Below, one piece after another: positions 1-64,000 of a stretch of DNA of 64,000 nt. A model generated the notes under the pieces. That model ran no database searches, was not told where the DNA came from, and was given only the letters and a program-made list of their open reading frames with translations. Location of the stretch: contig NZ_JAIVCC010000002.1 of the NCBI RefSeq assembly GCF_020866905.1, forward strand, positions 62,001 to 126,000, written 5' to 3'. Made by a program: the position numbers and the translations under genes. The stretch comes from Salinimicrobium sediminilitoris (GTDB lineage: Bacteria; Bacteroidota; Bacteroidia; Flavobacteriales; Flavobacteriaceae). Numbering within the stretch: position 1 is the first letter of the stretch; each line of letters starts with the position of its first letter.

Positions 1-240
1 TCCGTAAACTATTCCGCTACTGTTAAGACCCCGCAGTTCCAGGTCGGTGAAATACTCCTTCAGCATTTCCTCAGGAATTTCAGGCTGCCCCGCGATCTGG
101 CACCTAAACTTCAGCCTTTCCAGCTCGGGTATTAGTCTTATTCCGCTTTTGCCCTTTTTAAGAGCTTCAGAAAATGCGGCTAATCCCACTCCGTTGGGAG
201 CGGCCACGCCCATTCCTGTTATTACTACTCTTCTATTCAT
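1..240 (-). CDS. Beta-ketoacyl-ACP synthase (KS), N-terminal part, cut by window edge
   Basis: The first 80 codons of a ketosynthase of the FabF/KAS II type are visible. The protein opens MNRRVVITGMGVAAPNGVG, the standard N-terminal strand and loop of the thiolase fold; the catalytic Cys-His-His residues lie beyond the left edge. By family it condenses malonyl-ACP with an acyl-ACP in the cytoplasm. Its ATG overlaps the TGA of the upstream hotdog dehydratase gene (ATGA), so the two are almost certainly co-translated. Since it ends an operon headed by a type III PKS module, it probably builds or extends a dedicated acyl chain rather than serving bulk fatty acid synthesis. That role is inference; a chain-length-factor-like KS lacking the Cys cannot be excluded. 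Confidence 0.88.
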   Translation of the reverse strand, partial: MNRRVVITGMGVAAPNGVGLAAFSEALKKGKSGIRLIPELERLKFRCQIAGQPEIPEEMLKEYFTDLELRGLNSSGIVYG

Positions 241-674
241 TCAGCTTTTATCATTCCTGAAATTTCTCCCCTGCAAACGAGTTTTTCTTCAGCATTAAAC
301 ATTTGTACTTTACATTTCAACTTGTTGAACCTGAAATATTCTTTTTCAGAAACTACCTTCACTTTTTCCCCGGGCAAAACAGGTAAATAGTAATCTACTG
401 TTGCATTTGATAAAGCAACTCCAAAGTTTCCAAGATCCCTGTCCTTCAGAAGAAATATTCCGAGGCAAACCACCCCGATCTGGGCCATACATTCGGTTAA
501 GATCACACCGGGAGTAACAGGATTATCCTTAAAATGTCCACGGTAGAAATAGGCGTCCTTTTTAAATGTATAAGTTCCTGAAATGCCATTTTCGGTCACC
601 TCTTCCAGCTCATCCACAAAAAGGAAAGGTTCGGAATAGGGAAGAAGCTCTATTATTTTCTTTTTAATATTCAA
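237..674 (-). CDS. FabZ-like hotdog 3-hydroxyacyl-ACP dehydratase
   Basis: A single hotdog-fold protein of 145 residues, the usual FabZ length. The active-site helix reads GHFKDNPVTPGVILTE, placing the catalytic His at about residue 47 and the Glu at about 61. FabZ enzymes dehydrate 3-hydroxyacyl-ACP to trans-2-enoyl-ACP in the cytoplasm. The gene sits between a FabL-type reductase and a ketosynthase, so the three could form a small acyl-chain module feeding the type III PKS encoded upstream in the same operon (inference). Its end overlaps the KS start by ATGA. A housekeeping FabZ is less likely because lpxD, lpxA and lpxC are not adjacent. Confidence 0.88.
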   Translation of the reverse strand: MNIKKKIIELLPYSEPFLFVDELEEVTENGISGTYTFKKDAYFYRGHFKDNPVTPGVILTECMAQIGVVCLGIFLLKDRDLGNFGVALSNATVDYYLPVLPGEKVKVVSEKEYFRFNKLKCKVQMFNAEEKLVCRGEISGMIKAE

Positions 675-820
675 TTTTTTAGGTTACAGGTTACGGGATT
701 CGAGTTGCGGGTTACGCGCTGCCAGTTGCCAATTTTTAATCTTTAAAAAATAAGCAGAAGCCATCAATTTTTAGGTTATCTATTAACTATTCACTACTAA
801 CTACTAACTACTAACTACTT
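675..820. repeat. Intra-operon spacer with 7-bp tandem repeats
   Basis: The 140-bp gap between the reductase and dehydratase genes holds no coding sequence. Four head-to-tail copies of the heptamer ACTACTA lie at 793-820, the last ending in T; this copy runs into the reductase stop codon (TAG, 815-817). A second degenerate run built on GGTTAC(A/G/C) lies at about 680-715. This is an intergenic simple repeat, not a CRISPR. Confidence 0.75.
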
Positions 821-1609
821 AAGATGTTCCCCTCCATTTACCGGGATTACAGTTCCAGTGATCCAGCTTGCCTCATCCTTGCTTAAAAGGTAAACAGCGT
901 TAGCTACATCTGTCGGGGTAGTGAGCCGCTTAAAAGGATTACGTTTAAGAGCGTGCTGTCGTAGGGTTTCATAACTGGGGATCAATTCGAGGGAACGGGT
1001 CACCGTTACTCCCGCCTGGATACAATTGGCGCGGATACCTTCCGGAGCAAATTCCAGGGCGATACTGCGGGTAATTGCTTCCAGGGCAACCTTGGCTGCC
1101 GAAACTGCTGCATAGTCCTTCCAGGCTTTACTATTTCCTTCACTGGTAAAGGAAAGTATCCTGGCGTCTTTTGAAAATAAATGGGCGTCATAGATCAGGC
1201 GCGTCCAGTCGTAAAGACTTATGGCCATGGCATCAATGGTTTGCTGAAAATCATCATTGCGAAGGGTAGGTTCTTCTCCCTTCATGGATTTTAAATTTCC
1301 TTTCGAGATGCTGTGGATCATGGTTCGTACTTTTCCTGTCTCCCCCATGATCTCCTGCATTTCACTTTTTATCTCTTCCCGCCGGTCTTTCCTGGTGGCA
1401 TCGCGGTTAAAGGAATGCAGTTTTACGCCCAGGTCGCGAATCTCATCAAAAGCCGATTTTATTTCGGGCAGATCATCTTTCCTGTCCCGGTGAACTACAA
1501 GAATATTCATTCCATGTTGGGCCAGCTTTTTTGCCGAAGCAAAGCCAAGTCCACTACTCCCGCCCAGCACAAGGGCCCAGTAATCTTTTCCTTCAAAATC
1601 CTTTACCAT
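815..1609 (-). CDS. Short-chain dehydrogenase, FabL/FabI-type enoyl reductase
   Basis: Rossmann-fold SDR of 264 residues with the cofactor motif GGSSGLG at residues 16-22 and NGGE near the C terminus. The catalytic pair is Tyr166 and Lys173, a Y-x6-K spacing. That spacing marks FabI/FabL enoyl-ACP reductases, whereas 3-ketoacyl reductases have Y-x3-K. It therefore probably reduces an enoyl-ACP with NAD(P)H. The start codon overlaps the end of the type III PKS gene by 7 nt, so the two are translationally coupled. It may be dedicated to the acyl primer or a polyene-like intermediate of the cluster product; the substrate is unknown. Confidence 0.85.
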   Translation of the reverse strand: MVKDFEGKDYWALVLGGSSGLGFASAKKLAQHGMNILVVHRDRKDDLPEIKSAFDEIRDLGVKLHSFNRDATRKDRREEIKSEMQEIMGETGKVRTMIHSISKGNLKSMKGEEPTLRNDDFQQTIDAMAISLYDWTRLIYDAHLFSKDARILSFTSEGNSKAWKDYAAVSAAKVALEAITRSIALEFAPEGIRANCIQAGVTVTRSLELIPSYETLRQHALKRNPFKRLTTPTDVANAVYLLSKDEASWITGTVIPVNGGEHLK

Positions 1610-2655
1610 TCCAAAAGTATTTTTTGAGCCGAAAATCCGGGTCCAAAACTCAGCATAAGTCCCTGTTCCCCTTTTTTTATTGGCTGATTAAGAAATCTTT
1701 CCAGAACATAGAGTACAGTTGCACTGCTCATATTACCGTAGAGCCGCAACACCTCCTTGGTGTCATCTATATTCTTACCTAATTTACCAAAAAGATCTTC
1801 AACTGTCTGTACAATTTTTTTTCCTCCGGGATGGAAGATCAGATGGTCCACTTTTTCAATGGAAGAATTATGTTTTTCCAGGAAAGGGTGAATGATCTCG
1901 GGGAAATGATCGGCTATGGTCTGAGGCACATCGGGATCTAGAACCATTTTTAGTCCGAGGTCGGTAAGGTCGAATCCCATGAGATGAGTGGCATCAAAGA
2001 AGTGGTACATATCATCGCCCACTATTTTTGGCCCAACAGCCTCCTCTTCCGAAGACATTAAAACACAGGCCGCACCGTCACCAAAAATGGCAGCGCTCAC
2101 CATATTGGCCATGGAAAAATCTTCAAGCTGAAAGGTTGCGGTAGGACTCTCAACCGCAATAACTGCAGCTCTCTTCCCGGGATTTGCTTTTAGAAAATTG
2201 TTAGCATATATCATACCCGAGATTCCTGCGGCACAGCCCATCTCGGTTACCGGTAAGCGGGTGACATCCTGCCGCATTTGCAGCTCATTGATAAGAAATG
2301 CATCAAGGGAAGGGATCATAATACCGGTACAGCTTACCGTAATGATAAAATCAATAGAATCGGCCTCCCAATTTGCCTGCCCCAGTGCCTTTTTTAGCAC
2401 CCCGGAACCCAGCTTCTTTACTTCCCTGGAGTAGATATTATTCTTGTCTTCAAAGGAAGTCGCAGTAAAAACTTCCGAAGGTTCCATTATGGAATATCGT
2501 TTATCAACCGCAGCTCCTTCAAAGATCTTGATCACTTTACGTTTATACCTTTCCTCCTGTCCATCCAGCCAGGTTTCTACAAAGGGAATTACCTCCTGGG
2601 TCTCGCGGGAGTATGGTGGGAGTTGTTTTGCTACAGTCGTTATTCTTACACTCAT
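1603..2655 (-). CDS. Type III polyketide synthase (chalcone/alkylresorcinol synthase family)
   Basis: A homodimeric-type III PKS of 350 residues, the usual length. The Cys-His-Asn triad is visible: Cys141 in TEMGCAAG, His275 in LIFHPGGKK, Asn308 in LYGNMSS. The C-terminal loop SFGPGFSAQ matches the family GFGPG motif. Such enzymes load an acyl-CoA or acyl-ACP starter on Cys, extend it with malonyl units and cyclise it to resorcinols, pyrones or related rings without an ACP. It lies 9 bp after the methyltransferase gene and overlaps the reductase gene. The FAD-enzyme, methyltransferase, PKS set suggests an alkylresorcinol, pyrone or quinone lipid; starter and product cannot be read from the sequence. 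Confidence 0.93.
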   Translation of the reverse strand: MSVRITTVAKQLPPYSRETQEVIPFVETWLDGQEERYKRKVIKIFEGAAVDKRYSIMEPSEVFTATSFEDKNNIYSREVKKLGSGVLKKALGQANWEADSIDFIITVSCTGIMIPSLDAFLINELQMRQDVTRLPVTEMGCAAGISGMIYANNFLKANPGKRAAVIAVESPTATFQLEDFSMANMVSAAIFGDGAACVLMSSEEEAVGPKIVGDDMYHFFDATHLMGFDLTDLGLKMVLDPDVPQTIADHFPEIIHPFLEKHNSSIEKVDHLIFHPGGKKIVQTVEDLFGKLGKNIDDTKEVLRLYGNMSSATVLYVLERFLNQPIKKGEQGLMLSFGPGFSAQKILLEW

Positions 2656-2664
2656 TCTTTTCTT

Positions 2665-3372
2665 CTATTTATATAAGATCCATTGATATCTAAAGGCCCA
2701 TTTTGGGTTGATCTCCTGCCGGCTTACCTGGAGGTCCTTTCCGAAGTTTTTCAGTTCCTTTTTTTTAAAGCTTCTAAGGATGGAAGTTAAACCATCTTTA
2801 CGATTGATCTTCCTTATTCCAAAAGCAGCACAAAAAGCCTTAAAAAGGTAATACGCAGTGCTGCTCCTTTGCAAGTCGTTAATGACTATTCCAAGACCGG
2901 CCTTTTGCGTAAAGATCTTCATTAGCTCTTTTATTTGCTCATCGCTGAAATGATGCAGCGTCAAGGTACATAAAATAATATCTGCTTCCAGTGCTCTAAA
3001 TTCTTCGGAAAATACATCCATCCCTTTAAAAGAAACTTCGGGATAAGCCGAAAGATTTTCTTCTGCAATGGTCATTGCATTTTGATTGGCGTCTATTCCC
3101 AATAACTCAAATTTTTCCCCGGTTTTGCGCCCGAAGTCAGCTACTTCTTTCAAGATACTTCCGTTGCCGCAACCCACATCAATGATCCTTATTGGTCTTG
3201 TGTAGCAGCAACTTTTTAGGAGTTTTTTAACCCCTTCAACAGTGATTTCATTGCCTCCAAGCCAAAGGTTTACCTTATCCAGGTCCTTCAAAGTTTTTTC
3301 CAGCTCTTCTCCCTGCATATCAAGATCGTCCATGATCTCCTTTTGGTTAGATCTATGTGTAGTATTCACCAT
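2665..3372 (-). CDS. Class I SAM-dependent methyltransferase of the PKS cluster
   Basis: A 235-residue methyltransferase with the SAM-binding motif I IIDVGCGNGS at about residues 78-88 and a Methyltransf_25-like core through LCTLTLHHF. It would transfer a methyl group from S-adenosylmethionine, plausibly to an oxygen or carbon of the polyketide product. Its ATG overlaps the TAA of the upstream FAD oxidoreductase by one base (TAATG), and the type III PKS follows after 9 bp. This matches the PKS plus methyltransferase plus flavin enzyme grouping of the Streptomyces srs operon. It is not visibly of the isoprenylcysteine methyltransferase type found in some Bacillus PKS loci. Confidence 0.85.
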   Translation of the reverse strand: MVNTTHRSNQKEIMDDLDMQGEELEKTLKDLDKVNLWLGGNEITVEGVKKLLKSCCYTRPIRIIDVGCGNGSILKEVADFGRKTGEKFELLGIDANQNAMTIAEENLSAYPEVSFKGMDVFSEEFRALEADIILCTLTLHHFSDEQIKELMKIFTQKAGLGIVINDLQRSSTAYYLFKAFCAAFGIRKINRKDGLTSILRSFKKKELKNFGKDLQVSRQEINPKWAFRYQWILYK

Positions 3373-4490
3373 TATTCAATAGGTTCTCCATGGGTTTGCT
3401 TAATGATCTTTGGCAGCAGAAAGGGAAAACCTGAGATGAGAGCTTGAGAAACTTCTGCAAGTTTTTCCCTCAACAGTATCTTTTGTAGCCATCCTGCTGT
3501 TGAAAATCTCCCGGAAAAGGTTTTTTCCCACCTTTGCCGGTAGGCCAGCTCCATTTCTTCCCGACTATTTGCAGTTTCTATATGTCCAAGGATTTCTTCG
3601 GAAGCAATTTTAGCGCTGTGAATTGCGATGGCCATCCCATTCCCGCAAAGCGGATGAATGAGACCTGCGGCATCTCCCAGCATAAGCACGTGATCTTCCA
3701 CGGCTTCTTTTTTACTGAAAGATATTTGTGCAATAGTAAGCGGCTGCTCGAATACCGGAGAGGCTTCCGCAAGGAAGTTATCCAAAAACTTGTTTTTCCG
3801 AAGTACTTTTTCATTGAACTTTTCTGGATCCTTGTGTTGCTTGAAACTTTCATAAGTGGCCAGGTAACACATATTAATATCACCGTTTTCTGTTCGGGAG
3901 AGTCCGCAGTAGCCACCTTTAAAATTGTGTAAGGCAACAAGGTCATCAGGAAAATCCTTCAGCCGGTAATGGCTTTTTACTGCCATCCATGGCGCCGGTT
4001 CCTTAAAAAACTTCCTTTCCAGATTTTTATCCAGAAGAGACCTTTTTCCGAAGCTACCCAGAACAAATTCTGCCAGATATTCCTCTTCCGAAGTAATAAC
4101 TTTAAAATGATCTTTTAAATATTTAATTTCCAGCACCTTTTCCTGAATGACTTCTACTCCATTTGCTTTAGCAGTTTCATAAAACAAATTATCCAACGCA
4201 TAGCGACTAACTCCAAAAGCACCCAAAGGCAGGTCTACATTCACAGACCGGCCAGAAGGCGTGCTATATAAAAGCTTATCGATAATCTTTGGTTGCAATT
4301 CATTTAGCGGAACGCCCAAATCATCGAGATAGGGTTTAACCTCCCTAGAAAGATATTCCCCGCAGACTTTATGATGAGGAAAACTATCCTTCTCAAAAAG
4401 GGTGATTTTTTGCCCTTTTTGAGCAAGATGTATGGCTGCTGTTAGACCTGCCAGGCCGCCACCAACAATAATGATCCTGTTCTTGCTCAT
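3372..4490 (-). CDS. FAD-dependent oxidoreductase, geranylgeranyl-reductase/monooxygenase family
   Basis: A 372-residue flavoprotein that opens with the dinucleotide-binding motif IIIVGGGLAGLTAA, followed by a Glu (FEKD) for ribose binding. A second FAD motif, GDAAGLIHPLCGNGM, lies at about residue 275. The fold belongs to the PHBH/geranylgeranyl reductase superfamily, whose members either hydroxylate aromatic rings or saturate prenyl chains. As the first gene of the PKS operon it may hydroxylate the aromatic product toward a quinol or quinone, by analogy with SrsC (inference). No transmembrane segment is seen. It lies behind the terminator of the upstream OmpA gene, so the operon promoter is probably within 4491-4553. 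Confidence 0.85.
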   Translation of the reverse strand: MSKNRIIIVGGGLAGLTAAIHLAQKGQKITLFEKDSFPHHKVCGEYLSREVKPYLDDLGVPLNELQPKIIDKLLYSTPSGRSVNVDLPLGAFGVSRYALDNLFYETAKANGVEVIQEKVLEIKYLKDHFKVITSEEEYLAEFVLGSFGKRSLLDKNLERKFFKEPAPWMAVKSHYRLKDFPDDLVALHNFKGGYCGLSRTENGDINMCYLATYESFKQHKDPEKFNEKVLRKNKFLDNFLAEASPVFEQPLTIAQISFSKKEAVEDHVLMLGDAAGLIHPLCGNGMAIAIHSAKIASEEILGHIETANSREEMELAYRQRWEKTFSGRFSTAGWLQKILLREKLAEVSQALISGFPFLLPKIIKQTHGEPIE

Positions 4491-4507
4491 TCAGTTTTTC
4501 TTGGGAA

Positions 4508-4537
4508 TAAAAAAACCCGGCATATACCGGGTTTTAT
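4508..4537 (-). terminator. Intrinsic terminator after the OmpA lipoprotein gene
   Basis: On the minus strand an AAACCCGG / CCGGGTTT stem with a 6-nt loop is followed by a run of T. It ends the ompA-like transcript and separates it from the PKS operon. Confidence 0.85.
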
Positions 4538-4553
4538 ACTTTCTACCGGAATA

Positions 4554-5249
4554 TTAATTGCCGGCCTGTTCTTTTGCTTCTTCTTTAAGTTCTTCACTGG
4601 CTACAATAGCAAGTTCTACTCTACGGTTCTTGGAACGTCCTTCTACAGTAGAATTATCATACTTAGGTTGGGCCTCACCATACCACTTTGTTTCAATCCT
4701 GCCACGAGAGATTCCCTGGCTGGTTAGGAAATTTGTTACCGCCTGTGCCCTGTTCTTTGAAAGGGTAAGGTTATACGCATCACTTCCTGTATTATCTGTA
4801 TGTCCTTCTACAAGTATATTGGTATCGGGATATTCCTGAAAGATGTTTGCAAGCTTCATTAAAGCTTCTCTGGACTGGCCTTCGATTGCATATTTGTCTG
4901 TAGCAAAATATACTCCGCTGGTTTCATCAAAAGTCACATTTATACCTTCACCAACTCTTTCTACTTCTGCTCCCGGGATCTCCTGTTCGATCTCCTGGGC
5001 TTGTTTGTCCATTCGGTTTCCAATGTACGCTCCGGCAGCACCACCTACAACACCACCAATAATGGCTCCTAAGGCAGTATTTCCTTCACCTACATTATTA
5101 CCAACAACTCCGCCAACCACGGCACCACCTGTGGCACCTATAACGGTTCCTTTTTGTTTATTATTCGCATTTCTTGTGGCATCACATCCTACAAAAAGTA
5201 TAAGGGCTGTAAATAAAAAAGCAAATAATTTGTTCTGTCTCATTTTCAT
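4554..5249 (-). CDS. OmpA-family lipoprotein with glycine-zipper region (YiaD-like)
   Basis: A 231-residue lipoprotein with signal peptide and lipobox ILFVGC (Cys near residue 22). A glycine-zipper stretch rich in GGVVG/GGAAG follows at about residues 35-80. The C-terminal OmpA domain (about 105-215) includes EGHTDNTGSDAYN and LSKNRAQAV, the peptidoglycan-binding signature. By family it is anchored in the outer membrane by lipid and binds peptidoglycan non-covalently, stabilising the envelope. The gene follows a lipocalin-like lipoprotein gene by 11 bp and is closed by a terminator. A second Met (residue 3) is an equally possible start. Confidence 0.9.
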   Translation of the reverse strand: MKMRQNKLFAFLFTALILFVGCDATRNANNKQKGTVIGATGGAVVGGVVGNNVGEGNTALGAIIGGVVGGAAGAYIGNRMDKQAQEIEQEIPGAEVERVGEGINVTFDETSGVYFATDKYAIEGQSREALMKLANIFQEYPDTNILVEGHTDNTGSDAYNLTLSKNRAQAVTNFLTSQGISRGRIETKWYGEAQPKYDNSTVEGRSKNRRVELAIVASEELKEEAKEQAGN

Positions 5250-5260
5250 AGTAAATTCAA

Positions 5261-5737
5261 TTATTTATTAAAGTTCATTTTAATTGTAAAGGGCATTCCT
5301 TCAAAGTTTACAGTTTGTTCCCACGTCATTTGGTCACCCGAAAGATGAGTGAGATTGATCCTGTAACCCTGGTTACCTAGTTCAGATTTGTAATTGTCGT
5401 TCGTCGGTTTAAGCATTAGGTCGTAATTTCCCATTGCTCCATCCGCTCCGTCGATAGACCAGATAAAAAATTGTGCATTCCCATCACAGCCGATACCAGA
5501 TGGTTCATAGGACCCTGTATTATTATTCGACACGAACATCCAGGTACTGCCTTCCAGGCATCTTGCAGGGATATCGTTCAACAGGGACACCTGAACATTT
5601 TGATCATTCCCGGGATAGGTTATACTGGTCAATTGCCAGTCTCCTCTCATGGTTTCCCTGGCTTCGTCTACTACGCGACTTGAGCCACATGATACAAAGA
5701 AAGCTAAGCTGAAAAATAAAAAAACAATCTTTTTCAT
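5261..5737 (-). CDS. Lipocalin-like lipoprotein
   Basis: A 158-residue protein with signal peptide and lipobox FFVSC. The mature part has the MRGDWQLTSI opening typical of bacterial lipocalin-like (DUF4488/lipocalin_4-type) domains, a cysteine-containing central region and alternating beta strands. Ligand and function are unknown. It is probably co-transcribed with the OmpA-family lipoprotein 11 bp downstream, and both would be exported to the envelope. Family assignment rests on pattern recognition of the N-terminal strand and length only. Confidence 0.75.
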   Translation of the reverse strand: MKKIVFLFFSLAFFVSCGSSRVVDEARETMRGDWQLTSITYPGNDQNVQVSLLNDIPARCLEGSTWMFVSNNNTGSYEPSGIGCDGNAQFFIWSIDGADGAMGNYDLMLKPTNDNYKSELGNQGYRINLTHLSGDQMTWEQTVNFEGMPFTIKMNFNK

Positions 5738-5756
5738 TCTTTAATTTTTGATTAAT

Positions 5757-5805
5757 AAAAAATCCAATGTCATGACGATTTAATTTTTCAATGACACTGG
5801 ATTTG
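5757..5805 (-). terminator. Intrinsic terminator after DUF1328 gene
   Basis: A 13-bp stem AATCCAGTGTCAT / ATGACATTGGATT with one G-T pair and a 17-nt loop is followed on the minus strand by TTTTTTATT. It separates the small membrane peptide gene from the lipocalin gene. Confidence 0.75.
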
Positions 5806-5817
5806 TTTCGTCTACAA

Positions 5818-5979
5818 TTACCTTCTAAATAATCTGCTTATAAGGGCTATTACAAGTAGAACAAGGAAGATGTAAAAGATAATCTGCGCAATATCGGCAG
5901 CACCTTCTGCAATTCCCCCAAATCCAAAAATGGCTGCAATAATTGCAATAATTAAAAAGATAACGATTAATCGTATCAT
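5818..5979 (-). CDS. DUF1328 family small membrane protein (YtjA-like)
   Basis: A 53-residue ORF beginning [14 protein letters not shown] and ending SRLFRR. It contains two hydrophobic helices separated by [15 protein letters not shown], which matches the DUF1328/YtjA pattern of a glycine-rich link and the conserved A(E)GAA(D)IA segment. It would sit in the inner membrane; the function of the family is unknown. The gene has its own downstream terminator, so it is probably expressed alone. In other bacteria such peptides are often stress-induced, but nothing here shows that. Confidence 0.85.
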
Positions 5980-6108
5980 AATTTAAGGTTTTAGTGATTA
6001 GTTACTCTAAATTACATTTCGACCTCCCGCCACACAAAAGATTATTACTTATTTAACAATTTTTTTGTAAAGATATCCCAACAAATAAAAGATCCAGCCA
6101 ATTCTTTC

Positions 6109-8118
6109 TTAATACTTCAATAATTCAAGAATTTTATCTTCAAAACGCTTTTTAGGAAGGTAACCTTCTTCCAGGGCTTTTGAGAACGGGATTGGGGTTT
6201 CGAGGCTGGCGACCCGCATTACCGGTGCATCCAGGAATTCAAAACAGTTCTCAGCGATCATGGCTGCGATATCCGATCCCAGGCCTCCAAAAAGACTATC
6301 TTCCTGAAGAATAATGACTTTTCCTGTTTTCTTGACTGAAGAAAAAATAGCCTCAGTATCCAAAGGCTGCAGGCTTCGCAGGTCCAATAGATCTGCTTTT
6401 ATTTCGGGATGGGTTTCAAGAGTTTCCAAAGCCCAGTGCACGGCAGCCCCAAAACTGATAACCGTTATATCATCCCCCTCTTTTAATAATGCTGCTTTCC
6501 CCAGGGGCAGTGAATAATAATCCTTTGGCACCTGTTGCCTTATGCTGCGATAAAGCGCCTTATGCTCAAAGAAAAGTACAGGGTTGGGATCATTAATTGC
6601 TGTATTCAACAGGCCTTTAGCATCATATGGGAATGCAGGATAAACTACTTTCAAACCGGGTGTTTTGGTAAACCAGGCTTCATTAGTCTGACTGTGGAAT
6701 GGTCCTGCTCCAACTCCTGCCCCACAAGGCATTCTTATAACCACATCGGCATTTTGGTTCCAGCGATAATTAACTTTGGCCAGATAATTTACAACCGGGT
6801 TAAATCCTGAACTCACAAAATCGGCAAACTGCATCTCCACCATAGCCTTCATTCCTTTTATGGAAAGACCCATGGCTGTTTCTACAATTCCGGATTCACA
6901 AATGGGAGTATTGCGTACTCTTTCCCTTCCAAATTCTTGAACGAAGTTCTCTGTGATCTTAAATACTCCGCCGTATTCTGCTATATCCTGCCCCATAAGA
7001 ATCAAATTCTCATGACGCTGCATGGATTGGCGCAAGCCTCCTGAAATTGCATCTATGAACCTGAGCTCTTCAGTTTCTTCAGAATGATTAACTTCTTCAT
7101 ACACAAAGTCTTTGTACACATCATTTAACTCTTTAGTTTCATCAAAATCAATAAAAGGTTCTGCATTGGCCTTTTTAAGATCTTCGTCTATTTCCTTTTT
7201 GATTTCACTTTTAAAACTGGAATCCAGATCTTCAGAAAGAATATTTTCGGCTAAAAGGAATTCTTTGAAGTTGTCCACAGGATCTTTTTTTGCCCACTCC
7301 TCCATTAATTCATTGGGCACATATTTTGTTCCGCTGGCTTCTTCATGCCCGCGCATTCTGAAGGTTTTGAATTCCACTAAAACGGGTCGTGGGTTTTTAC
7401 GCATACTTTCGGCCAGGTGAGAGATCTTTTCGTACACCTCAAGAATATTGTTTCCGTCAATGATATGGGCTTCCATACCATAACCTAAAGCCCGGTCGGC
7501 AATATGCTCGCAATTGAATTGTTCAGATGTTGGGGTGGAAAGTCCATAGCCATTGTTCTCCACACAAAATAATACAGGTAGTTGCCACACCGAGGCTATA
7601 TTAAGAGCTTCATGAAAATCTCCTTCGCTGGTCCCTCCTTCGCCGGTATAAACTGCAGTGATCTTTTGCTCTTTTTGAAGCCTGTGTGCCAGGGCAATTC
7701 CATCGGCCACACCCAATTGTGGCCCCAAATGTGAGATCATCCCCACGATCTTGAATTCCTGGGTGCCAAAATGGAAGCTACGATCCCGACCCTTTGTAAA
7801 GCCAGATGCTTTTCCCTGCCATTGGCTGAATAATCTGAAAAGTGGAATTTCTCTCGCTGTAAATACTCCGAGATTACGGTGCATTGGCAGGATATACTCA
7901 TCTTTATCAAGAGAAAGTGTCACTCCAATAGAAATAGCCTCCTGTCCAATCCCGCTGAACCATTTAGAAATCTTTCCCTGCCTTAACAGCACCAGCATTT
8001 TTTCTTCTATTAGCCTCGGCTTTAATAAGGCCTTGTAAAATGTGAGGAGCTGCTCATCCTGAAAACCGGTCCTGTCGAATTTTATATTTGGTTGAAATGG
8101 AGTTTCTCTAATTTCCAT
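6109..8118 (-). CDS. 2-oxoacid dehydrogenase E1 component, fused alpha and beta subunits
   Basis: One 669-residue polypeptide carries E1-alpha (about 1-310) and E1-beta (about 345-669). The thiamine diphosphate motif GEGGTSEGDFHEALN ending in ENN lies at about residues 160-190. The beta half has the transketolase-like region starting FIDAISGGLRQSM and the C-terminal domain VPKDYYSLPLGKA. The enzyme decarboxylates a branched-chain 2-oxoacid or pyruvate and passes the acyl group to E2. E2 and E3 are not adjacent. The fused form is common in Bacteroidota. A TTG codon lies seven codons upstream, but it falls within the predicted promoter element, so the ATG at 8118 is preferred. Confidence 0.92.
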   Translation of the reverse strand: MEIRETPFQPNIKFDRTGFQDEQLLTFYKALLKPRLIEEKMLVLLRQGKISKWFSGIGQEAISIGVTLSLDKDEYILPMHRNLGVFTAREIPLFRLFSQWQGKASGFTKGRDRSFHFGTQEFKIVGMISHLGPQLGVADGIALAHRLQKEQKITAVYTGEGGTSEGDFHEALNIASVWQLPVLFCVENNGYGLSTPTSEQFNCEHIADRALGYGMEAHIIDGNNILEVYEKISHLAESMRKNPRPVLVEFKTFRMRGHEEASGTKYVPNELMEEWAKKDPVDNFKEFLLAENILSEDLDSSFKSEIKKEIDEDLKKANAEPFIDFDETKELNDVYKDFVYEEVNHSEETEELRFIDAISGGLRQSMQRHENLILMGQDIAEYGGVFKITENFVQEFGRERVRNTPICESGIVETAMGLSIKGMKAMVEMQFADFVSSGFNPVVNYLAKVNYRWNQNADVVIRMPCGAGVGAGPFHSQTNEAWFTKTPGLKVVYPAFPYDAKGLLNTAINDPNPVLFFEHKALYRSIRQQVPKDYYSLPLGKAALLKEGDDITVISFGAAVHWALETLETHPEIKADLLDLRSLQPLDTEAIFSSVKKTGKVIILQEDSLFGGLGSDIAAMIAENCFEFLDAPVMRVASLETPIPFSKALEEGYLPKKRFEDKILELLKY

Positions 8119-8136
8119 AAGTAAGAATTGATTTCT

Positions 8137-8144
8137 CAAATGTA
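8137..8144 (-). promoter_or_regulatory. -7 promoter element TACATTTG for the E1 gene
   Basis: Matches the Bacteroidota consensus TAnnTTTG on the minus strand, 18 nt before the ATG at 8118. No clear -33 element was confirmed. Confidence 0.5.
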
Positions 8145-8208
8145 ATTAAATTTGAACTCCTTGTTATTAAGAAAAATCTAAACCCCACTGCACTCTTAGT
8201 AATTTATT

Positions 8209-8216
8209 TAACTTTG
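8209..8216 (+). promoter_or_regulatory. -7 promoter element TAACTTTG for the oxygenase operon
   Basis: Matches TAnnTTTG and ends at 8216, so a GTG at 8216 cannot be the start codon of the transcript it drives. The ATG at 8240 follows with a leader of about 17 nt. Confidence 0.55.
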
Positions 8217-8239
8217 TGATACATATAAAACATGATCTT

Positions 8240-9193
8240 ATGGAAATGAACAACATTCCCAGTGTTGACCTCGCAGACTTTTTGTCTGATGACCCGAAGC
8301 GAAAGCAAAAATTTGTAAACGAAATAGGTAAAGCCTACGAAGAAATAGGATTTGTCGCCTTAAAAAATCACTTTTTAAGCGATAATCTTAGTTCTGAGCT
8401 ATATAAAGAAGTAAAGAACTTTTTTGATCTTCCGGTCGAAACTAAAAAGAAATATGAAATTGAAGGCCTTGCGGGCCAGCGAGGATACATTTCCTTCGGA
8501 AAAGAACATGCTAAAGGAAAGAAAGAAGGGGATCTTAAGGAATTCTGGCATTTTGGACAGGAACCTTCCAAAGATGCCAATCTTACTGAAGAATATCCTG
8601 AGAACGTACAGGTAGAAGAACTTCCAGACTTCAACCACACAGGGATGGAGGCATACCGGATGCTTGAAAAAACCGGCATCTATGTACTAAGAGCACTTGC
8701 TCTTTATATTGGCCTGAATGAACATTATTTTGATCATTGGGCAAGCAACGGAAACAGTATATTACGACCTATTCACTACCCTCCTATCACCGAAGAGCCA
8801 AAAGGCGCAGTACGGGCAGGAGCTCACGGTGACATTAACTTAATCACCTTGTTAATGGGGGCATCCACAGGAGGTCTTCAGGTTTTAAGAAAAGACGGTG
8901 AATGGATTGACGCCATTCCAAAAGAGGATGAATTAGTTATCAATGTTGGGGATATGCTGGAAAGACATACCAACAACAAACTTCGAAGCACAATCCACCG
9001 GGTAGTGAACCCTCCAAAGGAGCAGTGGAGCACTCCCCGATATTCCATTCCGTTTTTCATGCACCCGCGCAGCGAAATGCCACTAAATTGTCTGGAAGAA
9101 TGTATTGATGATGAGCATCCAAAAACTTATCCCGATATTACTGCAGGGGAATTTCTTCACCAGCGACTGGTCGAGATAGGACTCAAAAAATAA
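8240..9193 (+). CDS. 2-oxoglutarate/Fe(II)-dependent oxygenase, isopenicillin N synthase family
   Basis: A 317-residue protein with an N-terminal DIOX_N domain (IPSVDLADF at the start) and a C-terminal 2OG-Fe(II) domain. The iron ligands appear in GAHGDINLITLL (His and Asp) and STIHRVVNP (His), and the 2-oxoglutarate Arg is in PRYSIPFFMHP. It would be a soluble oxygenase using molecular oxygen; the substrate is unknown. The start was moved from an in-frame GTG at 8216 to ATG 8240 because of the promoter element. It begins a plus-strand run with the SUI1, DUF1835 and phosphorylase genes, with gaps of 1-9 bp. Confidence 0.9.
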   Translation: MEMNNIPSVDLADFLSDDPKRKQKFVNEIGKAYEEIGFVALKNHFLSDNLSSELYKEVKNFFDLPVETKKKYEIEGLAGQRGYISFGKEHAKGKKEGDLKEFWHFGQEPSKDANLTEEYPENVQVEELPDFNHTGMEAYRMLEKTGIYVLRALALYIGLNEHYFDHWASNGNSILRPIHYPPITEEPKGAVRAGAHGDINLITLLMGASTGGLQVLRKDGEWIDAIPKEDELVINVGDMLERHTNNKLRSTIHRVVNPPKEQWSTPRYSIPFFMHPRSEMPLNCLEECIDDEHPKTYPDITAGEFLHQRLVEIGLKK

Positions 9194-9197
9194 TTTC

Positions 9198-9548
9198 ATG
9201 GCTAAAAAGAAGATGGGACTGGAGGATTTGGGCTTTGTCTTTTCGACAGACAAAGATTTTGAACCCGACATTCATGAAGATGAAAAGGAAGAGACATTAA
9301 AACCTAAGGATCAACTCCTGGAAGCACATTACAGCTCAAAAGGACGTGCCGGTAAAAAGGTGACGGTAGTAAAAGGCTTCATCGGCACAGATGAAGATCT
9401 CACCGCCCTGGGTAAAGACTTAAAAAAGAAATGTGGTGTGGGTGGCTCTGTCAAAAATGGAGAAATCATCATTCAGGGAGAAGTGCGTGATAAAGTAATG
9501 AGTTATCTTAGTGACATGGGATACAAGGTAAAGCGTGTAGGAGGCTAA
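9198..9548 (+). CDS. SUI1/eIF1-family translation factor (YciH-like)
   Basis: A 116-residue protein. The C-terminal 75 residues form the SUI1 domain: KKVTVVKGF, then LGKDLKKKCGVGGSVKNG and IIIQGEVRDKV. Bacterial YciH homologues resemble eukaryotic eIF1 and can influence start-site selection in vitro. The N-terminal 40 residues are acidic and charged. It lies 4 bp after the oxygenase gene and 9 bp before the DUF1835 gene. Its cellular role in Bacteroidota is not established. Confidence 0.93.
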   Translation: MAKKKMGLEDLGFVFSTDKDFEPDIHEDEKEETLKPKDQLLEAHYSSKGRAGKKVTVVKGFIGTDEDLTALGKDLKKKCGVGGSVKNGEIIIQGEVRDKVMSYLSDMGYKVKRVGG

Positions 9549-9557
9549 AATATTTTT

Positions 9558-10493
9558 ATGGAGGAAAAGAAAATTTTACATATCACCAATGGAGATGACC
9601 TTTCGGAACAGATCCTAAACCTAAAACTTCCGGGAGATGTCATCACCTGGCGGGAGATGTTATGTGAAGGCCCTGCCTCCATGGATGTGGGGGACGAAGA
9701 GTTTGTAACACTTCGAAAGACTTTTCTTTGCGAGAAATATAAAATCACAGAGGATAGATATCAAAAAGAATTCCTGGCAGAACTGGTAAAGCTGGCCGCC
9801 ATAAATAATTATGACGAGGTAGTTTTATGGTTTGAGTTCGATCTTTTCTCTCATATGAATATGCTCGCTCTAATTAGTTTCCTGCTTCAGAATAAAAAGA
9901 TTGGTCCTTTTTCGCTGGTATGCAGCCGTAAATTAAAGGGAGAGGAAGAAATGGCTCCCCTGTCTCAGCTTTCTCCCAAACACCTTAAGGAGCATTATAA
10001 GCAAAGAATATCTTTGACCGATGAGGACATTCAAACTGCACAACTTATTTGGGAACTTTACTGTAGTAAAAACCCTAAACGCCTGGCTTCAGAAATCAAA
10101 AAAACTACAAATTTTGAATATCTGTCCAGTTCTATCAGAGCACATATCGAGCGGTTCCCCAGTGTGAAAACCGGGCTAAATACCCTGGAGGTAAACGTTT
10201 TGAAGCTCATTCGTGAACATAAAATAACATCGGTAAATCACCTTTTAGGATACGCTTTACAATACCAGGGTTATTATGGTTATGTAGATGTGCAGATGCA
10301 AAGGGTTTTAGATAAACTCAGTCCTTTTTATGAGTCTTCAGAAAATGGTTTATCTCTAAATGATGATGGCCTCAAAGCCCTTAACGGCACAAAAAATTAC
10401 TACCAGAATTTAAAAGATGATGAATATTACGGCGGCGTTAGAAAATACGACTTCCTTTACGACCCCGATAACCACGACATATTAAAATTATAA
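9558..10493 (+). CDS. DUF1835 domain-containing protein
   Basis: A 311-residue cytoplasmic protein beginning EKKILHITNGDDLSEQI, the DUF1835 opening, with the conserved WREMLCEGP segment. The C-terminal half (about 170-311), including RAHIERFPSVKTGLNTLE, resembles the companion DUF3658 region. No enzymatic motif is recognised. It sits between a SUI1 factor and a nucleoside phosphorylase in a tightly packed run, but the grouping does not define a pathway. Confidence 0.85.
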   Translation: MEEKKILHITNGDDLSEQILNLKLPGDVITWREMLCEGPASMDVGDEEFVTLRKTFLCEKYKITEDRYQKEFLAELVKLAAINNYDEVVLWFEFDLFSHMNMLALISFLLQNKKIGPFSLVCSRKLKGEEEMAPLSQLSPKHLKEHYKQRISLTDEDIQTAQLIWELYCSKNPKRLASEIKKTTNFEYLSSSIRAHIERFPSVKTGLNTLEVNVLKLIREHKITSVNHLLGYALQYQGYYGYVDVQMQRVLDKLSPFYESSENGLSLNDDGLKALNGTKNYYQNLKDDEYYGGVRKYDFLYDPDNHDILKL

Positions 10494-10494
10494 C

Positions 10495-11370
10495 ATGAAT
10501 CATTTAGCAGCTTCAGAATTAATTCTGAACCCTGACGGCAGCATATACCACCTCAATTTAAAACCTGAACATCTTGCCGACACTATTTTACTGGTGGGAG
10601 ATCAAAACCGGGTAGACAAGATCACCCAATACTTTGATAAAGTAGATGTGGTAATTAAAAAAAGAGAATTTCACACCCAAACAGGTGTTTACAAAGGAAA
10701 AAGGATTTCGGTAATTTCCACGGGAATTGGAACAGATAACATTGATATTGTGCTCAATGAACTTGACGCCCTGGTCAACATCGATTTTGAAACCCGCCAA
10801 ATCAAAGAAAATAAAACCAGCCTCAATATTATACGCATTGGAACCTCGGGCTCAATACAAAAAGATATTCCTGTAGATTCAATTGTGATAAGCGAACTGG
10901 CAGTTGGTTTTGATAGTTTATTGCATTACTACCAGAGTGATGACGTGCAACTTCAGGATTTTAATGAGGCCATTGAAGACCACCTTAATACCTATGAAAG
11001 GAACAGTAAACCTTACGTAGTTCCTGCCGATTCTAATTTGGTCAAAACATTTATGAGTGAAGAGGTGTTCTCCGGTTTTACAGGTTCAAATGTTGGGTTT
11101 TATGCACCACAGGGCCGTGTTCTTCGATTACCACTAAGGGACGATAACATGAAGGATAAATTGGCAGCTTTCAGCTTTAAAGGAAAAAAGATCACTAATC
11201 TCGAAATGGAAACCTCGGCAATCTTCGGACTTTCGAAAATGCTGGGCCATAAAGCCCTTTCTCTAAACGCGATCATTGCTAACAGAGCAACGGGAAATTT
11301 CACGAAAGATGGGGCAAAGGCGGTTGATAACACCATCAAATATACACTGGAAAAGCTGCTTTCTGTTTGA
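10495..11370 (+). CDS. Nucleoside phosphorylase (uridine phosphorylase-like)
   Basis: A 291-residue PNP_UDP_1 family enzyme. Phosphate-binding segments are ISTGIGTDNIDIV and RIGTSGSIQ; NLEMETSAIFGLSKM carries the Met-Glu pair that binds ribose. By family it cleaves uridine or another nucleoside with phosphate to give the base and ribose-1-phosphate, in salvage. It is longer than E. coli Udp (253 residues), as in many Bacteroidota members. It starts 1 bp after the DUF1835 stop codon, so the two are probably co-translated. Specificity for uridine over purines is inferred from overall resemblance only. Confidence 0.87.
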   Translation: MNHLAASELILNPDGSIYHLNLKPEHLADTILLVGDQNRVDKITQYFDKVDVVIKKREFHTQTGVYKGKRISVISTGIGTDNIDIVLNELDALVNIDFETRQIKENKTSLNIIRIGTSGSIQKDIPVDSIVISELAVGFDSLLHYYQSDDVQLQDFNEAIEDHLNTYERNSKPYVVPADSNLVKTFMSEEVFSGFTGSNVGFYAPQGRVLRLPLRDDNMKDKLAAFSFKGKKITNLEMETSAIFGLSKMLGHKALSLNAIIANRATGNFTKDGAKAVDNTIKYTLEKLLSV

Positions 11371-11436
11371 TTTCATTTAACAGAATATTAAAAGCACGCT
11401 AACCTCATATTTGTATTTTTGGCTAAATCCCTCCCT

Positions 11437-13488
11437 ATGTTAAAGCCTGAAGAGAAAATTACAAGGCATCGCGATTTAAACTGGTTGAGTTTCAATGAAA
11501 GAGTGCTTCAGGAAGCACAAAACAGCACCACTCCCCTGTACGAGAGGCTAAAATTCCTTGCAATTTTTTCAATGAATCTTGATGAGTACTTTCGGGTACG
11601 TGTCTCTCAATTAAGGCAGATGAAACGGGTTGAGAAAAGCATTAGGAAAAAACTTGCACTCAAGCCAAATAAAACGGTAAAGCAAATTCTTAAAGAGGTA
11701 CGGGAGCAACAGAACAGGTTTGGCGAGATCTATAGGGAGCAAATCATTCCGGAACTTGAAACCGCCGGAATTTACCTGGTTCACCGGGAAGATTATAATG
11801 ACCACCAGGAAGAATTTGCCCGCAGGTATTTCAAAAAAATCAGGGAGTGTATTGATACGGAAATGTTTGACACTTCCGGAGGGAAAGATTATTTTCTAAA
11901 GAACAATGCCCTCTACTTCGTTGTTTCTTTTAAAGATAAATCTGAATTTGGGGTGGTAAATATACCGACAGACGAATGCGACAGATTTATAAAGTTTTCT
12001 ACTGAAACCCCGGAACATAAAATCACGTTTTTAGATGATATCGTAAAAGTCAATATTCCTGAACTTTTTCCGCAGAAAGAAATTGAAGGAATTTATGAGA
12101 TAAAACTTTCGCGTGATGCTGAATTATATATTGATGATGAAATAGACGGGCTGCTGGCCGAAAAGATCTATGAGTCCCTAAAGCAGCGAACAGACGGTCA
12201 ACCTACACGATTATTGTATGATGCGGGGATGCCGGAAGGAGATCAAAAAATTCTGCGGAAAACCCTTAAACTGGGGAAAATTGACATGATGCCCGGTGGC
12301 AGATACCATAATTTCAGCGACTTCTTCTCTTTTCCCGATCCCAGTAATAATCCGGCTTTACATTATGAAGACTTACCTCCGGTAAAACATTCTGTTTTAG
12401 AAAACGCTGAAAATTATTTCAGCGAAATTTCAAAAAAAGACCAGTCGGTACATTTTCCTTACATGTCTTTCGAGTATGTGGAGCGTTTCATACATCAGGC
12501 TGCTAATGATCCCCTGGTAAAAGAAATCAAGATCTCCATTTACAGAATTGCAGATGAATCTGTGGTGACCTCTGCCCTGCTCTCGGCTCTCGAAAATGGC
12601 AAAAATGTCACCATTTTTATTGAAGCTAAGGCAAGATTTGATGAAAGAAATAATATTGACTGGGGACGAAAGTTCGAAGACGCGGGCGCTAAAGTAATTT
12701 ATAGTTACCCCAAGATTAAAGTGCATTCCAAGATCCTGCTGGTGAGCCGGGAAGAAAATAACGAACTTAAAGACTATGCCTACATAGGTACAGGGAATTT
12801 TAATAGTAAGACTTCTAAAATATACTGTGACCACGCTATTTTTACCGCTCACGAAAAAATAACTTCCGAACTTTCCAGAGTCTTTCTTGTTCTGGAGGGA
12901 GAATTAATTATTCCCCGTGCAAAGCGCCTTCTCATATCACCTTTTTCCACAAGAAAAACCTTTTCTGACATGATCAACAGAGAGATCACCAATGCCAGGA
13001 TGGGTAAAAAGGCTGGAATTAAAGCAAAAATGAACAGCCTGGAAGATAAGGAGATCATTGATCTTTTGTATGACGCCAGTGAAGCCGGCGTGAAAGTAAG
13101 GCTGCTGGTAAGAGGTTTTACATGCCTGGTGCCGGGTGTTAAGGATCTAAGTGAAAATATTTACATGACGAGTATTGTCGACAGGTTCCTGGAACACGGC
13201 CGAATCTACCTCTTTGAAAATGACGGAAATGAAGAACTCTATTTTGGCAGCGCCGACTGGATGACCCGAAACCTTGATCGTAGGATAGAAGTAATTGCTC
13301 CCGTGTATGACAAAGATATCGCCAGGGAGTTTAAAGATATACTGGAGATCCAGTTCAATGACAATGTCAAAGCCCGAATCCAGGACCCGGAGGAAAAAAA
13401 CAATTTTGTACAGCCACAACCGGGAGAAAAAAAAATAAGATCGCAGTATGAGATCTACAATTATTTAAAGGAAAAGCATGCCTTATGA
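11437..13488 (+). CDS. ppk1: Polyphosphate kinase 1
   Basis: A 683-residue PPK1 with the four usual domains. The N domain opens HRDLNWLSFNERVLQEA; the C1 domain has IYSYPKIKVHSKILLV, whose His (about residue 429) is the phosphorylated active-site residue; the C2 domain has a second conserved region GADWMTRNLDRRIEV. It reversibly polymerises ATP gamma-phosphate into polyphosphate at the membrane or in granules. A TTG six codons upstream (11419) is possible, but ATG 11437 fits the family N terminus. The stop codon overlaps the start of the next gene (ATGA), suggesting coupling. Confidence 0.95.
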   Translation: MLKPEEKITRHRDLNWLSFNERVLQEAQNSTTPLYERLKFLAIFSMNLDEYFRVRVSQLRQMKRVEKSIRKKLALKPNKTVKQILKEVREQQNRFGEIYREQIIPELETAGIYLVHREDYNDHQEEFARRYFKKIRECIDTEMFDTSGGKDYFLKNNALYFVVSFKDKSEFGVVNIPTDECDRFIKFSTETPEHKITFLDDIVKVNIPELFPQKEIEGIYEIKLSRDAELYIDDEIDGLLAEKIYESLKQRTDGQPTRLLYDAGMPEGDQKILRKTLKLGKIDMMPGGRYHNFSDFFSFPDPSNNPALHYEDLPPVKHSVLENAENYFSEISKKDQSVHFPYMSFEYVERFIHQAANDPLVKEIKISIYRIADESVVTSALLSALENGKNVTIFIEAKARFDERNNIDWGRKFEDAGAKVIYSYPKIKVHSKILLVSREENNELKDYAYIGTGNFNSKTSKIYCDHAIFTAHEKITSELSRVFLVLEGELIIPRAKRLLISPFSTRKTFSDMINREITNARMGKKAGIKAKMNSLEDKEIIDLLYDASEAGVKVRLLVRGFTCLVPGVKDLSENIYMTSIVDRFLEHGRIYLFENDGNEELYFGSADWMTRNLDRRIEVIAPVYDKDIAREFKDILEIQFNDNVKARIQDPEEKNNFVQPQPGEKKIRSQYEIYNYLKEKHAL

Positions 13489-14333
13489 GAAGTATAAAAG
13501 TAGGTGGAGTACCTGAACATTTCAATCTTCCCTGGCATCTTCTTATCGACGAGGGGAAATTTAAAGAGAACGGCCTTGATCTTTCCTGGAGAGATTTTCC
13601 CGATGGCACGGGTGCCATGTGCAAAGCCATGCGAAGTAAAGAAATAGACGTAGCCGTTATTCTTACTGAAGGTATTATAAAGGATATCCATAACGGTAAT
13701 GATGCAGTTATTGTGCAGGAATACATCGCTTCTCCTCTTATTTGGGGAATACATGTGGCTGCAGAATCCAACTTCAAGACCCTGGAAGACCTTAAAGATC
13801 AAAAAGTTGCCATTAGCAGGTATGGGTCGGGTTCACATTTAATGGCTTATGTAAATGCGAGGAATCTTGGCTGGGATCCTTCCAAGTTAGAATTTGAAGT
13901 AGTAGGTGATATTGATGGCGCCATTGAAGCCTTAAAATCGGGAAAAGCAGGTTATTTCATGTGGGAACATTTCACTACCAAACCACTGGTAGACAAAGGA
14001 ATTTTCCGGAGGATAGGTGATTGTCCCACGCCATGGTCCTGTTTTGTCATTGCCGTGAACAAAGACTTTAGGGACAGAGAACCGGCCGCAATACTAACTA
14101 TGCTTAAGACGTTAAACAATCTAACGCGTCAATTCAAAGAGATCCCTAAAATAGAAACGGCTCTTGCAAAGAAATATGACCAGAAGGAGGAAGATATTAA
14201 ACAGTGGTTAAAGATCACCAACTGGAGTCAAAAACAACTTTCGGTCGAGGAGATCCACAAGGTACAGGAACAGCTTAAAGAACTTGGATTAATTTCTGAG
14301 ATGAAGGACAATCTTGATTTCCTCCCCCACTAA
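13485..14333 (+). CDS. Periplasmic-binding-fold protein without signal peptide, NMT1/ThiY-like
   Basis: A 282-residue protein with the type II periplasmic binding fold of NMT1/THI5-like solute-binding proteins: IKVGGVPEHFNLPWHLLIDEG at the start, then DVAVILTEG and WGIHVAAESNFKTLEDLKDQKVAISRYGSGSHL. It has no signal peptide or lipobox, so it should stay in the cytoplasm. No permease or ATPase genes are adjacent. Its start overlaps the ppk1 stop (ATGA). It may be a cytoplasmic ligand-binding or HMP-synthase-like protein rather than a transporter component; the ligand is unknown. Confidence 0.78.
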   Translation: MRSIKVGGVPEHFNLPWHLLIDEGKFKENGLDLSWRDFPDGTGAMCKAMRSKEIDVAVILTEGIIKDIHNGNDAVIVQEYIASPLIWGIHVAAESNFKTLEDLKDQKVAISRYGSGSHLMAYVNARNLGWDPSKLEFEVVGDIDGAIEALKSGKAGYFMWEHFTTKPLVDKGIFRRIGDCPTPWSCFVIAVNKDFRDREPAAILTMLKTLNNLTRQFKEIPKIETALAKKYDQKEEDIKQWLKITNWSQKQLSVEEIHKVQEQLKELGLISEMKDNLDFLPH

Positions 14334-14343
14334 AAAAAATACT

Positions 14344-14982
14344 ATGAACTATATTACAAGATTTACTTTATTCATTTTACTCACCTTCACCCTACCTGTA
14401 GCCGCGCAGGATATTGAAATACAGGAAGACACGATCGCACTGGAGGAGCAATTGCAACAGGAAATGATCTTTAGGAGAGATACTACTAAAAGTGAAGTTC
14501 ACCTCAATATTTTAAATCTATTGGTTTTCGGAGCCCTGGATGTAGGATATGAACGGGTGATCAACGATCATACTTCGGCCGGGGTTGAGATATTTTCTAA
14601 AGTATTCAACAAGAATGAAGGCGAGGACGTGGACCTTTCCAAAGTTTACGCCAAGGATTTCTCTATTACCGGAAGGTTTAAATATTTCCTGCAGGAAGAA
14701 AATACTGCCTGGGGTTATTATGCAGAAGCCTTTGGGATGTTTTCCAATGGAGATAACGAAGTGAAAATGGAGTTCAAGGACGCTGAAACAGGAGAGTTAG
14801 AAGAAAGAGAAGTACTAATTGAATACACAGATATAGGTCTTGGTGTAGGCGTAGGTGGAAAATGGGTGGCTAAACAAGGATTTTTGATCGATGTTTCCTT
14901 TGGAATAGGAAGAAACCTCTTCGACAAAAATTCTCCCGATATTATCCTGTTACCTTCAGTTAATGTGGGCTACCGATTCTAA
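14344..14982 (+). CDS. Secreted outer-membrane beta-barrel-like protein
   Basis: A 212-residue protein with a signal peptide MNYITRFTLFILLTFTLP ending at VAAQ. The mature part alternates hydrophobic and polar residues and ends SVNVGYRF, with a C-terminal Phe typical of outer-membrane barrels. It resembles the DUF3575-like porin group loosely. A longer reading frame begins at 14314 but would overlap the preceding gene and bury the signal peptide, so ATG 14344 is preferred. Function unknown. It converges with ung, 1 bp between stop codons. Confidence 0.75.
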   Translation: MNYITRFTLFILLTFTLPVAAQDIEIQEDTIALEEQLQQEMIFRRDTTKSEVHLNILNLLVFGALDVGYERVINDHTSAGVEIFSKVFNKNEGEDVDLSKVYAKDFSITGRFKYFLQEENTAWGYYAEAFGMFSNGDNEVKMEFKDAETGELEEREVLIEYTDIGLGVGVGGKWVAKQGFLIDVSFGIGRNLFDKNSPDIILLPSVNVGYRF

Positions 14983-14983
14983 T

Positions 14984-15649
14984 CTACCAGTCTATAGGTT
15001 CTTTTCCTAAAAATTTCAGGTATTCATTGGTTTTGCTGAAGTGCCTGTTGCCAAACCAGTATCCACGATTTGCAGCTAATGGAGAAGGATGACCGCTGGT
15101 GAGCACAAGATGTTTGTTCTTATCGATCTTTTTACCTTTCTTTTGTGCAGGAGTTCCCCATAATAAAAACACCAGATTCTCCCGCTCTTCTGAAAGAATT
15201 GAAATAACAGCATCTGTAAACTTTTCCCATCCTTTTCTCTGGTGTGAACCGGCTTGTCCTGCCCGCACAGTAAGTGTTGCATTAAGCATCAAAACTCCCT
15301 GTTCTGCCCAATGCTGAAGATTTCCGTGTGCCGGTACAGGTTTTTCCAAATCATCTTTTATCTCTCTAAAAATATTGACCAAAGAAGGTGGAACCTTGGT
15401 ATTAGGTTGAACCGAGAAACATAAACCATGAGCCTGGCCATAACCATGATAGGGGTCCTGCCCAATAATTACCACTTTAGTTTCCTCAAAGGGAGAGAGT
15501 TCAAAAGCTTTGAATATATTATCGGGATGGGGAAAACAATCATTCGCTTCATATTCTGCAGTCACAAATTGAAGAAGTTCCTTGAAATAAGGCTGTTCCA
15601 TTTCATGATTTAACTTTTTTTTCCAATTCTGGGTAATGTTAAAGGTCAT
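14984..15649 (-). CDS. ung: Uracil-DNA glycosylase, family 1
   Basis: A 221-residue UNG. The catalytic motif is [20 protein letters not shown], with the water-activating Asp; the Leu-intercalation motif [11 protein letters not shown] lies near the C terminus. It excises uracil from DNA to start base excision repair. A TTG nine codons upstream (15676) extends the frame but lies inside the predicted promoter element, so ATG 15649 is chosen; the length then matches E. coli Ung (229). It is transcribed divergently from mutS2, giving two DNA-maintenance genes a shared 44-bp control region. Confidence 0.95.
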   Translation of the reverse strand: [221 protein letters not shown]

Positions 15650-15673
15650 AATTATGGTTAAATTGCGGCTTCC

Positions 15674-15681
15674 CAAAAATA
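15674..15681 (-). promoter_or_regulatory. -7 promoter element TATTTTTG for ung
   Basis: Matches TAnnTTTG on the minus strand, 24 nt before the ung ATG, in the ung/mutS2 divergent spacer. Confidence 0.45.
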
Positions 15682-15693
15682 GGGAAATTTTAT

Positions 15694-17868
15694 ATGATCA
15701 AAGTTACAGCCAAGACTCTTCAAGACCTGGAATTTCCCACAGTTTGTCAGCAGGTTAGCCGATACACGGTTACCGGGCCGGGAAAGGATAAAGCTCTTGA
15801 AATAGCCCCTTTTTCCAGTTATCAAACATCACTTTTTTCGCTAAGGCAGACGAATGAATATGTCTCTTCTTACCAGCAGGAAAGTCGCATCCCCAATCAT
15901 GGGTTTGATGCAATAGATCAGGAAATTAAATATTTAGGAATTGAAGAAACACGGCTGGAAGCCTCCAGCTTCAGGAAGATTGGATCAATTTCTGAAACTG
16001 CCAATACACTCATAAAATTCTTTAGAAAGTTTGAGGAAATCTACCCCTGTCTTAATGAGACAGCCTCGGCAGTAGAATATACTCCGGAAATCATTGAAAG
16101 GATAAACAAGGTGATTGATCGCTTTGGAGAGGTGAAAGATGATGCTTCTCCCCTGCTTCAGGAGATAAGAAGAAATATAGGGCACGTAAAAGGGCGAATT
16201 AACGCCAGTTTTGGAAGTGCTCTTACCCACTATAATAATCTTGGATATCTCGATGACATACGCGAGACCGTGGTGGATAATATTCGGGTTCTTGCAGTTT
16301 CGGCCATGCACCGGCGCAAGGTGAAAGGCGGAATTCTAGGCAACTCTAAAACCGGAAGCATTGTATATATTCAGCCCGAAGCTACCTATAATTATACAAG
16401 AGAGCTGAACAACCTCGAATATGAGGAAAAGGAGGAGATCAAAAAGATCCTGAAGGAGCTTACAAACTTCATTCGGCCGTATCGTCCTTTGTTGATCGAT
16501 TACCAGGATTTCCTGAGCGATATAGACGTTGTTGCGGCCAAGGCCAGGTACGGCATGGAAATGGATGCCGTTATGCCCAAAATATCTAAGGAGGACCGGG
16601 AACTGGAGTTAATTGATGCTTACCATCCCTTGCTGTTGCTCAATAATCGAAAGAAAAACGAGAAAACTTTTCCGCAGACGATCGAATTAAATAAAGAGCG
16701 ACGAATCATCGTAATCTCAGGGCCTAATGCAGGTGGTAAGAGTATTACCCTTAAAACAATTGGCCTGCTTCAGGTAATGGTGCAAAGCGGGATGCTTATT
16801 CCGGTGCACGAATACAGCCGGATGTGCTTTTTCGATAAGATCCTTACCGATATCGGAGATAATCAGAGTATCGAAAATCATTTGAGTACCTACAGTTACA
16901 GGCTTAAGAACATGAATTACTTTCTGAAAAAGGTGGATGAAAAAACCCTTTTTCTGATAGATGAATTTGGAACAGGAAGTGATCCTGAATTAGGAGGCGC
17001 CCTGGCAGAAACTTTTCTGGAGGTATTCTATGAAAAAGGAGCCTTTGGAATTTTGACCACCCATTACGCCAATTTAAAGATGCTGGCTAATGAGCTGCCG
17101 CATGTTATTAATGCAAACATGTTGTTTGATGCACGAACCCTTGAGCCTCTTTACAAGCTGCACATGGGAGAAGCCGGTAGCTCCTTTACTTTTGAAGTAG
17201 CTCAAAAAAACGGAATTCCCTATAGCCTCATCAATAGATCAAAAAAGAAAGTGGAACGTGGGAAAATAAGGTTCGATAAAAGTATTGCCGACCTTCAGAA
17301 GGAACGATCGAAACTCTCCAAGACGACAACAGCTTTAAAGACCAAGGAACAGAAGACAGAGTCGGAAAAGAAAAAACTGGAAGAAACAAACGCCCGGATT
17401 CAGCAGAAACTGGAGAACTTTCAGGAGCTGTATGACAGCAATCAACGTTTGATCTATTTAGGAAACAAGATCAATGAAATAAGCGAAAAGTACTTTCAGA
17501 ACAAACGCAAGAAAGAGCTAATTGCCGAATTCCTCAAGATCGTGGAAGTGGAAAATTCCAAACGTAAGAAAGTTACGGCTAAAGAGAAAAAGGTAGAAAA
17601 GGCCAAAGAAAAGAAGGTGATGCAGGAAGCCAAAAAAAAGGTGGAAGAAATAAGAAAGAAGAAAAAAGAAAAACAGGAAAAAGAAACAAAAGAAGAAATT
17701 GCAAAACCAAAACCGGTATTAAAAGTGGGTGACCGGGTGCGAATGCAGGACGGTAAAGCCGTTGGTAGTATTGACAGCCTCGAAAAAGGAAATGCTAAAG
17801 TCAACTACGGAATTTTCACCACCTCGGTCTCTGTGGACCAACTGGAACTGGTGCAACGAAAAAAATAG
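15694..17868 (+). CDS. mutS2: MutS2-family ATPase lacking the Smr nuclease domain
   Basis: A 724-residue MutS2. A clamp/lever region precedes the ATPase: Walker A SGPNAGGKSITLKT at about residue 343, Walker B LFLIDEFGTGSD at about 425, and the signature THYANLKM. A long charged coiled coil with many KEKK repeats (about 515-670) follows. The protein ends in a KOW/SH3-like segment (VGDRVRMQDGKAVGSI). The C-terminal Smr endonuclease domain of canonical MutS2 (about 780 residues in Bacillus) is absent. MutS2 acts in recombination control and collided-ribosome rescue in other bacteria; without Smr, this copy probably cannot nick nucleic acids itself. Confidence 0.9.
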   Translation: MIKVTAKTLQDLEFPTVCQQVSRYTVTGPGKDKALEIAPFSSYQTSLFSLRQTNEYVSSYQQESRIPNHGFDAIDQEIKYLGIEETRLEASSFRKIGSISETANTLIKFFRKFEEIYPCLNETASAVEYTPEIIERINKVIDRFGEVKDDASPLLQEIRRNIGHVKGRINASFGSALTHYNNLGYLDDIRETVVDNIRVLAVSAMHRRKVKGGILGNSKTGSIVYIQPEATYNYTRELNNLEYEEKEEIKKILKELTNFIRPYRPLLIDYQDFLSDIDVVAAKARYGMEMDAVMPKISKEDRELELIDAYHPLLLLNNRKKNEKTFPQTIELNKERRIIVISGPNAGGKSITLKTIGLLQVMVQSGMLIPVHEYSRMCFFDKILTDIGDNQSIENHLSTYSYRLKNMNYFLKKVDEKTLFLIDEFGTGSDPELGGALAETFLEVFYEKGAFGILTTHYANLKMLANELPHVINANMLFDARTLEPLYKLHMGEAGSSFTFEVAQKNGIPYSLINRSKKKVERGKIRFDKSIADLQKERSKLSKTTTALKTKEQKTESEKKKLEETNARIQQKLENFQELYDSNQRLIYLGNKINEISEKYFQNKRKKELIAEFLKIVEVENSKRKKVTAKEKKVEKAKEKKVMQEAKKKVEEIRKKKKEKQEKETKEEIAKPKPVLKVGDRVRMQDGKAVGSIDSLEKGNAKVNYGIFTTSVSVDQLELVQRKK

Positions 17869-17881
17869 AAAAAGAAAAATT

Positions 17882-18295
17882 ATGGTAAATTTCCCTGAAA
17901 ATAAAAAGATCATCCTTTTTGATGGTGTTTGTAATCTTTGTAACAAAACGGTACAAACAATTATCAAAAATGATGTAGATGATGTCTTTAGATTTGCACC
18001 CCTTCAAAGCGATGTGGGCCGTCAAATCATTAATGAAAGAGGAATCGACACAGAAAACCTGGATTCGGTAATTCTTATTGAACCCGGAGTTGCTTATTAT
18101 CACAAGTCAACTGCAGCGATAGAAATATCCAAACACCTTAAAGGTTATTCATGGCTTAAGTATTTCAAACCCCTTCCCGAAGGTTTTAGAGATGGCATTT
18201 ATAGCTTTGTTGCAAATAACCGTTACAGCTGGTTTGGCAAAAAGGATACCTGCATGACACCTACTCCCGAGCTGCAGGCTCTCTTCCTAAAATAG
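17882..18295 (+). CDS. DCC-family (DUF393) thiol-disulfide oxidoreductase-like protein
   Basis: A 137-residue protein opening KKIILFDGVCNLCNKTVQ, the DxxCxxC motif that names the DCC family, followed by FRFAPLQSDVGRQI. The family is predicted to have a thioredoxin-like fold, with the CxxC pair possibly redox-active; substrates are unknown. A longer frame begins at 17729 within mutS2 and is rejected, because ATG 17882 gives the exact family start. The gene follows mutS2 by 13 bp and ends 4 bp from the convergent DUF1704 gene. Confidence 0.9.
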   Translation: MVNFPENKKIILFDGVCNLCNKTVQTIIKNDVDDVFRFAPLQSDVGRQIINERGIDTENLDSVILIEPGVAYYHKSTAAIEISKHLKGYSWLKYFKPLPEGFRDGIYSFVANNRYSWFGKKDTCMTPTPELQALFLK

Positions 18296-18299
18296 TAGT

Positions 18300-19454
18300 T
18301 TACTTGAGGTTGCTCAGCAGGAATTTGAGCTTTTCATTTGTGTTCTTGTTTTCTTTAAAAGAGTGAGGAAAATAAGTATTCTTTTGAGCCAGTTCTTTCT
18401 GCTGAAGCTTCTCAATAAGTTCGGCGTCTTCCAGGGCAACCTTTCCTGTTAGCAGCAGCCCCATATCTTTTCCGGCAGAATAGTAGTCATAGACCTTCTT
18501 AAGGCCCGGCAGGTATTGATGGTCCTTGGTGAATCCTCCGCCGCGGTGGGCTCTAAGGCTTATTAACCATGAAGTCTCCCTGTCCAGTTTATATTGACTG
18601 TATAAAAGATCGAAAGTATCACTGAAGTTGTAGCCTTTTATGAGACTATCGGCTGCTAAAACCCGATAGGCCAGTTCTTTTACCCTTTTTAAGCTAAGGC
18701 TGTCACTCATGTATTCACTAAAGATCCCTAATCCTGCCTGGGTCGGATGATTATTGGCGAATCCATGGGAGAATATCCTTAGTGCCTGATCCAAACCATT
18801 AAAAGTAGTGAGCATATTGACCCCGATCTCATGATTGGCAAGGACTTTTAGGTCATTGTCGCTAAATTTTCTATTCTTCTTGACTACCAGCTCTCTGGAA
18901 TTTAGCGCCATAGCGGCTCCCGTAATACTGTTGCTCTGTCTTATCTTGAATTTAAAAGGATAATGCTCTCCAAAGGCCTGAAAATACGCCTGTGCCTGAT
19001 CGGCATTATACCGGGGCACCATTTCTTCGGCGTCTTCTTCTTTGTGGAAGTGAAGGATGAATTTGGCATTTTTGACATCCTTTTCTGTAGGAGTTTCAAA
19101 CACCCTCAAGGAGTTATAGAAAAATTTCTTTCCTTTTCCCACTGTAGCCACGCACTGCACTAAACCTGAATACTCATAAATAGCATCGTAGTAAAGTTTG
19201 TAAATATCCTCATCGGGAATATCCTCCAGCCGCTGGCTGAATAGTTGTCGCTGCAGAGTATATGGATCGAATTTTAATTTCCTGTATTTAAAAACAGGAT
19301 CTTCAGAAAATTTAGACCCAAAAAAGCGTTTTTTTTCCTGCTCAATATTTAACGGATTCAAATAATTCAGCACATCGATTTCCCGCACAAGCCGGTCGAG
19401 GTTTTGGTCGATCTCCAAAAGTGTTTTATAGTAATCGCGGGTTTTATCGGTCAT
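18300..19454 (-). CDS. DUF1704 (QEGLA/MATCAP-type) protein with degenerate catalytic motifs
   Basis: A 384-residue protein of the DUF1704 family, related to flavohemoglobin expression-modulating QEGLA proteins and the eukaryotic tyrosine carboxypeptidase MATCAP. In the family a HExxxH helix and a QEGLA motif bind zinc. Here the first motif reads HEIGVN (208-213), so the second His is Asn, and the second reads QAGLG (239-243), so the Glu is Ala. Neither change needs more than one base in the relevant codon. The protein is therefore probably catalytically dead or uses other ligands. It lacks a signal peptide. Its neighbours give no functional clue. Confidence 0.85.
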   Translation of the reverse strand: MTDKTRDYYKTLLEIDQNLDRLVREIDVLNYLNPLNIEQEKKRFFGSKFSEDPVFKYRKLKFDPYTLQRQLFSQRLEDIPDEDIYKLYYDAIYEYSGLVQCVATVGKGKKFFYNSLRVFETPTEKDVKNAKFILHFHKEEDAEEMVPRYNADQAQAYFQAFGEHYPFKFKIRQSNSITGAAMALNSRELVVKKNRKFSDNDLKVLANHEIGVNMLTTFNGLDQALRIFSHGFANNHPTQAGLGIFSEYMSDSLSLKRVKELAYRVLAADSLIKGYNFSDTFDLLYSQYKLDRETSWLISLRAHRGGGFTKDHQYLPGLKKVYDYYSAGKDMGLLLTGKVALEDAELIEKLQQKELAQKNTYFPHSFKENKNTNEKLKFLLSNLK

Positions 19455-19759
19455 TACTGAGGAATTTCAGGTTAAAAATTTTTCCCGGGCAAATACAAGG
19501 AATTCTCCCAAACCTCGCAAGCTTTGGGATGTAAAAAAATGATAAAAGTGAGAATAGCTTTAATCAACCATAATGGCTTTTTTCCCGGTAAATCTAATCT
19601 ATGGTTGATATGTTAAACTGATATTTTACAATCTCGCCGAATCTCCATAAACCAATTATGGCTTCTTAAAATAGTATCGAAATCAAAAGCCCGGATCCTG
19701 GATCCGGGCTTTTTTATAATAATGTCCTTTAGTCCTGTAAGGCTGGAACTAATTATATA
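19455..19759. other. Intergenic region, 305 bp: inverted repeat plus terminator
   Basis: No coding sequence is seen. It holds a 10-bp inverted repeat (ATCAACCATA at 19563-19572, TATGGTTGAT at 19600-19609) upstream of the DUF1704 gene and a strong terminator at 19683-19718 for the symporter gene. The inverted repeat could be an operator or a leader hairpin of the DUF1704 transcript. Confidence 0.55.
19683..19718 (-). terminator. Terminator after the dicarboxylate symporter gene
   Basis: Stem AAAAGCCCGGATC / GATCCGGGCTTTT with a 3-nt loop. A-rich on the left and T-rich on the right, so it can act in both directions. Confidence 0.9.
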
Positions 19760-21076
19760 TTAATGAACTTTCTCTTTTTTTGGAAGATTCTCATCCCATT
19801 TTCTCTCATGCGGATCTCCCAGCTTGTCTACAGATTTTGCTACCATCATGGAAACTGCTGCATCCCCTGTTACATTTACCATGGTACGGCACATATCCAG
19901 AGGCCTGTCAACAGCAAAGATTAGGGCAAGACCGGCTTCGGGGATGCCTGCCTGTGAAAGGACAATTACCAGCATTACCATTCCCGCACCGGGAACCGCT
20001 GCAGAACCTATTGAAGCCAGGGTGGCGGTAGCAATTATTCCCAGTTGTGCACCTATGGTAAGATCCATTCCAAAAGCCTGGGCTATAAATACCGCGGCTA
20101 CCGCCTGATAAAGGCTGGTACCATCCATGTTAATGGTAGCCCCAATTGGCAATACAAAACTTGTAACTTCTTCGTGAACTCCAAGATGTTCCTCGGTTCT
20201 TTCCATGGTCACAGGCAAGGTCGCTGCACTTGAACTCGTAGAAAAAGCCAGCAATTGAGCAGGAGCTATCCCGTTTTCAAAGAAGGCCGGGTCTCTTCCC
20301 GTGGTGACCCACACGATCAATATATAAACCCCGATCATTAGAGCAAGTCCTGCCAGGACGGTAACTCCATACATGGCAAGTGCCGCAAAGAGATCGGTAC
20401 TGGGTGATTCGACTACCAGGGCAGCTAACAGCGCAAAGACACCATATGGAGCCGCAAGCATGATAAGGTCAATAAGTTTAAGAATAACCTCATTAAAACC
20501 ATCAAAAAAGGCTTTTACGGGTCTCGCTGTTTCTTCTGGAATGAGAATTAGACCGAGTCCAAAAAAGATTGCGAAAAAGATCACCTGTAGCATATTGCCG
20601 TTATCACTTGCTGCAGCAAAAATATTCCCCGGGACTATATCCTCCAGCGCCTGTAGCGGGCCTGCATCCTTTTGTCGTTGAGCATCGGCTATTCGCATAT
20701 TCGCATCACCTTCGTAACTGGCAATAAGGTCGTTTCTGGTATCTTCAGCAATGGCATTACCGGGTTCTATTAAATTCACCAGTACAAGACCAATGGAAAC
20801 TGCAATAAGGGTTGTCCCTATATAGATCAAAATGGTGCGGGTACCCATTTTTGATAATTTGGAAATATCCTTAAGATCGGAGATCCCTTTAATAAGCGAA
20901 GCTAAAATTAGGGGCACTGCAATCAATTTTAGGGCATTAATGAAGATATTTCCAAAAGGTTTTATCCAGTCATTAATAAATTCGGCTCCCCAGGAAAAAT
21001 TGGTCATGATAAGGGCGAAGATCACCCCGGCTGCCATTCCCAGTAAAATCTGCCAGTGCAGTGCTAATTTTTTCAT
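19760..21076 (-). CDS. Dicarboxylate/amino acid:cation symporter (DAACS family)
   Basis: A 438-residue membrane transporter of the GltP/DctA/EAAT family with about eight membrane helices and two re-entrant hairpins. The serine-rich hairpin appears as FSTSSSAATLPVTMER and the ion/substrate motif as INMDGTSLYQ. It should couple Na+ or H+ influx to uptake of glutamate, aspartate or C4-dicarboxylates across the inner membrane. A long loop at about residues 120-165 is charged. It follows aroC by 18 bp on the same strand and ends at a strong terminator, so the two form a transcription unit despite unrelated roles. Confidence 0.93.
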   Translation of the reverse strand: MKKLALHWQILLGMAAGVIFALIMTNFSWGAEFINDWIKPFGNIFINALKLIAVPLILASLIKGISDLKDISKLSKMGTRTILIYIGTTLIAVSIGLVLVNLIEPGNAIAEDTRNDLIASYEGDANMRIADAQRQKDAGPLQALEDIVPGNIFAAASDNGNMLQVIFFAIFFGLGLILIPEETARPVKAFFDGFNEVILKLIDLIMLAAPYGVFALLAALVVESPSTDLFAALAMYGVTVLAGLALMIGVYILIVWVTTGRDPAFFENGIAPAQLLAFSTSSSAATLPVTMERTEEHLGVHEEVTSFVLPIGATINMDGTSLYQAVAAVFIAQAFGMDLTIGAQLGIIATATLASIGSAAVPGAGMVMLVIVLSQAGIPEAGLALIFAVDRPLDMCRTMVNVTGDAAVSMMVAKSVDKLGDPHERKWDENLPKKEKVH

Positions 21077-21094
21077 ATTATAAAATCTCTGAAA

Positions 21095-22159
21095 TTATAT
21101 TTTCGACGTTCTGTTCAATAAATAATAATCTGCAAGTACCAGTGCTGCCATAGCTTCTACAATAGGGATAGCACGCGGCACCACACATGGGTCATGCCTG
21201 CCCTTACCCTTCATTTCCACCTCCTGCCCTTCAGCATTAATGGTTTTCTGTTTTTGCATAATTGTGGCGACAGGCTTAAATGCGACCCGAAAAACTATAT
21301 CCATTCCATTGGAAATTCCTCCCTGAATCCCGCCGCTAAAATTCGAAATAGTTGAACCATCAGGTTCAAAAAGGTCATTATGTTCGCTGCCTTTCATGGC
21401 CGATCCGGCAAACCCGCTACCGTATTCAAATCCTTTTACAGCATTAATGGAAAGCATGGCTGCGCCCATGGCAGCATGAAGTTTATCGAAAACAGGTTCT
21501 CCCAGTCCTTTAGGAACGTTGGAAATCACACACTCCACTACTCCACCTACAGTATCGCCCTGCGACCGAATTTCTTTGATATAGGTTTCCATTCGCTTTG
21601 CAGTCTCAGAGTCGGGACAGCGTACAGGATTCTTTTCTATTTCTGAAAGCTCCAACTCCTGGAATTTCTTCTGAAGCTGAATGCCTCCTACCGAGGAAGT
21701 ATAAGCTGTAATCTTTATATCCTGAAGCAGTTGCTTTGCAATAGCTCCCGCGGCTACTCTACAGGCAGTTTCCCGTGCCGAAGATCTTCCACCACCCCTG
21801 TAATCCCTGTTACCATACTTTTGGTCGTATGTGTAATCGGCGTGAGAAGGGCGGTACACATCTTTAATGTGCGAGTAATCATTGGATTTTTGATTGGAAT
21901 TTTCAATTGTAAAACCAATGGGAGTTCCGGTGGTTTTGCCTTCAAAAATGCCCGAAAGAAATTTCACGCTATCGGGTTCTTTACGCTGGGTAACGATAGC
22001 CGATTGTCCCGGTTTACGCCGATCCATTTCCTGCTGAATCTTTTCGAGGTCAATTGTGAGTCCGGCGGGGCAACCGTCAATTATTCCTCCAATAGCTTCG
22101 CCATGAGATTCCCCAAAAGTGGTAAGTCTAAAAAGTTTTCCGAAGGAATTCCCTGCCAT
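21095..22159 (-). CDS. aroC: Chorismate synthase
   Basis: A 354-residue AroC. All three signature regions are present: [18 protein letters not shown] near the N terminus, [21 protein letters not shown] around residue 120-140, and [19 protein letters not shown] near the C terminus. With reduced FMN it converts EPSP to chorismate, the last shared step of aromatic amino acid synthesis, in the cytoplasm. The rest of the shikimate pathway is not in this window. It heads a two-gene unit with the symporter, behind a TAnnTTTG element. Confidence 0.97.
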
Positions 22160-22175
22160 TGAAGGTGATTTTGAG

Positions 22176-22183
22176 CAAATGTA
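22176..22183 (-). promoter_or_regulatory. -7 promoter element TACATTTG for aroC
   Basis: Matches TAnnTTTG on the minus strand, 16 nt before the aroC ATG; the leader would be very short. Confidence 0.5.
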
Positions 22184-22209
22184 ATTTTTTAAGCCAAGAT
22201 TTGAAAATG

Positions 22210-25119
22210 TTATTTGAGAGCCTCTGCCATGATCGACACTGGATGAAGAGCTTTTTTCCCTGTTCCGTCAAATATTTGGTGGCGGCAGCTGGTCCCGGGA
22301 GCTGCAATTACAGTTTCTTCGGAAGCTTTTCTCACTGCGGGGAAAAGCGTTTGTTCCCCTATTTGCATGCTCACTTCATAATGCTCTTTTTCATACCCAA
22401 AAGAACCAGCCATCCCGCAACAACCCGAAGGAATTACTGTTACCTCAAAATTCTGCGGAAGGTTTAGCATCACAAATGTATTTTCAATCCCCGAAAGTGC
22501 CTTCTGGTGACAATGCCCATGTAACTTGATCCTCTTTTTATCTGAAGTAAAAGAGTCGGCAGTTATATTTCCGGCGATTACTTCCTTCTTGAAAAATTCT
22601 TCCAGCAAAAAGGCATTTTTGGATACCCGCGCTGCAGCTGGTTTATCATCGGCCAGCCTGAGATACTCATCCCGAAAACTTAAAATTGCTGAAGGCTCTA
22701 ATCCCAAAAGAGGACTTTCTTCAGAAATTATTTCCTTAAATATCCCAATGTTCTTATTGGCTACCTCCCTGGCCTCTTTTAAAAACCCTTTTGAAATAAA
22801 TCCGCGGCCACTTTCGGGATGATCTATGATCTTTACTTCATAGTTCAATCCATTGAGCAGTTTTATTGCCGCCACTCCTACTTCAGAATCCAGATAATTT
22901 GTGAATTCATCATTGAAAAGATAAACGGTCTTAATAGGATCCTTAATTTTCCTTTGATTTTTCTGGTAATATGCAGACAAAGTTTGACGCGAAAGTGGTG
23001 GCAAACTGCGCTGCGAAGCAATTCCCATAGCCTTTTTCAGGATTCCTGAAGTCAATGAATTAGAAAACATGAAGTTCGAAAAAGGGGAAATTTTCGATGT
23101 CTTTTTATTCATCTCCGCATTAAAAGCAAAAGCTTTGGAGCGAATGGAACTTCCATTTACCTGCTTGTATTGATATTGAAACTCAGCTTTATAAGCAGCC
23201 ATATCAACATTAGAAGGACATTCACTTTTACAGCCTTTACAGCTAATGCAAAGGTCAAGAATCTCTTTTAGCTCTTCATGATCAAACCGGTTGGGCTTAT
23301 TCGAATTCGTCAAAAACTCGCGCAAAGCATTAGCACGGGCGCGGGTAGTATCCTTTTCGTTCCGGGTAGCGCGATAACTTGGGCACATGGTCCCACCCGC
23401 TTCGGCAGGTTTACGACAGTCTCCGCTTCCGTTGCAATTTTCGGCACCTCTAAGAATTCCGAGGGAATCAGAAAAATCCATGAGCGTTTCAATCTCCGGT
23501 TCCTCCCGCCCCGGCTCATACCTCAAACTTTCATCCATGGGAGGCGCATCAATGATCTTTCCGGGATTAAAAATATTCCCGGGATCGAAGATGTATTTTA
23601 CCCTTTTTAAAAGGTCGTAATTCTCATCCCCTATCATAAAGCGAATAAATTCTGCTCTCACTCTACCGTCACCGTGTTCCCCACTCATGGAACCCCCATA
23701 TTTTTTCACCAGGGAAGCGACATCTTCGGTGATCTTCCTAAAAAGGGCTACATCTTCATCTTTCTTAAGATTGAGAATTGGTCGCAGGTGTAATTCTCCG
23801 GCCCCGGCATGAGCGTAATACACTGCTTCCTGCCCGTAATTCTTCATCAATTGAGAAAACTCTGAAATGTAGGCAGCCAAATCTTCTACAGCTACTGCGG
23901 TATCCTCAATACAAGCAACGGCTTTGCGATCGCCCACTATGTTTCCTAAAAGGCCTAATCCTGCTTTTCGCAATTCCAGAGCAAGTTCAATGGTATCATT
24001 TCGCAGCACTGGAAGTGCATATGCCAATCCGGAATCTGTGAGCGTTTTAAGCAATTCGGCCGTCCTGTTTGTGAGTTCTTTTTGAGAAGTTGCTCTTATT
24101 TCCAGCATGAGAATAGCTGCAGGATCCCCTTCTATAAAAAACCTGTTCTCTTTGTATTTAAGGCTGTTTTTGGTGCAATCCAAAATCACCTTATCCATCA
24201 TTTCACAGGTAAACAATGAATGTCTCATAGCGGGCACCACGGCCTGCAGGCATTTTTCAACCGAATCAAAATGGGCTGCGATCATTACAGCATTTGAAGG
24301 TGGCAGTTCATCCAGCTGCAGGGTAATTTCTGTTGTGAACGCAAGGGTGCCCTCGCTGCCGCAAAGGAGCTTGCATATATTGATCTTCTCTTCATTTCCA
24401 CCTAAGACTTCGGCTAAAATAAGCTCATCTACTGCATATCCAGTATTGCGGCGGTGGATTTCGGGTTTTGGGAAACCCGCAGTGATCTGTTGACGTACAA
24501 CCTCTGGCTTCAGCTCCTCGTATAATTTCCGGTAGATCTCCCCTTCCATGGAGTCCAGCTGCAATTTGTTGCTGAATTCTTCCGAAGTTATTTCAGAAAA
24601 AACAGCTTCAGAACCATCACTCAACAACACTTTCATCTCAACCACCTTATCTCTGGTGACGCCATATTTAATTGAAGTGGTACCGCTGGAGTTGTTGCCC
24701 ACCATTCCACCTATCATACAACGATTGGAGGTAGAAGTGTTGGGACCAAAAAATAGATCATATGCCTGGAGAAAACGATTTAGATCATCCCTAATTACCC
24801 CGGGCTGCACCTTTACGGTCTTCTTTTCAACATTTAGATCAAGTATTTTTGTAAAGTACTTGGAAACATCTACAACTATACCCTCGCCAACACACTGCCC
24901 GGCAAGCGAGGTACCTGCCGTTCTTGGGATAAGCGATGTTTTATTCCTGCGGGCAAAAGAAATTAGTTCTTTTATATCCTGGACCGTTGCTGGACAGGCA
25001 ACTGCCTGTGGTATAGTGCGGTACACAGAAGCATCTGTAGCAAATATTCTACGCCAAAGAGAATCGTAAAAAAGATCTCCTTCCAGATTACCGCTAAAAT
25101 TCTTAAGCTTATCATTCAT
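22210..25119 (-). CDS. FAD-linked oxidase fused to Fe-S/CCG domains (D-lactate/glycolate dehydrogenase-like)
   Basis: A 969-residue multidomain enzyme, Ydij/GlcD-GlcF-like. A PCMH FAD-binding domain occupies about residues 40-230 ([20 protein letters not shown]). The FAD-oxidase C domain follows (about 270-520), ending with [14 protein letters not shown] cysteine-rich ferredoxin-like section contains [13 protein letters not shown] (about 625). A C-terminal CCG domain has [11 protein letters not shown] and [13 protein letters not shown]. It likely oxidises a 2-hydroxyacid and passes electrons to quinone, at the inner membrane face. The substrate (D-lactate, glycolate or 2-hydroxyglutarate) cannot be told. 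Monocistronic by context. Confidence 0.9.
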
Positions 25120-25221
25120 AGTTGTATAATTATCAGACCATTGAACGGCCGATTAACAGGTCTTAATTAACATTAACATTTAATTAGCTGAAGGTGGGAG
25201 TAGTTGGTATGACAGATAGTC

Positions 25222-25229
25222 TAATTTTG
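25222..25229 (+). promoter_or_regulatory. -7 promoter element TAATTTTG
   Basis: Matches TAnnTTTG, 24 nt before the ATG at 25254; a TTG at 25204 could be a poorly spaced -33 element. Confidence 0.5.
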
Positions 25230-25253
25230 TAGGAACAAATTAAATGAAAAGAT

Positions 25254-25739
25254 ATGAAAAAAATTGTTTTACTGACTTTATGTATTTTAGGATTTACCCT
25301 TAATTCTCAAGCACAAAATATTGCCGATCATGCCCTGGGTCTACGCTTAGGTGACAGTGGAGGATTTGGAACAGAAATTTCTTATCAACATGGTCTTTCT
25401 GAAAACAATAGATTGGAATTCGATTTAGGCTGGGGAGATAGAGGTCATTATGATGCTTTTAAAGTTGTTGGTCTATACCAGTGGGTTTGGAATATTGAAG
25501 GAGGCTTCAACTGGTATGCAGGCGCTGGTGCCGGTTTAGGATCCAGAAGCTTTGATGATGATCACGATCATTCTGATGACAGCGAGTTTTTCGCTCTTGC
25601 AGCCGGAGACATAGGTATCGAATATAATTTTGATTTCCCACTGTTACTATCTCTGGATTTTAGACCAGAATTAGGTCTAGATGATTATGGTGATGACGTG
25701 GATTTTGATATTGCATTAGGTATCAGGTATCAGTTCTAG
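25254..25739 (+). CDS. Secreted outer-membrane beta-barrel-like protein
   Basis: A 161-residue protein with signal peptide MKKIVLLTLCILGFTLNSQAQ. The mature sequence alternates aromatic and small residues and ends IALGIRYQF, with a terminal Phe, as in small OmpX/OmpW-like barrels. An acidic, His-rich loop DDDHDHSDDSE (about 100-111) might bind a metal or lie at the cell surface. It is a single gene with its own promoter element and terminator. No specific function is recognised. Confidence 0.8.
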   Translation: MKKIVLLTLCILGFTLNSQAQNIADHALGLRLGDSGGFGTEISYQHGLSENNRLEFDLGWGDRGHYDAFKVVGLYQWVWNIEGGFNWYAGAGAGLGSRSFDDDHDHSDDSEFFALAAGDIGIEYNFDFPLLLSLDFRPELGLDDYGDDVDFDIALGIRYQF

Positions 25740-25752
25740 AAGATCAATTAAT

Positions 25753-25801
25753 AAAAAGAAAAGGCTGTCAAAAATCTATTTTTTGGCAGCCTTTTCTTTT
25801 T
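25753..25801. terminator. Bidirectional terminator between convergent genes, overlapping the bshA 3' end
   Basis: Stem AAAAAGAAAAGGCTG / CAGCCTTTTCTTTTT with a CAAAAATCTATTTTTTGG centre. The right arm encodes the last codons of bshA, so its stop codon lies inside the hairpin. Confidence 0.85.
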
Positions 25802-26927
25802 GCACCAGATCTAAAGCCTTCTGGTACAGATCTTCGTAAAGGGGAACTACAGAATACACATCAAATACAAAGGCCTGCTGACGGGCATTGTCCTTAAATT
25901 TTCTTAGCGTTTCATCATTTTCCAGGATACGTATGGCATTTGCTGCCATTTCTCCAACCTCTCCCACATCGCTTAAAAAACCTGAGAATCCTTGTTTATT
26001 GACTTCCGGAAGTCCGCCGGTATTCGTAGAGATCACTGGTACCCCATTGACCATTGCCTCCAGAGCCGCAAGTCCAAAACTTTCTTTTTCAGAAGGCAAC
26101 AGGAAAAGATCGGAATAGCTTAGGACCTTATCTATTTCGTGAGATTCCCCCAGAAATAAGACTTTTTCCTCCAGCCCCAGGTCATGTACCAGTTCTTCGG
26201 CCATTTCCCTTTCCGGCCCCTGCCCTACCATAATGAGCTTGGATTTTAGCTTTTTCTGAACCTCGTAGAAGATCATGATCACATCCCTAATACGTTTCAC
26301 TTTCCGCAGGTTACTTACGTGAGTAATGATCCTTTCATCACTTTCGGCAAGCATCGTCCTTTGGCAGTTGCTAATTGACTGAGTATATTTTGTGGTATCA
26401 ATAAAGTTTGGCACCACATTGATCTCACGCTTAACGTTGAAAAGCCTCAATGTATCTGCTTTAAGGCTCTGGGAAACCGAGGTCACGACATCGCTGCTGT
26501 TTATACTAAAAGTTACCGCCGGTTTGTAGAAAGGATGGTTTCCCACCAGGGTAATATCGGTTCCATGAAGGGTGGTCACCATTGGCAGGTAGATTCCTTC
26601 TTCCTCCAGCATCTTTTTTGCCATGTAACCTGCATAAGCGTGAGGGATAGCATAATGTACATGAAGCACCTCTATCTTATGAAGTTTCACCATGTCAACC
26701 AGTTTGCTGCTTAATGCAAGCTCGTATGGCTGATAATGAAAAAGTGGATATTCGGGAACATTTACTTCATGAAAATGTATGTTATGCGAAAGTTGTTCCA
26801 GCCTTACCGGCTGTTTATATGTAATAAAATGGATCTCGTGGCCTCTCCTGGAGAGTGCCATTCCCAATTCTGTAGCAACCACACCACTTCCACCAAAGGT
26901 GGGGTAACAAACAATGCCTATTTTCAT
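25776..26927 (-). CDS. bshA: N-acetyl-alpha-D-glucosaminyl L-malate synthase, bacillithiol synthesis
   Basis: A 383-residue GT4 glycosyltransferase beginning MKIGIVCYPTFGGSGVVATE, the BshA signature. It has HGTDITLVG in the N domain and a nucleotide-sugar site PSEKESFGLAALEAMVNGVP in the C domain. BshA joins GlcNAc from UDP-GlcNAc to L-malate, the first step of bacillithiol synthesis, in the cytoplasm. BshB and BshC are not nearby. It follows the GH3 fusion gene by 3 bp, so it shares a transcript with an envelope protein. Confidence 0.92.
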   Translation of the reverse strand: MKIGIVCYPTFGGSGVVATELGMALSRRGHEIHFITYKQPVRLEQLSHNIHFHEVNVPEYPLFHYQPYELALSSKLVDMVKLHKIEVLHVHYAIPHAYAGYMAKKMLEEEGIYLPMVTTLHGTDITLVGNHPFYKPAVTFSINSSDVVTSVSQSLKADTLRLFNVKREINVVPNFIDTTKYTQSISNCQRTMLAESDERIITHVSNLRKVKRIRDVIMIFYEVQKKLKSKLIMVGQGPEREMAEELVHDLGLEEKVLFLGESHEIDKVLSYSDLFLLPSEKESFGLAALEAMVNGVPVISTNTGGLPEVNKQGFSGFLSDVGEVGEMAANAIRILENDETLRKFKDNARQQAFVFDVYSVVPLYEDLYQKALDLVQKEKAAKK

Positions 26928-26930
26928 GTA

Positions 26931-29858
26931 TCAGCGTTCTATAGCTTCGTAAATAAGTTCCTGAATATTTGACCTAATGCTCTCCCTCGTTATTTCATTG
27001 TTTCCTGCAGAAGGATGAATACGGTTCGCTAAAAATACGTAAACTATTTCTTCATCGGGGTCAGCCCAGGTAAAAGTTCCGGTAAATCCACTATGACCAA
27101 AGCTGGTCATGGAAACACATCCACAGGTAGGACCGGCATCACTCAACTGGGGTTTATCAAATCCTACCCCACGCCGCACGTCATCTTCACAGTAATAGCA
27201 GGTATTAAATTTGTCAACCGTCTCCTGGTCAAAATAAATTTTACCTCCATATTGCCCACCATTCAAATACATTTGCATGATCTTGGCCACGTCATTGGCT
27301 GTGGAGTACAAACCGGCCTGGCCACCAATTCCTCCCAAAAGTGCAGCTCCTTCATCATGCACATACCCCTGCAGGAGCTGGTTTCTCCAGTTTTTGTCAT
27401 TCTCTGTAGGAACAATTCTTTCTTTTGGAAACTTCTTAAGAGGTAAATAGGTGGTGTTATGAGCACCTAAAGATTTATAAAAATGGTCTTGGGTAAGATA
27501 CTCCAGGGAAGTCCCGTAAATATCCTCCAGATAAAATTTGAGCAGATAGAAAGGAAGATCACTGTATTTGTAGGTCTTTCTTCTTTCAAGTTCGCTATCC
27601 CTAATGATCTTTAGCACCGTGTCCCTAATGTCATTCCTAACGTACATTTTTTCGGCTATCTGTACATTGTAACCTCTGTCCTGTTGAGAACGGATATATT
27701 TTACATCTGGTCGCTTGGTATACTTATCAATAGTCATCCTATGGAAAGGAATCCAGCTTTTGAATCGGGCGTAGTGCGAGAGCATTTCCAGAATGGTGAC
27801 CTGCTCTTTATTGCTTCCGCGGAAGGATGGTAACATCTCCCCCAATGTCGTCTCAAGATCGATTTCATCCTGGTCTACAAGCTCCATCAAAAGCGGAAGA
27901 GTAGCAAGAATTTTGGTAAGGGAAGCAAGATCATAAACATCTGAAGCCTGTACCGGTATTTCCTTCTCATAGGTATGGTAGCCTGCATTTCGTTCGTAGA
28001 TAACCTTTCCCTTACGTGCGACCAGCACCTGTAATCCAGGGGTCATTTTTTTATCTAACGCCTTTTGAATGAGGTCGTCAATTTTGTTCAGTTTGTAAGA
28101 ATTCATTCCCACCTGTTCTGGCAATCCATAAGACAGGCGTTCGAGGTTACGCGTTCTGTAGCCGGTGCCCACGGGAAAATTATTCCCGGCACTTACAGGA
28201 AGTTTCCCTTTGGCTTCGAGAGCCCCAAAAATAACCTGTGCAGCCTTTTGCTGTCCAAGAATGGTATTTTGATAAGCTACCTGTATGGCCTCAAAATTGG
28301 CAGTGGTTTCCAGGTCAAGTAAGGCATAGGGACTGGTAAAAATATTGAGAATGACCTTATTTTTCCTCGCGATTTCATAAAGCCAGGTCTGCTCTTTTTG
28401 ATTCAATTTGAAACCACTCCAGGGAGAAGCAGAAGATTGATGGTATCCTATGATCACCTGGTTGTAAGCATCGAGTTTGTCTAAAAGCACATTCAGATTT
28501 TCTGCTGAAACCGAATCTACCTGTGCATAGCGATTTAATTGCTCAAAAAAGGCATTCCCGGAGTCCTCTCCAAAATGCACATACGCGATCTTACTGGTTT
28601 CCAAATCCCGTATGGGTAGGGTAGACCGGTCATTTTTGATCACGGTCATTACATTTTCATAGAGTTTATGAGCAAGTACCTCATTACGAATGCTATTGAG
28701 GTCTTCGATGACATATACGGGGTCTACAGGTTCATATTTATCTAGACCTACTTTGTATTTAGCGTAAAGAATTTTCCTGACGGAATGCTTCAGCCGGGCT
28801 TCAGTAATCAAGCCTTTATTATAGGCTTCTATGATCAATTCCGAAGCTTTAGGAACATCTTCAGAAAAGAGTAAAATATCATTTCCTGCCAAAAATGCCG
28901 CCAGATCTATTTCTCCCGGCTCGTCAAAGTTGGCCACGCCTTTCATATTGAGAGCATCAGTAATTATAAGTCCGTTAAAATTTAATTCTTCCTTTAAAAT
29001 ACCGGTGACTATTTCATGAGAAAGGCTGGAAGGAAATTCTATACGTTCTTCGAGGCTGGGAACATTTAAATGCGCTACCATAACACTGCTGAGGCCTTCG
29101 GCTATTAATTCCCTGTATGGAAAGAGCTCCTCTCTAAAGATCCTGTCACGGGAAAAATCAACAACGGGCAGGGTTTTATGAGAATCCCTCTCGGTATCGC
29201 CGTGCCCCGGAAAATGTTTAGCGCTTCCAAGGACACCTTCCCTTTGCATCCCTTTTATAAAGGCAATGGACTTACTGGTAACATTGGTTTTGTTTTCGCC
29301 AAAGGAACGGTTGCCAATAATAGGGTTTTCGGGATTTGTATTAATGTCGACAACCGGGGCAAAATTCATGTGCACCCCCAGCCTTTTTGAATGTTGGGCT
29401 ATACTGGCTCCCACTTCTGTTATTAAGTTTTCATCCTGAATAGCGCCCAGTGTCATATTCCAGGGATAAGCATAGGTAGAATCGAGACGCATCGCAAGAC
29501 CCCACTCTGCATCCATACCTATGAGCAATGGGATTTTGGTAAGCTCCTGCAATTCGTTATGGAGCTTCACCTGTCTTTTAGGACCTCCTTTGGAAAAGAT
29601 CACCCCGCCAACATAATGCTGCTCCACCAATTCTTTTGCTTTTTCAATTTTTGAAGGAGGATCTGACGAGAAAACATCAATCATAAAAAGCTGCCCAACT
29701 TTTTCCTTCAGGGTCATAGCATCATAGATGCTGTCTACCCATTGCCTTTGTTGCTCTACATCTTCAGCAATTAAAGGGCTCGTTTGGGAAAATGAAATTT
29801 GGGTAATAAGGAACGAGGCCAAAAAAAGGCCTAAAAAGGGGCTGCTTTTAATTTTCAT
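26931..29858 (-). CDS. GH3 beta-N-acetylglucosaminidase-like protein fused to a class C beta-lactamase-type domain
   Basis: A 975-residue secreted protein with signal peptide MKIKSSPFLGLFLASFLITQ. The N half is GH3: KHFPGHGDTERDSH (214-226) is the NagZ-type catalytic loop and IITDALNMKGV carries the nucleophile Asp. A GH3 C-terminal domain follows. The C half (about 600-975) is a serine hydrolase with S-x-x-K in DLASLTKILATL, YSD in place of Y-x-N, and HSGFTG. It may trim peptidoglycan or muropeptides in the periplasm. The fusion is recurrent in Bacteroidota. It overlaps the upstream gene by TAATG and precedes bshA. Confidence 0.9.
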   Translation of the reverse strand: MKIKSSPFLGLFLASFLITQISFSQTSPLIAEDVEQQRQWVDSIYDAMTLKEKVGQLFMIDVFSSDPPSKIEKAKELVEQHYVGGVIFSKGGPKRQVKLHNELQELTKIPLLIGMDAEWGLAMRLDSTYAYPWNMTLGAIQDENLITEVGASIAQHSKRLGVHMNFAPVVDINTNPENPIIGNRSFGENKTNVTSKSIAFIKGMQREGVLGSAKHFPGHGDTERDSHKTLPVVDFSRDRIFREELFPYRELIAEGLSSVMVAHLNVPSLEERIEFPSSLSHEIVTGILKEELNFNGLIITDALNMKGVANFDEPGEIDLAAFLAGNDILLFSEDVPKASELIIEAYNKGLITEARLKHSVRKILYAKYKVGLDKYEPVDPVYVIEDLNSIRNEVLAHKLYENVMTVIKNDRSTLPIRDLETSKIAYVHFGEDSGNAFFEQLNRYAQVDSVSAENLNVLLDKLDAYNQVIIGYHQSSASPWSGFKLNQKEQTWLYEIARKNKVILNIFTSPYALLDLETTANFEAIQVAYQNTILGQQKAAQVIFGALEAKGKLPVSAGNNFPVGTGYRTRNLERLSYGLPEQVGMNSYKLNKIDDLIQKALDKKMTPGLQVLVARKGKVIYERNAGYHTYEKEIPVQASDVYDLASLTKILATLPLLMELVDQDEIDLETTLGEMLPSFRGSNKEQVTILEMLSHYARFKSWIPFHRMTIDKYTKRPDVKYIRSQQDRGYNVQIAEKMYVRNDIRDTVLKIIRDSELERRKTYKYSDLPFYLLKFYLEDIYGTSLEYLTQDHFYKSLGAHNTTYLPLKKFPKERIVPTENDKNWRNQLLQGYVHDEGAALLGGIGGQAGLYSTANDVAKIMQMYLNGGQYGGKIYFDQETVDKFNTCYYCEDDVRRGVGFDKPQLSDAGPTCGCVSMTSFGHSGFTGTFTWADPDEEIVYVFLANRIHPSAGNNEITRESIRSNIQELIYEAIER

Positions 29859-30343
29859 TAGTTTAGGAAACGCTTGTGCCAGCTTTCAGATGCAGGAACT
29901 TCCCAGTCTGAAAGATATTCAGCTTTATTGTTCACGAGGTTATTAAAGACAATAGTCTTGGGAGAAACGGCTTTTTCTTTGACCATTTTCCTGAAGTCTG
30001 TAAGCGTTTTATAAGCCACAAACTCCCCTTGCTTATAGGAAACATTCATCTTGTCAAGAAGATCGACATTATAATCTTTCTCAAGCTGCTGAATAAAGCG
30101 TACAGATTCATCTATGGAACATCCTGTGGCCGCATTCATTTTCTGGTCAAGAGCGAGAATAATAAATCGCTTGTAGCGCATTTCATAAGAAGCCTGAAGA
30201 TTGGCGCCGTGGGCAGTCCATTGCTCAATAAAAGCCTCAAGTTTTTCTTTAATTTCGGTCTGCTCTTCCTCTGTAAAAGAGCGGTTTGCCTGAAAGACCC
30301 ACACGCGGGAACTATCTGGTAAAGTTTCAAATGGGACAAACAT
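29858..30343 (-). CDS. Conserved Bacteroidota protein, often labelled 'ABC transporter ATPase' without ATPase motifs
   Basis: A 161-residue soluble protein starting MFVPFETLPDSSRVWVFQANR and including ASYEMRYKRFIILALD and CSIDESVRFIQQLEK. I recognise this sequence type from Flavobacteriia, where databases carry an ABC ATPase name. No Walker A, Walker B or signature motif is present, so that name is probably wrong. The frame extends upstream to 30439, but Met at 30343 gives the conserved start and lies behind a promoter element. It heads a three-gene unit with the GH3 fusion and bshA. Function unknown. Confidence 0.7.
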   Translation of the reverse strand: MFVPFETLPDSSRVWVFQANRSFTEEEQTEIKEKLEAFIEQWTAHGANLQASYEMRYKRFIILALDQKMNAATGCSIDESVRFIQQLEKDYNVDLLDKMNVSYKQGEFVAYKTLTDFRKMVKEKAVSPKTIVFNNLVNNKAEYLSDWEVPASESWHKRFLN

Positions 30344-30366
30344 TTTCTGGATATAATTTAGTGATA

Positions 30367-30374
30367 CAAAAATA
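30367..30374 (-). promoter_or_regulatory. -7 promoter element TATTTTTG for the 30343-25776 operon
   Basis: Matches TAnnTTTG on the minus strand, 23 nt before the ATG at 30343. Confidence 0.45.
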
Positions 30375-30506
30375 AGAGATTTGAAGGCGGGATTCCAATT
30401 TGAGAAGGTTAAAGTTGTGTGATTTCCGCTTACCAACATTTGTAATTCCGGGGTAAAAGCATTTCACAAGCTGATAAAAATCATAAATTCCTGAAGTTTC
30501 CTCCTC

Positions 30507-30514
30507 TAAATTTG
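30507..30514 (+). promoter_or_regulatory. -7 promoter element TAAATTTG, possibly driving a leaderless mRNA
   Basis: Matches TAnnTTTG and ends 4 nt before the ATG at 30519. Bacteroidota transcription normally starts about 5-8 nt downstream of this element, so the transcript would begin at or next to the start codon. Confidence 0.5.
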
Positions 30515-30518
30515 TTCT

Positions 30519-31043
30519 ATGGACACAAAGGAGAAGGAACTTTTTAAAAAGGCAAGAAAACTTGGCTACCGTTCGAAAAAAGAACAGCTCCCAGAACTGA
30601 TATCATGGCTGCGTGAGGAAAAGCAAATTCATGTGGAGGTTGGAAGCATTTGGGATGAACTAAACAATTACGTAGAATCATACTGCTACACTGTTACAGC
30701 ACCTATTTGTGTTTATTACAATGAGCCAATTCACGCAGCAGGAGGAAACTCTTATTTAGAAATGCAGCAACAGGGCCTTTCCGATGCCATATTGCTTTTA
30801 TCCAGGTACGACAAACAGAAACATTTAAAAGCCACAGACGATGAAGTGGTCATCGCCTACTTAAAAGGTTACGGGGATAAAAACAAAGTCCTTCCCCGCC
30901 CCGAATACCAAACAAATATTGAGAAATATGCTTACCTCCAGGGAAAACAGGGAGATTATATTGAAGAAGGACTCACCGAAGATGATATCCTCATCCTGGT
31001 GAGAAATAAAAAACCCGAAGAAGAAACCTTAAAACTGAAATAG
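30519..31043 (+). CDS. Hypothetical conserved cytoplasmic protein
   Basis: A 174-residue protein with no signal peptide or membrane segment. It starts MDTKEKELFKKARKLGYRSK; a central segment reads YCYTVTAPICVYYNEPIHAAGG, and the C terminus is charged. No known domain is recognised. It is a single gene between a divergent operon and a strong terminator. The promoter element directly abuts the ATG, which suggests a leaderless or near-leaderless transcript. The reading frame has codon use like its neighbours and is unlikely to be spurious. Confidence 0.7.
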   Translation: MDTKEKELFKKARKLGYRSKKEQLPELISWLREEKQIHVEVGSIWDELNNYVESYCYTVTAPICVYYNEPIHAAGGNSYLEMQQQGLSDAILLLSRYDKQKHLKATDDEVVIAYLKGYGDKNKVLPRPEYQTNIEKYAYLQGKQGDYIEEGLTEDDILILVRNKKPEEETLKLK

Positions 31044-31050
31044 AAAGTAT

Positions 31051-31099
31051 AAAAAAAGGGAGGGTCCAAAAATGTCATTTTTGGACCCTCCCTTTTTTT
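31051..31099. terminator. Perfect bidirectional terminator palindrome
   Basis: Two 24-nt perfectly complementary arms (31051-31074 and 31076-31099) around one base. The arms are A-rich at the left and T-rich at the right, between convergent genes. The centre CAAAAATGTCATTTTTG is nearly identical to that of the terminator at 38676. Confidence 0.95.
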
Positions 31100-31114
31100 A
31101 TTTAAGTTACTGCA

Positions 31115-31906
31115 CTATAGATCTTCTGCAGTTGCGATCATTTCTGCAATATCCATTACTGCAATATTGTCTTCCTTGTTCTTGGACTTAACCCCATCTG
31201 TCATCATCGTGTTGCAGAAAGGACATCCGGCAGCGATTACCTCCGGCTTAACTTCAATTGCCTGCTCTGTACGCGCTACGTTGACATCTTCTTTTCCGGG
31301 TTCGGGTTCCTTAAACATCTGGGCACCCCCGGCACCACAACACATGGCGTCTTTTTTACACCTTTTCATCTCCACTAATTCAACTTCAAGTTTTCTTAAT
31401 AGATCACGGGGTGCTTCATAAATTCCATTTCCCCGACCTAAATAACAGGGGTCGTGAAAAGTGATCCTTTTGCCCTTGAATTTTCCGCCTTCTACTGTTA
31501 GCTTGCCTTCTTCCAGCAAAGATTTCAGGAAAGTAGTGTGATGCATTACCTCATAATTCCCTCCAAGACCTGGATACTCATTTTTAATTATGTTGAAACA
31601 GTGAGGACAGGTGGTTACGATCTTCTTGATCTCATACCCGTTTAAAACCTCAATATTTCCGGCAGCCTGCATTTGGTAAAGAAATTCGTTTCCGGCACGT
31701 TTTGCAGGATCCCCGGTACAACTTTCTTCGGTTCCAAGCACAGCAAAATCTACATTCGCCCTATTTAGCAACCTCACAAACGCTTTAGTGATTTTCTTTG
31801 CCCTGTCGTCAAAACTTCCGGAGCAACCTACCCAAAAAAGGACTTCGGGTTTCTTTCCTTCGGCCATATATTCTGCCATGGTAGGCACCTTAATATTTTC
31901 TGCCAT
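31115..31906 (-). CDS. Fe-S binding CCG-domain protein (HdrB/LutA-like)
   Basis: A 263-residue cytoplasmic protein with two cysteine-rich CCG-type domains. The first has TCPHCFNIIKNEYPGLGG; the second has HDPCYLGRGNG, then CCGAGGAQMF, and AAGCPFCNTMM. Such domains hold a non-cubane [4Fe-4S] cluster or zinc in HdrB, LutA and GlpC relatives. Its stop is 40 bp from the Fe-S membrane protein gene encoded just upstream on the same strand, and the two likely form an electron-transfer pair. The donor and acceptor are unknown; this is not an archaeal-type heterodisulfide reductase, since HdrA is absent. Confidence 0.88.
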   Translation of the reverse strand: MAENIKVPTMAEYMAEGKKPEVLFWVGCSGSFDDRAKKITKAFVRLLNRANVDFAVLGTEESCTGDPAKRAGNEFLYQMQAAGNIEVLNGYEIKKIVTTCPHCFNIIKNEYPGLGGNYEVMHHTTFLKSLLEEGKLTVEGGKFKGKRITFHDPCYLGRGNGIYEAPRDLLRKLEVELVEMKRCKKDAMCCGAGGAQMFKEPEPGKEDVNVARTEQAIEVKPEVIAAGCPFCNTMMTDGVKSKNKEDNIAVMDIAEMIATAEDL

Positions 31907-31946
31907 TGTATTTTTTATTGCAGCCTCAAAAAGGCCAATTTTGTAA

Positions 31947-33296
31947 TTAATTTTCGTTTGCCCAATTTAAGCGATCCATTTGGTTGTAAGGCCATGGTGC
32001 TCCATTGTTCTCGATGTTACCCATCGCATTATTCAGGTCTGCCGGTCCGGCACTTTGTTCCATCATTAGGTACCTTCTCATCTCTACAATTATAGAAAGT
32101 GGATCAATCCCTACAGGACAAGCCTCTATACACATTTGACAGGTCGTACATGCCCAAATTTCCTCCCTTAGGATGTAATCATCGAGAAGTTGTTTCCCAT
32201 CATCTTCAAATTTTCCATTCTTGTTGATGTTCTCCCCCACTTCTTCCAAACGATCCCGGGTATCCATCATGATCTTTCTTGGAGAAAGCAGTTTACCGGT
32301 GTTATTCGCGGGACATTGATCTGTACATCGTCCACATTCGGTACAGGTGTAAGCATTTAGCAATTGAACCCTGTTGAGATCAAAAACATCTGAGGCCCCA
32401 AATTTTTCGGGCTCCCCCTCTGCTTCCCCTTCAGGCTCTGCCGGAGCAGCAAATGGATCAGCATCCGGATCCATCATTAGCTGCACTTCTTTGGTCACAG
32501 CTTCAATGTTATCAAATTCTGCTTTAGGTTTAATCTTGGAATAGTAAACATTTGGAAAAGCCAGAAGTATGTGGAGATGCTTTGAATAGTACAGGTAATT
32601 CAAAAAGAAAAGAATTCCTAAAATATGTAACCACCAGGCTGTTCTTTCAATAATTATGAGTGTGGAATTAGCAAAACCATCCAGGAGAGGCAGTAAAAAG
32701 CTACTTACCGGAAAAGCACCGGCGATCTCTCCACTAGCCATAGCATAGTGAGGAGCAAGATTAAGCTGTAATTGATAATCGGCAGCATTCATGATGAGAA
32801 AGAGCGACATAAGTACCATCTCGAAGTACAGGATGTAATTGGCGTCGTTCTTTGGCCACTCTGTAAGCTCTCTGGCCCTGAATCTCTGAATGGTCAAAAT
32901 ATTACGTCTTATCCAGAAAATAAACACTCCTACAAGAACCAGTAAAGCCAGGATTTCAAAAGCACCTATAAGAAAACTATAGAAAGAACCGGCAAAGGCA
33001 AAAATTCTGTGAGTGCCAAAGATCCCGTCAATTATAATTTCCAGGACTTCTATGTTGATGATAATAAAACCGAGATAAACAATGACGTGAATAATACCCG
33101 ATACAGGCCTGCGCACCATCTTGTACTGCCCAAGGGCTATTTTAGCCATTTTACCCCATCTTTCTCCGGGATTGTCGGTTCGGTCGGTTTCCCGCCCCAG
33201 TTTAATATTCCGGATCATCCTCCGGATGTTGCGAATAAAAATACCTAACCCAATTGCGACGGCAAGGATAAAGGCGATTTGTGCAAGGATCTGCAT
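31947..33296 (-). CDS. Membrane-bound 4Fe-4S dicluster protein (HdrC/NarI-like)
   Basis: A 449-residue protein with about five to six membrane helices in the first 250 residues, resembling the cytochrome b-like NarI/HdrE fold. Two ferredoxin motifs follow: CTECGRCTDQCPANNTG and CTTCQMCIEACPVGIDP, each CxxCxxCxxxCP. It should sit in the inner membrane and transfer electrons between the quinone pool and its CCG partner encoded downstream. A low-complexity acidic linker (about 275-295, EPEGEAEGEPEK) separates the membrane and Fe-S parts. It lies 10 bp behind the MlaD-like gene. Confidence 0.9.
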   Translation of the reverse strand: MQILAQIAFILAVAIGLGIFIRNIRRMIRNIKLGRETDRTDNPGERWGKMAKIALGQYKMVRRPVSGIIHVIVYLGFIIINIEVLEIIIDGIFGTHRIFAFAGSFYSFLIGAFEILALLVLVGVFIFWIRRNILTIQRFRARELTEWPKNDANYILYFEMVLMSLFLIMNAADYQLQLNLAPHYAMASGEIAGAFPVSSFLLPLLDGFANSTLIIIERTAWWLHILGILFFLNYLYYSKHLHILLAFPNVYYSKIKPKAEFDNIEAVTKEVQLMMDPDADPFAAPAEPEGEAEGEPEKFGASDVFDLNRVQLLNAYTCTECGRCTDQCPANNTGKLLSPRKIMMDTRDRLEEVGENINKNGKFEDDGKQLLDDYILREEIWACTTCQMCIEACPVGIDPLSIIVEMRRYLMMEQSAGPADLNNAMGNIENNGAPWPYNQMDRLNWANEN

Positions 33297-33306
33297 GGTT
33301 GGTTGA

Positions 33307-34257
33307 TTATTTTAATGAATCTCGAGGGGGCGAATAAGGACCCGGGTTTTTTCCAAAGATAGAAAAATGTACGTAACGTTTTGGATTCAATTTCACATCC
33401 TGTATCAATGCATCCAATTGGTTGGTTGCCCTTTCAAGATTATTAAAGACTGAAGGATCATTGAGTAGTTTGCCTGCGGTTCCCTCTCCCGAATTAAGTT
33501 TTTCGGTAACATTTTCAAAATTAGCCACTGCCGTTTCCAGATCCTCTGTTACCTTTCTCACATCGAATTGAGAAAGGGTATCTGAAAAATTACTGAAGTT
33601 TTCGGCCATTTCATCAAGATTGGTGAAAGTGCGGTTTAGCTTTGGAGAATTTTCAGATAAAACACCTTCTACCGTGTTTGCCGAATTATTTAAGGAAGCA
33701 ATAGTTGCGTTCAGATTAGCAATACTATTTTTTAAATTTTGACGGGTAGTAGGATTCATTACCTCGTTAAAGGAATTTATAAGGGAGTCTGTACTTACAA
33801 TAACTTTCTCAACTTTTTCCTGAAGAGGTGTTAGCCTTTCGTTAACAAGCTCCAGTAGTCCCTCTTCTATTTGACCAGGTAAAGTATCTCCCGATTCTGC
33901 AATGTTTCCCGGCTCATACTCGGGAAGTATAGCCAGGGATTTTCCGCCAATAAGTCCTCCTCCATAGATCTGGGCAACACTATTTTCAGAAAAAGGAAAA
34001 GCATTATCAACAGAAAAGGTTACCACCAGCCTGCCTGAGGTATCTAAAAAGCCAATCTTGGTTACACTTCCTACCTTGAGTCCGTTAATAGTCACCGGGG
34101 ATGAAGGCGAAAGCCCTTCTACATCATTATAAATGGCATAAAAGGTCCTGCTGGAATCAAACCAGTTTTTACCTTTTAAAAAGCTATATCCAAAAATGAA
34201 CAGAAGAATGGCAACTATGGCCAAAAGAGCAGTTTTAACCTCCTTAGTATATTTCAC
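33307..34257 (-). CDS. MlaD-family (MCE domain) phospholipid-transport protein
   Basis: A 316-residue protein with one N-terminal membrane helix and an MCE domain at about residues 38-115, including GLSPSSPVTINGLKVGSV. A long helical region rich in N and S follows (about 140-260). MCE proteins form hexameric rings that carry lipids across the periplasm in Mla-type systems. The start codon is GTG; no in-frame ATG precedes the helix, and the KYTKEVKTALLAI opening fits the family. MlaE and MlaF are not next to it. Downstream lie the Fe-S genes, upstream the amidase gene. Confidence 0.9.
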   Translation of the reverse strand: MKYTKEVKTALLAIVAILLFIFGYSFLKGKNWFDSSRTFYAIYNDVEGLSPSSPVTINGLKVGSVTKIGFLDTSGRLVVTFSVDNAFPFSENSVAQIYGGGLIGGKSLAILPEYEPGNIAESGDTLPGQIEEGLLELVNERLTPLQEKVEKVIVSTDSLINSFNEVMNPTTRQNLKNSIANLNATIASLNNSANTVEGVLSENSPKLNRTFTNLDEMAENFSNFSDTLSQFDVRKVTEDLETAVANFENVTEKLNSGEGTAGKLLNDPSVFNNLERATNQLDALIQDVKLNPKRYVHFSIFGKNPGPYSPPRDSLK

Positions 34258-34282
34258 AAAAATCGTCCTATTTGATTAGGGA

Positions 34283-34290
34283 CAAATATA
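34283..34290 (-). promoter_or_regulatory. -7 promoter element TATATTTG for the MlaD-like gene
   Basis: Matches TAnnTTTG on the minus strand, 25 nt before the GTG at 34257. Confidence 0.45.
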
Positions 34291-34312
34291 AAATTTATAT
34301 AGTAAAGAAGGA

Positions 34313-35431
34313 CTATTCCATTTTTGTTTTTAACGCCTCATTAACGCTGATCTTCTCATTTCCACGGAATGCGACTATGTAACTGTCGGGGAAACCGGTA
34401 CGTTTTGCCTTATCATGCAAATCCTGTATCTGGGAATAACTGGAAGATGCACCGTAGTAATATTTGAAAAGCTTTCCTTCTTTATTTCTCGAAACCTGGT
34501 TCAATCCTTTAAAATTTCTTGAATTTGGATCCAGCTTTTTACCTGATGCCGCCAATTGCACCTTAAAGGTTATTCCATCATATACATCAAGCGGTCTATC
34601 TTCAGATTCCTGTGTGAGCTCGATAGGAGGATTAGCTTCTATATTATCCAGAATAGAAAGATTCATCGAATTCTTGTAATCCTTTACAGCACGAACGATA
34701 GATTCAGAAATCGCAGCCTGACCGGCGGCGCTGTTAAGAAAGGCACCTTCGGATCTATTGCTTAAAAATCCTGCTTCTATAAGTACACTGGGCATATAGG
34801 TCTCCCTCAATACCAGGAAACCTGCCTGTTTTACTCCCCGGTTAACCCGTTTATTTATGTTTGTGAAATTCTTCTGAATAAAATCTGCAAGCAAAATACT
34901 TTGATCCAGATATTCTTCCTGCATCAGGGTGAGTCCTATATACGATTCAGGAGAATTGGGATTAAAGCCGTCATAGGTCATTTCATAATCTTCCTCAAGA
35001 AAGATTACCTGGTTCTCACGCATTGCCACCTCCAGGTTGTCCTGGTTACGGTGAAGCCCAAGTACAAAAGTCTCGGTACCCTGGGCCTGGGATTTATGAC
35101 CATTCATGTGAATAGAAACAAAAAGATCTGCTTCGGCCTTATTTGCTATCTGTGCTCTTCCTGCCAGGGTTACAAAAACATCCGACTTACGGGTATAGAT
35201 CACTTTAATATCCGGAATCTTTTCAAGTTCGGCACCAACCATAAGGGCGATATTTAAAGCGATTCCTTTTTCTTTGTAACCGTTCCAGGTGTTACCGGGA
35301 TCCTGACCTCCATGCCCCGCATCCAACACGACTACAAAGGGATCGCGCGGTGGATCTCCTACTACAGAAGCAGCCATTAAAGGATTAATAGCAGTAAAAA
35401 ATATTATAATTGCAAGAAAATTCGTTTTCAT
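34313..35431 (-). CDS. N-acetylmuramoyl-L-alanine amidase with C-terminal SPOR-like domain
   Basis: A 372-residue secreted enzyme. After a signal peptide (MKTNFLAIIIFFTAINPLMAA) the Amidase_3 domain starts FVVVLDAGHGGQDPG and continues through FVSIHMNGHKS and VLIEAGFLSN, giving the zinc-binding His/Glu/His and catalytic Glu. The tail (about 300-372, starting FKVQLAASGK) resembles a SPOR domain that binds denuded peptidoglycan at the septum. It cleaves the stem peptide from MurNAc in cell separation. The frame runs up to 35629, but the long extension would overlap lptD and bury the signal peptide. It is divergent from lptD. Confidence 0.9.
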   Translation of the reverse strand: MKTNFLAIIIFFTAINPLMAASVVGDPPRDPFVVVLDAGHGGQDPGNTWNGYKEKGIALNIALMVGAELEKIPDIKVIYTRKSDVFVTLAGRAQIANKAEADLFVSIHMNGHKSQAQGTETFVLGLHRNQDNLEVAMRENQVIFLEEDYEMTYDGFNPNSPESYIGLTLMQEEYLDQSILLADFIQKNFTNINKRVNRGVKQAGFLVLRETYMPSVLIEAGFLSNRSEGAFLNSAAGQAAISESIVRAVKDYKNSMNLSILDNIEANPPIELTQESEDRPLDVYDGITFKVQLAASGKKLDPNSRNFKGLNQVSRNKEGKLFKYYYGASSSYSQIQDLHDKAKRTGFPDSYIVAFRGNEKISVNEALKTKME

Positions 35432-35501
35432 ATTGAAATAACGGTTCATTGGGGTGCTTATTATTTTTAGTGAACTCAAAAGGTACCTTAAAAAATATAT
35501 G

Positions 35502-35509
35502 TAATTTTG
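35502..35509 (+). promoter_or_regulatory. -7 promoter element TAATTTTG for lptD
   Basis: Matches TAnnTTTG, 48 nt before the TTG start of lptD, in the spacer shared with the amidase gene. On the other strand a TATTTTTG at 35544-35537 may serve the amidase gene. Confidence 0.45.
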
Positions 35510-35556
35510 AGACTTCAAAAAACGAGCCACACCATACAAAAATAGCATAACTACCA

Positions 35557-38250
35557 TTGCGAACAAAGATACTTTACATACTTTCCTGCTGTATTTTTTT
35601 GCTTTCTTTAGCCTCAAAATCCACAGCACAGGAAATTAAAACCAAAGAAGGTATCCGCATCCCTGCAGAACGTGAGCCTGTACAACCCATCCAGGACTCT
35701 ATAAAAATAGAAGCTCCAATTCCTGTAATTACACTTACTCCACAAGATACTGTACGACCAAAACGGGAAATGCTCGCCGATAGAGTTGTTTATACAGCAG
35801 AAGACTACATGCGCCTTAGTCCGCGCGAAAACAGGATATACCTTTATAATAATGCCGAAGTGACCTATGGCGATATCAATATTACCGCAGGAAGGATCAT
35901 TCTCGACAATGAACGTAATGAAGTTTATGCCTACGGAATTGTAGATACGGCTGGAGTTTATACTCAAAAACCCGTATTCACGCAGGCCCAGAATGTGGTG
36001 CGCCCGGATTCTATTCGTTTTAATTTTGATTCTGAAAAAGCCCTCGTCTTCAATTCCCGAACAGATCAGGGAGAATTTAAAGTGCTGGGTCAAATTACTA
36101 AGCGTGAAAATGACTCGGTGTATTACATGAAGAATGTGAGGTTTACCACCTCCCCTAATGAAGAAAACCCCGATTATTATTTTTATGCCAGAAGGATCAA
36201 GTTGGTGCCCGATAAAAAAATAGTCTCCGGCCTGGTGAATATGTACATTGCCGATGTTCCTACTCCTTTAGGTCTTCCGTTTGGCTATTTTCCAATGACC
36301 GATGAACAGACTTCAGGATTTATAATTCCATCCTTTGGGGATGACAACAACCGCGGATTCTTTCTGCAAAATGGAGGTTATTATTTTGCCATTAATGATT
36401 ATGTAGATCTAACGGTGCTGGGAGATTATTACACTAACGGGAGTTACGGGTTAAGAATGGAATCTTCTTATGCCCTGCGATACAGATTTCGGGGTAACCT
36501 CAGCTTTAGATATGAAAAGCAAATAAACAGTGAAAGGGGATTTCCCGATTTTTCTGAAGGTACTATTTACAATCTGCGCTGGAACCACAGCCAGGATTCA
36601 AAAGCAAATCCTTCTTCAAGGTTCTCAGCAGCCGTTAACCTTGGTAGTAGCGACTATTACCAGGCCTCTACCAACCAAATGAACACGGGGAATAGGTTAA
36701 CTAATACCTTAACTTCTTCGGTATCATATTCTAAAACATTCAATATTGAGCCGCAGGTAAACCTCAGCATCACTGCCACACACAGTCAAAATACCAATAC
36801 CAATCAAATAAATATGACCCTGCCAACAGTGCAGGCAAGTATGGCGAGAGTTTATCCTTTCGAGCCAAAAGTGGGTTCCAAAAAGGGGATTATTGAGAAT
36901 ATAAATTTCCAGTACAACTTTCGGGGCGAGAACAGATTCCGGACTTCAGATTCGCTTTTCTTTACACCCGAAATGTTTAAAGATGCGGTATTTGGGGCAC
37001 AGCACACCATTCCGCTTACCACAAATTTTAAGTTGTTCAACTACTTAAGCGTAAGTGCAGGGACAAATTATACCGAGTCATGGGTTTTCAAAACCTTTGA
37101 AAGATCATATGACGAGGAAGCCCGTCTGGAGGTTGTAGATACTGTGAGTGGTTTTGACTCTTTTCGCACCTACAATTTCAATACCAGTATAGGTACTACC
37201 ATTTATGGGATGAAAACTTTTAGCGGTGATGGTAAGTATCAGGCAATTCGGCACGTGATGCGTCCTTCTATAAGTTATAATATCAATCCGGGATTTGATT
37301 ACTATTACGATCAATATGTTATCCCCGAGACAGATGGACGGGAAGAACGTGTTGTAGATTATTCTCGATTTCAGGGTACCCTGTATGGACCTCCGGGAAA
37401 AATCTTTTCCAGTTCCATTGGCCTGTCGTTAAGCAATACTTTTGAAGCCAAGGTGAAAGATTCCGTAGATGCCGAACCACGGAAGGTAAAACTGCTAAAT
37501 AACTTCAATATTAGCACTTCCTATAATCTTGCAGGAGATTCATTAAAGCTCTCCCCTATCAGCATACGTGGAAGTATCCCGGTGATACAGAACAAGCTGG
37601 ATATCAATTTTGGAAGTAATCTTGATATTTATGCTTTAAACAACGCCAACCGTCGCATAGATAAATTAAATATTGAAAATGGCGGAAGTCTCTTCAGGCT
37701 CACTAATGCAAACGTAAGTTTTGGATATTCTTTCTCGAGCAAGGATTTTTCAGGTGGAAAAGAAAACGTCAACAGGCTTGAAAATCAAACTTTCAGAAAT
37801 GGAGGAAGGCCCGATGATCTCTTTGGAAAAGATATGGACATTGATGGTACTTTCTATGACGAAAAAGAAACTGATATGCCCGATGAAGAGGGGAAGGAAA
37901 ACTCATGGTACAATTTTGAGATACCGTGGAACCTTAGACTGGCTTATGCTATGAACTACAGTAACAACGCAAGACAAAATGATATTTCCTCACACTCCCT
38001 TATGTTCTCGGGAGATGTGGAATTTTCTCCAAAATGGACTGTTGGTGCCTCCTCGGGTTATGATTTTGTAAATACAGGTTTCACGCATACCCAGCTGCGT
38101 TTTGCACGGGATCTTGAAAGCTGGAGAATGACCTTTAGCTGGACTCCTTTTGGAGTTTATAAGCAGTGGAATTTCTTCATAGGGATCAAGTCTTCCTTGT
38201 TGAGGGATATAAAATATGAAAAAAGGAGAGAAAGAGACAGAAGTCTATAA
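35557..38250 (+). CDS. lptD: LPS-assembly outer membrane protein LptD
   Basis: An 897-residue protein with signal peptide, a periplasmic OstA/LptA-like jellyroll (about 75-200, RIYLYNNAEVTYGDINITAGRI region), and a C-terminal barrel of about 650 residues, ending in ETSWTPFG-like strands. It would insert lipopolysaccharide into the outer leaflet with LptE. The start must be TTG: in-frame TAA lies two codons upstream and the next ATG is over 60 codons later, past the signal peptide. It is divergent from the amidase gene and is followed by a RidA gene after 12 bp. Confidence 0.87.
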   Translation: MRTKILYILSCCIFLLSLASKSTAQEIKTKEGIRIPAEREPVQPIQDSIKIEAPIPVITLTPQDTVRPKREMLADRVVYTAEDYMRLSPRENRIYLYNNAEVTYGDINITAGRIILDNERNEVYAYGIVDTAGVYTQKPVFTQAQNVVRPDSIRFNFDSEKALVFNSRTDQGEFKVLGQITKRENDSVYYMKNVRFTTSPNEENPDYYFYARRIKLVPDKKIVSGLVNMYIADVPTPLGLPFGYFPMTDEQTSGFIIPSFGDDNNRGFFLQNGGYYFAINDYVDLTVLGDYYTNGSYGLRMESSYALRYRFRGNLSFRYEKQINSERGFPDFSEGTIYNLRWNHSQDSKANPSSRFSAAVNLGSSDYYQASTNQMNTGNRLTNTLTSSVSYSKTFNIEPQVNLSITATHSQNTNTNQINMTLPTVQASMARVYPFEPKVGSKKGIIENINFQYNFRGENRFRTSDSLFFTPEMFKDAVFGAQHTIPLTTNFKLFNYLSVSAGTNYTESWVFKTFERSYDEEARLEVVDTVSGFDSFRTYNFNTSIGTTIYGMKTFSGDGKYQAIRHVMRPSISYNINPGFDYYYDQYVIPETDGREERVVDYSRFQGTLYGPPGKIFSSSIGLSLSNTFEAKVKDSVDAEPRKVKLLNNFNISTSYNLAGDSLKLSPISIRGSIPVIQNKLDINFGSNLDIYALNNANRRIDKLNIENGGSLFRLTNANVSFGYSFSSKDFSGGKENVNRLENQTFRNGGRPDDLFGKDMDIDGTFYDEKETDMPDEEGKENSWYNFEIPWNLRLAYAMNYSNNARQNDISSHSLMFSGDVEFSPKWTVGASSGYDFVNTGFTHTQLRFARDLESWRMTFSWTPFGVYKQWNFFIGIKSSLLRDIKYEKRRERDRSL

Positions 38251-38262
38251 AAACTAAACCAT

Positions 38263-38643
38263 ATGAAAACCATCATTCAAACCAAAGATGCTCCGGCGCC
38301 AATAGGAGCTTACAATCAGGCTGTTTTAAGCGGAAACACTTTATACATTTCGGGACAGATCGCAATTAATCCCGTTAACGGGGAACTGGAACAGAAAAAT
38401 ATTGAAGAGGAGACAGAACAGGTAATGCGCAACCTTAAAGCCATACTGGGTGCAGCCGAAATGGACTTTGAAAATGTGGTGAAGAGCTCAATCTTTATTA
38501 GTGACATGAATAATTTCGCCAGGATCAATGGTGTTTATTCCAAATATTTTGATGAAGCGACAGCCCCGGCACGGGAAACTGTGGAGGTGGCGAATCTTCC
38601 AAAATTTGTAAATGTGGAAATAAGTATGATCGCAGTTAAGTAA
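38263..38643 (+). CDS. RidA-family enamine/imine deaminase
   Basis: A 126-residue RidA/YjgF protein, the standard length. It contains PAPIGAYNQAV, LYISGQIAINP and the C-terminal FARINGVYSKYF and PARETVEVANLP motifs; the Arg in PARE is the conserved catalytic Arg. RidA hydrolyses reactive 2-aminoacrylate and related enamines made by PLP enzymes. It lies 12 bp after lptD and before a strong terminator, so it should be co-transcribed with it, though the roles are unrelated. Confidence 0.95.
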   Translation: MKTIIQTKDAPAPIGAYNQAVLSGNTLYISGQIAINPVNGELEQKNIEEETEQVMRNLKAILGAAEMDFENVVKSSIFISDMNNFARINGVYSKYFDEATAPARETVEVANLPKFVNVEISMIAVK

Positions 38644-38675
38644 AGAAAAATAACAAAAGATCAAAAATGAATATG

Positions 38676-38710
38676 ACAGGGGCTCAAAAATGCCATTTTT
38701 GAGCCCCTGT
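38676..38710. terminator. Near-perfect bidirectional terminator palindrome
   Basis: Arms of 17 nt (ACAGGGGCTCAAAAATG and its complement) around a single C, between the convergent ridA and tamB-like genes. The centre CAAAAATGCCATTTTTG matches the terminator at 31051. Confidence 0.95.
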
Positions 38711-38714
38711 TCTT

Positions 38715-41700
38715 TTATAGATCGTCGGCACCGGGGAACCGGATATAATCTGGCGCAAGACTCTTCTCTTTCTCAACCGGGCCTTCTTCCTCTTCCTCTT
38801 CCTCTTTTATGGCTGAGCTCGAGATTTCCCTGTCTACAACTTTTCGTAATAGTTCTTTAAAGGTATCAAAATCCACCTGGTAAGAAAGTCCGATTCCCTG
38901 GGTGAAGCCCAACTCCTCTCCCAGGTATTGAATATTGTTTTCCCTGTTAAAGATCTTCGCCCGAAGGTTTCCTTCTTCATTTAACAGGAATTCGATCTCC
39001 AGGTTACCCACAATAACTGTTTCGGTAACACCTCCTACAGGCACTCCCACCTGGCCATTAATAAGTACCCGTTCACTTATCTGCGTGGAAAGGGTGACTC
39101 CAAACCGATCTGCCATTGATTGTTCGGGAGTTCGGGAGCCCTGTTCATAATTAAGACCAACTTCAAATACACCTCCATCGTCTCCCACCAGGCTGCTAAA
39201 CAGCCCTGAAGATGCACTTTGGAAAACCCCTCCTAAAATGGCACTTCCAGCACTGCCTCCAAATACGTCGGGCGTGTAAAATTGCCCCAGGGCCAACAGG
39301 GAGAACGCCTGGGCTTCACTATTACCACTGGTTTCAATTTTATATTCGAGTTCAGACCTTACCGTCGAAGCAACATTAGGATATTCCAGGTCAAAGGAAA
39401 AGTCGGGCTGTACCAGTTCACCTTCCAGGTTGATCACTACTTCTACCGGTATTCTTCGGCTAATTCCCGGATTGTCCAGGATGATCGCAGGGTTTGCATG
39501 ACCTTCATAAACAGCGCTTATATTGAGATCGGCAAGTGCAGGGTTCCCATTCCAGTTGATGCTTCCTCCCGGTCTTACTTCAAACCGTTTTTGAAGCGCC
39601 CCATAGTTGAAAATGTATTCTCCTGTGTTTGCAATAAAGTCACCCCACATATTAAATTTCCCCAGGGTATTGATCTCAATTAGCAAAGTACCTGCTCCTC
39701 TTCCGCGAAGAATACTGCCGTCAATATCCAGTTCCACCAAAGCATCGTTGGTGACATCCAGATCAAAATTAAGCTCCAGCCCTTTTACCTCCTGGAATTC
39801 CAGTTCTTCCCCTGCAAGGCGTGCAGCCTTCTCCTCGGGGCTTAAAAAGTGGATAAAAGAGTTGTCTCCAATACTTTCAGAATCACTTATTGGAATTTTG
39901 AAAACCGTTCCTCTACGAGTGGCTGCTATCACATCAATTACAAGTTCTGAAGTGGGGCCGTAAATTGAAGCATTTCCCCCAATGAACGCGGTACCATAGT
40001 AAAGGGCCTCCTCGTCATATTCGGTGTCCAGCACTAAAAGCCGGTCGGTAGAAACGTTCAATCCTAAAACCCAGTCTCTAAAGTTTGTATGTGAAATAGT
40101 GCCATCAAGAATACCTTTTGTATTGTATTTGGTATCGGTTATTCCAATTTCGTCAAAATTGAATTGCTGCTGAGTCAGATTCACCACGGCTCCTTCTTCA
40201 AAGGCGTAATCAACTTCCAAATAAGGAACAGACAGGCCGGCATTATCAAGAAAAAGCCTTCCCTCTATTTCAGGATTTCGGTAATCTCCTGAAATATAGG
40301 CTTCTCCCGAAACCAGCCCTCTTATATTACTAATAACATCCTTTCCCAACGGACTGAAAGCTGCCATGTTGAAATTTTTAAGATCTACATCCAGCGCAAT
40401 TTCAGGAGAATCCTCTTCGACAGAGATTTCTCCAATAGCCGAAAGTGATTCCAATCCGGCATTTCTAAGGGATGTATTGACATTATAGAGACTTAGATCC
40501 CGATTGCCCATTACGTCCAGGTTAAGAATTCCCAGCATCTGGTCATTAAGAGTGAGATCATTTACTGTAAGAGAAGTGTTAGGGTAGTAAGCACCATCCT
40601 GCTGCAAAAGGTTCAGAGAACCGTTAACTATACCTCCCATTTCCAAACTTGGAATTTCGGGAGTGATCTTGTACAGGTCTACGTCGTCAAACTCCATTTG
40701 AAAATCCTTATAGGTAGAATCCCGCATCACTCCTGATAGCCGAATTTCCTCATTTTCATGACTAAGCACCAGGGAATCAATTACTACATCATTAAATCCT
40801 TTAGAGAAAATTATCCTGTTGGACCTGTTTCCCTCCTCATTAAGATGCCAAACACTTTCTTTGAATTTTAAGTCTGAAGGTTGTAAGCCAACTACAGAAT
40901 TGTTATTCTCATTAATAGTGTGGTACAAATTCAGGTTAAACTCATCGTTGCTTTTTGGACCACCTTTAAATTCCGATCGCATAAAGAGCGTATCGTTAAG
41001 CGTAACGTTAATAAGATTGAAATCTTTTATGTTATAAAAGCTGGTCGCAACACTATCAATTTCTATAAAGGTATTGAAAAGCGGGTTCGAGTTATCTACC
41101 TGAATATTAACCTTTTCAAACAAGTTATTGAAAGCTTCTATTTGAGGAGATCGAAAAGCTAACCGAAACTCAGATTCATCAGATTCCACACTTCCGCGGA
41201 TGAAGGTATTGGGCGCCAGTGCAATTTCCGGATAAAAGACTTCTACGATCTTATTGTAAATATCAAAATCAAAATTGAGGTATTGGTCGGTTGTGATCTT
41301 ATTGGGACGATAGTTAGTGTAGAGACTTCCTACCGCATTCTCGACCAGGGCAGGAACTTCAGTAATGTCAAATATTCCTTCTATAGTACCATTAATAACA
41401 TCTGGCGAATGCACCTCTATAGTTCTTACAGGCCCATCAAAATCTGAAGTAATTTCCAGATCCTTGAACATATAAGTATCATTATCATTTTTATAAGAAG
41501 TATTCAACAGATAAATTTCTCCTTCAAAATTGTTAAGGTTAGTGCCTTCAATGTTCATGATGACATCCCCCTGAAAATTAGAGATACTGTCCCGTTGAAC
41601 AAGATTTAGAGCAGCCAGGTCGGCATGCGCAACAGAGGCTTCAAAATCATACACATTGATATCGGCAGAAAAATCTGCGAGCCCGTTAAATTCCATCCGA

Positions 41701-43106
41701 AGATTAGGATCCAGAGAGATCACATTTCCGTTGAAAAGAGGAGCTTTTAATGTACCCCGCAGCTTGAGATTATTATAGGCGTAATCTTTGAACACGAGCT
41801 TTGATATACTTCCCTGCACCTGCGTATTAAGAGTCTCGGTGGTAAAACCTCTCCCGTCAAAAGTGACATTTAAGGAAGTGGTTCCCAGGTCCTGCACATT
41901 GGCCAGCCGCCCAACATTGAAATCGCGTACCACCAGGCGACCTTTATAAGAAGTGATCACGCCTTCCCCAAAGCCTTTCATTTCCAGATCTACCTGGGCT
42001 GTTCCCAATTGTGAGAAAAGGTTAGCATCTGTAGACAATGAATTTTCTGAAACAAAAATATCCCCCTCGAGCTGAACGTTCCCCAGCTCCCTTAGTTCTT
42101 TAGGCAATTTATCCCGTAACAAACCCGGGAGTAGATTAATAAGATCATAATAATTCGTGGAAAGATTGGTGATCTCGCCATTTAACGAAAATTCACCCTC
42201 CATTGAGGACAAAGAATTTGTGATTTGCAGGTCTCCTTCAAGACGGGTACGGTCAAGGCCGTTCATTTTAAGGTCGACCAGCATAAAATCATTTAAAATT
42301 CCGTCGAGCGTGGTAGAAATATTGATCTTTTGGTCCTTCCCGAATTTGTCGTAAAATGGCTCCAGGTCATTTGTAGAGATGATTGATGGCCTTAGGGTCA
42401 TTTCAACAGGCACCTTATTTATAAAACCGGCAAAGCCTTTGGTGATATCAAATCGAATGTCCGAATCGATTTTCGAATAGGGAGTTTCGATCTGGAGATC
42501 TTCCAGGACCATTTCTTCGGAAGTATAGCCGAAATTAGTACTTAAATAATCCACCCGGATTCCCCTGTTCTCGAACCCGGAAAGCCTTTCGATATCTACA
42601 TAAACATCTGAATTTTCAACCAGGAGATCGCTGGCCAAAATGTTTAGCTCATCTAAATTGATTACTTCAGGAGTATTTAAATTTTGGTTTGTGTAGCTAA
42701 AATCTCCATCAACTACTTCCAGCCTGGCAACCTTGAGCATAAAAGGAGTTGGCTCCTTCTTTTTTTGACCTTTCAGTTTATTCAGAAAGATATTCAGATT
42801 ATCCCGCTCCTCCCCTTCATAAACTTTCATATGCATGGAAAGCTCCCTTGCCGTAGTAGCTCCCAGGGTGGGATTATTATTGTAAATACTTCTTAGACTG
42901 GTAGCCGAAGTTTTTATTCTTTCAGAAAAAATAAGAGTGTCCTGGTGGTGGTCGAGGATTATTACATCCTTCAAATTAAGCTTCCCACTATAAGTGAGTC
43001 CTACCCGACCAATCCTAATATCCACATCTTTAGATTCTTTAAGGGAATCTGTGATTTTTCGTGCGACAAAAGTTTGTACAGAGGGAATGGAAAATACGAT
43101 CAACAA
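38715..43106 (-). CDS. TamB-domain (DUF490) translocation and assembly module protein, N terminus uncertain
   Basis: A very large envelope protein, 1463 residues from the last standard start (TTG, 43106). Beta-rich AsmA-like repeats fill most of it; the C-terminal DUF490/TamB domain spans about 1050-1400 and ends near GNLRAKIFNRENNIQY. It forms a periplasmic bridge for lipid or barrel-protein transport. The TTG lies in the middle of the anchor helix: the frame is open for 39 codons upstream (to TAG at 43224-43226) and encodes IRKFWKILGKALLSLL, a typical TamB anchor start, but has no ATG, GTG or TTG. The true start is probably a rare codon between 43107 and 43223. Confidence 0.88.
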   Translation of the reverse strand: MLIVFSIPSVQTFVARKITDSLKESKDVDIRIGRVGLTYSGKLNLKDVIILDHHQDTLIFSERIKTSATSLRSIYNNNPTLGATTARELSMHMKVYEGEERDNLNIFLNKLKGQKKKEPTPFMLKVARLEVVDGDFSYTNQNLNTPEVINLDELNILASDLLVENSDVYVDIERLSGFENRGIRVDYLSTNFGYTSEEMVLEDLQIETPYSKIDSDIRFDITKGFAGFINKVPVEMTLRPSIISTNDLEPFYDKFGKDQKINISTTLDGILNDFMLVDLKMNGLDRTRLEGDLQITNSLSSMEGEFSLNGEITNLSTNYYDLINLLPGLLRDKLPKELRELGNVQLEGDIFVSENSLSTDANLFSQLGTAQVDLEMKGFGEGVITSYKGRLVVRDFNVGRLANVQDLGTTSLNVTFDGRGFTTETLNTQVQGSISKLVFKDYAYNNLKLRGTLKAPLFNGNVISLDPNLRMEFNGLADFSADINVYDFEASVAHADLAALNLVQRDSISNFQGDVIMNIEGTNLNNFEGEIYLLNTSYKNDNDTYMFKDLEITSDFDGPVRTIEVHSPDVINGTIEGIFDITEVPALVENAVGSLYTNYRPNKITTDQYLNFDFDIYNKIVEVFYPEIALAPNTFIRGSVESDESEFRLAFRSPQIEAFNNLFEKVNIQVDNSNPLFNTFIEIDSVATSFYNIKDFNLINVTLNDTLFMRSEFKGGPKSNDEFNLNLYHTINENNNSVVGLQPSDLKFKESVWHLNEEGNRSNRIIFSKGFNDVVIDSLVLSHENEEIRLSGVMRDSTYKDFQMEFDDVDLYKITPEIPSLEMGGIVNGSLNLLQQDGAYYPNTSLTVNDLTLNDQMLGILNLDVMGNRDLSLYNVNTSLRNAGLESLSAIGEISVEEDSPEIALDVDLKNFNMAAFSPLGKDVISNIRGLVSGEAYISGDYRNPEIEGRLFLDNAGLSVPYLEVDYAFEEGAVVNLTQQQFNFDEIGITDTKYNTKGILDGTISHTNFRDWVLGLNVSTDRLLVLDTEYDEEALYYGTAFIGGNASIYGPTSELVIDVIAATRRGTVFKIPISDSESIGDNSFIHFLSPEEKAARLAGEELEFQEVKGLELNFDLDVTNDALVELDIDGSILRGRGAGTLLIEINTLGKFNMWGDFIANTGEYIFNYGALQKRFEVRPGGSINWNGNPALADLNISAVYEGHANPAIILDNPGISRRIPVEVVINLEGELVQPDFSFDLEYPNVASTVRSELEYKIETSGNSEAQAFSLLALGQFYTPDVFGGSAGSAILGGVFQSASSGLFSSLVGDDGGVFEVGLNYEQGSRTPEQSMADRFGVTLSTQISERVLINGQVGVPVGGVTETVIVGNLEIEFLLNEEGNLRAKIFNRENNIQYLGEELGFTQGIGLSYQVDFDTFKELLRKVVDREISSSAIKEEEEEEEGPVEKEKSLAPDYIRFPGADDL

Positions 43107-43183
43107 AATGATGAAAATAAGCAGCAGAGAGAGCAGCGCTTTACCTAGTATTTTCCAGAATTTTCTGATAGTTTTTTTAGTTA

Positions 43184-43191
43184 TAACTTTG
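43184..43191 (+). promoter_or_regulatory. -7 promoter element TAACTTTG for the tsaD operon
   Basis: Matches TAnnTTTG, 38 nt before the tsaD ATG. It lies within the likely N-terminal coding extension of the tamB-like gene on the other strand. Confidence 0.5.
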
Positions 43192-43229
43192 CGAACAATA
43201 TTAACAATTTTCGGGCCTAAATACTAGGG

Positions 43230-44252
43230 ATGGCAGTACAAAATATTTACATACTCGGCATTGAATCATCCTGTGATGATACTGCTGCCGCAGTACTTCA
43301 TAATGGTAAAATTCTATCTAATGTTGTGGCGACTCAAGAGGTCCACCAAAAGTATGGGGGGGTGGTGCCCGAGCTGGCTTCCAGAGCTCACCAACAGAAC
43401 ATTGTACCCGTAATTCATGAAGCTCTTTCCAGGGCCGGAGTAACGAAAGAAGATCTTTCTGCAATTGCTTTTACACGGGGTCCCGGTTTAATGGGTTCTC
43501 TTTTGGTAGGAACCTCTTTTGCAAAATCACTTTCCTTAGGGCTTAATATCCCGCTTTTGGACGTTAACCATATGCAGGCTCACATCCTCGCCCACTTTAT
43601 TGAGGAGGAAGATTTTCAAAAACCAAAGTTCCCATTTCTTGCTCTAACAATAAGCGGGGGTCACACCCAGATCGTAAAAGTTTTAGACTATTTTAAAATG
43701 GAAGTAATTGGAGAAACGCTGGACGATGCAGTGGGAGAAGCTTTTGATAAAAGTGCAAAGATCCTTGGTCTTCCCTATCCCGGTGGTCCTTTAGTAGATA
43801 AAAATGCTCAAAAGGGTAATCCAAAAGCATTTCCTTTTCCCAAACCAAAAGTGGAAGGTTTGAACTTTAGCTTCAGCGGTTTAAAAACCTCTATTCTTTA
43901 CTTTATTCAGAAACAGTTAAAGGAAGACCCTAAGTTTATTGAAGAAAACATTGAGGATATCTGCGCTTCAATTCAGCACACCATAATTAATATTCTTATG
44001 GATAAACTAAAAAAAGCAGTGAAACAAACGGGTATAAAAGAAATTGCCATTGCGGGAGGCGTATCGGCCAACAGTGGTATCAGGAAAACCCTTGTGGAAG
44101 CACAGGCTAAATACGGCTGGAAAACATATATTCCAAAATTCGAGTATACTACAGATAATGCAGCGATGATCGCCATTGCCGGCCATTACAAATTTATTTC
44201 TGAAGATTTTGCCGATCTTGGAGTAACCGCCACAGCAAGAATTAAAATGTAA
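43230..44252 (+). CDS. tsaD: tRNA N6-threonylcarbamoyladenosine transferase TsaD
   Basis: A 340-residue TsaD/Kae1 protein. IESSCDDTAAAVL opens the ASKHA fold, HMQAHILAH carries the metal-binding His residues (HxxxH), and GGHTQIVKV and AGGVSANSGIR are further signatures. With TsaB and TsaE it attaches threonylcarbamoyl to A37 of ANN-decoding tRNAs. It starts a plus-strand run of RNA-modifying enzymes and is divergent from the tamB-like gene, with 3-4 bp gaps to the next gene. Confidence 0.97.
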   Translation: MAVQNIYILGIESSCDDTAAAVLHNGKILSNVVATQEVHQKYGGVVPELASRAHQQNIVPVIHEALSRAGVTKEDLSAIAFTRGPGLMGSLLVGTSFAKSLSLGLNIPLLDVNHMQAHILAHFIEEEDFQKPKFPFLALTISGGHTQIVKVLDYFKMEVIGETLDDAVGEAFDKSAKILGLPYPGGPLVDKNAQKGNPKAFPFPKPKVEGLNFSFSGLKTSILYFIQKQLKEDPKFIEENIEDICASIQHTIINILMDKLKKAVKQTGIKEIAIAGGVSANSGIRKTLVEAQAKYGWKTYIPKFEYTTDNAAMIAIAGHYKFISEDFADLGVTATARIKM

Positions 44253-44255
44253 ACC

Positions 44256-44969
44256 ATGCAGCTCTTTTTTCATCCTGAAGTAACTGAAGATCATAAGGAA
44301 GTTCGCTTTTCCAGGGAGGAGAGCAAACATATTGTGAAGGTCCTTAGAAAGCGTGAAGGGGACCGCCTGCACCTCACCAACGGGAAAGGCTGGATCTTCA
44401 AAACAGAAATCACCCTGGCCGAAGCCAATAACTGTACGGCCCGCATTTTGAAAACTGAAAAGGAGGCACCGGCATCATATCATTTACACCTTGCGGTAGC
44501 CCCTACAAAAATGAACGATCGTTATGAGTGGTTCCTGGAAAAGGCCACAGAGATTGGGATCCAGGAGATCACGCCGGTGATTTGTAATCACAGTGAACGT
44601 AAAGTCGTGAAATCTGAACGCTTTCAAAGAGTGATCCAGAGTGCTCTAAAGCAGTCCCTGCACACCAGGTTTCCGGTGTTGCATGAACCAATCAGTTTTA
44701 AGGATTTTATAGAGAAAGATCATCCCGAAGCGAGGTTTATTGCACATTGTGAAGATTCCATGCCAAGAAAATTACTTTCAGGGAGTCTCAAAAAAGGCAT
44801 TTCGGCGACCATTTTAATCGGTCCCGAAGGAGATTTTTCCCCCGAAGAGATCAAAATGGCATTAGAAGCAGGCTGGAAACCGGTAAGCCTTGGAAACAGC
44901 AGGTTAAGAACTGAAACCGCAGCTGTGGTGGCCTGCCATACGGCTGCATTGATCAATGAAGAAGAATAA
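44256..44969 (+). CDS. rsmE: 16S rRNA (uracil1498-N3)-methyltransferase RsmE
   Basis: A 237-residue SPOUT methyltransferase. The N-terminal PUA-like part starts MQLFFHPEV and the SPOUT knot includes ILIGPEGDFSPEEI and LGNSRLRTETAAVVA, the RsmE signature. It methylates U1498 of 16S rRNA using SAM. It begins 3 bp after tsaD. The stop is followed after 25 bp by the DUF4159 gene. Confidence 0.95.
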   Translation: MQLFFHPEVTEDHKEVRFSREESKHIVKVLRKREGDRLHLTNGKGWIFKTEITLAEANNCTARILKTEKEAPASYHLHLAVAPTKMNDRYEWFLEKATEIGIQEITPVICNHSERKVVKSERFQRVIQSALKQSLHTRFPVLHEPISFKDFIEKDHPEARFIAHCEDSMPRKLLSGSLKKGISATILIGPEGDFSPEEIKMALEAGWKPVSLGNSRLRTETAAVVACHTAALINEEE

Positions 44970-44994
44970 CATTCCTTTTTGCTATTTTAGAGAC

Positions 44995-45639
44995 ATGAAC
45001 AAAGTGCTGCTATTTTTCATATTTACTTTTTTCGCCGTAAATCTACAGGCGCAGCAGGTGGCAGTCCTTAAATACGGCGGTGGCGGCGATTGGTACAGCA
45101 ACCCTACTGCGGTTCCCAATCTTATACAGTTTAGTAACGAAAATATTAAGACGTCAATTGACCCCCAACCCGGGGCGGTGGAACCGGGCAGTACAGACAT
45201 TTTCCAGTATCCATTGATCTTTATGACCGGTCATGGCAATGTGTTCTTTAGTGATGAAGACGCATTAAATCTTCGGAATTACCTCCTGGGAGGAGGATTT
45301 TTGCACATCGATGACAATTACGGAATGAATGAATTCATTCGGAGGGAACTTAAAAAAGTTTTTCCTGAAAAAGAGCTCGAGGAACTTCCCGCCTCCCATC
45401 CCATTTTTTCTGCAGCATTTAATTATCCCAATGGCCTGCCAAAGATCCATGGACACGACGGACTTCGTCCGCAGGCCTTTGGCATTTTTGAAAATGGAAG
45501 GCTTCTGTGCCTGTTTACCTTTGAAACCGATCTTAGTGATGGCTGGGAAGATCCACAGGTGCACAATGATCCAGAAGAGGTGAGATTAAAGGCTCTTCAA
45601 ATGGGAGCAAACATTGTAAAATTTGCTTTTTCCAACTAA
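44995..45639 (+). CDS. DUF4159 domain-containing exported protein
   Basis: A 214-residue protein with signal peptide MNKVLLFFIFTFFAVNLQAQ. The mature part is a DUF4159 domain: VAVLKYGGGGDWYSNPTAV, FMTGHGNVFFSD, and GGFLHIDDNYGMNEFIR. The domain is related to class I glutamine-amidotransferase-like folds but a catalytic triad is not established. It acts outside the cytoplasm. The frame opens at 44956, but ATG 44995 gives the signal peptide. Its stop overlaps the next gene start (TAATG). Confidence 0.88.
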   Translation: MNKVLLFFIFTFFAVNLQAQQVAVLKYGGGGDWYSNPTAVPNLIQFSNENIKTSIDPQPGAVEPGSTDIFQYPLIFMTGHGNVFFSDEDALNLRNYLLGGGFLHIDDNYGMNEFIRRELKKVFPEKELEELPASHPIFSAAFNYPNGLPKIHGHDGLRPQAFGIFENGRLLCLFTFETDLSDGWEDPQVHNDPEEVRLKALQMGANIVKFAFSN

Positions 45640-46151
45640 TGCAGGCAACACACGATTCCACTACTTTCGAAAAGAAAAAATTCCCTATTGTTCTTATTCT
45701 TGATGGAATTTCAAGTCCGGCGAATATGGGCAGCCTTTTTAGGCTGGCCGATGCCTTTGGAATTGAGAAGCTTATCTTTTGTGAAAGCCCGGTAGATTTA
45801 AAAAGTAACAGGTTGAAGAGAACAGCCAGGGCTACAATAAAAAATGTGCTTTTTGAGGAACAGGAAAATTCCGAAGCTGTTTGCAGGGAATTAAAAACTG
45901 AAGGATATAAAATTCTGGCCCTGGAAGTGGCATCGGGAAGTATTCCGGTTCAGGAAAGTAATTTTCAGGATCAGGAGAAAGTGGCCCTGGTGCTGGGAAA
46001 TGAAAGCCGGGGAGTCAAAAAAGAAATCCTGGAAATGGCCGATGATCTGCTTCATATTGAAATGTTTGGAGATAACAGCAGCATGAATGTTACTCATGCT
46101 GGGGCAATAGCACTTTTTGAAATCACAAAAAGGCTGCAGCCAGTTCAATGA
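45639..46151 (+). CDS. TrmH/SpoU-family RNA methyltransferase
   Basis: A 170-residue SPOUT enzyme without the N-terminal substrate-binding domain. Motif 1 is SSPANMGSLFRLADAFGI, motif 2 ALVLGNESRGVKKEIL, motif 3 NSSMNVTHAGAIALFEI. It should 2'-O-methylate a ribose in tRNA or rRNA. The size resembles TrmL (157) more than TrmH (229), but the target is not readable from sequence. It overlaps the DUF4159 gene by 1 nt and belongs to the same run as tsaD and rsmE. Confidence 0.9.
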   Translation: MQATHDSTTFEKKKFPIVLILDGISSPANMGSLFRLADAFGIEKLIFCESPVDLKSNRLKRTARATIKNVLFEEQENSEAVCRELKTEGYKILALEVASGSIPVQESNFQDQEKVALVLGNESRGVKKEILEMADDLLHIEMFGDNSSMNVTHAGAIALFEITKRLQPVQ

Positions 46152-46170
46152 GAAATAATATATTTACCCC

Positions 46171-47259
46171 GTGAACGAAAAAGAACTTTCCTACGGAATC
46201 CTCCGCGCCATTGCCATAATACTGGGGGTGGTTTTTCTTCTTTATTTTCTATATCTCATACAGTCTGTACTGGTATACATTGCTATTGCCGGGGTGATCT
46301 CACTTGTGGGCCGACCAGTCGTACTTTTCCTGAAAAATCATTTAAAGATACCTAATAAATTTGCGGTGGTAATTGTATTACTGCTGGTTTTAAGCAGTTT
46401 CATTGGCTTGATCACCATTTTTATTCCTATCGTAGTGGAACAGAGTAAAAACCTGGGACAAATAGATATGGACGCTTTTACCCGGGATTTGAACGAGTTA
46501 AATAACCAGATCAACAATTATCTTGGGGTTGAAGAGATCAACATCATTGAAGGCATCAAACAAACAGAATTTGTAAGAAATTTTGATCTTTCTACCATCC
46601 CAAGATATCTTAATAATTTCTTTGGAATTTTAGGAGCGGGAGTGATCGCAATTTTTTCCATAATATTTATTTCCTTCTTCTTTCTCAAGGACAGCCGCCT
46701 AATGCTCAACAGTATATTGGTTTTTGCCAATAAAGGCCACGAAGATAAGTTCCAGCGGGTCTTCAATAAGATCAAAGTGTTATTATCCCGCTATTTCGTC
46801 GGGCTCACCATGCAAATCACGGTTCTCTTTATTTTATACAGCATTTTGTTATCTCTGTTCGAGATCAATAATCCAATTGCTATTGCCTTCATCTGCGCAT
46901 TTCTGAATATCGTGCCCTACCTGGGACCAATTATAGCCGGAATTTTAGTTTCGCTTTTTGTCATTTCCAGCAACCTGGGAGCCGACTTCCAAACAATTAT
47001 TCTGCCGCAGCTTATGTATGTAATGTCCGGGTATCTTATTTGTCAGTTGATCGATAATTTTATTAATCAGCCCCTTATTTTCGGGGCCAGTGTACGGTCC
47101 CATCCCCTGGAGATCTTCCTGGTAATTCTTATAGCGGGATTAACTTCAGGAATATTGGGAATGGTGGTTGCTGTGCCTTTCTATACCGCGATCAAGGTGA
47201 TTGCTAAAGAATCTTTAAGTGAATATAAGATCGTAAAACGATTAACAAGGGATCTATAA
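46171..47259 (+). CDS. AI-2E family transporter (UPF0118)
   Basis: A 362-residue membrane protein with about seven to eight helices, starting at GTG. The pattern of paired N-terminal helices, a periplasmic/cytoplasmic stretch (about 95-150), and the C-terminal conserved LNIVPYLGPIIAGI and NFINQPLIFGASVRSHP matches the AI-2E exporter family. Some members export AI-2, others are Na+/H+ antiporters; no luxS is visible here. It follows the TrmH-type gene by 19 bp and ends directly at the next gene. Confidence 0.9.
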   Translation: MNEKELSYGILRAIAIILGVVFLLYFLYLIQSVLVYIAIAGVISLVGRPVVLFLKNHLKIPNKFAVVIVLLLVLSSFIGLITIFIPIVVEQSKNLGQIDMDAFTRDLNELNNQINNYLGVEEINIIEGIKQTEFVRNFDLSTIPRYLNNFFGILGAGVIAIFSIIFISFFFLKDSRLMLNSILVFANKGHEDKFQRVFNKIKVLLSRYFVGLTMQITVLFILYSILLSLFEINNPIAIAFICAFLNIVPYLGPIIAGILVSLFVISSNLGADFQTIILPQLMYVMSGYLICQLIDNFINQPLIFGASVRSHPLEIFLVILIAGLTSGILGMVVAVPFYTAIKVIAKESLSEYKIVKRLTRDL

Positions 47260-48435
47260 TTGAACCGGAAACTTCTAAATAACGAGGTTCAGGAGTTTTT
47301 AGAGAACAACTATAAAACTGAGGTGTCAAAAATGGCATTTCAGGGTAGTCCTTTTGAAGGTATTTCTACCCAAGAGCTTTTGGTGCAGCTTTCAGGAAAA
47401 AAAAGAGCAGAGAAAAAATTACCACTCTGGTTCCAAACCCGTGAGATCATTTATCCTCCCAACGTTAATTTGGAGCAAACTTCTTCTGAAATCACTGCAA
47501 AATACAAAGCTTCTTTAATTGAAGGTGACAGGCTTCTGGATCTTACCGGGGGGTTTGGAATAGATAGCTATTACTTTGCGAATAAGGTAAAAACAGTAAG
47601 ACATTTTGAACTTAATCCTGAACTGCAGGAAATCGCTTCTCATAATTTTCAAATACTGAATGCCAGAAATGTCATTTCTGAAGCCGGGGATGGAATTGGA
47701 TTTCTAAAAAAAACGACTGAAAAATTCGATTGGATCTACATTGATCCTTCCCGCCGAGACGAAGCGGGAGGGCGGGTCTTTTTCCTTTCTGAATGTTTAC
47801 CCAATGTTCCCGAACACATAAAATTACTTCAGGAGAAGGCAAACAATATCCTCGTGAAGACCTCTCCCCTGCTCGACCTGCAGGCCGGGCTTAACGAGTT
47901 AGAGAATGTCCATGAAATCCATGTTGTCGCTGTCGAAAATGATGTAAAAGAACTGCTTTGGATCCTGAAGAAAAATGCTTCGGAAGTAATCCGGGTTAAA
48001 ACGGTGAATTTTCAGAAGAAAGGAGAGCAGATCTATGAAAGTTCTTTTGGGCAAAATCTTCCTGAAAATTACCAGGATCCTGAGGAATTTCTGTATGAAC
48101 CCAATGCAGCAATAATGAAAAGCGGTCTATTTGCTGCCTTAGGAAAGGATCTTGGACTTAATAAACTTCATCCCAACACCCAGCTGTTTACTTCAGAAAA
48201 ACCTGTAGAATTCCCCGGAAGGCGTTTTAAGATCCTACAGGTACTGCCTTTCAGAAAAAAACAGCTAAAGAAGAAGCTGCAGTTAAAAAAAGCCAATATC
48301 TCCACCCGCAATTTTCCTGAAACAGTTGCAGACCTTAGGAAGCAACTCCAATTAAAAGAAGGAGGGGATTCTTACTTATTCTTTACTACCCTTAAGAATG
48401 AAGAAAAAGTGGTGCTGGTGTGTCAAAAAAGCTAA
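47260..48435 (+). CDS. Class I SAM methyltransferase with THUMP-like C-terminal domain
   Basis: A 391-residue protein. The Rossmann SAM motif reads LLDLTGGFGIDSYYFA (about residues 90-105), followed by DWIYIDPSRRD with a putative catalytic DPS motif. The C-terminal section resembles the THUMP-like domain of Bacteroidota methyltransferases that probably modify RNA. The start is TTG immediately after the AI-2E stop (TAATTG); the first ATG would remove 24 residues of the conserved N terminus. Substrate unknown. Confidence 0.87.
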   Translation: MNRKLLNNEVQEFLENNYKTEVSKMAFQGSPFEGISTQELLVQLSGKKRAEKKLPLWFQTREIIYPPNVNLEQTSSEITAKYKASLIEGDRLLDLTGGFGIDSYYFANKVKTVRHFELNPELQEIASHNFQILNARNVISEAGDGIGFLKKTTEKFDWIYIDPSRRDEAGGRVFFLSECLPNVPEHIKLLQEKANNILVKTSPLLDLQAGLNELENVHEIHVVAVENDVKELLWILKKNASEVIRVKTVNFQKKGEQIYESSFGQNLPENYQDPEEFLYEPNAAIMKSGLFAALGKDLGLNKLHPNTQLFTSEKPVEFPGRRFKILQVLPFRKKQLKKKLQLKKANISTRNFPETVADLRKQLQLKEGGDSYLFFTTLKNEEKVVLVCQKS

Positions 48436-48444
48436 TTAGGAAGA

Positions 48445-49266
48445 CTATTCCAGGTGAACTTCATTAGACACCGTCTTTTTTGGAGAATTTTCTTTTGATG
48501 ATCGAAACTTCCGCAGAAGATTACGGGGTGCAATGTAGAAAGCTGCAACAAAAACAAAGTAAATATTCAATAGTGTAATTCTTGCCACATCCTGCCAGGG
48601 CTTGAAATGCGTGACCCTTTCCTGAGGGTCATAAAGTACCTTCACAGGAAGATTGATCACCTTCACCCCGCTCCACGCTGCTTTTACGATCACTTCGATC
48701 TCCAGTTCAAACCTGGAGGTGTATAAAGAGAGAGAGTTTACAGCCTCAAGAGGGTAAAGCCTGTAACCACATTGAGTGTCTTTCAATTTTATTCCGGTTT
48801 CCACCCAATACCAAAAGGTAGAAAAGCGGTTTCCAATACTACTTTTATCGGGCACGGTAGGATCGTCCATTTTTCGGGAACCAATAACCAAAAGGTCGGG
48901 TTGGGAAGTAATGTGTTCTTCCAGGGCATCAAGAAATACATGAAGATCATCGGGGAAGTGCTGCCCATCGGAATCCATTGAAATGGCATACTTGTAACCC
49001 ATTTTTTGAGCTTCCTTAAAGCCTCTTTTCAGCGCATTACCTTTTCCTTTGTTTACCGGAATATTGATCACCTTCAGAAAAGAATAATTTTCGAGGATGC
49101 GTTCGGTATTATCGGTGGAACCGTCATTCACCACTATGATGTTTTTGGTGTAATTGTACACTTCATCAATTACCCTCTGCAAGGTCTTGTGGTTATTGTA
49201 TGTAGGAATAAGGACACAACAATGAAGTGCGTCAAATCGTGATTGGTATGAGGGTTCCAGATCCAA
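48445..49266 (-). CDS. Family 2 glycosyltransferase (dolichol-phosphate mannosyltransferase-like)
   Basis: A 273-residue GT2 enzyme: CVLIPTYNNHKTLQRVI, VVNDGSTDNTE (nucleotide-binding) and MDSDGQHFPDDL (DxD-like) are present. One C-terminal hydrophobic segment (about 225-245) may anchor it. It would transfer a sugar from a nucleotide donor to a lipid carrier at the cytoplasmic face. It stands alone; no sugar-modification cluster surrounds it. Confidence 0.88.
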   Translation of the reverse strand: MDLEPSYQSRFDALHCCVLIPTYNNHKTLQRVIDEVYNYTKNIIVVNDGSTDNTERILENYSFLKVINIPVNKGKGNALKRGFKEAQKMGYKYAISMDSDGQHFPDDLHVFLDALEEHITSQPDLLVIGSRKMDDPTVPDKSSIGNRFSTFWYWVETGIKLKDTQCGYRLYPLEAVNSLSLYTSRFELEIEVIVKAAWSGVKVINLPVKVLYDPQERVTHFKPWQDVARITLLNIYFVFVAAFYIAPRNLLRKFRSSKENSPKKTVSNEVHLE

Positions 49267-49324
49267 AAAAGTGATTTGGTTTAAAATTAGAAAAATAACA
49301 GTTATTCTTTTCCTGTTTGGAGTA

Positions 49325-49332
49325 CAAATTTA
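49325..49332 (-). promoter_or_regulatory. -7 promoter element TAAATTTG for the GT2 gene
   Basis: Matches TAnnTTTG on the minus strand, 58 nt before the ATG at 49266. Confidence 0.35.
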
Positions 49333-49468
49333 GGCAGAAAAGGATTAAATAGGGTAAACAATTTAGATCATATTTATATTCTCTCTGGGGTTAGAGTTGA
49401 GAATTAATTCTAAGAAAAACATGTTGAGTTAAAACAATTCCATGCAGGGATTTTCGATCATTTGGTAT

Positions 49469-50080
49469 CTAATTATAGAGCTTGCTTATCTTATTGAGTT
49501 TCTCCCTATCGTGAATATCTATGCGACTACCCAGAGTGGAAATGATCTTCTCCTCTTTCAATTCAGATAACAGTCTGTTTACAGTCTCCTTTACCGTACC
49601 TACATATCCTGCAAGATCGGTTCGGGTTAGGCAGATTGAATGGGAGGAGCCGTCGGTGCCGTTGAAAGAATCAACCAGGGATAAAATTGCATCGGCAAGA
49701 CGGCCTCTCACAGGTTTATAAGCCAGATCGGTAACTGTTTCCTCGATCCTGTTTATATCTTCTGCAAGCCGACAAAGCAGATAAGAGAATATTTCCTGAT
49801 TATTATTTACAACTTTCCAGAAATCCTCTTTAGAAAGGAACAAAAGATAAGTCTCTTCGAGGGTCTCGGCAGAGGTTGTATATTTTCGGTGGGAGAAAAG
49901 GTCAGAAAAACTAAGTAATTCGGGATGGATAGCAATCTTCACAATTTTCTCTTTTCCAAGGCTTCCTGTTTTACTAATTTTTACTTTCCCTTTTTCTACA
50001 AAGTAAGCTCCCAATGGGGTACTACCTTCCTGATAAATCGATTGCCCCTTTCTTAAAAAATAAACCATCGCTTTTTTCAC
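49469..50080 (-). CDS. Crp/Fnr-family transcriptional regulator
   Basis: A 203-residue regulator. An N-terminal cyclic-nucleotide-binding-like beta roll (about 5-115) is followed by a winged-helix domain (about 135-200) with TRTDLAGYVGTVKETVNRLLSEL. No Fnr-type cysteine cluster is seen, so oxygen sensing by Fe-S is unlikely; the effector is unknown. It lacks the usual N-terminal extension, starting almost directly in the roll. The start is GTG (50080) or ATG (50068). A 429-bp spacer separates it from the divergently oriented secreted-protein gene, a plausible target. Confidence 0.85.
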   Translation of the reverse strand: MKKAMVYFLRKGQSIYQEGSTPLGAYFVEKGKVKISKTGSLGKEKIVKIAIHPELLSFSDLFSHRKYTTSAETLEETYLLFLSKEDFWKVVNNNQEIFSYLLCRLAEDINRIEETVTDLAYKPVRGRLADAILSLVDSFNGTDGSSHSICLTRTDLAGYVGTVKETVNRLLSELKEEKIISTLGSRIDIHDREKLNKISKLYN

Positions 50081-50509
50081 AGAAAGGTTGAAAAATTTGG
50101 GGAGGAAAACACGGGCTTGTAAAATTCACGATTTCCATAGTGATGATTTTTAATAGTAACTCTATTTAAGAAGGAAAATAGTATTAAATGTCTTCATTGG
50201 ACATGATAAAAATCATTCTTTTATTCGCAACATATTATGTAACAACAATTTAACTATTTTAAGATTTAAATAACAATGATTCTACTGAGATCGATTCTTC
50301 AAATTAAATTAAAAATGAGGGGGCAACAACTAATTTGATCCTTTAGTTGCTATGCGAGCATGCCATATCAGTCCTTAAATGAGTGATTTTAATCTTCAAT
50401 TAAAGAACTTTAGTCTTTACACAAGGGTGTATTAGTTATTTCGGAGCCATAAACTGTTCTTTAACTTAATATATAATAATTAATAATAACCATAAAAATC
50501 GATTATCTA
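50081..50509. other. Intergenic control region, 429 bp, between Crp/Fnr gene and secreted-protein gene
   Basis: AT-rich, no coding sequence. Two inverted repeats could be regulator sites: ATGTC-N7-GACAT at 50188-50204 and CAACTAA-N9-TTAGTTG at 50327-50349. No clear TAnnTTTG element was found for the downstream gene. Both repeats are low-confidence operator candidates. Confidence 0.35.
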
Positions 50510-51643
50510 ATGAAAGTAGGACTTACCATTTTAAAATCGGCACTTCTTGCCGTGCTCATGATCTCTTTTACTGGATATGAAAAAGAAGAGCTTGAAACCC
50601 AAAGCTTAGATGCTAAAGCTATTATTACTGCTCCAGGTGGAAAAAAGGCTCCCGCTGCTGAAAAAACAGGAAATAACCTATCATTTCCCGTAATCTGGTC
50701 GGATGGTGTTACCAAACCGCTTCGCGGAACTTTTGGTGAAGATGTCTTCAATGGACTTTACTTTACTGCAGATGGCTTTGATTATTATGTTCAAAATGAT
50801 CCTCTTAATACCTGGCAGGCGGAATCTTTTGATCCTCTCGCTGCATCAATTGACGAAACAAATCCAACAAATGACCTGGAATTGCTTAGCATTAGCAGTA
50901 TTGACTGGGGGGATAACCTTGAAGCAAAAGACTGGCCATATGGTTCACAAATTAGGGTGGAAGTAGTTCTATCTAAGGTTTTAGATTATCCCATGAAAGC
51001 TTATACGATGAAAATCGAAGATGAAAGCCAATCTGGTTTGACAGAAGTCTGGGGCGCTCAAACAATAGGAAGTGAAGCAGGACCACAGGCAGTTATCTAC
51101 CAAAGTCCTGTTGCAACAGTTTATTCAGGTATGGCTAAGCTGGTGATACAAAAGATCAATGAATTACCAGGAAATCAACCTCCTTCTTTAGACTGGAATT
51201 CTACTACCTCCTCCTGGGAAGGTGATATTAGTACACCGTTATTTGAAGGTGGAGTATGGGAAAATATTGATGGACCTTCTGGTTATAGTGCAGAAATTAA
51301 TGTACAGGGAAAAGTGATCTATGGGTACAACTGGGTGACTCGTAAAACCGGTGACGGAGAAGGCACCTATAGAATTACTTTTGTGCTGGATTCTAATGCT
51401 CCCATTCCTGATTTAAATACTGAATTTGATGAAGTAACCTTTGTAGTACCAAAAGAGGAAGGAGAAGAAATCACCATAACTGCGGAACCTGATTCAGGCG
51501 GTGGAATAACAGGAATTCTTCCTGATTATAATTTAACCTACATAGATGTAAAGCTAACTGATCAAAAAGGCAGCGGCAGCGGCAATAGTGGTGCCGGAGG
51601 TGGTAACAGCGGCGGTAAAGGTAACCAAGGTGGCAGAAGGTAA
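50510..51643 (+). CDS. Secreted hypothetical protein with mutated lipobox and Gly/Ser-rich tail
   Basis: A 377-residue protein with a signal sequence MKVGLTILKSALLAVLMI ending SFTGYEKEEL. A lipobox would read FTGC followed by acidic residues, as in surface-exposed Bacteroidota lipoproteins; here the codon is TAT (Tyr), one base from TGT. The protein would then not be lipidated. The mature part is beta-rich and ends in a low-complexity G/S/N/K/R tail (about 353-377) resembling a linker. No domain is recognised. It has its own terminator and lies opposite a Crp/Fnr regulator. Confidence 0.75.
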   Translation: MKVGLTILKSALLAVLMISFTGYEKEELETQSLDAKAIITAPGGKKAPAAEKTGNNLSFPVIWSDGVTKPLRGTFGEDVFNGLYFTADGFDYYVQNDPLNTWQAESFDPLAASIDETNPTNDLELLSISSIDWGDNLEAKDWPYGSQIRVEVVLSKVLDYPMKAYTMKIEDESQSGLTEVWGAQTIGSEAGPQAVIYQSPVATVYSGMAKLVIQKINELPGNQPPSLDWNSTTSSWEGDISTPLFEGGVWENIDGPSGYSAEINVQGKVIYGYNWVTRKTGDGEGTYRITFVLDSNAPIPDLNTEFDEVTFVVPKEEGEEITITAEPDSGGGITGILPDYNLTYIDVKLTDQKGSGSGNSGAGGGNSGGKGNQGGRR

Positions 51644-51690
51644 CAGTCGTAAATAATCTACTTAGTTACTGTTAATAATACAGAAATCTT

Positions 51691-51722
51691 AATCCGGGGT
51701 TGGTAAAATCCCGGATTTTATT
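51691..51722 (+). terminator. Terminator of the secreted-protein gene
   Basis: Stem AATCCGGGG / TCCCGGATT with a 9-nt loop followed by TTATTTTT on the plus strand. Confidence 0.85.
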
Positions 51723-52117
51723 TTTAAAGGAATGGGATAATCGAAAAGCTTCCCTTGTAATTTAATAAAATGATGCCTATTGCTCTCCCAGCAACCATCC
51801 TTCTGAACCATTTCTATCCAAAAGGAACCTCTACCCATCAATAATAACTCAATTGGATTTAAGACGTTTAAATGAGGCCTTTGTCCTTTTATATAATCAC
51901 TTCATCATAATCAATCCCCCAGCTTTAAACTAATTAAAAGAAGGAACAATAGAAATATAAACCTGAATTTATAACTTACAATTAATCTCCTTCTATCCTT
52001 TCAGGATTTCAATTTTTAATTTTAGTAAATTTCTTGAACAAGATCAATTTCCCGGGCTACATTCCCGCTATGCATGTTGATTAAATAATTATACTTCAGA
52101 ATTAAATAGAATAGTAT

Positions 52118-52150
52118 CGGCCCGCAATTACCTGCGGGCCGGATTTTTTT
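52118..52150 (+). terminator. Orphan plus-strand terminator
   Basis: Stem CGGCCCGC / GCGGGCCG with an 8-nt loop and then GATTTTTTTAG. The U tract is present only in the plus direction, and no plus-strand gene lies directly upstream. Confidence 0.8.
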
Positions 52151-52261
52151 AGCTCCAATTCCTTGAATTTTTAATCTTCAGGAATCCTCTAACTATCTCT
52201 ATTGTTACTTCTTAGCCTCTGTTTAGGTATAATAAAAAGTCTTTAAGCTGATTGTCTGTAG

Positions 52262-53167
52262 TTATTTTCCAGACTGGATCCAGTAACTAATTCCGGCAGA
52301 CCAGTAGAAAACACTTTCCAGGTCTTCCTTATAAACAGCACTCTCTGTTGTAATTGTAGCACTGGTTTGGGGAAATGACACCATAGGTGTGAAAGAAAAA
52401 ATAAAGGATTTGTAGTAGTACTGTAAAGGAAGTTGTGCTTCGATGTTCAGGATATTAAATTCTGATGCTTCAGATATGCTCACATTAATAACTTCAGATT
52501 GCATCATGGCCGGTCCGCCGGGTCCATTTCCTGGTCCCTGCTGTTCGCTTCCCCCTCCTTTTCGGTTGCCAAGTCTGCTGGTATTATAATACTCTTCATA
52601 AAAGTATTGGGTTCCGGCGCTTAGAATAAGAGCTGGGCTAATTACCAATTTTTTGTTGATCGCATAAAAATTTCGATCGATCATCAAATTCACTGTAAAA
52701 TCGGGAGAGCTGCTACTACTAAAATAACTGGCTCCACTAAGAGTAAGTTCTGTAACCCTGAAATCATAACTCACCAAACCAGTAATGTCTCCTTCAATTT
52801 CAGATAGGACATTATAACTTTCATCATCAAAAAAATACTTAGTACCTGAAATTCCTACAGTAAAATTTTTGTTTGTTAAAAGGTATCCGGCGCTAATCAG
52901 GAACAGATCAAATCTTTCTTCCGCCGAAGAAACCAAATATGATGCGGAAGCGTTTCCATAAAATCCCGACTTGTCAAAATAACCCATTGAAGCATAAGCG
53001 TATGGGGCTGCAATAGAATCCCTGCGTCCCATAAAAACAGCATCATTTATATAGCTTAAATCCCCAAGAAAATAGGAAAAATCTGAGGTAGACCCTTCGG
53101 GAGTTTGAGCTTTTAGATTTCCCTGAACCACCATAAGTAACAGGAAAAATGTGATAATAATTTTCAT
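52262..53167 (-). CDS. Outer-membrane beta-barrel-like protein
   Basis: A 301-residue protein with signal peptide MKIIITFFLLLMVVQGNLKAQ. The mature part is rich in aromatic and alternating residues, with many Tyr and Ser strands, and fits a 10- to 12-strand barrel. A loop at about residues 200-222 is Gly/Pro-rich (GGGSEQQGPGNGPGGP). No family is recognised. It lies downstream of the DUF6799 gene on the same strand, separated by a strong palindromic terminator, so it may be expressed by readthrough or its own promoter. Confidence 0.75.
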   Translation of the reverse strand: MKIIITFFLLLMVVQGNLKAQTPEGSTSDFSYFLGDLSYINDAVFMGRRDSIAAPYAYASMGYFDKSGFYGNASASYLVSSAEERFDLFLISAGYLLTNKNFTVGISGTKYFFDDESYNVLSEIEGDITGLVSYDFRVTELTLSGASYFSSSSSPDFTVNLMIDRNFYAINKKLVISPALILSAGTQYFYEEYYNTSRLGNRKGGGSEQQGPGNGPGGPAMMQSEVINVSISEASEFNILNIEAQLPLQYYYKSFIFSFTPMVSFPQTSATITTESAVYKEDLESVFYWSAGISYWIQSGK

Positions 53168-53180
53168 GTTTCAGTTAAAA

Positions 53181-53218
53181 ATGTAAAAGAGAGTTTTCGG
53201 GAAAACTCTCTTTTACAT
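53181..53218 (-). terminator. Palindromic terminator after the DUF6799 gene
   Basis: Two perfectly matching 18-nt arms (ATGTAAAAGAGAGTTTTC and complement) around GG, positions 53181-53198 and 53201-53218. The arms end in A-rich and T-rich runs, so it can work in both directions. Confidence 0.85.
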
Positions 53219-53225
53219 ATCCTTT

Positions 53226-53921
53226 TTAATTATTCCTTTTTTTATTGGCTGCAGTAGCACCCTTTTGCATATTTTTCTGAACCTTTTTTTGCATTGGCGG
53301 TTTGTTCATATTCTTTTGTTGATTCATATTCTTCTGCATGACCATTTTTCTATGCTGCAGAATGTTTTGATATTTTTGTCCATCCAGGTTAAGACATTCC
53401 CCATCCCGGAGTCTTAGTTGTTTTTGATCCCTCATTTGATAGGTGCCATCAGGATTAATCGTTGCACCATTATTGAGAGCTAACTGATTTTGAACCCGGC
53501 TCTGCTCCTGATTCTTTACCTGATAAACCTCACCATCCATCATCACTAACTGTGTACGGTTCTGGTTTCTTTCTCTCATTTGTTCCTGAGAAAGACCTTT
53601 ATTTTCCTGCATTACCTTAAACCTGTACTGGTATTCGTTATTGTATTTAACGCCGTCCATGTCGAGACATTCCCCATCTCTTAACCGTAATTTATCACCA
53701 TCCCTTGTTACATAACGACCATTGGTACTAAGCACCGTACCGTCATTAAGGGTAATTTTGTCCTTCAACCGAACCTGATCCCGATCCCTTATTTGTAGTA
53801 GATCCCCATCTACCATCATTAGTCTGGTTTGATCCCGATCCTGATCTTTTACCTGGTCCTGAGCCTCACTTATAGTTGGGGTAATGACCAGAAACGCCAA
53901 TAAAATCAATAGCTTTTTCAT
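53226..53921 (-). CDS. Secreted protein with two DUF6799 repeats
   Basis: A 231-residue exported protein with signal peptide MKKLLILLAFLVITPTISEAQ. Two similar 55-residue units follow (about 40-95 and 125-185), each with DG, a central L-NDG/L-NNG and a LRLRDGECL(D/N)(M/L)DG end, matching the DUF6799 pattern. The linkers are full of D, R, Q and N, and the C terminus is K, M, N and Q-rich with many Met. Function unknown. Another Met lies three codons upstream (53930). Confidence 0.8.
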   Translation of the reverse strand: MKKLLILLAFLVITPTISEAQDQVKDQDRDQTRLMMVDGDLLQIRDRDQVRLKDKITLNDGTVLSTNGRYVTRDGDKLRLRDGECLDMDGVKYNNEYQYRFKVMQENKGLSQEQMRERNQNRTQLVMMDGEVYQVKNQEQSRVQNQLALNNGATINPDGTYQMRDQKQLRLRDGECLNLDGQKYQNILQHRKMVMQKNMNQQKNMNKPPMQKKVQKNMQKGATAANKKRNN

Positions 53922-54088
53922 TTTACACATATTTTAATTATCTAATTAAGCTACTCAATAAATGAAGAATATTTAGTGACCTATGTTACCTTCAAAAGGA
54001 ACAAATACCACTGCGAATCTATAAAGGAGTTACCTTTGTGGATCAGCTTGTTTTCTGGCTGTAATTATCTTTTTAGAAACCCGCCTAA

Positions 54089-56149
54089 TCATTTCCTTAA
54101 TAAAAACTGTCGTGAGTAAGTATGTCCTTCGGTTTTTACAATAAAAAAGTAGATTCCGGCTGGCCAAGATCCGGCATTCAAATCAAAATTGTATTCTCTA
54201 TTGGCCAACACCTTACCTGAAAATAGGGTTCTCATATTTTGTCCACTGAAATTCACAATCTTAGCAGCAGCCTCAGCCGGAACAAGAGGCTTGAAAGAAA
54301 AATTTACGGGACCGGTTGATGGATTTGGAAAAATATTGATCTCAACCATTTCCTCTCCTAAACCTGCAATTGAGGTAACCGTTTCACAAGATCCCAGTTC
54401 AGCTCCTTTAGAAAGGTAATTTTTTACTGCAGCCGGTGGTACTCTTAAGGTTCTTCCGGAATAACACAATTCGATTTTATCTTTCCCTGAAATATTTGAC
54501 ACTAGAACAGTAATCTCATCAATACCAGAGCAGCCTTCTGCATCTGTGACCGTCACTATATATTTCGTGGTGACTGCAGGACAAACCTGCACTTTAGGTT
54601 TGCCTGAAGCAGGCAACGATGTCCAACTGTAGGTGTATGGAGGTGTTCCTCCTGAAACCATTACAGATAATTCAGTACAGCTAAATTTTTCAGGCAATCC
54701 GGTATACACAATTTTATCCGGTCCGGCATCCACCAAAATTTCAGAAGTACAACAACCTTTTCCGGGACTTGCATAGATTTTATTTTCATTATATGTACCT
54801 GCAAATTGTGTAGCTTCACTCCAATTTAATGGGTCGTTGTTATCCAAAGTAGCATCGCAAAGCACCATTGAGTAGCCACCGCCGGCAGCACCTTCAGGCC
54901 ATGGCGAACCCACACTATAGGTTACCAGGTCTATTTGAACATCAGAATGATGATCGGTGTTAATAATGTAAATCGTTTCGGGTTCGTCATTGCTGAGATT
55001 CGCTCCGTGCCATTCATAAGCAGGAATTCCGAAGAAATCGGTAAAAACTGTGGCATTTTTGGCAGTGATCCAATATGCGCCGGGTTCAAGGGTATATTCA
55101 GGTAAGCGCCCACTGGTAATCCCTCCTTTGATCCTTAGACCACCCAGTTCAATAGGCGCATCGGTAACATTATATAATTCAATGAATTCAAGATTGTCAT
55201 TATGTTCTGCAGGAGGTTCATCATACATGATCTCTGTGATCACCAATCCTTCCTGCAGGGGATTGTAAATAATTTCTGAGGTCATTGGTAACACTACATT
55301 ACCTGCCAAATCCTCAATATTGGCTATTCCAAGTTCATAATACTTTCCAATAGCAATGGGAGAAGTTAAATTGAGGATAACCACATCTCCTTCAGGAGAA
55401 ATTTCAGCCATCCCTTCTACAGGAATTGAATTCAGACTATAATTTGAAACATTCAGGGCAGTGCTATTTACCGGTTCACTGAATTTAATGCTTATTTGAT
55501 TTATACTTAATGGCTTGGGCTCAAGGGCAAGCGGAGGAAATATATCATGCTCGGCCGCATAGATATATACATCATCGATCAAAACCTTTGCAGCGGTCCC
55601 TTTACGGGCTCCTGCTTTGGTCAGGAAGCGCAACATCACATTGGAATTGTCAAATGCCTCAGGATGCAAGGCATAGACAAATTCTGTAAAATCGGAATCC
55701 ACATTGTTGAAGCCACGGTGATCTGAACCCATAAGGACTCTGGATCCAAAGCTAAGACCACCATCTGTTGAAACCTGCATGAATAATTTGACATGTTTCA
55801 TGGCTCCTGTGGCACGCGTAGCAACCCAAAACCTGGCCGCGACATTCTCCATGCCACTAAGATCAAGATGAACCTGGGTAAAGATCTCCACCTCTTCCTC
55901 ATCTTCCCCCTCTTCTACTACAGGCCAGAGCCCCAGAGAATGATCTCCAGATTTTGTAAAATTATCTTCCTGAAAAATTCTTGTCCCGTCTACTTGGTTT
56001 CCGAACCAGTTCGGAATAAAATTTTCATTTTGGTTCATAAAGGTTTGTTCGAATCCTTCCGGATAAGGAAATTCGTTCACCTGGCTCCAAATCTTGTCTG
56101 GCATTAGTACCGGCACAATCCACAGTACCAGAAGTAAAAATTTTTTCAT
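54089..56149 (-). CDS. Lamin-tail-domain protein with type A T9SS sorting domain
   Basis: A 686-residue secreted protein with signal peptide. After a beta-sandwich with a long N region, an SbsA/Ig-like domain lies at about 205-290, then a lamin-tail domain (LTD) at about 300-420 with LVITEIMYDEPP and NLEFIELYNVTDAPIELGGL. A PKD-like region (about 480-560) follows. The C-terminal 80 residues hold the T9SS type A signal, starting NIFPNPSTGPVNF and ending RQFLLRK. It should be exported by the type IX system and attached or released at the surface. Function unknown. Confidence 0.87.
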   Translation of the reverse strand: MKKFLLLVLWIVPVLMPDKIWSQVNEFPYPEGFEQTFMNQNENFIPNWFGNQVDGTRIFQEDNFTKSGDHSLGLWPVVEEGEDEEEVEIFTQVHLDLSGMENVAARFWVATRATGAMKHVKLFMQVSTDGGLSFGSRVLMGSDHRGFNNVDSDFTEFVYALHPEAFDNSNVMLRFLTKAGARKGTAAKVLIDDVYIYAAEHDIFPPLALEPKPLSINQISIKFSEPVNSTALNVSNYSLNSIPVEGMAEISPEGDVVILNLTSPIAIGKYYELGIANIEDLAGNVVLPMTSEIIYNPLQEGLVITEIMYDEPPAEHNDNLEFIELYNVTDAPIELGGLRIKGGITSGRLPEYTLEPGAYWITAKNATVFTDFFGIPAYEWHGANLSNDEPETIYIINTDHHSDVQIDLVTYSVGSPWPEGAAGGGYSMVLCDATLDNNDPLNWSEATQFAGTYNENKIYASPGKGCCTSEILVDAGPDKIVYTGLPEKFSCTELSVMVSGGTPPYTYSWTSLPASGKPKVQVCPAVTTKYIVTVTDAEGCSGIDEITVLVSNISGKDKIELCYSGRTLRVPPAAVKNYLSKGAELGSCETVTSIAGLGEEMVEINIFPNPSTGPVNFSFKPLVPAEAAAKIVNFSGQNMRTLFSGKVLANREYNFDLNAGSWPAGIYFFIVKTEGHTYSRQFLLRK

Positions 56150-56388
56150 AACCTCCTATTTTAGTTTAACACTATAATATAAAAGGTTCTAATTGAGAAC
56201 CTCAATTAAAGGTAAACTACAGCATGTATTTAAGGGGTAACAAATGTCACCGGTGGTACGGGATTTAATCTCTTTTGAACTATTAAGATGGTTCTATTTT
56301 CTACTTACAAAATTTCAATTTGCTTTGAACAATCAGTATGTTGTTTGAAGAATAATATTTAATTTGTAATCAAATTATTAAATGGTTT

Positions 56389-56778
56389 TTATACCTGTGA
56401 ATGAACTCCGAACATATTACCTTCTGTATCATAGGCCAGGACTATGAAACCATATTCCCCAATTGACATTTTAGGCTTGAATATTTTTCCTCCGGCATTT
56501 GAAATCCTTTTTTCCTCAACAGCACAATCTTCACTTCTAAAATAAATGATGGTAGAATTTCCGCCTGCACCAACGCCTGTCATTTTAACCAGGGCTCCAC
56601 TTGCACCATCCTCTTCCATTTCCATTGGAAAAGCCAACATTTTCATTTCATCGTTACTGTCACTAGACGATGGAAGTTCATTTAATTTTACCTCCAGTAC
56701 GTGTTCATAAAACTTCTTTGCTCGCTCAAGGTCGTCAACATAAATTTCAAACCAAACAACAGGATTTTTTGATTTCAT
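56389..56778 (-). CDS. VOC-family (glyoxalase/bleomycin-resistance-like) protein
   Basis: A 129-residue VOC protein: VVWFEIYVDDLERAKKFYEHVL at the start and IVLAYDTEGNMFGVHS at the end, with paired beta-alpha-beta-beta modules. VOC proteins are metal-dependent isomerases, dioxygenases or binding proteins; the substrate here is unknown. The expected metal ligands are incomplete, so a binding role is possible. It is a single gene flanked by AT-rich spacers. Confidence 0.88.
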   Translation of the reverse strand: MKSKNPVVWFEIYVDDLERAKKFYEHVLEVKLNELPSSSDSNDEMKMLAFPMEMEEDGASGALVKMTGVGAGGNSTIIYFRSEDCAVEEKRISNAGGKIFKPKMSIGEYGFIVLAYDTEGNMFGVHSQV

Positions 56779-56947
56779 ATTTAAATATTTAGAAGTTAAA
56801 CATTAATACAAAAATAGTCGGTGGAAGACTTGTAAAGATAAAATTGTTACATAAATTAATTATAAATATTTGATTATTAAAATTTTACAAATACATAAAG
56901 GAGAGGAAGCGGAAAAATTGTTTAAAAGATTGAGCCATTAGCTGGCT

Positions 56948-58036
56948 TTAATTCTGAGGCGTGGAGTCGGCCAGTAAGCTTTCCGGAAGTTCATACTCAA
57001 AACCCAGTACAATTTTAATTATAACCTGGAACAGGTTCTGCATAGGATAATCTGAAGCATTGGCAGTATATGCTGCAGTTAACTTCTGCCCGGGAAAATG
57101 AACTGCAATAGATGAAAACCCATCTATGCCGCCACCATGGCCGTACACCTCCATGTTGTTAAACGGAAGTTTCATTATCCCTGAACCAATTCCATTTTCT
57201 GTATTTTTCATGGCTTCTAAAGAAATTTCTGATACCAGATTTCCTTCGAATAAGTGGTAGAAAAAAATATTAAGATCTTTGGGTGTCGAAACCAGACCTC
57301 CTGCACCCATGGGTACGCTCATATCTGTTTCGGGAGTTACCTGCCATGCGTCCTCAGATTTGACATAGGAGCGAGCCTCATTATTTTCAGGGTTAATTTT
57401 ACCTCCGTAAAAGGTGTTTTTTAGGTCAAGTTTCTTAATAATCCTTTCCTCTACAATTTCGGCAAATGTTTTGTCCTCAACATCTTCAGCTATATACGAA
57501 AGCAATAAATAATTCGTATTGGAATATTGAGCTTTTTCCGCAGGTTCAAAAAGAATTCCGTTTTTGACGAACCGGTTCAGCATGGCTTCCCTGCTCTGAG
57601 GCTTCAGCATCCAGGACCTGAAATCTTCATCATCTGTCACATTAAATAAACCGCTTTGATGCCTTAATAAATGGTTAATGGTTATTTTATCTGAATTTGG
57701 AATCTGCGGAAAAAATTGTTGCAAAAAAGTATCAGGTTTTAACCTGTCTTCTTCAATTAGTTGCATGATCACAACGGCGGTAAAGGTTTTTGTTATTGAA
57801 CCAATTCTATAGATGGTTGCTGCATCTGCTTCCGAAGCATTTTCCAACTCTGAGTAACCTATGGAACGTTGGTAGACCTCTTTCCCTTTCGAAAAAATGG
57901 ATATACTTCCCATGGCCATTTCATTGTTCTCAAGAATATTGAACAGGCTGTCCACTTTTTCAAGTCTTTGAATGTTTTGTGCATTTGCCAGCCCACCCAT
58001 CGCAAGGAAGAGTAGAGGAATGAAAATATTTTTCAT
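56948..58036 (-). CDS. Secreted serine hydrolase, class C beta-lactamase family
   Basis: A 362-residue exported protein with signal peptide. The S-x-x-K motif is YRIGSITKTFTAV (about residue 85), Y-x-N is QYSNTNYLLL, and the third motif is HGGGIDGFSS. Such enzymes are carboxypeptidases, esterases or beta-lactamases; resistance activity is not implied. The gene begins 53 bp downstream of the ExbB-like gene on the same strand, so they may be co-transcribed. The sensor kinase/regulator pair lies divergently just beyond. Confidence 0.9.
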   Translation of the reverse strand: MKNIFIPLLFLAMGGLANAQNIQRLEKVDSLFNILENNEMAMGSISIFSKGKEVYQRSIGYSELENASEADAATIYRIGSITKTFTAVVIMQLIEEDRLKPDTFLQQFFPQIPNSDKITINHLLRHQSGLFNVTDDEDFRSWMLKPQSREAMLNRFVKNGILFEPAEKAQYSNTNYLLLSYIAEDVEDKTFAEIVEERIIKKLDLKNTFYGGKINPENNEARSYVKSEDAWQVTPETDMSVPMGAGGLVSTPKDLNIFFYHLFEGNLVSEISLEAMKNTENGIGSGIMKLPFNNMEVYGHGGGIDGFSSIAVHFPGQKLTAAYTANASDYPMQNLFQVIIKIVLGFEYELPESLLADSTPQN

Positions 58037-58089
58037 GATTGTTATTTTTAAAAATTATAAAGTGACGTTTTTTAGGAAAGAGCAGGCTT

Positions 58090-58515
58090 TCAAATGTCAT
58101 TTTCCGAGAGTGGTTTTATCCAGTTTAAAACAATGGTAGAAAACCTTGTCACAAGAAATATAAAAGCGCCGAAAAGAGTTGGTAACATGGTCATTTTTAA
58201 ACCATCTGCGAAATCCCGGGGAGTGGTATCTTCAAAAGAACTAAGATAGTCCAGGGTATTTATAAGTTTTATTAATTGTCCGAAAATTCCGAGTACCAGG
58301 GCAAAAAGTCCAAGAGAATTTATCAGGATGATCATTTTCAAAAGTCGGGGGTTTTTGTTACGGGCAAAAAAGATACCTCTTACCAGCAGTATGATCCCCA
58401 AGATACCTACAATTAATATCAACATCATTATGAAAAATCCTCCTTCCTCCAATCTTCTTCCTAATTCCTCGAAAATACTTCTTTGAACTTCCTGTTGAAT
58501 CGCTATGGCTGTCAT
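58090..58515 (-). CDS. MotA/TolQ/ExbB-like membrane protein
   Basis: A 141-residue protein with about three membrane helices: FFIMMLILIVGILGIILLV, a middle SLGLFALVLGIFGQLI, and a C-terminal MLPTLFGAFIFLVTRF. The last two and the FADGLKMTMLPTLFG stretch resemble the MotA/TolQ/ExbB proton-channel domain. No TolR/ExbD or TonB partner lies next to it. It is shorter than ExbB (244). The frame opens with TTG at 58545, but ATG 58515 is preferred. Function as a proton channel is inference. Confidence 0.65.
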   Translation of the reverse strand: MTAIAIQQEVQRSIFEELGRRLEEGGFFIMMLILIVGILGIILLVRGIFFARNKNPRLLKMIILINSLGLFALVLGIFGQLIKLINTLDYLSSFEDTTPRDFADGLKMTMLPTLFGAFIFLVTRFSTIVLNWIKPLSENDI

Positions 58516-58730
58516 GTCCGTGATTTTTAATGTTGGTTTAGCCAAATCTATAGACTTTTCCTGATGCCGCCCGAAAAAAAAGGTGAACTACGGTTTGGAA
58601 CCCTTTTTTAACGGCATAGGCACTTCAAATGGTCGTACTCTTTTCGCTGACAGTTAAAAAAGGTATTAAAACAGTCGTTTATCGCAGAAAGAAGTTATAA
58701 TTCTCAAATAAATTAGATATTGTAGCTTTT

Positions 58731-59807
58731 ATGATGCTAAACCGGTACCTACATTTCTTTTTCAGGAAAATTTTGCTGCATGCCTTTTTCTGGCTGTTGG
58801 TACTTCTTTTTTTCTCTTACCTCCTTGGAAGTTCAAATGAGGATCTCAAATACGCCGGTTCCTTTTCGATTTTCCTGCTTCCGGTAACGATGATTACCAC
58901 GTACACAGTTATCTATTACCTTATACCCCGCTTCCTGCTTCGGAAAAAATATCTTTTGTTCAGCCTTTATAGCGTTTACACCTTAATTATATCTGCATTT
59001 GCCATTGTTATCTCCATATTTTACGGATTAGTTTTCATAATGAATATGAATTACCGCGGAATGCCTGCCGTTAGCCGAAGCCTCCTTTTTATGATGACCC
59101 TGGTTTATCTCGTGGTGGTTGCTGTAAGTGCTTTCATCCTCCTGAAGCAGAATTATTCTTCTGAAGCTGAAAATAAAACCCTTGAAAATAAGATCCTGGA
59201 GGCACAGTTAAAGCTGAAGGAACAGGAACTGCATTATCTAAAAATGCAGGTCCATCCTCATTTCCTGTTCAATACCCTTAACACAATGTATGGTCATGCT
59301 CTAAAGAAATCTGAAGAAACCCCCGATATGATCCTAAAATTATCAAACCTGTTGGATTATTTGTTGTATCAGGTAGATAAGCCGTGGGTGAGTCTCGACA
59401 GCGAGATAGATCATATAAAGGATTATATTGCTTTGGAAAAGACCAGGTTTCGGAATAGTTTATCTGTGGTGATGAATTTTCCGGCAGAGCTCACTAATAT
59501 CAACATTGCACCTATGTTGCTCATTCCGTTAGTAGAAAACAGCTTTAAACATGGAGAAATTACAGATGGAAAACTGACTATTCAAATCGATCTTACAATT
59601 GATGATGAGAAATTGTGGTTTAACGTAAAAAATTCCACTAAAGATCTGGAAAATTCCCGACGGCAAAATGGATTAGGACTGACTAACCTTGAAAAACGCC
59701 TGGAATTACTTTACGGGAAAAATTTTGACCTTAGCCTCCACAGGAATGCAAATTCTTTTGAAGCACAACTTTCCTTAAACTATTTAAAATCATTACCACA
59801 TGGTTGA
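58731..59807 (+). CDS. LytS/YehU-family sensor histidine kinase
   Basis: A 358-residue membrane kinase with about four helices (about 10-145) and a short coiled-coil (KNKTLENKILEAQLKLKEQE region, about 145-165). The His_kinase domain reads MQVHPHFLFNTLNTMY (phospho-acceptor His about 180), then LIPLVENSFKHG (N box) and GLGLTNLEKRL (G box). It has no extracellular sensor domain, so the signal may act on the membrane. It overlaps the regulator gene by 8 bp and is divergent from the serine hydrolase/ExbB-like genes. Confidence 0.92.
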   Translation: MMLNRYLHFFFRKILLHAFFWLLVLLFFSYLLGSSNEDLKYAGSFSIFLLPVTMITTYTVIYYLIPRFLLRKKYLLFSLYSVYTLIISAFAIVISIFYGLVFIMNMNYRGMPAVSRSLLFMMTLVYLVVVAVSAFILLKQNYSSEAENKTLENKILEAQLKLKEQELHYLKMQVHPHFLFNTLNTMYGHALKKSEETPDMILKLSNLLDYLLYQVDKPWVSLDSEIDHIKDYIALEKTRFRNSLSVVMNFPAELTNINIAPMLLIPLVENSFKHGEITDGKLTIQIDLTIDDEKLWFNVKNSTKDLENSRRQNGLGLTNLEKRLELLYGKNFDLSLHRNANSFEAQLSLNYLKSLPHG

Positions 59808-60525
59808 AAAAATTGCCTGTATAATTGTAGATGATGAGCCTACAGCCAGGGAGATCATAGCAGAACACCTGTCAAAGATTGACAATATCACCATTGTGGG
59901 TTCCTGTGCCGGAGCAAACGAAGCTTTTACTTTAATAGATGCACATAAGGTGGACCTAATATTTCTGGATATCAATATGTCCGAAATTTCTGGTCTTTCC
60001 TTTGCACGAACCATCAGTAAGGATATTAAAATTATCTTCACTACCGCGTACAGGGAATATGCTGTAGACGGATTCGATCTCCAGGCTGTAGATTATTTAC
60101 TAAAGCCAATTTCCTTTGATAGACTATTTAGAGCGGTGAACTCCTTTTACAATGTTCATTTTAAGAACCACCAGCTGCAGGTGCAGGAAAAGCAGGAAAT
60201 GCAGAATGATTTCATGTTCGTAAGATCAGACCGTAAAATGATCAAAATAAATTTTCCTGAAATCTGTTATATCGAAAGCCTAAACGATTACCTAAGGATC
60301 CACACCCGCACCGATAAAATTGTAATAAGGGAAACTATGAGCAACATTGAAAAAGAACTACCGGAGTCTGGTTTTATCCGCACCCATCGCTCCTTTATTG
60401 TTTCTTTAGCTGCTTTGGAATCTTATACCAATGAGTATCTTGAAATCAAAGGAAAAGCAATACCTATAAGCAGGAGCTATAAATCTTCTGTTCTAGATAA
60501 ACTTGAAAAGTGGTCTCTGGACTAA
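59800..60525 (+). CDS. LytTR response regulator
   Basis: A 241-residue LytR/AlgR regulator. The receiver domain has the acidic pair at DDEPTAR, the phosphorylation site Asp57 in LIFLDINMS, and Lys in LLKPISF. The LytTR DNA-binding domain (about 140-240) includes ICYIESLNDYLRIHT and RTHRSFIVSL. It likely controls the divergent serine hydrolase and ExbB-like genes or itself; target sites were not identified. It overlaps the kinase gene by 8 bp, indicating translational coupling. Confidence 0.93.
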   Translation: MVEKIACIIVDDEPTAREIIAEHLSKIDNITIVGSCAGANEAFTLIDAHKVDLIFLDINMSEISGLSFARTISKDIKIIFTTAYREYAVDGFDLQAVDYLLKPISFDRLFRAVNSFYNVHFKNHQLQVQEKQEMQNDFMFVRSDRKMIKINFPEICYIESLNDYLRIHTRTDKIVIRETMSNIEKELPESGFIRTHRSFIVSLAALESYTNEYLEIKGKAIPISRSYKSSVLDKLEKWSLD

Positions 60526-60553
60526 GCAATCATACAGGGGTGTAACTAAAACA

Positions 60554-60590
60554 ATGCCCGCAGGCTGGCGCCTGCACAGTCTTTTTTGTT
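60554..60590 (+). terminator. Terminator of the LytTR operon (first repeat unit)
   Basis: GCAGGC / GCCTGC stem with a 4-nt loop followed by CTTTTTTG, 30 bp after the regulator stop codon. Confidence 0.7.
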
Positions 60591-60625
60591 GTTCTTTCGG
60601 CTTGTGAGCAAATTCGGGTGTATCT

Positions 60626-60668
60626 CAGGATTACCTCCCTGCGGTCGGTGATCCTGTGGGGGTGGAAC
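60626..60668 (+). repeat. 43-bp direct repeat, copy 1
   Basis: Identical to 60799-60841. It starts CAGGATTACC and contains GGTGATCCTG, so it can fold as a hairpin with one G-T pair. Confidence 0.9.
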
Positions 60669-60798
60669 CACTCAAAGCCCTGCGCAGACTAGCGCCTGCA
60701 CGGTCTTTTTTTGCTGTTCTTTCGGCTTGTGAGCAAGTTTAAATCTTGAGTAATTTTTTAACTATCAGTGCGTAATTTTAACTCCCCACTTCTACCTT

Positions 60799-60841
60799 CA
60801 GGATTACCTCCCTGCGGTCGGTGATCCTGTGGGGGTGGAAC
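60799..60841 (+). repeat. 43-bp direct repeat, copy 2
   Basis: Identical to 60626-60668; 173 bp separate the two starts. Confidence 0.9.
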
Positions 60842-60923
60842 TAAAACAAAGCCCGCAGGCTGTCGCCTGCACGGTCTTTTTTGTTTCATCCTTCGACCTC
60901 GAACAAGTTCGGGTCTCGGTTAA

Positions 60924-60957
60924 AACAAAAAAGCCCTTCACTTTCGTGCAGGGCTTT
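60924..60957 (-). terminator. Displaced original tRNA-Pro terminator
   Basis: On the minus strand, AAAGCCCT / AGGGCTTT with an inner CAC/GTG stem is followed by TTTTTTGTTTT. It lies directly beyond the orphan tRNA-Pro 3' fragment, as expected for the terminator of the tRNA before integration. Confidence 0.7.
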
Positions 60958-60962
60958 GATTT

Positions 60963-60978
60963 GTCGGGGTGGCAGGAT
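60963..60978. repeat. att site, distal copy (tRNA-Pro 3' end fragment)
   Basis: GTCGGGGTGGCAGGAT, identical to 62945-62960, where it forms the 3' end of tRNA-Pro. The match ends at 60978, where tRNA sequence stops. This is the classic scar of tRNA-gene integration. Confidence 0.85.
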
Positions 60979-61037
60979 ATTCTCACAAAGAATAAACTAT
61001 TTATTTTCAACGACTTAACGCGTAAATCTATGATTCA

Positions 61038-61054
61038 TTCACCGAATCATTCAC
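61038..61054 (+). repeat. 17-bp repeat, candidate integrase arm site (distal end)
   Basis: TTCACCGAATCATTCAC, identical to 62826-62842, 60 bp inside the att copy at 60963. Each copy holds two TTCAC half repeats 11 bp apart. Confidence 0.75.
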
Positions 61055-61463
61055 TTATTTCTAAGAACTTAAAGAAAAAATATTATTTGCTCCTTTTTGC
61101 TTTTTAAAGATAATGAATAAAATTATAAATTCTATTTTCTGTTTTGAAACTCACAAATCTTTCATTGAATCAAGTCCTGGATCTATCCCGTAATAGGGTA
61201 CATTCTTTAATAACTATTTTTAGTATTTCAACCTCAAATAACTGATGGCAAGTTTAGGATATTTTTTAACTACTCTACTTTAAAAGTTTCATCAGGTTTT
61301 CTTCTTTTTAAACTTTTAATTCAAGATGTGTGCCTGTGGGCACAAAAATGATTGCTCCCGGTGGTCGCAAACAAAAAGAGATATTTATAGCAAAAAGTTT
61401 TTGCCGAATCTCACAAAGAGCCTAATAAAAATCCTTCTTTTAAACCTGCCTCACAACATAGTA

Positions 61464-62729
61464 TTAGTTGGGTAGATTTGGGCTTGCAGCACTTCGCTTC
61501 GCTTCGTTTGCTTCAATTTTTTCTTTCAACAGCAACATATCCGAACTGACTTTAGTCTCCAGGACCCGAGCGTAGATTTGTGTAGTTGAGAGTTTGGTGT
61601 GGCCAAGAAGTTTAGAGACTGTTTCTATGGGAACTCCATTCGACAAAGTAATGGTTGTGGCAAAAGTGTGACGGGCCGAATGAAAGGTGATGATCTTCCT
61701 TATATTTAATTGCTCCATAATCTCTTTCAAGTACTTGTTTACCTTTTGGTTAGAAAAGACTGGGAACAGGGTTTCAGAATTGGGAGTATCATTTTCTTTT
61801 AAATACAAAGAAAGAATCTCCTGAGCTTTGGGTAAAAGTGGAACTTTTACCGTTTCATTTGTTTTTTGCCGTTTGGTGTAGATCCAGTTAATACCATCTA
61901 TTCCCTTTACTATTTGGTCAGGTACTAATTCTTTAATATCAACATAGGAAAGACCCGAGTAACAGGAAAAAACAAAAATATCTTTTACCTTTTCCAATGA
62001 AGAGCGAGTAAAAGTTGTAGCCTCTAAAATTTCCAGTTCTCTTTTAGACAAATACTGCCTCTCATATTTCTCAAATCGAAATTTAAAGCTGTCAAAAGGA
62101 TTCTTTGTCATCCACCCGATCTTAACTGCCAGATTGAGCATTTTCTTTAGCCGCTCCAAATGCTTCATGGTTCCATTATTTCCACAAGTCTTCCGGCTGA
62201 TCCTGGCTGAATAGGTTCTCAGGAAATTTTCGAAATCAGTAATGAACCGGTAGTTGACCTCGTTTAGATGGAGATCATTTATATTTTTTTCTTTTACCAG
62301 AAATTCTTTAACATAGATCTCTGTTGTTCCATAATTTTTTAGTGTTCCCTTCTTCAGGATAGTCTTCATGTGAGAGTCATGGTACTTGAGAAGCTCCAGG
62401 AGGCTCTTATGCTCTTTATCATTGCCCAGGTAGCGTGCCTTGATATTTAAGGCAGATATCTTCTTATTTTCTGAACAGAGCTGCTTATGGCATTCCAGTA
62501 ACCTGGTATAAACTTGGTCTAAGTACTGGTTCAATACTCTTACATCTTGTCCAGACCCTCTTCCTCTTCCCTTTTTTGGATCCCATTTATTCACCGGAAT
62601 GGATCTTTTTAGACTGATTTCTGCACGTTTTCCATCAACAGTGATTCGTGCATAAATTAAAAATTTTGAAGTGTCTGCGCTAGTTTTTCTAACGAAGAAA
62701 AGAACGGAGAATGTAGTAAAATCAGGCAT
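61464..62729 (-). CDS. Site-specific tyrosine recombinase (integrase), CTnDOT/Bacteroidota type
   Basis: A 421-residue integrase with an N-terminal arm-binding domain (about 5-100), a SAM-like core-binding domain (about 105-215) and a catalytic domain. Catalytic residues are Lys286, His350 and Arg353 in HSARHTFATT, His377 in LLGHTKLSTTQ, and the nucleophile Tyr386. The position of the first conserved Arg is Ser261 (YSGLSYVDI). CTnDOT integrase also has Ser at that position, so this belongs to that subfamily. It would catalyse integration at the tRNA-Pro site. Its start lies 216 bp from the att copy in the tRNA gene. Confidence 0.93.
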   Translation of the reverse strand: MPDFTTFSVLFFVRKTSADTSKFLIYARITVDGKRAEISLKRSIPVNKWDPKKGRGRGSGQDVRVLNQYLDQVYTRLLECHKQLCSENKKISALNIKARYLGNDKEHKSLLELLKYHDSHMKTILKKGTLKNYGTTEIYVKEFLVKEKNINDLHLNEVNYRFITDFENFLRTYSARISRKTCGNNGTMKHLERLKKMLNLAVKIGWMTKNPFDSFKFRFEKYERQYLSKRELEILEATTFTRSSLEKVKDIFVFSCYSGLSYVDIKELVPDQIVKGIDGINWIYTKRQKTNETVKVPLLPKAQEILSLYLKENDTPNSETLFPVFSNQKVNKYLKEIMEQLNIRKIITFHSARHTFATTITLSNGVPIETVSKLLGHTKLSTTQIYARVLETKVSSDMLLLKEKIEANEAKRSAASPNLPN

Positions 62730-62825
62730 TTTGAACGTCTTTAGTTGAACAATAGATTAATTGCAGACGAGCTAAAATTTCAACTTTATGCCTTAGAAAG
62801 ATAGAGAATTTGGCTTAACAAATCG

Positions 62826-62842
62826 TTCACCGAATCATTCAC
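62826..62842 (+). repeat. 17-bp repeat, candidate integrase arm site (proximal end)
   Basis: Identical to 61038-61054, same orientation, about 100 bp from the tRNA-side att copy and inside the integrase promoter region. Binding here could autoregulate the integrase gene (inference). Confidence 0.75.
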
Positions 62843-62884
62843 CAAACTTATCATATTTAATGATATTATATGATACTGTTAAAA

Positions 62885-62919
62885 ATGAAAAACCCCGTAA
62901 ATCAAGGATTTACAGGGTT
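62885..62919 (-). terminator. Terminator of tRNA-Pro, element-derived
   Basis: AACCCTGTAAATC / GATTTACGGGGTT stem with a 3-nt loop, one mismatch, then TTTTTCATTTTT on the minus strand. Confidence 0.75.
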
Positions 62920-62926
62920 TTTAATA

Positions 62927-62940
62927 CTCCATATATGGAG
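62927..62940. repeat. 14-bp perfect palindrome next to the att site
   Basis: CTCCATATATGGAG, 4 bp from the tRNA 3' end and att copy. It may be a protein site or part of tRNA trailer processing. Confidence 0.6.
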
Positions 62941-62944
62941 GTTC

Positions 62945-62960
62945 GTCGGGGTGGCAGGAT
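62945..62960. repeat. att site within the tRNA-Pro 3' end
   Basis: GTCGGGGTGGCAGGAT; covers the acceptor and T-stem 3' half of the tRNA gene. Identical to 60963-60978. Confidence 0.85.
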
Positions 62961-63020
62961 TCGAACCTGCGGCCTCCTGCTCCCAAAGCAGGCGCGATAA
63001 CCGGGCTACGCTACACCCCG
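62946..63020 (-). tRNA. tRNA-Pro (anticodon TGG)
   Basis: A 75-nt cloverleaf on the minus strand: acceptor CGGGGTG pairs with CACCCCG, discriminator A, T-loop GTTCGAATC, anticodon stem CCTGC/GCAGG around TTTGGGA. CCA is not encoded. Its 3' end has been rebuilt by the integrated element; the sequence matches a functional tRNA. Confidence 0.95.
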
Positions 63021-63129
63021 AGTAAGAGCTTCGCTCTTAATTCAAAGTTTAAAGTTCCAGGTTGTCATAATTTAAAGATTCCTATTACTGGAACCTTGAA
63101 CTTGAAACCAAAAACCTTGAACTATTCAG

Positions 63130-63214
63130 CGGAGAGTGTGAGATTCGAACTCACGCGACAATTGCTCGTCGACAGTTTAGCAAACTGCTCCATTAACCAC
63201 TCTGGCAACTCTCC
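63130..63214 (-). tRNA. tRNA-Ser (anticodon GCT)
   Basis: An 85-nt cloverleaf on the minus strand: GGAGAGT/ACTCTCC acceptor, discriminator G, anticodon loop TTGCTAA, a long variable arm TCGACGAGCAATTGTCG and T-loop GTTCGAATC. The long arm is diagnostic of class II Ser tRNAs. It lies 109 bp upstream of tRNA-Pro, and the two may share a transcript. Confidence 0.96.
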
Positions 63215-63505
63215 TTTTAGTAATGAACTTGCAAATATTTTGCGGTTGCAAATGTATGTGTTCATATACATTTCTGCAAACCTTTTTATGCTTTTTTACT
63301 CCTCAAAAAAAGTTATTCTTTTAAATGATTTTCTTTCAGACTGTTGTAACCGAACAAAAGTTCAACATTTTATGTGGTCCGACTTCAAAAGGATAGAACA
63401 TACTGCACACTACTTCAGTTAAAAATATTTTAAACCGTCTTTTAGTGGTGTTTAATACCCTACTTTTAACATTAACTTCATCTATATATAAACATATAAA
63501 TCTTT

Positions 63506-64000
63506 ATGTCTATTCTCCCCAATAATCTTGAACGTTACCAGAAATTTTTGAGTTTCATGTTGAAGTACTGGAACAGTGACCTTTTAAATGAAACTGCATC
63601 TAACGCAATGGAGGAAGAAACGGCCAGAAAGTTCGATGATTTTGAACAATCTCCAGAAGAACTGGTAGAGGATCTAAAACAAATGGGGCCCACCTATGTA
63701 AAATTAGGACAGCTGCTCTCTACCCGCCCCGATCTCTTACCAGATAGATACCTGGAGGCCCTGGCGACGCTTCAGGATGACAATCCCACCATTCCCTATG
63801 AGGAAGTTCAGGAAATTGTGGAAAATGAATTAGGTACAAAAATTTCTAAGGCCTTTAACTATTTTGAGGAAGAACCTTTAGCCAGTGCTTCTATAGGTCA
63901 GGTACATTTGGCGGAATTGAGGTCGGGCAAAACAGTTGCTGTGAAAGTCCAGAGACCGGGAATCAGGAAAAAATTCATGGAAGACCTTGATACCCTGGAA
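63506..64000 (+). CDS. UbiB/ABC1-family atypical kinase, N-terminal part, cut by window edge
   Basis: The first 165 residues of an ABC1/ADCK/UbiB protein. The KxGQ motif appears as YVKLGQLLSTRPDLLP (about 60-75), the A-rich loop as LASASIGQVHLAE, and the ATP-binding Lys in VAVKVQRPGI. Family members support quinone biosynthesis through an ATPase or kinase-like activity. The C-terminal catalytic and membrane parts lie off the window. No promoter element was found in the 291-bp spacer (63215-63505), which holds nothing else recognisable. Confidence 0.9.
   Translation, partial: MSILPNNLERYQKFLSFMLKYWNSDLLNETASNAMEEETARKFDDFEQSPEELVEDLKQMGPTYVKLGQLLSTRPDLLPDRYLEALATLQDDNPTIPYEEVQEIVENELGTKISKAFNYFEEEPLASASIGQVHLAELRSGKTVAVKVQRPGIRKKFMEDLDTLE

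Follow-up and report, generated by a model that had tools for sequence, protein, structure and literature searches.

Bacterial operons that place fatty-acid functions next to type III polyketide synthases (PKSs), or tailoring enzymes next to them, provide the closest points of comparison for the locus described here. Aryl polyene and flexirubin clusters carry a discrete ketosynthase (KS), dehydratase (DH), ACP and SDR, and the fatty-acid synthase (FAS) of the Azotobacter vinelandii ars operon is of type I. That same-operon synthase passes acyl-ACP to type III PKSs, and acyl-ACP is accepted by ArsB and ArsC as well as by germicidin synthase (PMC6274091). A type III PKS, a methyltransferase and a flavin hydroxylase or oxidoreductase are united in srsABC of Streptomyces griseus and in pkqABC of Mycobacterium smegmatis and Streptomyces sp. 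MNU77, and the products of these trios are described as alkyl-benzoquinones (PMC9927152). The same three functions are found in hidABC (hierridins) and in planctomycetal methyltransferase–FAD–PKS operons, where the type III PKSs tested gave alkylresorcinols; the main text of that report uses neither 'dehydratase' nor '3-oxoacyl', and its passages on these operons name no fatty-acid genes (PMC10896814).

A conserved gene row

We analysed a window of 64,000 nucleotides from Salinimicrobium sediminilitoris. The minus strand carries all six genes that a sequence-only reading had named at the left end of the window, within positions 1-4490, and Pfam concurs with their identities. The closest NCBIfam models concur as well, yet every one cited here scores below its curated cut-off. 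The row starts with a 372-aa FAD-dependent monooxygenase-like enzyme (3372-4490; Pfam FAD_binding_3), whose gene is overlapped by one base by that of a 235-aa, PRK06202-like SAM-dependent methyltransferase (2665-3372). Next come a 350-aa type III PKS (1603-2655), a FabL/FabI-type enoyl-ACP reductase of SDR type with Y166-x6-K173 (815-1609; best NCBIfam model FabL), a 145-aa FabZ-like hotdog dehydratase (237-674) and the first 80 codons of a FabF-like KS (1-240). The methyltransferase, PKS and dehydratase are each named from Pfam and NCBIfam together.

Extending the sequence to the left of position 1 completes the 424-aa KS (L002:13966-15240, window positions -1034 to 240) and continues the row with an ACP (L002:13616-13882) and an Sfp-type phosphopantetheinyl transferase (PPTase; L002:13017-13619), both recognized by Pfam. 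The same-strand row thus counts eight genes and is longer than first reported: the ACP and PPTase were absent from the earlier account because both, like most of the KS, lie beyond the window. The genes had been described as mostly overlapping or within 10 bp; four of the five junctions inside the window do overlap or leave a 9-bp gap, but the reductase and dehydratase genes are 140 bp apart. A terminator-like hairpin (4512-4535, minus strand) separates the FAD gene from an upstream OmpA-family lipoprotein gene; by a loose pattern, a hairpin occurs at 59 of 69 loci, in some of them not terminator-like. An MBL-like ORF past the PPTase and, in other genera, a 143-aa membrane protein past the ACP have no Pfam match and are not counted as parts of the operon.

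One conserved gene row is common to many marine flavobacteria. The suggested comparison with other Flavobacteriaceae shows the order FAD–methyltransferase–PKS–(SDR)–DH–KS–ACP in each of the 80 named loci, for as much of the row as its contig covers, so the row is more than a chance arrangement; the FAD and methyltransferase genes adjoin the PKS in every one. The enoyl reductase is absent from 11 of the 80, and a PPTase stands beside the ACP in 29, most loci showing none. A second SDR (24%-like) is found in the row of L036 alone. Four genomes of other orders also carry the row: all four orthologous loci found there keep this order, each with a PPTase, two without the SDR. One genome collection holds at least 577 stretches that code for relatives of the operon PKS.

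A type II module beside the PKS

Compared with srsABC and pkqABC, the row adds KS, DH, enoyl reductase, ACP and PPTase, and contrary to the ars operon these are discrete type II proteins. The four components of an elongation module keep their active-site residues: C168, H310 and H347 in the KS (77/77), H47 and E61 in the dehydratase (79/79), Yx6K in the SDR (70/70) and the ACP serine (77/77), the ACP having an unusual NSA site in all 77 sequences. The PPTase residues D/D/K/E/K are present in 29 of 29. There is no ketoreductase in the operon, its sole SDR being of the Yx6K, enoyl-reductase type; the mini fatty-acid module of the sequence-only reading lacks this enzyme.

Elsewhere in the genome we find another FabF-like KS, another ACP, another PPTase and, inside a 468-aa ORF, another FabZ-like stretch. 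The operon module is therefore an extra one. The KS and dehydratase are not the sole housekeeping copies, the earlier view of the fatty-acid genes as dedicated agrees with these separate copies, and on their account we rejected a housekeeping role for the module. One could still see in it a general accessory FAS, for envelope lipids for example, that merely shares the operon, since the hand-over to the PKS rests on gene linkage and the SDR is dispensable in some lineages. We regard this as very improbable: KS and ACP follow the trio in 76 of the 76 named loci whose contig extends far enough, several junctions overlap, and the unusual ACP site is invariant.

In our tree the operon KS forms a clade of its own. 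This bears on the idea that the KS, DH and ACP build an unsaturated, aryl-polyene-like chain, with a polyenyl phenol pigment as the product. A published antiSMASH run assigns a type III PKS of Aequorivita, which shares 69% identity with the Zobellia galactanivorans enzyme, to a 'T3pks-arylpolyene' cluster, and the loci without enoyl reductase would suit such a chain. However, the KSs of aryl polyene and flexirubin clusters belong to another clade and their SDRs are of the ketoreductase type: all five SDRs beside flexirubin-like KSs (named from gene neighbours, without annotation) have the FabG-type Yx3K spacing, as opposed to Yx6K here. In addition, no second KS gene adjoins that of the operon in the Salinimicrobium genome. 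A polyene product is thus improbable, and we rejected an identity with aryl polyene or flexirubin clusters because of the KS tree and the SDR motif.

These functions come together a second time on the Novosphingobium plasmids pLA3 and Mpl. There, a separate KS and ACP accompany a type III PKS and a FAD enzyme, and ACP, KS, PKS and FAD monooxygenase stand in a row as they do here. The methyltransferase is nearby on the other strand and an SDR lies some kilobases away; the profile search gave no dehydratase match in these clusters. Their KS (84-88 bits) is of another lineage, and the KS tree does not support a common source with the operon KS.

Ring formation and tailoring

The catalytic triad of the type III PKS, described as intact from the first, is in place (C141, H275 and N308) in 81 of 81 sequences. 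These enzymes form their own clade with a support of 1.00, outside the clade of sampled trio PKSs (0.79); the tree contains sampled trio enzymes without the characterised SrsA, PkqA and HidC, and its support values, like those of the KS tree, are taken from unrooted trees. The likeness to srsABC seen by the sequence-only reading stands for the trio of functions, in the reversed order FAD–methyltransferase–PKS, but not for a grouping with the sampled trio enzymes of the PKS itself, whose ring chemistry may differ.

Judged by its residues, the clade has a distinctive pocket of its own. F228 is found in 81 of 81 sequences and M237 in 80 of 81, with the spacing of ArsC G284/M293; srs and pkq enzymes reportedly have Trp in place of this Phe (PMC9927152). 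An aromatic residue at this place in ArsC is reported to favour aldol closure (PMC6274091); counting against this reading are PKS11, the nearest solved relative, which makes pyrones despite a Trp at the position aligned with F228 (PMC6274091), and SCO7671 of a pkq-like operon, which gave pyrones in vitro (PMC9927152, PMC6274091). Predicted structures were used for fold neighbours alone; for the PKS (pLDDT 84) these are PKS11 and CylI.

With the same starter supply, the PKS might instead close its chain by lactonization to alkyl-pyrones, hydroxylated and O-methylated afterwards. That the alkylpyrone synthase PKS11 is the nearest solved structure by both sequence and fold speaks for this route, as does the PKS profile match to L178 (256 bits), which exceeds that of any sampled trio enzyme (103-179 bits). 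The L178 PKS gene adjoins an ICMT-type methyltransferase gene; yet this methyltransferase is a different one and no FAD gene is present, whereas the FAD/methyltransferase pair of the row is of the kind seen in resorcinol-tailoring operons. We consider pyrones rather unlikely.

Profiles of this pair match the PKS–methyltransferase–FAD sets of two Bacteroidota, Paracoccus, Roseomonas and Falsirhodobacter (FAD 136-438 bits, methyltransferase 121-223 bits) and reach six trios without FAS genes; the FAD match in the Deinococcus trio is weak (24 bits), and in trio L161 an opposite-strand ORF lies between the PKS and FAD genes. By these matches the pair is of the kind that stands beside type III PKSs in three-gene srs/pkq-like operons of other phyla. 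The FAD enzyme also matches an NCBIfam geranylgeranyl-reductase family, below cut-off, and its AlphaFold model (pLDDT 88) has flavin halogenases and 3-hydroxybenzoate 6-hydroxylase as nearest folds. Flavin-dependent halogenases carry a GxWxWxIP-like motif. Although halogenases are nearest among solved sequences and folds, this motif occurs in none of 79 relatives, and we rejected that identity. Two points count against the pathway proposed below: FAD homologues are found away from any type III PKS too, and the report on the planctomycetal operons leaves the role of their FAD enzyme open (PMC10896814).

A proposed pathway

With moderate confidence, we propose from these sequence comparisons that the eight-gene operon makes a tailored phenolic lipid from its own type II fatty-acid module. 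The Novosphingobium clusters and the fold likeness of the FAD enzyme to an aromatic hydroxylase speak for this proposal; the missing ketoreductase, the loci that have no enoyl reductase or show no PPTase, the separate PKS clade and the weak Deinococcus FAD match speak against it. The operon PPTase would charge the operon's own ACP, on which the KS would elongate an acyl chain. As the operon lacks a ketoreductase, we assign reduction of the ketone to the housekeeping FabG; the dehydratase and FabL-type reductase would complete each cycle and yield a saturated acyl-ACP. Its transfer to the type III PKS is predicted from gene linkage. The PKS would load the acyl group onto C141, add about three malonyl units and cyclize the product, with an aldol condensation that yields an alkylresorcinol or resorcylic acid as the likeliest course. 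Following the pattern of srs/pkq-type operons, a hydroxyl group may then be added to the ring by the FAD monooxygenase and a methyl group by the methyltransferase; the length of the chain, the kind of ring, the sequence of the tailoring steps and the biological role are likewise predictions. The product is probably a lipid-like phenol or quinone: a methylated alkyl-hydroquinone, quinone or phenol that would stay in the membrane. Altogether, the initial interpretation is partly supported: its likeness to the srsABC trio and its dedicated fatty-acid genes stand, but the PKS falls outside the sampled trio clade, the module lacks a ketoreductase, and the ACP and PPTase had been missed.

A bolder and, in our view, unlikely extension is an auxiliary membrane quinone pathway, in which a saturated acyl chain from a dedicated type II FAS with a non-canonical ACP would be handed over by protein docking to a new PKS clade, and the tailored polyketide quinone would carry electrons in place of menaquinone, like the polyketide quinones of Mycobacterium and perhaps Streptomyces.

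Zobelliphol, a compound name tied to Zobellia, led to no paper in the literature searched. Within the open-licence literature we found no product assigned to a type III PKS cluster of Flavobacteriaceae. Such clusters are among the commoner classes in the family, with 9% and 10.7% of the biosynthetic clusters reported in two surveys. The clade-specific pocket, the odd ACP and the reductase-less lineages offer a way to test how type III PKSs obtain their chains and close their rings. Should the product be a quinone, this major marine family would gain a further electron carrier.

The gene row in Salinimicrobium sediminilitoris

The six genes that the sequence-only reading assigned to window positions 1-4490 are correctly placed; every one lies on the minus strand, and their Pfam matches bear out the names: FAD monooxygenase, methyltransferase (MT), type III PKS (T3PKS), FabL-type enoyl reductase (SDR), FabZ-type dehydratase (DH) and ketosynthase (KS). 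The best NCBIfam models are consistent with these names, every one under its cut-off. The window starts within the KS gene; extension to the left of position 1, which the same reading had proposed, supplies ORFs for an acyl carrier protein (ACP) and an Sfp-type phosphopantetheinyl transferase (PPTase) in the adjoining stretch L002, so that the row comprises eight genes. Their junctions measure, in order, -1, 9, -7, 140, -4, 92 and -4 bp. The 140-bp gap between SDR and DH (window 689-822) holds short tandem repeats with units near 21 and 7 bp.

The PPTase gene is followed, after 61 bp, by a 243-aa ORF (L002:12224-12955) and then by a gene that we read as aconitase-like. Searches of Pfam and NCBIfam gave no match for the 243-aa ORF; we read it as metallo-beta-lactamase-like, and it has relatives in 22 of 80 loci. 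At the other end of the row, the OmpA-family gene upstream has a terminator-like hairpin (window 4512-4535) that stops about 20 bases short of the FAD start codon, so near that little space is left for a promoter. With a loose pattern, a hairpin is found near the corresponding place in 59 of 69 relatives, some of these not being terminator-like.

Catalytic residues and a separate set of fatty-acid genes

Catalytic residues were counted in the window's copy and in relatives covering at least 80% of the query. They are present throughout in T3PKS (C141, H275 and N308, 81/81), KS (C168, H310 and H347, 77/77), DH (H47 and E61, 79/79) and PPTase (D5, D8, K53, E54 and K58, 29/29). The ACP serine is likewise kept in 77 of 77, within an NSA context where DSL is usual.

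Y166 and K173 occur in all 70 operon SDRs (71/71 when an unrelated SDR of locus L064 is counted). This Yx6K spacing is set against Yx3K elsewhere: among 16 other SDR matches in the same genome, 13 have Yx3K, two neither and one (L217, which we read as FabI-like) Yx6K, and the SDRs beside flexirubin-like KSs of relatives have Yx3K in five of five cases. The operon SDR therefore reads as an enoyl reductase, and the operon has no ketoreductase of its own.

The KS and DH are not the sole housekeeping copies, an outcome that would have spoken against a dedicated module. Elsewhere the genome holds a FabF-like KS, 34% identical to the operon KS and adjoining another ACP, a FabZ-like stretch inside a 468-aa ORF (an LpxC-FabZ fusion, as we read it) and a second PPTase, which together rule out the operon as the housekeeping fatty-acid synthase set. 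In the KS tree, the KSs of the operon group on a branch to themselves (support 1.00), adjoined by flexirubin-like KSs (branch support 1.00; joint support 0.87) and apart from FabF (0.97); they carry the motif GFGD in place of GFGG.

The type III PKS and its probable tailoring enzymes

By sequence and fold, the best neighbours of the T3PKS are PKS11, CylI and THNS. In a tree of 44 sequences, operon T3PKSs from flavobacteria and other orders form a single long-branched clade (support 1.00), and those of T3PKS-MT-FAD trios from Bacteroidota, Alphaproteobacteria and Deinococcus are set apart (support 0.79, or 0.86 including L159, a stretch where no trio was seen). P171, M216 and F228 occur in 81 of 81 operon-clade enzymes; most others sampled have Cys at 171, a small or polar residue at 216 and Trp at 228, and in the tree sample only L162 has Phe at 228 outside the clade. 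The spacing of F228 and M237 (the latter in 80/81) is that of ArsC G284 and M293, a match resting on spacing since the comparison was made without the ArsC sequence. Trp at the place of G284 is reported to shift ArsC towards resorcinols (PMC6274091, a review). PKS11, with Trp at the position aligned with F228, makes pyrones (PMC6274091), as does SCO7671, a member of a pkq-like operon, in vitro (PMC9927152, PMC6274091), so F228 favours a resorcinol without being proof of one.

Profile searches with the FAD enzyme and MT of the operon give matches in T3PKS-MT-FAD sets that lack fatty-acid genes: L160 (FAD 360, MT 167 bits) and L161 (438, 223; an opposite-strand ORF separates T3PKS and FAD) in Bacteroidota, and trios in Paracoccus (156, 135), Roseomonas (136, 132), Falsirhodobacter (147, 121) and Deinococcus (24, 90). 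A Sphingobium plasmid carries all three genes amid others. The FAD enzyme by itself is not diagnostic of the pathway, as homologues occur without a nearby T3PKS in Bernardetia and on a Hymenobacter plasmid (L173:3107-8116), in the latter with an isonitrile synthase and a TauD-type dioxygenase as neighbours. The closest folds to its model (pLDDT 88) are flavin halogenases and 3-hydroxybenzoate 6-hydroxylase; assignment as a halogenase was rejected, the halogenase motif being missing.

Two of four matching Novosphingobium plasmids, the second unannotated and its genes assigned by profiles, have ACP, KS, T3PKS and FAD in a single row; MT is close by on the opposite strand. Their KSs score 84-88 bits against the operon KS profile and branch elsewhere in the KS tree, which suggests that a discrete KS and ACP were joined to a type III PKS more than once.

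Gene order and distribution in Flavobacteriaceae

Eighty named flavobacterial loci, the top matches among at least 577 relatives, were compared, and in all 80 the order FAD-MT-T3PKS-(SDR)-DH-KS-ACP is kept up to contig ends. The set with SDR occurs in 40 loci, and with PPTase in addition in 25; the set without SDR occurs in seven, and with PPTase in three; one has no SDR in its place and an unrelated one far downstream, and contig ends truncate four. In total, SDR is absent from 11 of the 80. PPTase lies directly 3' of ACP in 29 loci by profile and 28 by BLAST. An additional ORF is called between the FAD start and the ACP end in 17 of the 76 loci reaching ACP, some being doubtful or merely overlapping the ACP end; the clearest are lipoprotein-like (L095, L096, L105) or 887 aa long (L104). 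The OmpA-family lipoprotein gene is mostly immediately upstream, which suggests vertical inheritance within the family.

In 25 of the 80 loci the opposite strand carries, downstream of the row, a gene of the lipid-binding YceI family (e.g. L048:15424-15939; Pfam was run on one), and a lipid/isoprenoid-binding protein gene is mentioned for one type III PKS operon (PMC10896814). A 143-aa membrane-protein-like ORF after ACP (L109:14041-14472), without Pfam match, belongs to a cluster found in 22 of 80.

Within the named collection, Salinimicrobium sp. TH3 has the closest T3PKS (96%). Close orthologs occur in 10 of 11 other genomes of the genus, the lone exception being 74% complete, and in 9 of 25 from other genera of the family; the 23 genomes taken from the order's remaining families have none. 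The raw tally of this search, 55/60, includes weak FabH-like matches. An even sample of the phylum (392 genomes at least 90% complete) gave T3PKS matches at E 1e-30 or better in 158. Among the matches listed, 35 are close orthologs (at least 633 bits), from this genome, 30 others of the family and four from other orders of the class, the remainder reaching at most 247 bits; 15 family genomes among those listed have no close ortholog. All four from other orders show the same row with PPTase, two of them without SDR.

Surveys have counted T3PKS clusters of Flavobacteriaceae (PMC7440613, PMC10734526), and the type III PKS of an Aequorivita 'T3pks-arylpolyene' cluster is given as 69% identical to the Zobellia galactanivorans enzyme (PMC6139392). 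Our literature search, with subscription papers mostly outside its scope, found no product of a flavobacterial type III PKS. In the further literature covered (PMC8086630, PMC5916927, PMC9927152 and PMC6274091, taken together), polyketide quinones from operons of a type III PKS, an MT and an oxidoreductase are described as electron carriers in Mycobacterium and as spore products in Streptomyces. On the best reading, slightly more probable than not, the locus combines a dedicated type II fatty-acid module, a type III PKS and srs-like tailoring enzymes. The operon is widespread in Flavobacteriaceae.
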